DNA of 32,637 bases from Pseudomonadota bacterium (lineage in GTDB: Bacteria; Pseudomonadota; Gammaproteobacteria; Burkholderiales; Chitinibacteraceae), in assembly GCA_026399755.1 (NCBI GenBank), contig JAPLQI010000023.1, forward strand, positions 1 to 32,637. Reading direction: 5' to 3'. The notes below the pieces were generated by a model that worked only from the letters and a program-made list of their open reading frames with translations, was not told the origin of the DNA and ran no database searches. A program made the translations under genes and the position numbers. Positions 1 through 32,637 of this stretch are shown piece by piece (the first letter of the stretch is position 1; each line of letters starts with the position of its first letter).

Positions 1-81
1 AATGGCTTCATCTGATTGCGCCAACCAATCTAAAACAAAATTACCACCAATAAAACCTGCACCGCCGGTAACTAAAATCAT
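1..81 (-). CDS. rfbB: dTDP-glucose 4,6-dehydratase, N-terminal fragment (cut by window edge)
   Basis: Only the first 27 codons are inside the window; the gene continues beyond base 1. The visible protein begins MILVTGGAGFIGGNFVLDWL, which contains the GxxGxxG dinucleotide-binding motif of extended short-chain dehydrogenases and matches the usual RmlB/RfbB start. The enzyme converts dTDP-glucose to dTDP-4-keto-6-deoxyglucose on the way to dTDP-L-rhamnose and other deoxysugars of surface polysaccharide. The ATG overlaps the stop codon of the upstream Wzz-type gene (ATGA arrangement), so the two are probably translationally coupled in one polysaccharide operon. Other NDP-sugar epimerases share this fold, so the assignment to RmlB rests on the N-terminus and the neighbours. 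Confidence 0.8.
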   Translation of the reverse strand, partial: MILVTGGAGFIGGNFVLDWLAQSDEAI

Positions 82-1277
82 GCTACGCCCTTCCATGTAT
101 TCTTTAATAAATCCAAACGCTGCTTTTGCTCTGGATTTGTAGCCATTTTATTCATTGCTTCTAAGATAAAGCTGGCCAAGATGGCTAAGAAAAACCCAGC
201 AAAGAGCGCCAATAAAATCAAGATGGCACGCTTAGGTTTGGCTTTTCTTTCTGGGGCAATGGCACTATCCAAGACTTGAATATTTGCACCATCTTTGGCT
301 TCGTCTAATTTAGCAATTTCATATTGCTTAGACATCAGCTCAAATAGCGTTTCTTGGTATTTCACATCGCGCATTTTGCGAATGTAATCCAAACCAATTC
401 CTGGCGCTTTGCTCTTAGCGATGAGTACATCTTCATTCTCATCCCCACCCTTGCTCATATCTGCCAGCTGGGTTTGTAGGCTATCAAGCTCCGCCTTGGC
501 TCTTTGCAATTCAGGATTGTTTTCAGTTGCAAAATTACGCATGGCATTCAACTGCACTTGCTTGGCCGATACTCTGGCGCGTAAGGCCGCAACGGCTTCT
601 ATCGCAACTTTACCCTGCTCATTAAGCTGCAACACACCCGTTTTTTCCTGCAACTGCCTTAAGGCAACCTCAGCATCGGCCAGCTCTTTTTTAGCCGTTA
701 CAATCTGCCCTTCAAAAAACTGACGGCGCTGTGCGGCTTCGGTCACTGCTAATACTTTACTTAAACTACGCAGCTCTTCCACATAAGCGTTGGCAATTGC
801 GGCCGCCAGCTTAGGGTCTTTATCCTCAACGGAGATCGAAATCAAGCCATCTTTACCGGTAGCAATCTTGCTGCTGCCCTCAAGGGCAAGCAAGGTTTGA
901 CCCGCCGTTTTAGTCTCGTATACCGTTTGCAGCTTAAAACGCTCCACCAGTTTTTCTTCCAGACGGCGGCTTTGCATCATGGCGATATAAATATCATTCG
1001 GGCTTTTCATTCCCAAAGCTGCACCTGCTCCACCTGCCAACCCACCCAATGAGGCCAACATGGCAGAGGCAGAAGATTGCTGCTGCTGAGGCGGCAAGAT
1101 AGTGGTTTTAGCTTCAAAAATGGGCGTGGCGACTAAGCCATACACTAAAGCCAAAATACCAAACACAATAGGCAGGCCAAAAATCAGTTTCTTATGCTTA
1201 GCCAATACGATTAATAAATCAATCAGGCTGATTTCATCGTCCTGATCATTCTCTTGGGTAATTACTTTGTTTTCCAT
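78..1277 (-). CDS. Wzz/PCP-type polysaccharide chain-length determinant protein
   Basis: This is an inner-membrane polysaccharide co-polymerase that sets chain length in Wzy-dependent polysaccharide synthesis or works with the outer-membrane exporter. It has the expected layout: a short cytoplasmic N-terminus, a first membrane segment at about residues 28-50, a large periplasmic part with coiled-coil-forming stretches (about 180-270), and a second membrane segment at about 350-375 preceded by basic residues. No Walker A kinase domain follows, so it is not a fused tyrosine kinase. I chose ATG at 1277 (399 aa); the longer frame begins with a TTG three codons upstream that has no ribosome binding site. 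It lies between the export protein gene and rfbB, whose start overlaps its stop codon. Confidence 0.88.
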   Translation of the reverse strand: MENKVITQENDQDDEISLIDLLIVLAKHKKLIFGLPIVFGILALVYGLVATPIFEAKTTILPPQQQQSSASAMLASLGGLAGGAGAALGMKSPNDIYIAMMQSRRLEEKLVERFKLQTVYETKTAGQTLLALEGSSKIATGKDGLISISVEDKDPKLAAAIANAYVEELRSLSKVLAVTEAAQRRQFFEGQIVTAKKELADAEVALRQLQEKTGVLQLNEQGKVAIEAVAALRARVSAKQVQLNAMRNFATENNPELQRAKAELDSLQTQLADMSKGGDENEDVLIAKSKAPGIGLDYIRKMRDVKYQETLFELMSKQYEIAKLDEAKDGANIQVLDSAIAPERKAKPKRAILILLALFAGFFLAILASFILEAMNKMATNPEQKQRLDLLKNTWKGVA

Positions 1278-1309
1278 TGCGCTCAATTGTCGTGTTATTT
1301 AATCAAAGT

Positions 1310-1335
1310 CAAAAAACGCATAGAGCCTATGCGTT
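1310..1335 (-). terminator. Terminator-like hairpin inside the polysaccharide operon
   Basis: A perfect 9-bp stem (1315-1323 with 1327-1335, 3-base loop) is followed on the minus strand by a run of six T residues. It lies 5 bp after the stop codon of the export protein gene and before the Wzz-type gene. It has the form of an intrinsic terminator and may reduce transcription into wzz and rfbB. Confidence 0.6.
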
Positions 1336-1340
1336 CTTCA

Positions 1341-3764
1341 TTAATTACCTAATACTTTAATACCAGCCAAGCCAGTGCCAAAGTTAGCCAGAATTTGTGT
1401 CCAATCCAGCGCGTTCTTCACGAAGCCTGTGCGGTCAAACTTCTCTGGCACCACAATCACATCACCCGGTAGGGACTCTACGCTTTTGAATGAGCGCGAA
1501 AGTAAGCCAAACTGCTTGGCACTCACCACAGAACCATCGGCACGCACCACAAATACGCTATCTGCATCAGCGCTTTCGGTCGGGCCACCAGCTAGGTTCA
1601 AATAATCGCCTACACTGCGGTTTTTGTTAAAGATAAAGGCATTATTGCGGCTAAATACCGAGCCCATAACCGCCACAGTGCTTGATCTCGAAGGGATAAA
1701 GACCCGATCACCATCTTCTAACGCTACTTCAGGAATGTCTGCAACCTTGCTGCTTTCTGGGCTTAAGCCCAGCACCACGCGACCATCGGCCTTAGTGGTA
1801 CGGATTTTCTGAGCGAGCAGTTTTTGCTGATCTGCCTGAATCGTTGCCGCTTTTACGCCACCTTCATTCAAAGCATTTTGCGCCTGCTGCCCTGCCGATG
1901 TTTGCGCATTACGCTCCACATAATCAGCTAAGCGCTCTAGCTCATCCTGCTGCTTTTTACGCACTTCATCACGCGAAAATTCTGCGCCATAAAGATAAGC
2001 ACTTGAAGTTAAGCCGCCAATGCGATCGATCAAGGTAGCCAGCGTTTCCCCTTCGCTCACCTGATAAATACCCGGCGTGCCCACTTCACCTTCGATATGC
2101 ACAAAGCGGGTTTTTTGCTGGGTAGAAACGCGGATATCTGTTTTAGAAAAAACATGAATCACATCGCCCTTAGCCAAGAGCTTATCTTGCGATGCATCGC
2201 GCTTTAAGATCACCGCACCTAGGTTAAATGGCACGAGCGTTGTTGTGCTGTCTAGCTCATTGGTACGTTCAATCGCAGCGTAATTCCAATTGATTTCTTG
2301 CTGATTACCACGCAAAGCGCCTAATAATGTGCGATCTACTTTGCGCTGAAACTTTGGAGTAGGCGGATTCAAGGAGCCTTGCTGTTGCTTCAGCAGCTCT
2401 TGCTGATCTTCTTCTTCCTGCAAATCTTTACTGCTGGCGGTTTTATCTTGGTATTTATTTTCCCAGAAGCGCGGCGCGATCAGCATATCTTTGCTGGTGA
2501 TTAAATCGCTGACCTTCATGCCCTCAAACCAAGGCATACGTACCGACTGCGCCACATTGCCGCGCAAAGACACCATATCGTTAATTTTTTGGCTAAGCGC
2601 ATAGAGCTGCACCACATCGCCACCGCGCACGGCAAAACCAGCGGCTTTAGCTAACTCTACCGATTCTACTTTGCGGGATTTTTGCGCGACGACCCGCTCA
2701 ATCGAAACCTTGCCATCTTGCGCAAAATTACCTGCGCCACCGGCCCAAGTGATCAAATCTTGTAGATTCTCGCCTGCCTTTACTTCATAAATAGCTGGCA
2801 CTTTTACACTACCCGAAATTGCCGCTTGGCCCCCCACGGGCGGCACATACACCACATCACCGCCTTGCAGCATCAAATCGTGGCTTTTATCACCTTTAAG
2901 CAGCAAATCGTATAAGTCGAATTCATTCACCACTTTGCCAGCGCGCTTCACCTGAATTTTACGCAAGGAGCCGTTGGCAGACGGGCCACCCGCTGCAAAC
3001 AGGGCATTCACCACCGTAGACAACGATCCAAGACTATAGCTGCCGGGGTTTTGTGCAAAACCCACTACAAAAACTTGCACGCTTTTAAGCTGGCCCATCG
3101 TAACGGCCAAATCAAAGTTGCGATAAACCTTGCCCACTTCCCGACTTAAATGCTGTTTAAGCGCGCCAAACGGAATACCCACTACGCTGACATTGCCCAC
3201 ACGAGGAATAAATACCGCACCCGAGCGATCGACTTTTAGCTGTAAATCAGCATCTAACTGGCCCCAAAGGCGAACTGAAAAATTATCCCCCACACCAATC
3301 AAGTAATCCGCTGAAACCGGTGCAGCTTCAAATGGCGAGTAGCTGGCCTGCTGCATTTGGAATATTTGCTGACCAAACACGGGGAGCGGCAGATTCGCAC
3401 TGCTACAGAGGTATTTTTGGAAATCATTCAGCGGCGCAGCAGGTGTTTTATATTTGCTATTACGATCCGCAGTCAGCCTACCACTCACATCATCGCAAGT
3501 GATCGGAGCCATCGGCGTTTGCAGCTGTCTATTAAAATTTTGTGTATTTTGCTGACTCTGTTGTCCCTGCTGATTCTGCTGCCCCAATGGAGAACCCAGC
3601 AAATTGCCCTGTTGCGGCAAAGCACCTTGATTCATCATTAATGCAGACCCATCATCTGGCATGGTTTGGCAATCACCAGAGCCTGATAAACACGTTGCAG
3701 ACCAAGCAGGGCCAGCTAATAGCAGCGAAAGTGAAATAACAGCAGAGCTTCGAGATAATTTCAT
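1341..3764 (-). CDS. Polysaccharide export outer-membrane protein with several SLBB domains
   Basis: The 807-residue protein is predicted to form the outer-membrane channel for capsule or exopolysaccharide. It starts with a signal peptide (about residues 1-22, ending PAWSA). A low-complexity Gln/Asn-rich stretch follows at about 45-80. The Poly_export domain begins near residue 150 (YLIGVGDNFSVRLWGQ), and several SLBB-type beta-grasp repeats follow at about 230-310, 315-390, 550-600 and 700-770. It is about twice the length of E. coli Wza (about 380 aa) and resembles the long multi-SLBB exporters of other Proteobacteria. No clear lipobox is visible, although a Cys lies just after the predicted cleavage site. 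It is the first gene of the minus-strand polysaccharide operon in this window. Confidence 0.9.
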   Translation of the reverse strand: MKLSRSSAVISLSLLLAGPAWSATCLSGSGDCQTMPDDGSALMMNQGALPQQGNLLGSPLGQQNQQGQQSQQNTQNFNRQLQTPMAPITCDDVSGRLTADRNSKYKTPAAPLNDFQKYLCSSANLPLPVFGQQIFQMQQASYSPFEAAPVSADYLIGVGDNFSVRLWGQLDADLQLKVDRSGAVFIPRVGNVSVVGIPFGALKQHLSREVGKVYRNFDLAVTMGQLKSVQVFVVGFAQNPGSYSLGSLSTVVNALFAAGGPSANGSLRKIQVKRAGKVVNEFDLYDLLLKGDKSHDLMLQGGDVVYVPPVGGQAAISGSVKVPAIYEVKAGENLQDLITWAGGAGNFAQDGKVSIERVVAQKSRKVESVELAKAAGFAVRGGDVVQLYALSQKINDMVSLRGNVAQSVRMPWFEGMKVSDLITSKDMLIAPRFWENKYQDKTASSKDLQEEEDQQELLKQQQGSLNPPTPKFQRKVDRTLLGALRGNQQEINWNYAAIERTNELDSTTTLVPFNLGAVILKRDASQDKLLAKGDVIHVFSKTDIRVSTQQKTRFVHIEGEVGTPGIYQVSEGETLATLIDRIGGLTSSAYLYGAEFSRDEVRKKQQDELERLADYVERNAQTSAGQQAQNALNEGGVKAATIQADQQKLLAQKIRTTKADGRVVLGLSPESSKVADIPEVALEDGDRVFIPSRSSTVAVMGSVFSRNNAFIFNKNRSVGDYLNLAGGPTESADADSVFVVRADGSVVSAKQFGLLSRSFKSVESLPGDVIVVPEKFDRTGFVKNALDWTQILANFGTGLAGIKVLGN

Positions 3765-3808
3765 GGTCTATTAGAATCTTATGAAAGGCAGGGGAGCAGG
3801 CAAACAAG

Positions 3809-3844
3809 CGGGGTGACTATAACAACTCAGCGAGCGCTATGGAA
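3809..3844 (-). promoter_or_regulatory. Possible sigma-70 promoter of the polysaccharide operon
   Basis: On the minus strand a TATAGT -10 hexamer (3816-3821) lies 17 bp downstream of TTCCAT (3839-3844), about 50 bp before the export protein start codon. The -10 is good and the -35 poor, so an activator may be needed. No JUMPstart element was seen. Confidence 0.3.
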
Positions 3845-3978
3845 GCCGTTGCGAATTAAAAACAATTCATTTGGAATACAGCGCTAAATACTTACAAAGT
3901 GCCTTAGTCATACAGCGTCAAGAAGATAATAAGGAAAACCTTCTTTATAAGGCTCAATTACGACGAGGGGGTAATGAT

Positions 3979-4302
3979 TTAATACTTCGCCATCGTCAAA
4001 TCAACTTCCTCAGCCCAACGCGCAATACCGCCATTTAAATTAATCACATTGGCAAAGCCTTGGCGCTCTAGAAAAGACGCTACTTGATAGCTTCGCATAC
4101 CATGATGACAAATCACTACAATCGTTGCTTCTTCGTCTAATTCAGCAAAGCGATTGGGAATGGTATTCATAGGAATGAGCTGACTCTGCTCAATATGGCA
4201 AATCTCATATTCACCCATTTCACGAACATCAAGCAGCATAGGGCGCTCACGCTCTGCGTCAGTTAGCCATTGGGATAATTCGAGAGGATTAATTTGTTGC
4301 AT
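3979..4302 (-). CDS. Single-domain rhodanese-like protein
   Basis: This is a 107-residue cytoplasmic rhodanese domain, the typical size of GlpE/PspE-like sulfurtransferases. The active-site cysteine is in the loop CHHGMRS (about residues 66-72), preceded by the LLDVRE motif and followed by the conserved C-terminal NLNGGIARW. The family transfers sulfane sulfur to thiophilic acceptors; the acceptor here is unknown. The start is ATG at 4302, with an AGGG sequence 8 bp upstream; a TTG directly before it gives the longer frame. The gene lies downstream of the PIMT-like gene, an association I recall from betaproteobacteria where tolC often follows; here a polysaccharide operon follows instead. Confidence 0.9.
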   Translation of the reverse strand: MQQINPLELSQWLTDAERERPMLLDVREMGEYEICHIEQSQLIPMNTIPNRFAELDEEATIVVICHHGMRSYQVASFLERQGFANVINLNGGIARWAEEVDLTMAKY

Positions 4303-4428
4303 CAAGTAGCCCTAATAGCAGCATTACAAAACCATAAAAACTGTAAACACATAGGTCAAAAAGAGCCATAAATATCATATCGAAACACAATATGAGGTAT
4401 CTCTATATGTCTACAGACATTGACTCTT

Positions 4429-5082
4429 TTAAAATGCAAAAGCCGTTTTTTCTTTTGCATTTTTTAAACGAGGCAAATTGTATTCAAACAGCTTAGTAGC
4501 CCCAAAGCTGCCCTTAGCCACGCAGGTAAACAGCGTTGCCGACATAATTGGTAATTCGCCCACCACGGCAATTAAACGTCCACCTACAGCGAGCTGATCT
4601 TTCAAGCTATCAGGCACAGCAGATAAAGAGCCCGTTACGATAATCGCATTAAACGGCCCCTGTACTTGCGCAGCGGCAAGTGCATCGCCTTGAGTTACAG
4701 TTGCGTTTTTAATGCCTGCATTCGCCAAATTAACGCGAGCCGTTTCTACCAAAGCCGCATCAATTTCCACGCCATAAACATGCGCCACTAGGCCCGCTGC
4801 CAGCGCCATCAAATAAGCTGTGCCTGCGCCCACTACCAACACTTTATCGCTCACTTGCGGATCAATATCTTGCAGCAGCTTCGCTTCCATCTTTGGGGCC
4901 AGCATTTGCGCGCCATTTGCTAATGGCAGCTCAATATCGACAAAGGCTAACTCTTTCTTATCTGCAGGCACAAATTCTTCGCGCTTCACCGCCAATACAC
5001 GATTAAGCACCTTTTGGTCCAACACATCCCAAGGGCGAATTTGCTGCTCTACTAATAAATAACGTGCGTTTTCCCAATCCAT
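4429..5082 (-). CDS. PIMT-like (Pcm family) SAM-dependent methyltransferase with altered active site
   Basis: This 217-residue protein has the Pcm/PIMT layout: an N-terminal family motif (IRPWDVLDQKVLNRVL, then REEFVP), a SAM-binding glycine loop at VLVVGAGTAYL (about 91-101), and the acidic residue ending motif II (YGVEIDA). In genuine protein-L-isoaspartate methyltransferases the segment before the SAM domain reads QTISQP, and its Ser is catalytically important; here the same place reads AQMLAPKMEA, so Leu replaces Ser. It may therefore not repair isoaspartyl residues, and annotation as pcm should be treated with caution. The start is ATG at 5082, preceded by GGGGTAAG; the longer frame begins with TTG. 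The rhodanese gene follows on the same strand. Confidence 0.82.
   Translation of the reverse strand: MDWENARYLLVEQQIRPWDVLDQKVLNRVLAVKREEFVPADKKELAFVDIELPLANGAQMLAPKMEAKLLQDIDPQVSDKVLVVGAGTAYLMALAAGLVAHVYGVEIDAALVETARVNLANAGIKNATVTQGDALAAAQVQGPFNAIIVTGSLSAVPDSLKDQLAVGGRLIAVVGELPIMSATLFTCVAKGSFGATKLFEYNLPRLKNAKEKTAFAF
4431..4464 (-). terminator. Hairpin overlapping the end of the PIMT-like gene
   Basis: A 9-bp perfect inverted repeat (4434-4442 with 4452-4460) covers the last codons and abuts the stop codon of the PIMT-like gene. Only a short T run follows on the minus strand, so it may be a weak terminator or an mRNA-stabilising hairpin. Confidence 0.35.
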
Positions 5083-5272
5083 TTTTCTTACCCCAAAGCA
5101 AGCTGGGATCAAACCCAGCGTTTGAAAATTTTTGCAATTATCCCACAGACCAAGCTTGGTGTGGCTATTGCCCCTTAGATTGCAAGCCTTAAGTCAGATG
5201 TAGCACACAAAATTGCAGCTCTGTAAAAAACGGTGCTGACAGCAAGCCAAGGATGTTTTGAGCTTTGCTTCA

Positions 5273-5300
5273 TTGATGTAAATCAGCAGCCCACTATCTT
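5273..5300 (+). promoter_or_regulatory. Likely thiC promoter
   Basis: TTGATG (5273-5278) and TATCTT (5295-5300) are separated by 16 bp, about 50 bp upstream of the TPP riboswitch. This is a plausible sigma-70 promoter. Confidence 0.4.
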
Positions 5301-5348
5301 AAATTTGCTGTTTGCTGGTTTTTTAGATACCTTCTCTGCTTTATCGCT

Positions 5349-5430
5349 AGGGGTTCTGCGCCAGATTTAGGCGCGGATGAGATATACCCTCTGAACCTGA
5401 TTCGGTTAATACCGGCGTAGGGAAGCGAGC
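5349..5430 (+). promoter_or_regulatory. TPP riboswitch (THI element)
   Basis: The leader of thiC contains the conserved THI-box blocks in order: a GGGGTTC start, GATGAGATA, then ACCCTCTGAACCTGATT and a closing GGCGTAGGGAAGC. These bind thiamine pyrophosphate and normally switch off thiC in its presence. Just downstream, a 6-bp stem (5427-5432 with 5444-5449) overlaps the aptamer's 3' end and may belong to the expression platform. No T-rich terminator is visible before the start codon, which suggests control of translation. The GGAG ribosome binding site is at 5464-5467. Confidence 0.95.
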
Positions 5431-5470
5431 TAGATATTTCGTTTAGCTCACCCGCGCCTTTGTGGAGTAG

Positions 5471-7397
<1,927 letters not shown>

Positions 7398-7399
<2 letters not shown>

Positions 7400-7509
7400 T
7401 TAAAAGAGCTTAGGGAACAGGGGAGTGGGGAGTCGGAAAATCAAACCCGCCACAATTAAAAGAGCTTAGGGAACAGGGGAGTGGGGAGTCGGAAAATCAA
7501 ACCCGCCAC
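7398..7509. repeat. Perfect 56-bp tandem direct duplication after thiC
   Basis: The 56-bp unit at 7398-7453 is repeated with no change at 7454-7509. The first copy starts within the thiC stop codon, so both copies keep the downstream context. Each unit includes AGTGGGGAGT, and the second copy can pair with ACTCCCCACT at 7516-7525 to make a 10-bp stem. A short CTATCGA tandem pair follows at about 7524-7537. The identity of the copies suggests a recent duplication. Confidence 0.95.
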
Positions 7510-7525
7510 GCCCCTACTCCCCACT
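7480..7525. repeat. 10-bp inverted repeat downstream of thiC
   Basis: AGTGGGGAGT (7480-7489) is complementary to ACTCCCCACT (7516-7525) with a 26-base loop. No T run follows, so it is not a standard intrinsic terminator, but it could protect the thiC mRNA 3' end. Confidence 0.5.
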
Positions 7526-7588
7526 ATCGACTATCGACCCAAAAAAACATGCTAGTCTCGCCTGCCTTACTCCTCACTCACCATACTC

Positions 7589-8065
7589 ATGCAGCTTCCT
7601 TACTTTCTACTCGCCCTCATCATTGGCCTGATCGTGCCTTTGCAATCTGCCGTCAATAATCAGCTTAAAGGCGTTATTGGTGGCAGCACGCTGCTGGCGG
7701 CTTTATTGTCTTTTTCTATTGGCACACTGACTCTGGCTTTGATTGCCTTACTCAGCGGGCAAAAATGGGCGGGGTTAGCTAATCTGGGCAATGCTTCTTG
7801 GTGGATGCTGACCGGCGGCCTAATGGGTGCTCTATTTGTATTTGGCACCACCTTGCTTGCACCCAAAATCGGTGTGGCGGCGATGGTGTCCTTAATTATC
7901 AGCGGCCAGATTATTGCCTCACTCTTATTCGATCGCTTTGGTCTACTAGGTTTGCCGGTACGTGAGATTGGCAGCTTGCGGATTTTGGGTGCGGTATTGA
8001 TTGCCGCTGGCGTATTGCTGGTGAATTTTGGCCCGATGCTTGCTCGTGTAAAAATTACGCATTAA
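7589..8065 (+). CDS. YdcZ/DUF606-family small membrane protein (DMT superfamily)
   Basis: The 158-residue protein is almost wholly hydrophobic, with about five membrane segments (roughly 4-22, 34-56, 70-88, 95-114 and 128-150). The start LLALIIGLIVPLQSAVNNQLK and the pairs of Gly/Ala-rich helices fit the DUF606 (YdcZ) family of the drug/metabolite transporter superfamily. Members are half the length of ten-helix DMT transporters and probably act as dimers. The substrate is unknown. No good Shine-Dalgarno sequence precedes the ATG, so the exact start is uncertain. It stands alone, with DUF4870 on the same strand 80 bp later. Confidence 0.82.
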   Translation: MQLPYFLLALIIGLIVPLQSAVNNQLKGVIGGSTLLAALLSFSIGTLTLALIALLSGQKWAGLANLGNASWWMLTGGLMGALFVFGTTLLAPKIGVAAMVSLIISGQIIASLLFDRFGLLGLPVREIGSLRILGAVLIAAGVLLVNFGPMLARVKITH

Positions 8066-8086
8066 CGACAATGGCATGCTTCATTC

Positions 8087-8116
8087 TTGCTCTTATCTTA
8101 TAAAGCCACCTAGAAT
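8087..8116 (+). promoter_or_regulatory. Possible promoter of the DUF4870 gene
   Basis: TTGCTC (8087-8092) and TAGAAT (8111-8116) are separated by 18 bp, about 30 bp before the chosen start codon. It is a modest sigma-70 match. Confidence 0.35.
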
Positions 8117-8144
8117 AGGTCTCCCCTTTCGCGAGAGAACCAAG

Positions 8145-8492
8145 ATGGATGAAAGCCAGTTTCCAGTAAAAACCAGCAATTCGGATTCCAATACCATTGC
8201 GATCCTGACTTGGATTGGCAGCATCTTTTTTGGCTTCATTCCTGCGCTGGTGGTTTATCTGATAAAAAAAGAAGATCCTTTTGTGCAAGATCACGCCAAA
8301 GAAGCGCTCAATTGGTCGATTACCATCATGATTGGCTATGCTATTTCTTGGATCTTGATGTTGATTCTAATTGGATTTTTAACGGCATTTGCCATTGGCA
8401 TTATCAATTTAGTGTTTTGCATTATTGCGGCCGTCAGCGCCAGCAAGGGCGAAACTTACCACCTGCCGTTTGCGATTCGTTTGATTAAGTAA
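8145..8492 (+). CDS. DUF4870 domain-containing membrane protein
   Basis: The preferred 115-residue product begins MDESQFPVKT at an internal ATG; a longer frame from 8076 adds residues without family character. Three hydrophobic segments are visible (about 18-38, 60-82 and 84-105 of the short form), with the DUF4870 signature KKEDPFVQDHAKEALNW between the first two and a C-terminal GETYHLPFAIRLIK. The family is widespread and unassigned (Tic20-like fold). It ends before a strong bidirectional terminator shared with dnaJ. Confidence 0.82.
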   Translation: MDESQFPVKTSNSDSNTIAILTWIGSIFFGFIPALVVYLIKKEDPFVQDHAKEALNWSITIMIGYAISWILMLILIGFLTAFAIGIINLVFCIIAAVSASKGETYHLPFAIRLIK

Positions 8493-8560
8493 AAAAACCC
8501 AAACCTTTAACCCTCGATCCCACTGAGGACACAGAGTTACACGGAGAAAACCAAGAGAAA
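8490..8560. repeat. Copy of a CACGGAGAAAAC-type intergenic repeat (single arm)
   Basis: The block from AAACCCAAACCTT through GGACACAGAGTTACACGGAG to AAAACCAAGAG matches, in reverse orientation, one arm of the palindromic repeat between aceA and aceB (16458-16582), with few mismatches. Only one arm is present here. Confidence 0.7.
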
Positions 8561-8616
8561 TAATCGCTTGTTTGCTCCTACCTTTTATGTTTTTTGTGGA
8601 TAGCTATACATCAGAT

Positions 8617-8654
8617 AAAAAAATAGCGATGGCTGAGCCATCGCTATTTTTTTT
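8617..8654. terminator. Bidirectional terminator between DUF4870 gene and dnaJ
   Basis: A perfect GC-containing palindrome (centre near 8635, arms AGCGATGGCT and AGCCATCGCT) is flanked by seven A residues on the left and eight T residues on the right. It can therefore terminate the plus-strand DUF4870 transcript and the minus-strand dnaJ transcript. Confidence 0.92.
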
Positions 8655-8679
8655 ACGCTTTCGTGCATGTGCAAAAGCG

Positions 8680-8732
8680 CCCCTCTCCCCTAGCCCTCTC
8701 CCTGATGGAGAGGGGGAAAGGCAGCGCCTTTG
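8680..8732. repeat. CCCTCTCC-type hairpin repeat in the dnaJ 3' region
   Basis: CCCTCTCC occurs at about 8681 and again at 8694-8702; the latter pairs with GGAGAGGG (8707-8714) across a short loop. A second small hairpin (GCGCC, TTT, GGCGC) follows. It resembles the interspersed CCCTCTCCC hairpins seen in many bacterial genomes and lies between dnaJ and its terminator. Confidence 0.6.
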
Positions 8733-8744
8733 GCGCGCTTGGTC

Positions 8745-9872
8745 TTACGAAGCAAAGAAGTCTTTCACTTTATCCATAAACGACTTAGCCCGTGGATTGT
8801 GCTTGTCTGAATCGCCTTGGCTGATTTCTTCAAACTCTTTCAGCAGCTCTTTCTGACGCGCAGTCAGTTTCACTGGCGTTTCCAAAATCACATGGCACAT
8901 CAAATCGCCGGTGATCGCACTACGAACGCCTTTAATCCCCTTGCTACGCAGGCGGAATTGCTGGCCGCTTTGTGTTTCAGCCGGAATCGTAATGCGTGCT
9001 TTGCCATCCAGTGTCGGGATTTCAATCTCGCCGCCCAAGGCCGCGATGGTAAAGCTGATCGGCATTTCGCAATGCAGATCGTTGCCATCACGCTGGAACA
9101 CCGAATGCGCTTTCACATGGATCACAACGTATAGATCACCCGATGGGCCGCCATTCACGCCGGCTTCGCCTTCGCCGCTTAAGCGAATACGATCGCCTTC
9201 ATCCACGCCAGAAGGAATCTTCACTGCTAGCGTTTTATGCGTATTTACGCGGCCAGTGCCGGAACACGGGCGACATGGATCAGGAATATATTTGCCGCTG
9301 CCGTGGCAGGTTGGACAAGTTTGTTGCAGGCTAAAGAAGCCTTGCGAAACGCGAACTTGGCCGTGGCCGCCGCAGGTGTGGCAAGTTTTGGCTTGCGTGC
9401 CTGCTTTGGCTCCGCTGCCGTGGCAGCTGCCGCACTCTTCGTGCGATGGAATCTTGATCTGGCGCTCTACACCACGCGCCGCTTCTTCAAGGCTGATTTC
9501 TAAGTTGTAACGCAGATCAGCACCACGATAGACGTTAGAGCGCCCACCACGACCACCGCCACCTGCCGCGCCAAAGATATCGCCAAAGATATCAGAGAAA
9601 GCGTCACCAAAGCCTGCACCGCCGCCACCGCCCATGCCTGATTGCTGATCAAGGCCTGCATGGCCGTATTGATCATAAGCAGCGCGCTTCTGTGCATCGG
9701 ATAAGACTTCGTAGGCTTCTTTGCCTTCCTTGAACTTATCTTCCGCATCTTTACTATCTGGATTGCGGTCTGGGTGATATTTCATCGCCAGTTTGCGATA
9801 CGCTTTTTTAATTTCGTCGTCATCCGCATCGCGGTTCACGCCTAGCGTGTCGTATAAATCTTTTTTAGCCAT
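8745..9872 (-). CDS. dnaJ: Chaperone protein DnaJ (Hsp40)
   Basis: DnaJ delivers unfolded clients to DnaK and stimulates its ATPase. The 375-residue protein has all type I domains: a J domain (1-70) with the HPD motif, a Gly/Phe-rich linker (about 75-115), four zinc-finger CxxCxGxG repeats ([32 protein letters not shown]; about 140-210), and the C-terminal client-binding and dimerisation domains. The start is the ATG before AKKDLYD, with AGGAT 8 bp upstream; a longer frame adds 18 residues unlike the family. It has a sigma-32-like promoter of its own. It is separated from dnaK by a chemoreceptor gene on the other strand, so it is not co-transcribed with dnaK. Confidence 0.97.
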
Positions 9873-9923
9873 CTTTTTAATCCTGCACAGCAGGCTGCGC
9901 CCTGAATTCATCAACGGATTGCA

Positions 9924-9951
9924 CATTGGGGCGAAGTCTTCAATCTACAAG
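9924..9951 (-). promoter_or_regulatory. Sigma-32-like heat-shock promoter of dnaJ
   Basis: On the minus strand CTTGTA (9946-9951) and CCCCAATG (9924-9931) are separated by 14 bp, close to the CTTGAA/CCCCATNT consensus. It lies about 50 bp before the dnaJ start and has the same spacing as the grpE and dnaK promoters. Confidence 0.55.
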
Positions 9952-9979
9952 CCCCCCGCCCTTCTTTATGAGATTTCAC

Positions 9980-10008
9980 TTGTACAGAGGCGCTTATCGC
10001 TCTATGAA
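9980..10008 (+). promoter_or_regulatory. Likely sigma-70 promoter of the chemoreceptor gene
   Basis: TTGTAC (9980-9985) and TATGAA (10003-10008) have ideal 17-bp spacing and lie 40 bp before the start codon. No sigma-28 type element was seen. It is back to back with the dnaJ promoter. Confidence 0.45.
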
Positions 10009-10047
10009 TAAGTCAGCTCCCTTACACTTGCTTTGAAAAGGCATGTC

Positions 10048-11679
10048 ATGAACATCCTGAATCAATTTTCAATAGGCGGCAGATTACTTGCTGGCTTCTT
10101 ATTTTGTGCGCTTATTACCTTAATCCTGGGCGTACTTGGCTTTCATAGTGCAGCATCCATGCAAGCACTTACCAAGGATATGCACGACAATCAGCTGGTG
10201 CCCATTATGGATCTAGCCAATGCCAATAGGCAGGCGATTTATCATCACCGAGCCGTGTATGCGATTGCACTGGAAACCGATGATAATAAAATGGCCAAGC
10301 TTGAAGAAGGCATGAAAGCGAATGAAAGCAAGCAAAAAGAACTCCTAGATAAATACAGAGCCACCTCTTTAACCCCACCGGAAGTTGAGCTGCTCAAAAA
10401 AGTAGACGATCTGTGGCCCCGCTATATAGAAGCCACCAAACATGCGCTTGCAGCAGGAAAAGCCAACGATTTCAAGCTGGCCGCAGAGCTGATGTCTACC
10501 TCGGTAGCCGCCGCATTTCAACCCTATGACGATGCACTTAGTGCGCTGGTTGATCTGAATAAAAAAATATCCGATGAATCAATGACGATCAGCACTCAGG
10601 AGCTTGCCACAAGCAAAACCGAATCCACGTTTATCACCCTTATCGCAGTTGTACTTGCCATAGTTCTGGGGATGATCTTAACCAGAAGCATCACCACGCC
10701 CATCAGCCATGTGCGCCTGTCTTTAGAAAGAATCCGTGAAGGCAATTTAAGCGAGCACATTGATATAGAAGGCAAAGATGAGCTGGCAGCCATGCAAACC
10801 GATCTATTAAAAATGCAGAGTGATTTAAAAACCACCATTCAAAGCATAAATAACAACTGCACTGAGCTGGTTAGCATGGCTGGTTTGCTCGCCAGCGCCT
10901 CACAGCAAGTAGCGGTCAGCTCCCAAACCCAATCAGAAGCAGCCTCTTCATCCGCGGCCGGAGTGGAAGAGCTAACTGTCAGTATTGATAGCGTTTCCTC
11001 TAGCGCCAGCGAGGCCAATCAGCAGGCTCATGATGCAGGGCTGCTGGCAAATTCTGGTAGCGAAGAAGTCAAAAAATCGAACTCACTGATTGATAATGTT
11101 TTAGAAAACGTCAACAGCACCGGCACACAGATTGCCAGCCTAGAGCAAAGCTCTACCCATATTGGCAATATCGCCACTGTGATTAAAGATGTAGCCGATC
11201 AAACCAATTTACTCGCCCTAAATGCCGCCATTGAAGCGGCCCGCGCAGGGGAACAAGGCCGTGGTTTTGCCGTGGTGGCCGATGAAGTACGTAAACTGGC
11301 AGAGCGCACCACCAGCTCGGCGCAAGAAATCACGGGCATGATCCAGACCATCCAACAAGGCACCCGCGCAGCAGTCAGCGGCATGCAATCGAGCCAGCAA
11401 AGCGTAAGCCAGGTTTCTACTGCATCAGAGCGCACCAATCAGGTGATGGAGCAAATTAAAACGGGCTCGTCCAAGGTGCAAACCTCAATTAACGATATCG
11501 CCTCCGCCCTAGCTCAACAGCGCGCAGTCAGTACAGATCTGGCACAGAATGTAGAGCGCATCGCACAGATGGCCGAGGAAAACCGCGCCGCAGTAGAAGA
11601 AGTCGCCAATTCATCCGGCAAATTGGTGCAACTGGCTAATGGCCTGAAGCAATCGATCAGCCGATTTAAGCTGGCTTAA
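10048..11679 (+). CDS. Methyl-accepting chemotaxis protein
   Basis: The 543-residue transmembrane chemoreceptor signals through CheW/CheA. A first membrane helix lies at about residues 11-32, followed by a four-helix-bundle periplasmic sensor (4HB_MCP; about 33-185). A second helix (about 190-211) leads to a HAMP domain, then the cytoplasmic signalling domain. The hairpin tip reads [20 protein letters not shown], continuing [18 protein letters not shown]. No CheR/CheB-docking pentapeptide is visible at the C-terminus. The ligand cannot be predicted. The start ATG has AAGG 6 bp upstream; a TTG five codons earlier is less likely. The gene lies on the plus strand between the minus-strand dnaJ and dnaK, an unusual position. 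Confidence 0.95.
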
Positions 11680-11712
11680 ATCTTGCTTGTAAGGGGCGTA
11701 CTCGAAGCTTCT

Positions 11713-11742
11713 GAGGGCGATGGTTTTGTCGCCCTCCGTTTT
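11713..11742 (+). terminator. Intrinsic terminator of the chemoreceptor gene
   Basis: GAGGGCGA (11713-11720) pairs perfectly with TCGCCCTC (11729-11736), followed by CGTTTTA. It lies 34 bp after the stop codon. Confidence 0.85.
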
Positions 11743-11830
11743 ATAGGGTGCAAAACGCCGGAGGCGTTACGCACCGCGGCAATACCACGGCATAACGGTG
11801 CGCAAGAAAAGCGACTTGCACACCCTATAA
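11741..11830. repeat. TATAGGGTG-type palindromic intergenic repeat, copy 1
   Basis: A 90-bp element with perfect 10-bp terminal inverted repeats (TTATAGGGTG and CACCCTATAA). Internal blocks GCAAAACGCC, TTACGCACCG and CGGTGCGCAAGAAAAGCG recur in the element after aceB. It abuts the chemoreceptor terminator. Confidence 0.8.
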
Positions 11831-11850
11831 AAGCCTAAATTTATTCCCTC

Positions 11851-11887
11851 TTTGAAACAAAACAGGCCCGCATCAGCGGGCCTGTTT
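11851..11887 (-). terminator. Intrinsic terminator, probably of the grpE-dnaK transcript
   Basis: AAACAGGCCCGC (11860-11871) pairs perfectly with GCGGGCCTGTTT (11876-11887) across a 4-base loop. A T-rich tract follows on the minus strand. It is about 180 bp past the dnaK stop codon; a 150-bp palindrome fills most of the gap. Confidence 0.8.
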
Positions 11888-11908
11888 CATTTAAATAAGC
11901 TAGCAGCC

Positions 11909-12058
11909 TGTCGGACTTAAGACTGATCTACTGCGGAAAAGCCGGATTTGGCCAGCTTTCACGCATTTTCTCGTTGAATAGCCAGCTATTCGCCTCAAAA
12001 ATCCGTGAAAGCTGACTCAAACCGGACTTCTCCTCGCAACGATCGCTTAAGTCCGACA
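11909..12058. mobile_element. 150-bp nested palindrome, MITE-like element
   Basis: The element is bounded by perfect 13-bp inverted repeats (TGTCGGACTTAAG at 11909-11921; complement at 12046-12058). Inside are an 11-bp pair (CAGCTTTCACG 11953-11963 with CGTGAAAGCTG 12004-12014), a partial CCGG-containing pair and a tip hairpin GAATAG/CTATTC (11976-11991). It has no coding capacity. This is the form of a miniature inverted-repeat element or a large REP-type unit. It sits between the dnaK stop codon and its terminator. No clear target duplication is visible. Confidence 0.65.
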
Positions 12059-12069
12059 AGCTACGGGGC

Positions 12070-13964
12070 TTATTTATCTTTTACTTCGGTGAATTCAGCA
12101 TCAACCACATTGCCGTCATCTTTCTTGGCTTCAGCTTCAGGGCCAGCACCTGCGGCCGCGCCTGCTGCAGCACCGTCGGTTGGTTGAGCGTACATTTGCT
12201 CAGCTAACTTGTGTGATGCTTCGGTCAGGGTTGCTGTTGCCGCTTCAATTTTTTCTTTGTCGTCAGAGTGGTCTTTCAGTACCAGCTCAACTTCGGCCAT
12301 AGCAGCTTCGATTTTGGCTTTTTCGTCTGCACCAATTTTTTCGCCAAATTCAGCCAGTGATTTTTTAACTGAGTGAACCATGCCGTCAGCTTGGTTGCGA
12401 GCCGCTACTAATTCGGACAATTTCTTGTCTTCTTCAGCATTCATTTCTGCATCGCGAACCATCGCTTCGATTTCAGCTTCGGACAAACCGCTAGAAGCTT
12501 GAATACGTGCAAGATACCGTTAGCATCAATATCAAAAGTCACTTCAACTTGTGGCACACCGCGTGCTGCTGGCGGGATATCGCCCAAGTTAAATTGGCCA
12601 AGGCTCTTGTTTGCAGATGCTTTTTCGCGCTCACCTTGCAATACATGGATGGTCACTGCAGTTTGGTTGTCTTCTGCTGTCGAGAATACTTGCGATGCCT
12701 TTGTAGGGATCGTGGTGTTTTTCTTGATCAGCTTTGTCAAGATGCCGCCCATGGTTTCAATACCTAGGGACAACGGTGTTACATCCAGCAGCAATACGTC
12801 AGTACGATCCCCTGACAATACTGAGCCTTGCAGAGCAGCGCCAACAGCAACCGCTTCGTCTGGATTCACATCGCGACGCGCTTCTTTACCGAAGAATTCT
12901 TTAACTTTATCTTGCACCATAGGCATACGGGTCTGACCGCCAACCAAGATAATGTCATCGATATCAGTAATTTTCAGGCCAGCGTCTTGCAGAGCAATGC
13001 GGCAAGGCTCGATGGTGCGTGCTACTAAATCTTCAACCAAGCTTTCGTACTTAGCACGGGTGATTTTCAGTGTTAAGTGCTTAGGACCTGTTGCATCCAT
13101 GGTCACGTAAGGCAGGTTGATTTCTGTAGTTGTCGTAGAAGACAGCTCAATCTTGGCTTTTTCTGCCGCTTCTTTCAGGCGTTGCAGCGCCATCACATCT
13201 TGTTTCAGATTGATGCCGGTGTCTTTCTTGAATTCGTCGATGATGAAATCAATGATGCGTTGATCGAAATCTTCACCACCCAAGAATGTATCGCCGTTTG
13301 TAGCCAACACTTCAAATTGCTTGTCGCCGTCTACATCGGCAATTTCGATAATCGAAACGTCGAATGTACCGCCACCCAAATCGTAAACAACGATCTTGCT
13401 GTCGCCTTTTTCGTGCTTGTCCATACCAAAGGCAAGCGCAGCAGCGGTTGGCTCATTGATAATGCGCTTTACATCGAGGCCAGCAATACGGCCAGCGTCT
13501 TTAGTCGCTTGGCGTTGTGCATCGTTAAAGTAAGCAGGAACAGTCACAACCGCTTCGGTTACTTCTTCGCCGAGGTAGTCTTCAGCGGTTTTTTTCATTT
13601 TGCGTAGTACTTCTGCGGAGATTTGCGGTGGCGCCATTTTTTTGTCGCGAACCGAGATCCATGCGTCACCGTTGTCGGCTTTAACGATGGAGAAAGGCAT
13701 CAAGTCGATGTCTTTTTGTACTTCTTTATCTTCAAACTTGCGGCCGATCAAACGCTTTACCGCGTACAAAGTATTTTTTGGGTTTGTTACAGCCTGGCGC
13801 TTAGCCGGCGCACCAACCAGAATCTCACCATCTTCTTGGTAAGCAATAATGGAAGGCGTAGTACGTGTACCTTCTGCGTTTTCAATTACCTTAGGCTGAC
13901 CGTTTTCAAATACGGCCACACAAGAATTTGTTGTACCTAAGTCAATACCAATCATCTTTGCCAT
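12070..13964 (-). pseudogene. dnaK: Chaperone protein DnaK (Hsp70), interrupted by an out-of-frame deletion
   Basis: DnaK is the ATP-driven Hsp70 chaperone. The first 487 codons are intact: nucleotide-binding domain with [29 protein letters not shown] and [10 protein letters not shown], then the beta-sandwich substrate domain to ANGILHV. Normal DnaK continues with about 14 residues like SAKDKATGKENKIT. Here these are missing and the frame changes at about 12502-12506. The first frame then runs 20 unrelated residues to a stop, while the lid domain and acidic tail (ending [12 protein letters not shown]) continue in the other frame to 12070. The two parts total 631 residues; adding 14 restores the usual 640-645, so the lesion equals a loss of about 43 bp. 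It could be a true mutation or an assembly error; an intact second copy may exist elsewhere. Confidence 0.93.
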
Positions 13965-14028
13965 TTTTAATTTTTCCTTATTTGCTCGCAGCTAATAGTG
14001 CCGCGGTAAATTAACAACCATGTTCACA

Positions 14029-14056
14029 AAGTGGGGATGCGCTGAGCATTTTCAAG
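14029..14056 (-). promoter_or_regulatory. Sigma-32-like promoter directly before dnaK
   Basis: On the minus strand CTTGAA (14051-14056) and CCCCACTT (14029-14036) are 14 bp apart, about 65 bp upstream of dnaK. The -35 is perfect and the -10 differs from CCCCATNT at one position. It gives dnaK its own heat-shock start within the 132-bp gap after grpE. Confidence 0.7.
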
Positions 14057-14096
14057 AGGGCTTTTTTAAAACCTCCCCCACTACAAACCGTATTTT

Positions 14097-14624
14097 TTAC
14101 TTCGCTGCTGCAACCATCACCATCGCAGGGCGAATCACGCGGCCGGCTAGCTCGTAGCCTTTTTGCATGACTTGCACGACGGTATTGGCTTCTGCATCAC
14201 TTGGCACCATTGCAATCGCTTGGTGCTTGTGCGGATCTAATTTGTCACCCATTGGGTTGATTTCAAGTAAATGGGATTTTTCAAATGCAGCAACTAGCTG
14301 TTTTAAAGTGAGTTCAACGCCGTTTTTCAGCGCTTCTACCTCACCAGTCTGATCAGCCAGCGCCATTTCTAGTGAATCTTTTACGGCCAACAGCTCAATA
14401 GCAAATTTCTCAACCGCAAATTTGCGGGCTTTGTCGACTTCTTCAAGCGAGCGTCGGCGATTATTTTCGGCTTCGGCCTTGGCATAGAGCACGTCTTGAC
14501 GGGCTTTTTCAATATCTAAAGCAGCAGCAGCCAATTGCTCTTCCAGCGAATTTTCGGTGCTTTCAACGACAGCCTCAACGGCTGCATCTAGATTGGTCTG
14601 CTCTTGTACGTTTTCATTACTCAT
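14097..14624 (-). CDS. grpE: Nucleotide exchange factor GrpE
   Basis: GrpE releases ADP from DnaK and so completes the Hsp70 cycle. The 175-residue protein has an acidic N-terminus, a long coiled-coil helix (about 30-95, with [19 protein letters not shown]) and the C-terminal beta domain carrying the signature ([14 protein letters not shown] to [17 protein letters not shown]). The length is usual (about 170-200). The ATG has GGAG 8 bp upstream. It precedes dnaK on the same strand by 132 bp, and a near-consensus sigma-32 promoter lies just upstream. Confidence 0.97.
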
Positions 14625-14663
14625 CAGGAACTCCAGTCAAACTTATTTCAAACATGCAAGGGC

Positions 14664-14691
14664 AGATGGGGTTATCACCTTGCATTTCAAG
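14664..14691 (-). promoter_or_regulatory. Sigma-32 heat-shock promoter of grpE
   Basis: On the minus strand CTTGAAA (-35, 14685-14691) and CCCCATCT (-10, 14664-14671) match the RpoH consensus; CTTGAA and the -10 are 14 bp apart. It lies about 40 bp before the grpE start codon. Confidence 0.88.
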
Positions 14692-15171
14692 TGCATTGAG
14701 TAGAAGACAATGACAAACATGCCCTACTTACTAAAGGTAAAAACTCGTTTTACCGTTTAAAACAAAAAAATGAGCAACTTAATCCATGTTTAGGGGTCTA
14801 CTTCATAGCAGATGTATCAATAAATACACTATTTTTTTCTACCCTTTTTCCCGGCCAGCAGCGCTATTCATCATGTAGCTGACAAATATAAATTTATAAA
14901 AAACTACATTAATCGATTAAATCGACACTTTATGCCATTAAAACAGTCGTTTAAAGCAATAAAAATTCAAACGTCATTATCTTTTGTTTTCAAAGACTTA
15001 ATTACCATTCGTTGACTAAATACTTACGGGTCAAAAAGTACATGAAAGTCCCAATATGTAGTGAATTATTACTAACTACAATTCAATGGTGCACTGCAAA
15101 ATAATTCTGCAACACGACTACCACATGCTTTACTTAAACATGCAGCCCATCACCCTCTAGGGAGTATTGTT
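14692..15171. other. AT-rich intergenic region between grpE and aceA
   Basis: About 480 bp without a gene. The aceA side must hold its promoter, but no hexamer pair stands out: TTGACT at about 15013 has no good -10 partner. Two CTGCAA words spaced 12-13 bp apart (about 15095-15113) lie upstream of aceA and might form a regulator site. The aceA ribosome binding site AGGGAG is at 15159-15164. No small ORF with coding character was found. Confidence 0.5.
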
Positions 15172-16452
15172 ATGAGTACAAAGGAACAAAAGATCGCCGC
15201 CATCCAGCAAGACTGGGACACTAATCCACGCTGGAAAGGCATCACCCGCCCTTATACCGCTGCAGACGTTGAGCGCCTGCGTGGCAATGTGCAAGTCGAG
15301 CACACATTAGCCCGCCGTGGCGCAGAAAAGCTGTGGTCCTTAGTTAACGAAACACCCTATGTGCATGCTTTAGGCGCCCTAACCGGCAACCAAGCGATGC
15401 AACAAGTTAAAGCAGGCCTGAAAGCCATCTACCTTTCAGGCTGGCAAGTTGCCGCTGATGCAAACATCGCTGGCGAAATGTATCCAGACCAATCGCTTTA
15501 CCCAGCGAACTCGGTTCCTCTGGTGGTGCGCCGCATCAATAATGCGCTGACCCGTGCCGACCAGATCAATCACGCCGAAGGCGACGACAGCATCGATTTC
15601 TTTGCCCCTATCGTAGCCGATGCAGAAGCCGGCTTTGGCGGCGTACTGAACGCACACGAGCTGATGAAATCCATGATCGAAGCCGGTGCTGCCGGTGTTC
15701 ACTTTGAAGACCAGCTGGCCTCAGTTAAAAAATGTGGCCACATGGGCGGCAAGGTATTGGTGCCAACGCGTGAAGCTGTAGAAAAACTGGTTGCAGCGCG
15801 TTTTGCTGCCGACATCATGGGCGTGCCAACGCTAGTTGTCGCACGTACCGACGCAGAAGCGGCTGATTTGCTGACCTCCGATGTAGACGCCAACGACAAA
15901 CCGTTTTGTACCGGCGAGCGCACACCAGAAGGCTTCTACAAAACGACGCCGGGCTTGGAACAAGCCATTAGCCGTGGCCTTGCCTATGCGCCTTACGCTG
16001 ATTTGATTTGGTGTGAAACCGGCAAGCCGGACTTGGAATACGCACGTAAATTTGCCTCTGCAATTCATGCTCAGTTCCCAGGCAAATTGCTAGCTTATAA
16101 CTGCTCGCCGTCGTTTAACTGGAAGAAAAACTTGGACGACGCCACCATCGCGACCTTCCAAGCTGAGCTGGGCAAGATGGGCTACAAATTCCAGTTCATC
16201 ACACTGGCGGGCTTCCACGCGCTGAACTACGGCATGTTTAACCTCGCCCACGGCTACGCCCGCCGCGGCATGAGTGCCTTTGTTGAGCTGCAAGAAGCCG
16301 AATTCGCCGCCGCCGACCGTGGCTTTACCGCGGTGAAACATCAGCGTGAAGTAGGCACAGGCTACTTTGATGCGGTCACGCAAGTGATCCAGCAAGGCCA
16401 GTCTTCTACCACCGCGCTGAAAGGCTCGACCGAAGAAGAACAGTTCCACTAA
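15172..16452 (+). CDS. aceA: Isocitrate lyase
   Basis: The enzyme cleaves isocitrate to glyoxylate and succinate, the first step of the glyoxylate shunt used for growth on acetate or fatty acids. The 426-residue protein is the typical short bacterial type. The active-site signature [11 protein letters not shown] (about 184-194) holds the catalytic Cys, and the metal-binding segment [11 protein letters not shown] is at about 146-156. [11 protein letters not shown] is near 309-319. The ATG is placed by AGGGAG 7 bp upstream. Malate synthase follows on the same strand 154 bp later, with a palindromic repeat between them. Confidence 0.97.
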
Positions 16453-16457
16453 GACTC

Positions 16458-16582
16458 AAAACCCAAGTCTTAAAACACGGAGATAAGGAGAACACGGAGA
16501 ACCACGGAGAAAACATCTATCCTTGGTTTTCTCCGTGAAACTCTGTGTCCTCCGTGCCCTCTGTGTTTCAAGGTTTGGGTTT
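16458..16582. repeat. Palindromic CACGGAGAAAAC-type intergenic repeat between aceA and aceB
   Basis: A central perfect 12-bp inverted repeat (CACGGAGAAAAC at 16503-16514; GTTTTCTCCGTG at 16526-16537) is surrounded by further imperfect complementarity to outer AAACCCAA and TTGGGTTT. The left arm contains repeated ACACGGAGA words. One arm recurs at 8490-8560. The hairpin could act as a partial terminator or mRNA stabiliser between the two glyoxylate genes. Confidence 0.8.
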
Positions 16583-16606
16583 CCCCCTAATGCTAAGGGA
16601 TAAACC

Positions 16607-18193
16607 ATGACAACCACGCTTGCAGGTATTCGAGTTCTCGGCCATATCAGCCCTGCTTTTGCCCCTATTCTTACTCCCGATGCGCTGGCTTTTTTAGCCG
16701 AGCTGCACCGCAGCTTTGAGCCGCGCCGCCGTGAGCTGATGGCCGCCCGTACCGCGCGCCAAGCACGGCTAGATGCCGGTGAAGTGCCCGATTTCCTAGC
16801 TGATACCCAGCATATTCGTGATGGCAACTGGAGCATCTCTGCCCTACCCGCCGATTTGCTTGACCGTCGCACCGAAATCACTGGCCCCGTTGAGCGCAAG
16901 ATGATGATTAATGCGCTTAATTCCGGCGCTAAATCGTTTATGGCCGATTTTGAAGATTCCAATACGCCCACTTGGGAAAACCAAGTTGAAGGCCAGATCA
17001 ATGTAAAAGACGCCTATCGTAAAGAGCTGTCTTTTACCTCCCCGGAAGGCAAGCAATACACATTAAATGATGAAATTTCCACGCTAATTCTGCGCCCGCG
17101 TGGCTGGCATTTGATGGAAAAACACATCGAAGTCGACGGCGAAATCATCTCTGGCTCGCTGTTTGATTTTGGCTTGGCCGTATTTCACAATCTGAAATAC
17201 CGCCTTAGCCAAGGCACATCGTGCTATTTCTATCTGCCCAAAATGGAATCCCATTTAGAAGCTCGCCTCTGGAATGATGTATTTACATGGGCCGAAGCAG
17301 AGTTGGCCGCGCCGCACGGCTGCATCAAGGGCACGGTACTGATCGAAACCATTTTGGCCGCTTTTGAGATGGACGAAATCCTCTACGAGCTGCGTGAACA
17401 CTCCGCAGGGCTGAATGCCGGACGCTGGGATTACATCTTTAGCTGCATTAAGAAATTCCGTACCAACACCGACTTCTGCCTTGCCAATCGCAGCTTAATC
17501 ACCATGACCGTGCCGTTTATGCGCGCTTATTCCTTGCTGCTAATTAAAACCTGCCACCACCGCAAGGCACCTGCGATGGGCGGCATGAGCGCGGTGATTC
17601 CAATCAAGAATGACGAGGCGGCCAATGAAAAAGCCATGCAGCAAGTCCGCGCAGATAAAGAGCGTGATGCCGCAGATGGCTACGATGGCGGTTGGGTGGC
17701 TCACCCCGGCTTAGTAGCAATCGCTCAAGCCGCTTGGGACCCAATTCTTGGCGACAAGCCCAATCAAATCAGCAAGCAACGCCCTGATGTCAGCGTGATA
17801 GCTAGTGATTTGCTGAATTTCCAACCTGAAGCGCCAATTACCGAGGCCGGTTTACGCGGCAATATCAGCGTAGGCGTGCAATATTTGGCCGCATGGATTT
17901 CTGGCCTAGGCTGCGTGCCGATTCATAATCTAATGGAAGACGCCGCCACCGCCGAAATCAGCCGCTCGCAAATCTGGCAATGGATCAGATCCCCTAAGGG
18001 TGTACTGGACGATGGTCGCAAAGTTAGCAAGGAGCTGTTCCGCCAGTGGCTGCCAGAGGAAGTTGCCAAGATCCACACCACCGGCCGCTTTAGCAGCACG
18101 CTGGATGAGGCCGCAATCATGTTTGATGAACTCACCACCAGCGAGGATTTCGTCGAATTTCTAACCTTGCCCGGCTACGATAGGTTGAAATAA
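16607..18193 (+). CDS. aceB: Malate synthase A
   Basis: The enzyme condenses glyoxylate with acetyl-CoA to give malate, completing the glyoxylate shunt. The 528-residue length fits isoform A (about 530; the G form is about 720). Visible family blocks include [16 protein letters not shown] (about 104-119), [29 protein letters not shown], the catalytic region [20 protein letters not shown], and the late [17 protein letters not shown] lies 5 bp before the ATG. It lies on the same strand as aceA and is probably co-regulated, though the intervening repeat may uncouple the two. Confidence 0.97.
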
Positions 18194-18197
18194 GGGG

Positions 18198-18272
18198 TAT
18201 AGGGTGTGCAAGTCGTTTTGTCTTGCGCACCGTTTTTCGGTGCGCAACGACTGCGTCGTTGTACACCCTATA
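18198..18272. repeat. TATAGGGTG-type palindromic intergenic repeat, copy 2
   Basis: A 75-bp element with perfect 10-bp terminal inverted repeats (TATAGGGTGT at 18198-18207; ACACCCTATA at 18263-18272). A perfect 10-bp inner stem (TTGCGCACCG at 18223-18232; CGGTGCGCAA at 18238-18247) encloses a T5 loop. It begins 4 bp after the aceB stop codon and shares its ends and core with 11741-11830. Confidence 0.85.
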
Positions 18273-18320
18273 AACACCGATTCACCCAATGCAATAAGCT
18301 TAAGTTGATAGGATTGGGTA

Positions 18321-18420
18321 TGGGGTGGGTAAGTTTTTTGCTCACCCTATAAGTGGCTTGTCTCTTATTGAGGAACGCAGTTTCGTAGGGTGTGCAAGCC
18401 GCTATTCTTACGCACCACGG
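18321..18420. repeat. Partial copies of the TATAGGGTG-type repeat, copy 3
   Basis: CACCCTATAAGTGGC (about 18343) and GTAGGGTGTGCAAGCCGC (about 18386-18403), followed by TTCTTACGCACCACGG, match the ends and core of copies 1 and 2. They are rearranged, with the CACCCTATA end facing outward. This looks like a decayed or nested element. The remaining AT-rich stretch to 18669 carries no gene. Confidence 0.6.
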
Positions 18421-18496
18421 TTTAAATATTCTGCTTCCTAATTTAATCAAAAACATTCCGCATTTATTGTTTATTCGCAAAGATCAAAAAACAATT

Positions 18497-18526
18497 AAGG
18501 CATTAAATAGATAATTGCCTTTTTTC
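18497..18526 (+). terminator. Terminator-like hairpin between aceB and the adenosine deaminase gene
   Basis: AAGGCA (18497-18502) pairs with TGCCTT (about 18516-18521) and a T run follows. The stem is short and AT-rich. It could end transcripts running through from aceB. Confidence 0.4.
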
Positions 18527-18633
18527 TAACATGACTTTACCCACATCAATATATCCATATTAATAAACAACGCTCCAATTTAAAAAATTGCAAGCTCTCT
18601 AACACCCTATTCATCTATCCTTTTATTGCAGCC

Positions 18634-18639
18634 TATAAT
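18634..18639 (+). promoter_or_regulatory. -10 element of the adenosine deaminase gene
   Basis: A perfect TATAAT lies 30 bp before the start codon. The -35 region (around TTCATC) is weak. Confidence 0.45.
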
Positions 18640-18669
18640 TCGGCATTACACTCATAAAAGATGATCTAG

Positions 18670-20130
18670 ATGAAAACCAAACTACTCGCCCTTTGCCTGC
18701 TTGCCATCGGGACTAGCCACGCAAAAGATATTAATAATAATTACACACAAACCAAACAATATTATTCGCAATTAATCAGCGCCCCCACACCCAATACGGC
18801 AGAGCTGGGGCTATTGATGAATATGCTGCCTAAAGGCGCAGATTTACATCACCATTATTCCGGCGCTATTTATGCTGAAACTTATCTGGAATGGGTAGGC
18901 CGGCAAAAGTTTTGTATTTATAACGAAGACAATGCAGCACTGAATGCACAGAAATTTCATATCAATACGGCCCCTAGTGAAGCAAGCAGCAAGATTTGCC
19001 TAAGCGCCGATGCAACACGTCAAAACAATGCTTTTTATCGTGAGCTGCTACAAAAATGGTCGGATAAAGATTTCAGTAATCACAGCCATGATCAACCAGC
19101 ACCCGATCAAAACTTCTTTAATACCTTTTTCTATTTTATGCCGGTTGCCAGCTACGCCATGCATGAAGGATTTCAATCTTTAAAAGAGCGGGCGCAGGCA
19201 GAAAACGTGCAATATCTGGAAACCATGGTCGATTTGGCCCCTGGCATCAGCAATAAAGAATTAGACGAAAAAATGAATCAGCTGGTGCAAAACCCCAAAG
19301 ATGCTGAAGCCATTTTTGCCAGCTATGCCGATTTTATGGCCCAAGACGCCACCAGCCAGCAGCAAATTAGCGCCTATATCAAAACCATGGAAGACGCAGC
19401 TAAAGGCATCGATAGCAGCGATTTTAAATTACGCGTACAAGCCTATGTATTACGTAATCTCTCGCCATCGCTGGTCTTTAGCCAAATGTATTCCGCCTTT
19501 GCCGCAGATAAAGCCAGCGATTTAATTGTGGCCGTCAATATTGTAGGGCCAGAAAATGAACACGTTGCCATGCGTGATTATGATTTGCATATGCAGATGT
19601 TTAAATTCTTTAAAAAACGCTACCCAGATAGCAAACTCGCCCTACACGCTGGTGAATTAGCACTCGGCATGGTGCCGCCAGAAGGATTAAAAAATCATAT
19701 TAATGATGCAGTACAAATTGCAGGCGCAAATCGTATTGGCCACGGCATTGATATTACCCACGAGAAAAACGCCGATGTGCTTTTAAAGAAACTAAAAGAA
19801 AAAGACATTGCTGTAGAAGTAAATCTAACCAGCAATGAATTTATTCTTGGGGTAAAAAACGAAGCACACCCTATTCAGGTTTACCGCCGTCACGGCGTGC
19901 CCTTTGTGATCTCTAGCGATGATCCGGGCGTATCGCGTAATAATCTTAGCGGCGAATACTTGCTTTACGCCAGCCGCTATAAACCATCTTACGATGAGCT
20001 AAAAAACACAGCCATGAATAGCATTCGTTATTCATTTTTAGGCAAAGCAGAAAAAATATCTGAAATGCAGGCACTAAAACAACGCTTTGATGAGTTTGAA
20101 GCGAAAGTAGCAAAGATGATTAAGCGCTAA
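18670..20130 (+). CDS. Exported adenosine deaminase-like protein
   Basis: This metal-dependent amidohydrolase is predicted to deaminate adenosine (or a related purine nucleoside) outside the cytoplasm. A signal peptide covers residues 1-18 (ending GTSHA). The zinc site is complete: DLHHHYSG (about 58-65, usually HxHLxG), HAGE with the catalytic Glu (about 325-328), NRIGHGID (about 352-359) and SSDDPGV (about 417-423). At 486 residues it is longer than cytoplasmic Add (about 330-345), with an extra N-terminal region as in secreted ADGF-like enzymes. It stands alone and shares a terminator with the next gene. The natural substrate is not certain. Confidence 0.88.
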   Translation: MKTKLLALCLLAIGTSHAKDINNNYTQTKQYYSQLISAPTPNTAELGLLMNMLPKGADLHHHYSGAIYAETYLEWVGRQKFCIYNEDNAALNAQKFHINTAPSEASSKICLSADATRQNNAFYRELLQKWSDKDFSNHSHDQPAPDQNFFNTFFYFMPVASYAMHEGFQSLKERAQAENVQYLETMVDLAPGISNKELDEKMNQLVQNPKDAEAIFASYADFMAQDATSQQQISAYIKTMEDAAKGIDSSDFKLRVQAYVLRNLSPSLVFSQMYSAFAADKASDLIVAVNIVGPENEHVAMRDYDLHMQMFKFFKKRYPDSKLALHAGELALGMVPPEGLKNHINDAVQIAGANRIGHGIDITHEKNADVLLKKLKEKDIAVEVNLTSNEFILGVKNEAHPIQVYRRHGVPFVISSDDPGVSRNNLSGEYLLYASRYKPSYDELKNTAMNSIRYSFLGKAEKISEMQALKQRFDEFEAKVAKMIKR

Positions 20131-20140
20131 AACTTGCTGA

Positions 20141-20176
20141 AAATTGCGGATGAGCCATCGGGCTCATCCGCAATTT
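20141..20176. terminator. Bidirectional terminator between the deaminase and DUF945 genes
   Basis: A perfect 16-bp stem (20141-20156 with 20161-20176) has a 4-base loop and ends in AAATT/AATTT. It lies between two convergent genes, 10 bp and 8 bp from their stop codons. Confidence 0.85.
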
Positions 20177-20184
20177 ACGGTAAA

Positions 20185-21531
20185 TTACTGAATACCAAGT
20201 AACTCGGACAATTCAACCGTTTTTCCATTAAGGACGATTTTACCGTCTTTTAATTGAATTTTAGTTTTAAGAAATTTGCCATCGCTTTCAATCTTTCCTT
20301 CTTCTACACCAAGCTGTACCGATGATTGAAACATCGCCAGAGTGGGCTCAATCGCTTCTTCTTCAGCAGATTCACGAATCATTCTTTCGGCAAAGGCATT
20401 GGGTAATTGCAAGGCAAGCATGGCATTGATCTTATTAATCAGCAGACCGGGGTTGGCTAGATCTTCCGCCTTTAAGTCTTTGCTGGCTAAATCAACGGCC
20501 ACAACACTTTCACCTTCTGGCGTATGCAATTTAATATTTTGTTTTAGTGAAGGGTTCTTTTTCAAAACATCCATGAGTAAGGCTTGTATTGCTTTTTCTT
20601 GGCCTTTATTATCAAAATTACACTGCAAGATGCCTTTTTTCCAGGTCAGATCATTAATCCCTTTAAGCGCCTTAGGATCAAGCTGATTCACATCTATATT
20701 CATTTCAAACTTGCCAATTTCTTTTGAATTGAATGTGAGTTTATCTGCAGTACCTTTACCAGAAAAATTAAGCAGGCCATTACTGAATTTAGACTCACTA
20801 CTCATCAGCAGCTGGCCCATCGACACTTGCATCTCTTTTTCTTCTTTCTTGCCCGTCACGCCAAAGCCATCAATCTTTAATGATTCAGCACCAGCATAAA
20901 TACCTTCAACAGCATTCTTATAACTTCCCTTATAAGACACTGAACCGATATTAAACTGGGTAGCACTTGCGTTTTCCTTTCCAACAACACCTGGCAAAGA
21001 CACATCAAAATCAATATAGCTGGCCGTTTTATCGTATTTAATCAGAGAATTAACGCCTTTCCAGGTTACATTCCCTTTTTCATCATTAATGGTAAATTCG
21101 GGGCTAGAAATACGAGTTTGCAAATCACCGGATAAACTCACCTTGGTATTAATTTCCAAAGGCTCTTTATCTTTAAATACCTTGGCAAGTTCTACTTTTG
21201 CTTTATCGCTATAAACCAGCTTGGTATTAATCTCTAGCCCAAACGGGTTGTGCTGAATGGTATTAATTAAAGTAATTTGCCCAGTTGCACCGCGCAAAGG
21301 CGATGCATCCCCCCCATCCTCGCAACCAAGCTGATAAGTCACTTCTTCTGTTGAAGACCAAAACCCCTTTTTAAAATCACGCTTCACTACTTTGATAATT
21401 TTGTAGTCTTTTAATGCATCACCCGCTTGCATCACTTTATTGTCTAAAGTTGAGCCTGTGTACCATGTTGCACCTGCAAAACCAGCGCCCGCCAATGCAG
21501 CAAGAGCCAGTGCTAATTTAGTTTTATTCAT
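20185..21531 (-). CDS. YdgA-like DUF945 protein, exported or membrane-anchored
   Basis: The 448-residue product starts MNKTKLALALAALAGAGFAG, a hydrophobic N-terminal segment that is either a signal peptide or a membrane anchor. The rest is a beta-rich extracytoplasmic protein with the DUF945 features: WYTGSTLD shortly after the membrane segment, an IIKVVKRDFKKGFWSSTEEVTYQL block, the QHNPFGLEI motif and repeated strand-forming segments. E. coli YdgA is in this family; its role is not known. I chose ATG at 21531 with GGGGA upstream; a longer frame adds 14 residues before the hydrophobic segment. It converges on the deaminase gene. Confidence 0.85.
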   Translation of the reverse strand: MNKTKLALALAALAGAGFAGATWYTGSTLDNKVMQAGDALKDYKIIKVVKRDFKKGFWSSTEEVTYQLGCEDGGDASPLRGATGQITLINTIQHNPFGLEINTKLVYSDKAKVELAKVFKDKEPLEINTKVSLSGDLQTRISSPEFTINDEKGNVTWKGVNSLIKYDKTASYIDFDVSLPGVVGKENASATQFNIGSVSYKGSYKNAVEGIYAGAESLKIDGFGVTGKKEEKEMQVSMGQLLMSSESKFSNGLLNFSGKGTADKLTFNSKEIGKFEMNIDVNQLDPKALKGINDLTWKKGILQCNFDNKGQEKAIQALLMDVLKKNPSLKQNIKLHTPEGESVVAVDLASKDLKAEDLANPGLLINKINAMLALQLPNAFAERMIRESAEEEAIEPTLAMFQSSVQLGVEEGKIESDGKFLKTKIQLKDGKIVLNGKTVELSELLGIQ

Positions 21532-21918
21532 CAAAATCCCCGATCGTTTTATAAAAAAGCGACTCTGCGCCATATAATACTTACCTTTAATTGCGTAATT
21601 TTGTCAGTTAAAAGAAATTAAATATAGAGCATGAGCATAAATACAAGAAAATTGTATGAACTATGTGAAGAGCAATCGCTGATTACACGAGGTGTTTACC
21701 TCCATATGCGTCACCCATGTATGCCGCAATGTGGCTTTGGTACTTAGGCTTTGCTTGCATCTTTTGCTTTGGCCTGAAGCCTCGCGAAGAAGCCATGATG
21801 CTAAGGTAGTTTGGTGATGAGTAGCGGCGCAATATGGACACCACAAGGGTATTCTTTAAGCGACAAGCAAGACGGGCACCTAGCAGTATGAGTATCTACC
21901 GATAAGTGCCCAGTATTT
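21532..21918. other. Intergenic region between DUF945 gene and ribB; possible element remnant
   Basis: Nearly 390 bp without a recognised gene. The promoter of the DUF945 gene should lie in 21540-21660. Two overlapping small minus-strand frames exist: one of 61 codons (from a TTG at 21846) and one of 37 (ATG at 21796, stop 21683). Neither has a ribosome binding site or known similarity. AATATGGACACC (21831-21842) is identical to 12 bp in the left end of the IS3-type element at 32513-32524, so this may be a remnant of a related element. GGGCAC/GTGCCC (21874-21879 with 21906-21911) is a weak hairpin after ribB. Confidence 0.4.
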
Positions 21919-22566
21919 TTAGCGTGCTTGCTGCAATCTGTATTCCACTAGCTCGGCAATACTGAGCACCTGTAAGCCATGCTCGGCAGCGTAGTTGCTA
22001 ATCTCATCGCCTCGCGCCATCGTGCCATCAGGGTTCATCAGCTCACACAGCACAGCAGCGGGCTGCAGGCCCGCTAAAACGGCTAGATCGACTGATCCTT
22101 CAGTATGACCTCGGCGTGCTAGCACCCCACCAGCCGTGGCACGCAGCGGAAATACATGACCGGGGCAGGCTAAATCACTCGGTTGAGCGCCGCTGGCAAT
22201 AGCGGCCTTAATCGTAGTTACCCGATCGGCTGCGGATACGCCGGTCGTTACCCCTTGCCGTGCTTCAATCGACACAGTAAAGGCGGTGCTAAAACGGCTT
22301 TGATTGTCTATCACCATCGGCGGCAGCTGTAGGTGCTGCAGGGCTTCATCAGTCAGGCAGAGGCAAACAATACCGCTGCCATCGCGAATCATTTGCGCCA
22401 TGCTTCGATCGGTGATTTTTTCTGCTGCCACAATTAAATCGGCTTCGTTTTCACGATCGAAATCATCCATCAATAAAACAGGGCGCCCCTGACGCATATC
22501 GGCCAGTGCTTGTTTAAAGCGAACAGCAAAAGGGGCAAGGGTAGGATTTAAAACTTCAGCAAACAT
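21919..22566 (-). CDS. ribB: 3,4-dihydroxy-2-butanone-4-phosphate synthase
   Basis: RibB converts ribulose 5-phosphate to formate and dihydroxybutanone phosphate, the four-carbon precursor of riboflavin. The 215-residue protein is a stand-alone RibB without the RibA (GTP cyclohydrolase) domain. Conserved segments include the acidic loop [11 protein letters not shown] (about 34-44), [25 protein letters not shown] with the metal-binding His, and [13 protein letters not shown] chose ATG at 22566; the longer frame begins with TTG and lacks a ribosome binding site. It stands alone under an FMN riboswitch, as is common for isolated ribB genes in proteobacteria. Confidence 0.96.
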
Positions 22567-22749
22567 ATAGAAACGCTCTCGCAAGATAGGTAGGCGAAAA
22601 ACGGTTCAGGGGTGGGACAGCCGCAGGCCCGCCATGATTGCATCTGAATTATCGCTAAAGGCATTCCGCGGATCATATCCGCGCGCGCAGGCAGGCCCGC
22701 AAGCACATTAGCTCTATTTTCAAAACAAACCACAAGCGGCTTTACGACG
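22567..22749 (-). promoter_or_regulatory. ribB leader, expression platform of the FMN riboswitch
   Basis: Between the aptamer and the start codon lie a stem CGCGGAT/ATCCGCG (about 22674-22690) and two copies of GCGGGCCTGC at either side of it. These could form alternative pairings. No T run follows, so control of translation or Rho-dependent termination is more likely than intrinsic termination. A frame across this leader and aptamer is not a gene. Confidence 0.5.
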
Positions 22750-22911
22750 CATCTTCTTTCATCCGGACTATCACCGTCGGCTCTGGAATTAAACCAGATC
22801 TGCTGACCCTGAGCGATGCAACAGCTCAGGCGCTCGCGGGCTTGTTTGCTGCTTTTTTTAAATAGCCACAAACTTACCGCCGGTGGGGAGTTTCACCCCG
22901 CCCTGAAGACG
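22750..22911 (-). promoter_or_regulatory. FMN riboswitch (RFN element)
   Basis: The minus strand holds the conserved RFN blocks in order: GTCTTCAGGGCGGGGTGAAA, CTCCCCACCGGCGGTAA, a variable arm with CCTGAGCTGTTGCATCGCTCAGG, GTCAGCAGATCTGGT, CCAGAGCCGACGGT and the closing ATAGTCCGGATGAAAGAAGA. FMN binding normally represses the downstream gene, here ribB. Confidence 0.96.
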
Positions 22912-23196
22912 TACGACTTTGGAAAAAATTCCAAGCCACATTGTCAGCTTTTAAACGTCTGTTTGTCTACGTTACACGGGAAAGCACTTACACTATTTCT
23001 TAATAAAATGTACATATCATGAAAGTATCAATCCATCACACTGAATTTAAGCTCTTAACGCTGCTCAGGGGCTGCTTACACCGATACCAGCGCCCAATAT
23101 TGTTAATTTATGCAGACCTTTCCACCCCCTTTGTCTTCAAAGAAGCTTCATTGCAAGCTGGCGAGCTGCTAAGCTAGCGGCAGGAGATTTAATATT

Positions 23197-24510
23197 ATGA
23201 TGAACGGCTTAATTATTATTTTTATTCTTATTTTAATCAGTGCATTTTTCTCTGTTTCAGAAATTGCGCTAGCCGCAGCGCGTAAACACAAGCTACAACA
23301 AATGAGTGAAGACGGTGATAAACGCGCCGATCTGGTGCTAGCTCTGCAAGAGCGCCCTGGAGATTTCTTTACCGTGGTGCAAGTTGGCGTAAATGCAGTC
23401 GCAATTTTGGGCGGTATTTTAGGGGAACCCACTTTCTCGCCAGTTTTTAAAGCGCTATTTATTCAATCTGGTGTGCAAGCAGAAACAGCCGAAACATTGG
23501 GTTTTCTGTTGTCGTTTACAGTGGTTACTGGGCTTTTTATTCAGTTTGCCGATTTAATTCCAAAAAGAATTGGCATGGCTGTACCAGAAGCCACCGCCAT
23601 TAAAGTCGTTGCACCTATTCTGTTTTGTATATTTTTAATGCGCCCTTTGGTGTTTATTTTTGATGGCATTGCCAATATGATTTTTAATGCCTTCAATTTA
23701 CCTGCAGTGCGCCGAGATGAAATTACCACCGACGATATTGTGGCAATGGCAGATGCAGGCGCAATGGCAGGGACGGTGCGGCGCAAAGAGCACAATCTCA
23801 TTGAAAACGTATTTGAATTAGAAACGCGCACCGTTACATCAGTGATGACCGCGCGTGAAAGTGTGATTTTCTTTTCTCTGAATGAAAAAGAAGAAACAAT
23901 AAGAGCGAGAATGCTAGCGGATCCGCACTCTAAATTTCTACTTTGTGAAAACAGCATCGATAGCGTATTTGCCTATATCGATGCAAAAGATATTTTGCAA
24001 TTAGTGCTTAAAGGCGGTGAAATTAATTTGCTTGAAGGTTTAAAGCAATGCGGCAATCGAAAATTACTCACGATTCCAGACACGCTTTCTTTATCTGAAG
24101 TATTAGAGCAATTTAAAGAAGCGCGCGAAGACTTCGCCGTCATCCTGAATGAATACGCCTTAGTTGTTGGGATTATTACGCTGAATGATGTCACCATTCA
24201 ACTCATGGGCAGCATGGTAGACCCAGGTGCGGATCAAATTGTGCAGCGAGATGAAAGCTCATGGCTAGTTGATGGTGTAACGCCGATTGAAGACGTAAAA
24301 AAAGCGCTGGATATCGACGAATTAAAAGACGAAGAGAATTACGAAACTATTGCTGGCTTTATGATGTATATGCTAAAACGCATTCCTAAAAAAGCTGAGC
24401 TATTGATTTTTGGTGATTACAAATTTGAAGTGGTCGACATTGATAATTACCGGATTGACCAATTGCTGGTAACTAGAATTACGCCGCAGAAAAAAGTAGA
24501 TAGTGAATAA
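23197..24510 (+). CDS. CorC/HlyC-family membrane protein (DUF21, CBS pair, CorC_HlyC domain)
   Basis: The 437-residue protein has the layout of the YtfL/CorC family. An N-terminal DUF21/CNNM membrane domain (about 1-180) has four hydrophobic segments, starting with LIIIFILILISAFFSVSEIAL. A tandem CBS pair follows (about 205-330; VTSVMTARESVIFF, then KLLTIPDTLSLSEVLEQF), and a C-terminal CorC_HlyC domain (about 345-430; DGVTPIEDVKKALDID, ending in a strand-rich KFEVVDIDNYRIDQ). Members are linked to Mg2+/Co2+ export or cation resistance, and YtfL to putrescine export; the role here is not decided. AGGAGA lies about 10 bp before the ATG, and a second ATG follows directly. Confidence 0.93.
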   Translation: MMNGLIIIFILILISAFFSVSEIALAAARKHKLQQMSEDGDKRADLVLALQERPGDFFTVVQVGVNAVAILGGILGEPTFSPVFKALFIQSGVQAETAETLGFLLSFTVVTGLFIQFADLIPKRIGMAVPEATAIKVVAPILFCIFLMRPLVFIFDGIANMIFNAFNLPAVRRDEITTDDIVAMADAGAMAGTVRRKEHNLIENVFELETRTVTSVMTARESVIFFSLNEKEETIRARMLADPHSKFLLCENSIDSVFAYIDAKDILQLVLKGGEINLLEGLKQCGNRKLLTIPDTLSLSEVLEQFKEAREDFAVILNEYALVVGIITLNDVTIQLMGSMVDPGADQIVQRDESSWLVDGVTPIEDVKKALDIDELKDEENYETIAGFMMYMLKRIPKKAELLIFGDYKFEVVDIDNYRIDQLLVTRITPQKKVDSE

Positions 24511-24512
24511 TT

Positions 24513-24620
24513 GTAGCTTGGGTTAGCGAATTACCTGCCCTAATTTGGTAGGTAATCCGCGTAACCCAATATATTCACTCCGCTGTTGGGTTACGCAATA
24601 AAGCCGCTAACCCAACCTAC
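24513..24620. repeat. GGGTTAGCG-type nested palindromic intergenic repeat
   Basis: Outer arms of 16 bp with one mismatch (24513-24528, 24605-24620; GGGTTAGCG with CGCTAACCC) enclose an inner perfect 11-bp pair (GCGTAACCCAA at 24559-24569; TTGGGTTACGC at 24586-24596) and a small ATTACCT/AGGTAAT hairpin. It fills the gap between two convergent genes and may act as their transcription stop. It is a different family from the TATAGGGTG and CACGGAG repeats. Confidence 0.8.
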
Positions 24621-24627
24621 ATAGCAC

Positions 24628-25224
24628 TTAGCGCTTAGATGTTTTGCGAATTTCTTTTTCATCCTGCCATTCATCCACACCCTCTTCGATATTCTTTAAG
24701 ATCAGCGTGAATTTATAAAATACATCTTTTGTGCTGTCGTTCTTTTTAACAATCGATGTAATTTCGCCCGTTAGCAGATATTTTGCGCCTTTCATTTGCC
24801 CAAGCTTGGCTTTATTTTTATACATGCCTGTTTCATTCTGTTTTTTTAATTCCTCGACCTGCGCATCCATTGTGCTGCTATCGGTTACAAATTTGGCGCC
24901 GCTTTTCATTAGCTGCGTTTTCATGCTGTTAGTGATATTACGGGTATCAATATATTCAGCAGTTTTGTTTTTTACTTCGGCGACTACGATTAATGGGCGA
25001 CTAGCCATGGATGGGTGCTGCATTAAAGAGCGCGCCATTGATTCTGAAATCATTTGCAAATCGGTAGAGCCAAATTCATTCGTTACCGTTTCAACTGCTT
25101 TGCTATCGCCATAAACCACATCACCGCCACCTACAGTAGGCGATGAGCTAGAAGCGCAGCCTGTGGCCAATAATACCGCGGCCAATACCGCGCTCAGCTT
25201 TAATGCTTGTTTCATCGTTTTCAT
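24628..25224 (-). CDS. LpoB-like outer-membrane lipoprotein (penicillin-binding protein activator)
   Basis: LpoB in E. coli is an outer-membrane lipoprotein that reaches through the periplasm to activate the peptidoglycan synthase PBP1B. The 198-residue product has a lipoprotein signal peptide with lipobox LATGC (Cys at 23). The domain core has the features of LpoB: EFGSTDLQMISESMARSL, then IVVAEVKNKTAEYIDTRNI (about 79-97) and GAKYLLTGEITSI (about 146-158). The start ATG has AAGGA 8 bp upstream. It is the last gene of a three-gene minus-strand operon after a YcfL-like gene, the same neighbour order as ycfL-lpoB in E. coli. Confidence 0.85.
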   Translation of the reverse strand: MKTMKQALKLSAVLAAVLLATGCASSSSPTVGGGDVVYGDSKAVETVTNEFGSTDLQMISESMARSLMQHPSMASRPLIVVAEVKNKTAEYIDTRNITNSMKTQLMKSGAKFVTDSSTMDAQVEELKKQNETGMYKNKAKLGQMKGAKYLLTGEITSIVKKNDSTKDVFYKFTLILKNIEEGVDEWQDEKEIRKTSKR

Positions 25225-25248
25225 TGATCTATTCCTTTAAATTAATAA

Positions 25249-25650
25249 TTACTTGGCCGCAGGTTCTGCGCCGGTGTTATCTGGGCTATTGACTTCCATT
25301 TTGAAATCCACGGCATTAGGTACGGGAGCAATGGATTCAATGGTGCGTTTTTGCAGGCCAATAAATTTGAAGGGCTTCCAAGCCTCTTCCCCACCCACCT
25401 CAAGACCTGCCTCGTCTAACCAACGAAAACGGTAATAAAGCTGCTGATTACCCTTGTCTTGATTTTTCATTTCGACCTGCACCACCAAGAGGCCATTACG
25501 CTGTGCTGTACGCCCAGTGACCAACTTGAGATATTTCATTTCCCCTAGCTGATCAACCCGATCCGTCAGCGAAATCGAGGCAGCCTGAGCCATCGCTGAA
25601 AAACCCAAAACGGCAGCCAGTAAAACGCCACTGGCAAGATACTTTTTCAT
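25249..25650 (-). CDS. YcfL-like DUF1425 exported protein
   Basis: This 133-residue protein has an N-terminal signal peptide (about 1-23, ending AMAQA). The mature domain resembles YcfL/DUF1425: strands LVVQVEMKNQ and YYRFRWLDEAGLEVG, then WKPFKFIGLQKRTIESIAP, an immunoglobulin-like layout. E. coli YcfL is a lipoprotein, but no lipobox cysteine is present here, so this form should be soluble in the periplasm. I chose the ATG with AAGGA 7 bp upstream; a longer frame adds ten residues. It lies between the COG3014 lipoprotein gene and lpoB, with gaps of 36 and 24 bp. Confidence 0.83.
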   Translation of the reverse strand: MKKYLASGVLLAAVLGFSAMAQAASISLTDRVDQLGEMKYLKLVTGRTAQRNGLLVVQVEMKNQDKGNQQLYYRFRWLDEAGLEVGGEEAWKPFKFIGLQKRTIESIAPVPNAVDFKMEVNSPDNTGAEPAAK

Positions 25651-25686
25651 GGTTATTCCTTTATTCAAAATAGAAAACACGATGAT

Positions 25687-27102
25687 TTATTTCTTCGCCT
25701 TTTTAGGCTTTGCGGGCTGAATCATAGCGTCTGCACTGTCAGTCACCACTGTGTCTAATACCACAGGCGCTAAATCTGTCTGCCCAAAATACACCTGATT
25801 GCCCATCACCCTGATCGGCACAATCTGGTAAGGGCTACTTGCTTTAAAATCAAAGGCCTCTTGTCCCTGTAAGGTTGGCACCAATATTTTATGCATCCCC
25901 TGCGGCAAGCTCGCTCGCACAATAGCGATCTGCGCGGGTAAGGTGCTCCAAGTGCGCTCATCCGCTTGCTCTGTTATCACACTCACCAAACCAAGCACTA
26001 GGCTGGCAATTGCGCTGGCGTTATTGTCTCTGTCGTTTAGCTGCTTTTGCGCAACGCCCTTGCTCACCGCACGAATAGTGGAGCGCAAAATAATGCCCGG
26101 CATATCGTCCCGTAGTGCGCGGCGACTCATTGCGTCCACGCTGGCGATGGTGCTCACGGGTACAAAACGCCCGTCTATTTTGAGTTGCGACGGCGCAAAA
26201 TCATTACCAGAGCGAATCACAGGAAATGACATCGCCGTTAAGCCCACTCGATAAATTGGCAAGGGCACGGTGACTGATTTACGCACAGGAGCAAGGCCTG
26301 AGCTCACCACAAACAGTACTTCGGTCATACCGCGCTTGCTGGTTTTGCTATCGAGCTGAGATAAGCCATCTTCTAAAACCTTGGTATTGGGCTGCAACTC
26401 AATCGCCTTGCGATAACCCGGCGCAGCCAAGCTTTTTTCACCCAGTGCCTCGTAAACAAAAGCTGCGAAATAATGGCTAAATGCATTTTGGTAGCTGTTT
26501 TTTAAAGCTAAAACATCAGGATCGTCCAGCGTTTCGGTTGGATAGCCTTTTAAATCTTTAAACGTGGTTTTTACACCCCGGTTTTTAGCCTCTGCTTCGT
26601 CTTTTTCATAAGCACGGGAGCGAAACTCCGCAATAATCGCTTCACGTTCATGCGTTTTTCTGACTTCGACTCTTGCATTGCCCCAATCACCTGAGGCGGC
26701 ATGATTCACGGCCAGCAAGGTGGACAACAATACTTTTTCGTAATCGTAACCATCGTAGCGACGAGTTTTATCGTTAATTAAAAAGCTGCCCATCTCGCCA
26801 AATAATTTATCGGGCGAGTTTTTAGCGGTTTCTTCCCAATCATGAATTTTAGCATCGGCCTTAAGCCAAGCACTACTACTGCTAGACCAATCATTTTTAA
26901 ACTGTAATAACTGACCTTTTTCCAAATAATACAAAAGATCTTTATCACTATTATTCGATTCCAATACCGCCAAAGCGCTATCAGGCTTACCTGCGCGGGC
27001 AAAATCTATCGCCCCCTGCGATTCGGCCTGATACTGACGCATTGATCCGCAAGCACTTAAAGCAAGGATCAACATCAAGCTAGCGCTTAGTTTTAATTTC
27101 AT
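25687..27102 (-). CDS. COG3014-type lipoprotein with TPR-like segment
   Basis: The 471-residue protein carries a lipoprotein signal peptide with lipobox LSAC (Cys at 18). The first half is helical and contains a TPR-like motif (about 208-240, VYEALGEKSLAAPGYRKAIELQPN). The second half is strand-rich (FVVSSGLAPVRKSVTVPLPIY and later KILVPTLQGQEAF), and the C-terminus is lysine-rich (AKPKKAKK). It matches my recollection of the COG3014 family, whose genes accompany ycfL and lpoB homologues in several gammaproteobacteria. Its function is unknown; the operon suggests a part in peptidoglycan or envelope assembly. It is the first gene of the operon. Confidence 0.75.
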   Translation of the reverse strand: MKLKLSASLMLILALSACGSMRQYQAESQGAIDFARAGKPDSALAVLESNNSDKDLLYYLEKGQLLQFKNDWSSSSSAWLKADAKIHDWEETAKNSPDKLFGEMGSFLINDKTRRYDGYDYEKVLLSTLLAVNHAASGDWGNARVEVRKTHEREAIIAEFRSRAYEKDEAEAKNRGVKTTFKDLKGYPTETLDDPDVLALKNSYQNAFSHYFAAFVYEALGEKSLAAPGYRKAIELQPNTKVLEDGLSQLDSKTSKRGMTEVLFVVSSGLAPVRKSVTVPLPIYRVGLTAMSFPVIRSGNDFAPSQLKIDGRFVPVSTIASVDAMSRRALRDDMPGIILRSTIRAVSKGVAQKQLNDRDNNASAIASLVLGLVSVITEQADERTWSTLPAQIAIVRASLPQGMHKILVPTLQGQEAFDFKASSPYQIVPIRVMGNQVYFGQTDLAPVVLDTVVTDSADAMIQPAKPKKAKK

Positions 27103-27302
27103 TCCACAACCTTGGTTGATGTCGGCAAAGTTATCAAATATGCCAACAGACTGAATAAATTTACTTTAAAAATCACAATAGCAATGCAACGCATTGTTTC
27201 TGATTTGCTACCGACTGCATAGCTTACTTTATTTAGTTTAAATGCTCAGAAATGTAAGCAAATACTAGATTACAAACAAGACAATCATCAATTTCTTAGT
27301 AC

Positions 27303-27308
27303 TATAAT
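27303..27308 (+). promoter_or_regulatory. -10 element of the ahcY promoter
   Basis: A perfect TATAAT lies only about 9 bp before the SAH riboswitch, so the transcript should start at its 5' edge. The -35 (AAGACA, about 27278-27283, spacing 19) is weak. Confidence 0.6.
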
Positions 27309-27314
27309 GAAAGC

Positions 27315-27360
27315 ACATTCGAGGGGCGCTGCAACCCCCTAAGGGGCTAGGCTCGAATTT
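27315..27360 (+). promoter_or_regulatory. S-adenosylhomocysteine (SAH) riboswitch
   Basis: The ahcY leader contains TTCGAGGGGCGCTGCAACCC, a short CCCC/GGGG hairpin, and then GGCTAGGCTCGAA. These are the conserved GAGG-GCGCTGCAACC and AGGCTCG blocks of the SAH riboswitch, with P1 formed by TTCGAG and CTCGAA (27318-27323 with 27352-27357). SAH binding turns on genes for its removal. A GC-rich region follows up to the start codon, including an ACCCG/CGGGT hairpin (27382-27394). Confidence 0.92.
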
Positions 27361-27424
27361 CTTAACTGCGCTCTCCTGTAAACCCGCGCCGGGTACGGCA
27401 TGCGTGTTGGAGACGCCGACTCGG

Positions 27425-27449
27425 CCACAGAGAGGAATCACCACTGTGG
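27425..27449 (+). promoter_or_regulatory. Hairpin enclosing the ahcY ribosome binding site and start codon
   Basis: CCACAG (27425-27430) pairs with CTGTGG (27444-27449). The loop holds the Shine-Dalgarno AGAGGA (27431-27436), and the GTG start (27446-27448) lies in the 3' arm. It is a candidate OFF-state structure for the SAH riboswitch acting on translation. Confidence 0.55.
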
Positions 27450-28858
27450 CGAATCTTGATTTAGCAAATTCCGATTTTAAAGTCGCTGATCTATCTTTGG
27501 CAGACTGGGGCCGTAAAGAAATTCGCATTGCAGAAACAGAAATGCCCGGCCTGATGTCTGTGCGTGAGGAGTATGCAAAAACACAGCCACTCAAAGGCGC
27601 TCGTATCGCGGGCTCCATCCATATGACGATCCAGACTGCAGTGCTGATTGAGGCGCTGCAAGCCTTAGGTGCCGAGGTGCGTTGGGTATCATGCAATATT
27701 TTCTCCACACAAGACCACGCAGCAGCGGCCATTGCCGCAGCAGGCACCGCCGTATTTGCCCACAAGGGTGAAACACTCGAAGAATACTGGGATTTCACCC
27801 ACCGCATTTTTGATTTCCCCAACAATCAATACGCCAATATGATTCTGGACGATGGCGGAGATGCCACCATCTTGCTACACCTTGGCGCACGTGCAGAAAC
27901 AGATCTTTCAGTGATTTCAGCCCCCAGCAACGAAGAAGAAATCGTGCTGTTCGCCTCGATCAAAGCCACGCTAGCAAAAGATCCTAAGTGGTACTCCACT
28001 CGCCTTGCTTATATTAAAGGAGTAACCGAAGAAACCACCACCGGAGTACATCGCCTGTACAAAATGCACAGTGAAGGCCGTCTCTCCTTCCCTGCGATTA
28101 ATGTCAACGACGCCGTCACCAAATCTAAATTCGACAATCTTTATGGCTGCAGGGAGTCCCTCGTCGACGGCATTAAGCGCGCCACCGATGTGATGATTGC
28201 CGGTAAAGCGGCCGTGGTACTCGGTTATGGCGATGTGGGCAAGGGCTGCGCCCAAAGCTTGCGCGGCCTAGGCGCCACCGTTTACGTCACCGAAATCGAC
28301 CCAATTTGCGCACTACAAGCGGCGATGGAAGGCTACCGCGTGGTAACAATGGATAGCATTTGCGATCAGGGCGATATCTTTGTCACCACCACCGGCAATG
28401 TGGGCGTGATTACTCACGAACATATGATTAAGATGCGCAATAACGCCATCGTCTGCAATATCGGCCACTTTGATAGCGAGATTCAGGTGGCGTCCTTACG
28501 CCAGTACGAATGGGAAAACGTGAAGCCGCAAGTCGACCATATTATTTTCCCAGATGGAAAACGCATCATTCTGCTAGCCGAAGGGCGCTTGGTGAATCTG
28601 GGCTGCGCCACCGGCCACCCTAGCTTTGTGATGTCAAACTCCTTCACCAACCAAGTACTGGCACAAATCGAGCTATTTACCAAAACCGAGCAATACCCGA
28701 TTGGCGTCTACGTGCTGCCTAAGCATCTAGATGAAATGGTAGCCCGTCTGCACCTAAAAAAAATCAGTGCCACGCTGACAGTACTAACTGATGAGCAAGC
28801 GGCTTATATCGATGTACCCAAAGAAGGCCCCTATAAACCAGCGCATTATCGGTATTGA
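27446..28858 (+). CDS. ahcY: Adenosylhomocysteinase
   Basis: AhcY hydrolyses S-adenosylhomocysteine to adenosine and homocysteine, removing the product inhibitor of methyltransferases. The 470-residue protein includes the substrate region with [20 protein letters not shown], the NAD-binding motif [17 protein letters not shown] (about 255-271) and the C-terminal KPAHYRY whose Lys/Tyr complete the neighbouring NAD site. The start is probably GTG at 27446 (reads [19 protein letters not shown]) with AGAGGA 9 bp upstream; a longer TTG-started frame runs through the leader. Expression should rise with SAH through the upstream riboswitch. Confidence 0.97.
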
Positions 28859-28871
28859 TAGTTTGAAATAC

Positions 28872-28902
28872 AAAACGGGAAGCCCAGGCTTCCCGTTTTT
28901 TT
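28872..28902 (+). terminator. Intrinsic terminator of ahcY
   Basis: ACGGGAAGCC (28875-28884) pairs with GGCTTCCCGT (28887-28896), followed by seven T residues. It lies 17 bp after the stop codon. Confidence 0.93.
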
Positions 28903-28920
28903 AAATGCGCCACGCACTGA

Positions 28921-29688
28921 TTATTTAATTTTTAATTCAACAGAACTCTGGCTGGCCATTATTTTTTGGTAGCTGCCGTCTTTTTTCATCGAGGATAAAA
29001 TTTCATCGAATTTATCCCGTATCACCCTCAGATTTCTTTTTTTAGAAAAAGCCATATAGCTGGGAATAGCCTGTACTTCTGGCGCAAGCTCTTTCACTTT
29101 ATGTTCAGCACCTTTACGCCTTAAAATATCTAATGCGCCATACTTATTGCTGACTAGGATATCAAAACGTTTTGCTAATAATTTTTCTACATTCTGTTCG
29201 CCGGTATAAGTCACATCAGGCGGTTTAATCAGTTTATTTTTAACTGCATTATCAAAAACATCACCGTAACTTACTTTATTTACTGCGCCAAAACTATAAT
29301 TAGCCAGCTTTTGTAAATCACCATCAAATTTAACATTTGATTCTTTTAAAACAAATAATGAAACCGCCTGCGGCATCAACACTTCTTTAGAATAATCAGC
29401 AAATGCTTCTCTTTCAGCCGTTTTATACGCAGTAAAAATAGCATCAGCAGTACCATCTTCAATCATTTTAATTGACCGGGTCCAAGGCATTAAAGTGATG
29501 TTTATCGGCTGCTGCATCCGGCGAAACACTTCTTTTACGATCTCCACTACAAAGCCTTTTGTCTGGCCATTTTCCTCATACTGATAAGGGGGATATTGCA
29601 GCGTCACCAGCTCCAGTGGTGCACTTATTGCAGATGCAGCATAAATCATCAACCCAAAGCAGGAGAATCTGATTATATTTTTTTTCAT
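28921..29688 (-). CDS. Extracytoplasmic solute-binding protein, family 3-like
   Basis: The 255-residue protein has a signal peptide (about 1-22, ending SAISA) and one SBP_bac_3 domain: LVTLQYPPYQYEENGQTKGF at the mature N-terminus, then a lysine/aspartate-rich two-lobe body. Such proteins bind amino acids or similar small solutes for ABC importers or sensors. No permease or ATPase gene is adjacent, so it may be an orphan binding protein; variants of this small type are common in Neisseriales and Vibrio. The start ATG has a strong GGGAGG upstream. It converges with ahcY. Confidence 0.87.
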   Translation of the reverse strand: MKKNIIRFSCFGLMIYAASAISAPLELVTLQYPPYQYEENGQTKGFVVEIVKEVFRRMQQPINITLMPWTRSIKMIEDGTADAIFTAYKTAEREAFADYSKEVLMPQAVSLFVLKESNVKFDGDLQKLANYSFGAVNKVSYGDVFDNAVKNKLIKPPDVTYTGEQNVEKLLAKRFDILVSNKYGALDILRRKGAEHKVKELAPEVQAIPSYMAFSKKRNLRVIRDKFDEILSSMKKDGSYQKIMASQSSVELKIK

Positions 29689-29726
29689 AGACCTCCCTTC
29701 ATAATTTATACGATTATTTGTCTCAT

Positions 29727-29754
29727 TTTATATCACAAGCAAAGCGATTTTCCA
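29727..29754 (-). promoter_or_regulatory. Possible promoter of the solute-binding protein gene
   Basis: On the minus strand TGGAAA (29749-29754) and TATAAA (29727-29732) are 16 bp apart, about 40 bp before the start codon. The -35 is weak. Confidence 0.3.
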
Positions 29755-29871
29755 TTCCCTGAATTAACGCCTTTAGTATCAATCCAATATACACTGCTAT
29801 CCTATTTTGTAAGATATGAAACTAACTAGGTGTTGCCTGCATAGCACTTACCGGTAGGTATTCATATATAG

Positions 29872-30783
29872 CTACTCTGGAGGATGCGTGCCCAGTACCT
29901 CTCTTGCTGCATCTACAATCTGCTTTGATAACGCTTCCATACGTGGCGATTGCACTTTCCATGAGTGCCAGTAGAGCTTTACATCGCAAGGGTAATCCGG
30001 CGCAAGATCAATCAGATCGCCAAGAGATTCACCCAGCAGCAGCTCGGGCACCATGCCATAGCCTAAGCCATGGCAAATAGCAGCCAAATGGGGCTCGGTG
30101 CTGGGAACATAGTGGCAGGGGTAGGCATCGGGCAGTAGCCCAAAGTGGTTTTCCAGAAAACCCGCCTGCAGTGTATCTTTGTGCGAATACGCCACCACCG
30201 GAGCACGCCGCGCGTCGCTGCGGTTAATGCCCTGGGGAAACCAGCGCTGGCAAAAGCTTTTACTCGCTACTAGGCGATAGCGCATCACGCCTAAGGCATC
30301 GGCAAAACAGCCTTTCATGGGTTTTTCTTCACTGCCAATGCAGCCTATCGCCATCCCAGATTCGAGCAGGGTGTAGGTGTGATCCTGATCTTCAACGATT
30401 AAATCAATCAGCACTTCTTCATTTACCAGTGCCTGCGCCAGCGCAGGGAAAAACCATGTGCCCAGCGTATCGGCATTCAGCGCAATGGTCAGGAGCAGGG
30501 GTGAATAACGCTCCACGGCTAAATCTGAAGCCAGATCGGCCTCCAGCTGCATCACTCGCCGCAAATATTGCAATAGCCGCTGGCCAACTGGCGTGGCACG
30601 GGCCGGGCGGCTGCGCACCACCAAGGGATTGCCCAGATTACTTTCCAACGCCCGCACCCGCTGCGAGACCGCAGACGCGGTTAAATGTAAGCGCACTGCC
30701 GCCTGCTCAAAGCTGCCGGTTTCAATCACGGCTCGCAACGCTTCGGTTTGTCTGGGGTCTAAGTTCACCAGCGTATCTTTCAC
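29872..30783 (-). CDS. LysR-family transcriptional regulator, ArgP/LysG type
   Basis: The 303-residue protein has an N-terminal winged helix-turn-helix (about 8-66; TGSFEQAAVRLHLTASAVSQRVRALE) typical of the ArgP (IciA) and LysG subgroup, followed by the LysR effector-binding domain. ArgP/LysG regulators sense lysine and arginine and activate exporter genes. Codon 1 is GTG, with no strong ribosome binding site; a second GTG five codons later is possible. It is transcribed divergently from a TRIC/UPF0126 membrane-protein gene 142 bp away rather than from a LysE-type exporter, so this membrane protein is the natural target to suspect. Confidence 0.9.
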   Translation of the reverse strand: MKDTLVNLDPRQTEALRAVIETGSFEQAAVRLHLTASAVSQRVRALESNLGNPLVVRSRPARATPVGQRLLQYLRRVMQLEADLASDLAVERYSPLLLTIALNADTLGTWFFPALAQALVNEEVLIDLIVEDQDHTYTLLESGMAIGCIGSEEKPMKGCFADALGVMRYRLVASKSFCQRWFPQGINRSDARRAPVVAYSHKDTLQAGFLENHFGLLPDAYPCHYVPSTEPHLAAICHGLGYGMVPELLLGESLGDLIDLAPDYPCDVKLYWHSWKVQSPRMEALSKQIVDAAREVLGTHPPE

Positions 30784-30925
30784 ATATTAAGAATTTTTAA
30801 GCATACCTTATTAATATTAAATTTTGTTCAATATACCTAAACACCAATGGACAATGCCCTTTAAATCATCATTTTGCATATAAGCGCAAGCTCGCCTGCC
30901 CCACCTCTGATATAAGAAGTTTGAA

Positions 30926-31549
30926 ATGCTGCTTTACACTATTTATTTGATTGCCATCACTGCCGAAGCCATGTCGGGCGCCCTGATGGGTATGCGCCGT
31001 AATATGGATTTATTCGGTATCTGTTTTGTTGGCACGGTTACCGCACTCGGTGGTGGCACAGCGCGCGATGTGATGCTGGGGCACTATCCGCTGGGCTGGG
31101 TGGCACATCCACAATATCTGCTGTTTACCATTGGGGCTGCCGCTTTAACCGCTTTAATCGCCAGCCATTTGCATCATCTGCGTCGCTTATTTTTAATTGT
31201 TGATGCTTTGGGTTTGGTGGCATTTACCATTATTGGCTGCAATATCGGCATGGAAGCAGGTGTTCATCCCGGCATTGCCATTATGGCGGGAGTTGTGACG
31301 GGTGTGTTTGGCGGGCTATTACGTGATGTGCTGTGCAATCAACAGCCGATGGTACTTAGCCGCGAGATTTACGCCAGCGTATCGCTCGCTACTGGCGCTT
31401 TATATATATTGCTTTGCTGGTTAAAAATAGAAACGGGCCTCGCCTCCTTAATTGCCTTGGCTGCAGGCTTTAGCTTCAGGCTCCTTGCAATGAGGCTGAA
31501 CTGGCAGCTCCCTATTTTTCGGGCGGAGAATATTCGGGGCTTTGATTAA
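30926..31549 (+). CDS. TRIC/UPF0126 family membrane protein
   Basis: The 207-residue protein has the family's two homologous halves. Each has about three membrane segments and a glycine-rich motif: TALGGGTARDVMLG (about 39-52) in the first half and GVFGGLLRDVLCN (about 130-142) in the second. A seventh segment lies near the C-terminus. Members form trimeric cation channels, and some bacterial ones have been linked to glycine transport. It is divergent from the ArgP/LysG-type regulator, which suggests control by that protein. The ribosome binding site is weak (AAG). A hairpin terminator follows. Confidence 0.9.
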   Translation: MLLYTIYLIAITAEAMSGALMGMRRNMDLFGICFVGTVTALGGGTARDVMLGHYPLGWVAHPQYLLFTIGAAALTALIASHLHHLRRLFLIVDALGLVAFTIIGCNIGMEAGVHPGIAIMAGVVTGVFGGLLRDVLCNQQPMVLSREIYASVSLATGALYILLCWLKIETGLASLIALAAGFSFRLLAMRLNWQLPIFRAENIRGFD

Positions 31550-31572
31550 GCGGCTAAATCAGTAATTTGAGC

Positions 31573-31625
31573 AAAAAAAGTGGGCGCTATCATGATCCTT
31601 GATCAGATAGCACCCATCGTTTTTC
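31573..31625. terminator. Bidirectional terminator between UPF0126 and DUF5610 genes
   Basis: TGGGCGCTATC (31581-31591) pairs with GATAGCACCCA (31606-31616) with one C-A mismatch. Five T residues follow on the plus strand, and seven A residues precede it for the minus strand. Confidence 0.75.
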
Positions 31626-31652
31626 GCAAAAAAAAATCAATTAAAGTATTGT

Positions 31653-32213
31653 TTATTGACCCGCTTCAGTACTCTTTTTAGTCTTGCTTGCTAAGAAATC
31701 ATCCAAACCTTTTTGCACCAAGTCATATGTTTTATCCACATTGCTTGCAATGCTTCCATCCAGTACTTGTAAACTTTTTAAAATTTCCCTAGCTTCTTTA
31801 AACCCTTGCTCTACACCACCACGTATCACCTTAGTGAACTCTTCAGCGATTTTTTCCGGATCTTGGCCCGGCCTTTGCTTAGCAAAAGCCTCGTAAAATC
31901 CAGTTGATAAAGCCACAATTCTTCCTGCCGTCCCTTCTGGTGAATTATCTTGGCCCATCGCATTTTTGATTGCATCCTCGCCAAATTCGGGCTGAAGCAC
32001 CTCATTAATTTTATCGATAGCGCTTCTAAACAGGAGTTGCATGGGCTTGTCGCCGCTGCTAATCGAGACTTGCAAAGATGCTTGTAAGATCTGCTGATTA
32101 GTTTGCGCACGGATACTTGCTTCGCTCACGGCAGTTTTTTTATCTGCCTCCTTTGTATCCTTAGTCGTTGAAACACTACTGCTTGGTGTAGGGGAGGAAA
32201 CAGAGTTAATCAC
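31653..32213 (-). CDS. DUF5610 domain-containing protein
   Basis: The 186-residue protein has a disordered Ser/Thr/Lys-rich N-terminus (about 1-45) and a helical DUF5610 domain. Visible features include NQQILQASLQVSISSGDKPMQ (starting about residue 40), LLFRSAIDKINEVLQPEFG, the STGFYEAF block and the C-terminal SLQVLDGSIASNVDKTYDLVQ leading to KGLDDF. The family is known mainly from Chromobacterium-, Iodobacter- and Vibrio-like genomes and has no assigned function; no signal peptide or membrane segment is seen. The start is probably GTG at 32213 with AAAAGGAA 6 bp upstream; a longer TTG-started frame adds 23 residues. It lies next to an insertion sequence. Confidence 0.83.
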   Translation of the reverse strand: MINSVSSPTPSSSVSTTKDTKEADKKTAVSEASIRAQTNQQILQASLQVSISSGDKPMQLLFRSAIDKINEVLQPEFGEDAIKNAMGQDNSPEGTAGRIVALSTGFYEAFAKQRPGQDPEKIAEEFTKVIRGGVEQGFKEAREILKSLQVLDGSIASNVDKTYDLVQKGLDDFLASKTKKSTEAGQ

Positions 32214-32497
32214 GATAAATTCCTTTTCGGCATCTTTACGCAAAACATTCCTGCTCCGCGTGCGCAGGGCTAAGCAAAACAATGCTTTTTGTTTCTGAAG
32301 AGATATACAACAGTTTATCGGCCAGAAAGAGACATAACTTCAGGACTATCTTGCCTGTACTGATCGACGGCTTGATTTAGCACAATAAACGTGAATTTTG
32401 CGACTTCCTTCCGTTTACCCTAATGGCATTCGTCGCTATGCTCAGATGCTGCTTTTTATTTTATATCGGTTTTATATGTCTCAGCATTCCCACTCCC
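32214..32497. other. Intergenic region between DUF5610 gene and the IS element
   Basis: About 285 bp with no ORF of coding character. It must contain the DUF5610 promoter on the minus strand, but I see no convincing hexamer pair. No repeats were found. Confidence 0.4.
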
Positions 32498-32637
32498 TGA
32501 GGTAGGCTGCTAAATATGGACACCTTCAATTGAGATAAAATCTTCTCTGGAGGTAAGTCATGACAAGTCGTTATACCGCTGCATTTCGTGCAGAAGCCGT
32601 TAAATTAGTACTCGAACAACACTTGAATGTGCCGCAA
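32498..32637 (+). mobile_element. Left end of an IS3-family insertion sequence (cut by window edge)
   Basis: The likely left terminus begins TGAGGTAGGCTGCTAAATAT and continues with GGACACC, in the style of IS3-group inverted repeats. A GGAGG ribosome binding site and the start of an OrfA transposase follow 35-60 bp inside. The right end, second ORF and target duplication lie outside the window, so the exact boundary is inferred. Confidence 0.7.
32560..32637 (+). CDS. IS3-family transposase OrfA, N-terminal fragment
   Basis: Only 26 codons are present before the window ends. The protein begins MTSRYTAAFRAEAVKLVLEQ, the typical helix-turn-helix start of IS3/IS911 OrfA (HTH_Tnp_1). OrfA binds the IS ends and normally forms OrfAB by a -1 frameshift with a following ORF. 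GGAGG lies 6 bp before the ATG. Confidence 0.85.
   Translation, partial: MTSRYTAAFRAEAVKLVLEQHLNVPQ

Follow-up and report, generated by a model that had tools for sequence, protein, structure and literature searches.

The window analysed here is a stretch of 32,637 bp that corresponds, end to end, to contig C31 of a draft genome (G000) of 4,946,219 bases (4.95 Mb) in 145 contigs, for which a completeness of 100% and a contamination of 1.47% are listed. We refer to this genome as Iodobacter-like because of the GrpE identities to its closest named relatives, namely 97% to a MAG labelled Janthinobacterium and 93, 92 and 81% to three Iodobacter records. The window carries dnaK on the minus strand, with grpE and dnaJ nearby (Table 1). 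Both partner genes had been described as intact in an earlier note made from the sequence, and both produce family matches above the respective cut-offs. Because its family match opens only at residue 19, dnaJ probably starts at about 9,872 rather than at the start of the listed ORF.

Table 1. Features of the dnaK region in the window
Feature	Coordinates	Strand	Basis
dnaJ, intact (listed ORF)	8745..9926	-	NF008035, 598.5 bits against a cut-off of 338
dnaK 3' part, in a different frame (last portion of the beta domain, then lid and C-terminal tail)	12070..12507	-	NF001413, profile positions 492-624
20 foreign codons and stop, first frame past the break	12441..12503	-	ORF list; last residue matched by the profiles is 487 or 488
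Junction lacking the 43 bp of relatives; its placement can vary by up to 2 nt	12503..12507	-	Alignments
dnaK 5' part, 487 native residues: ATPase domain, linker and most of the substrate-binding beta domain	12504..13964	-	TIGR02350
grpE, intact	14097..14624	-	NF010737, 224.4 bits against a cut-off of 164

The first frame of dnaK is an ORF of 507 aa (13964..12441) that matches DnaK up to residue 487 and then runs through 20 foreign residues into a stop; the rest of DnaK is read in a different frame, down to position 12,070. An ATPase-domain family match above the curated cut-off is present (TIGR02350 profile positions 1-477, 834.1 bits against 822.55), and this 5' part is 99% identical to the DnaK of the sister genome G005. 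No uninterrupted frame spans the beta domain, lid and tail, the frame breaking after residue 487, and no start codon of its own could be supported for the 3' part. Alignment with eight genomes of the same genus showed that exactly 43 bp are absent, out of frame, around 12,503-12,507 of the plus strand, and with them about 14 DnaK residues; the comparison with G005 gives three equivalent break points. The earlier note, which had reported two DnaK halves in different frames, an out-of-frame deletion of about 43 bp and the loss of about 14 conserved residues of the beta domain, was thus accurate in each of these respects. The pattern is not due to chance. When the gene is aligned with E. coli DnaK chains, the break falls directly after GILHV, a position that we take to lie within the substrate-binding beta domain, ahead of the helical lid. 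The domain order is that given in the accessible text of PMC8215388.

Compared with the bacterial Hsp70 DnaK family (NF001413 / TIGR02350), which residues 1-487 and the C-terminal part of the G000 gene match, this gene differs in that it is not one open frame and lacks 43 bp of the beta domain. The predicted product consists of 487 native and 20 foreign residues; it stops short of completing the beta domain and has no lid, in line with the truncated protein that the earlier note had proposed. We estimate its mass at about 55 kDa, against about 70 kDa for a whole DnaK. If the break is real, the cell would make a protein in which the ATPase domain is kept but the substrate-binding domain is incomplete. 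Salmonella dnaK14, a laboratory transposon truncation after residue 564, likewise encodes a DnaK that is shortened at its C-terminus and has its ATPase domain whole; however, according to the available portion of the source, dnaK14 retains the beta domain together with some of the lid, whereas the break in G000 is inside the beta domain (PMC10994381). In literature searches on truncated dnaK, dnaK nulls, rpsU and Iodobacter genomes, no title or abstract opening among the matches listed named a natural dnaK deletion in Iodobacter.

In the comparison with relatives, which the earlier note had called for, a dnaK match was found in 37 of the 40 relatives searched, and 29 of these loci were fetched and read, 28 of them through a pattern search and one (L023), missed by the pattern, separately. 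All 29 loci contain the missing stretch within an uninterrupted frame, and none of them shows the split of the G000 gene. The same junction produced no match in other species in genome_contigs, a collection from which the genome of the window may itself be excluded. To estimate how often dnaK is broken, a sample of 150 genomes of the order, G000 included, was searched; 137 (among them G000 and G074) yielded a dnaK match above the family cut-off. The 14 genomes listed without an ordinary full-length match were rechecked: in G074 and G114 the pieces lie together on one contig and match different parts of the profile; the match in G168 is full-length but diverged; and the other 11 show either partial pieces on other contigs or nothing beyond HscA-like and weaker matches. 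Altogether, dnaK is in pieces on one contig in 3 of the 150 genomes (G000, G074 and G114). As in G000, the family match in G074 (contig C47, 7,054-8,857) and G114 (contig C1, 1,210,672-1,212,458) is split between frames within the contig, but at other places; the G114 gene is in several pieces and that of G074 in two, with profile ranges overlapping near positions 75-91, in contrast to the single 43-bp loss of G000.

Several repeats were observed in these alignments. In Iodobacter violaceini (L039, 7,555-7,769) there are three successive alignments of the grpE 3' end, and in L038 the grpE match is also longer than usual near 7,555; the alignments indicate repeated copies of the grpE end in both. 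The intergenic segment that adjoins dnaK in the window (11,900-12,062) has a 93% identical copy in the genome G002, but at a different place, near grpE (L037, 6,800-6,962), and is probably a dispersed repeat. Two further intergenic segments of the window, 8,494-8,557 and 16,458-16,582, both match one single place in L038, and likewise in L040, as expected of another dispersed repeat.

A second full-length dnaK, which the earlier note had suggested looking for, was not found in the Hsp70-family search of G000: one canonical dnaK was found, and the remaining matches are HscA, MreB and a PRK11678 protein below its cut-off, which we take to be YegD-like. What remains of the gene shows no sign of decay, with 0 unique changes in residues 1-486 relative to the eight sister genomes, although a very recent loss would look alike. 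The rpoH gene is intact and encodes a protein with a single unique Q-to-H change near the N-terminus; some sister genomes have more unique substitutions than G000, so that the sequence offers no clear sign of a suppressor.

To put the dnaK gap in context, G000 was compared with G005 over sampled stretches (1.12 Mb of G000 against 1.08 Mb of G005, under one quarter of the genome). The gene-level scan of 342 orthologue-like G005 genes returned 14 flagged rows in G000, of which seven were examined and three kept as out-of-frame losses inside the coding part: dnaK (-43), an alcohol dehydrogenase gene (-79) and a NUDIX-type gene (-13). The labels iron-type alcohol dehydrogenase and NUDIX-type reflect our own recognition of the proteins, not a family search. 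The alcohol dehydrogenase gene (contig C1, 124-1,202; L142) is whole in all five sister genomes searched; the 13 bp of the NUDIX-type gene (contig C12, about 49,322; L283) are absent relative to G005. Two rows, -35 on C63 and -1 on C37, were dropped from the count of broken genes, both lying ahead of the gene start, and the -8 row on C10 was dropped as well, the gene being frame-split in G005 itself. Also outside the kept count are two rows on C120 (+271, a 28-residue N-terminal piece, and +14, an ORF of 114 aa) and six rows with in-frame stops, one of which (C120, stop at 67) was examined and gave no clear reading.

A loss similar to that in dnaK was detected, within these sampled stretches, in another core gene. 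The DNA-level scan, as opposed to the gene scan, revealed a 41-bp out-of-frame loss in rpsU, encoding ribosomal protein S21 (contig C12, 16,902-17,034; L261, L262), between flanks that are 100% and 97% identical to G005. The gene yields two half-matches and is the only copy found in G000, whereas rpsU is whole, with a single match above the cut-off, in all 12 relatives searched, and the S21 protein is identical across all eight sister genomes. According to the accessible text of PMC9578407, rpsU of E. coli has so far resisted targeted deletion, and bS21 is absent from many clades and therefore not universally essential.

The reverse scan gave a different picture: 337 genes produced eight rows in G005, seven of them 1-bp shifts and the eighth the 13-bp site again, viewed in the opposite direction. 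One of the shifts splits rpoS of G005 (contig C1, about 4,352,300; L180), and six other sampled genes have 1-bp shifts as well, which suggests base errors in G005 or real mutants. Gaps of at least 10 bp with good flanks, counted irrespective of coding status, are about equally frequent, numbering 12 in G000 against 10 in G005, and no general excess of long gaps was found in G000 over its sister genome. The one-sidedness is limited to out-of-frame coding losses at four sites in all, and the alcohol dehydrogenase and NUDIX-type genes among them might be natural pseudogenes.

From the gap as observed, the gap-free loci read in relatives and the other losses present in G000, we infer that the losses are errors. 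The 43-bp gap is most probably a fault of the draft assembly or consensus, and the organism itself probably has an intact dnaK. A short stretch would have been dropped during the making of the contig sequence, and the same kind of loss would have affected rpsU, the alcohol dehydrogenase gene and perhaps the NUDIX-type gene. An error is favoured over two independent real losses survived by a free-living strain because clean losses of 43 and 41 bp occur in two core genes of one draft. The result of the reverse scan and the intact state of grpE, dnaJ and rpoH point the same way; counted on the other side are the roughly equal frequency of long gaps in both genomes, the fact that the one-sidedness comes from four sites and the fact that no cause was found. 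The statement of the earlier note that dnaK is broken accordingly holds for the record but, given the rpsU loss and the lack of decay, is probably untrue of the organism. Of the two possibilities it had left, a real loss implying a second copy or an unusual heat-shock state, or a wrong sequence, the latter is favoured because no second dnaK and no decay were found and because there is a similar loss in rpsU and two more in the sampled genes.

Several candidate causes of the losses were considered and rejected. A chimeric join is not supported: along the contig, the identity to five relatives varies as a mosaic and does not change in a clean step at the dnaK junction. Loss at sequence shared between strains is not supported either: relative to the eight sister genomes, 67% of the dnaK windows and 53% of the windows surrounding the rpsU site are as conserved as the lost stretch or more, and neither lost stretch is unusually conserved. 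With z-scores computed against mononucleotide shuffles, folding is ordinary at three of the four loss sites (-0.55 for dnaK, -0.59 for rpsU and 0.03 for alcohol dehydrogenase), the exception being the 13-bp site (-2.12), and hairpins were dismissed as the cause. So was base composition, the G+C content of the lost stretches (0.49-0.56) being ordinary at all four sites. The draft otherwise seems accurate at the single-base level.

The main competitor of an assembly or consensus error is a real, recent deletion in the strain, which would leave it with a 507-residue DnaK devoid of the lid and living without a fully working DnaK. The clean junction in an otherwise undamaged gene is what a recent event would give, and the single RpoH substitution could be counted in its favour. 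Moreover, a viable strain would not by itself rule out a real cut because, as far as the available parts of the two sources go, E. coli dnaK deletion strains grow at 20 to 35 C and gain rpoH suppressors (PMC8215388), and the Salmonella DnaK cut far downstream, after residue 564, supports wild-type growth in LB (PMC10994381). Against this stand the comparable losses in rpsU and two further G000 genes, the failure to find any other canonical DnaK in the genome, and an RpoH that is whole and in which the one substitution is no clear suppressor. We therefore consider a real deletion unlikely. Still less probable is a mixed population, in which the deletion is carried by part of the cells, or the consensus was taken from a minority variant, most cells being intact: such a mixture would account for a clean junction with viability kept, yet no second version of the dnaK region was found on another contig, and the rpsU loss would need a second event of this kind. 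That the split gene works, its two parts being made separately or joined through unusual translation, is hardly credible despite the conserved sequence of both parts, given that about 14 beta-domain residues would still be absent, that none of the 29 loci of relatives shares the split and that, of the 150 genomes of the order, the only others with the gene in such pieces, G074 and G114, are broken elsewhere.

If the gap is, as we favour, an error of the record, a draft listed as 100% complete can hide clean losses of tens of bases in core genes, and claims of gene loss drawn from such drafts therefore need reads. The converse, a free-living betaproteobacterium that truly lacks both a lid-bearing DnaK and S21, with altered translation initiation perhaps easing the folding load, appears very improbable. 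Were it real, such a combined loss in a single free-living strain would come as a great surprise and could be put to a direct test.
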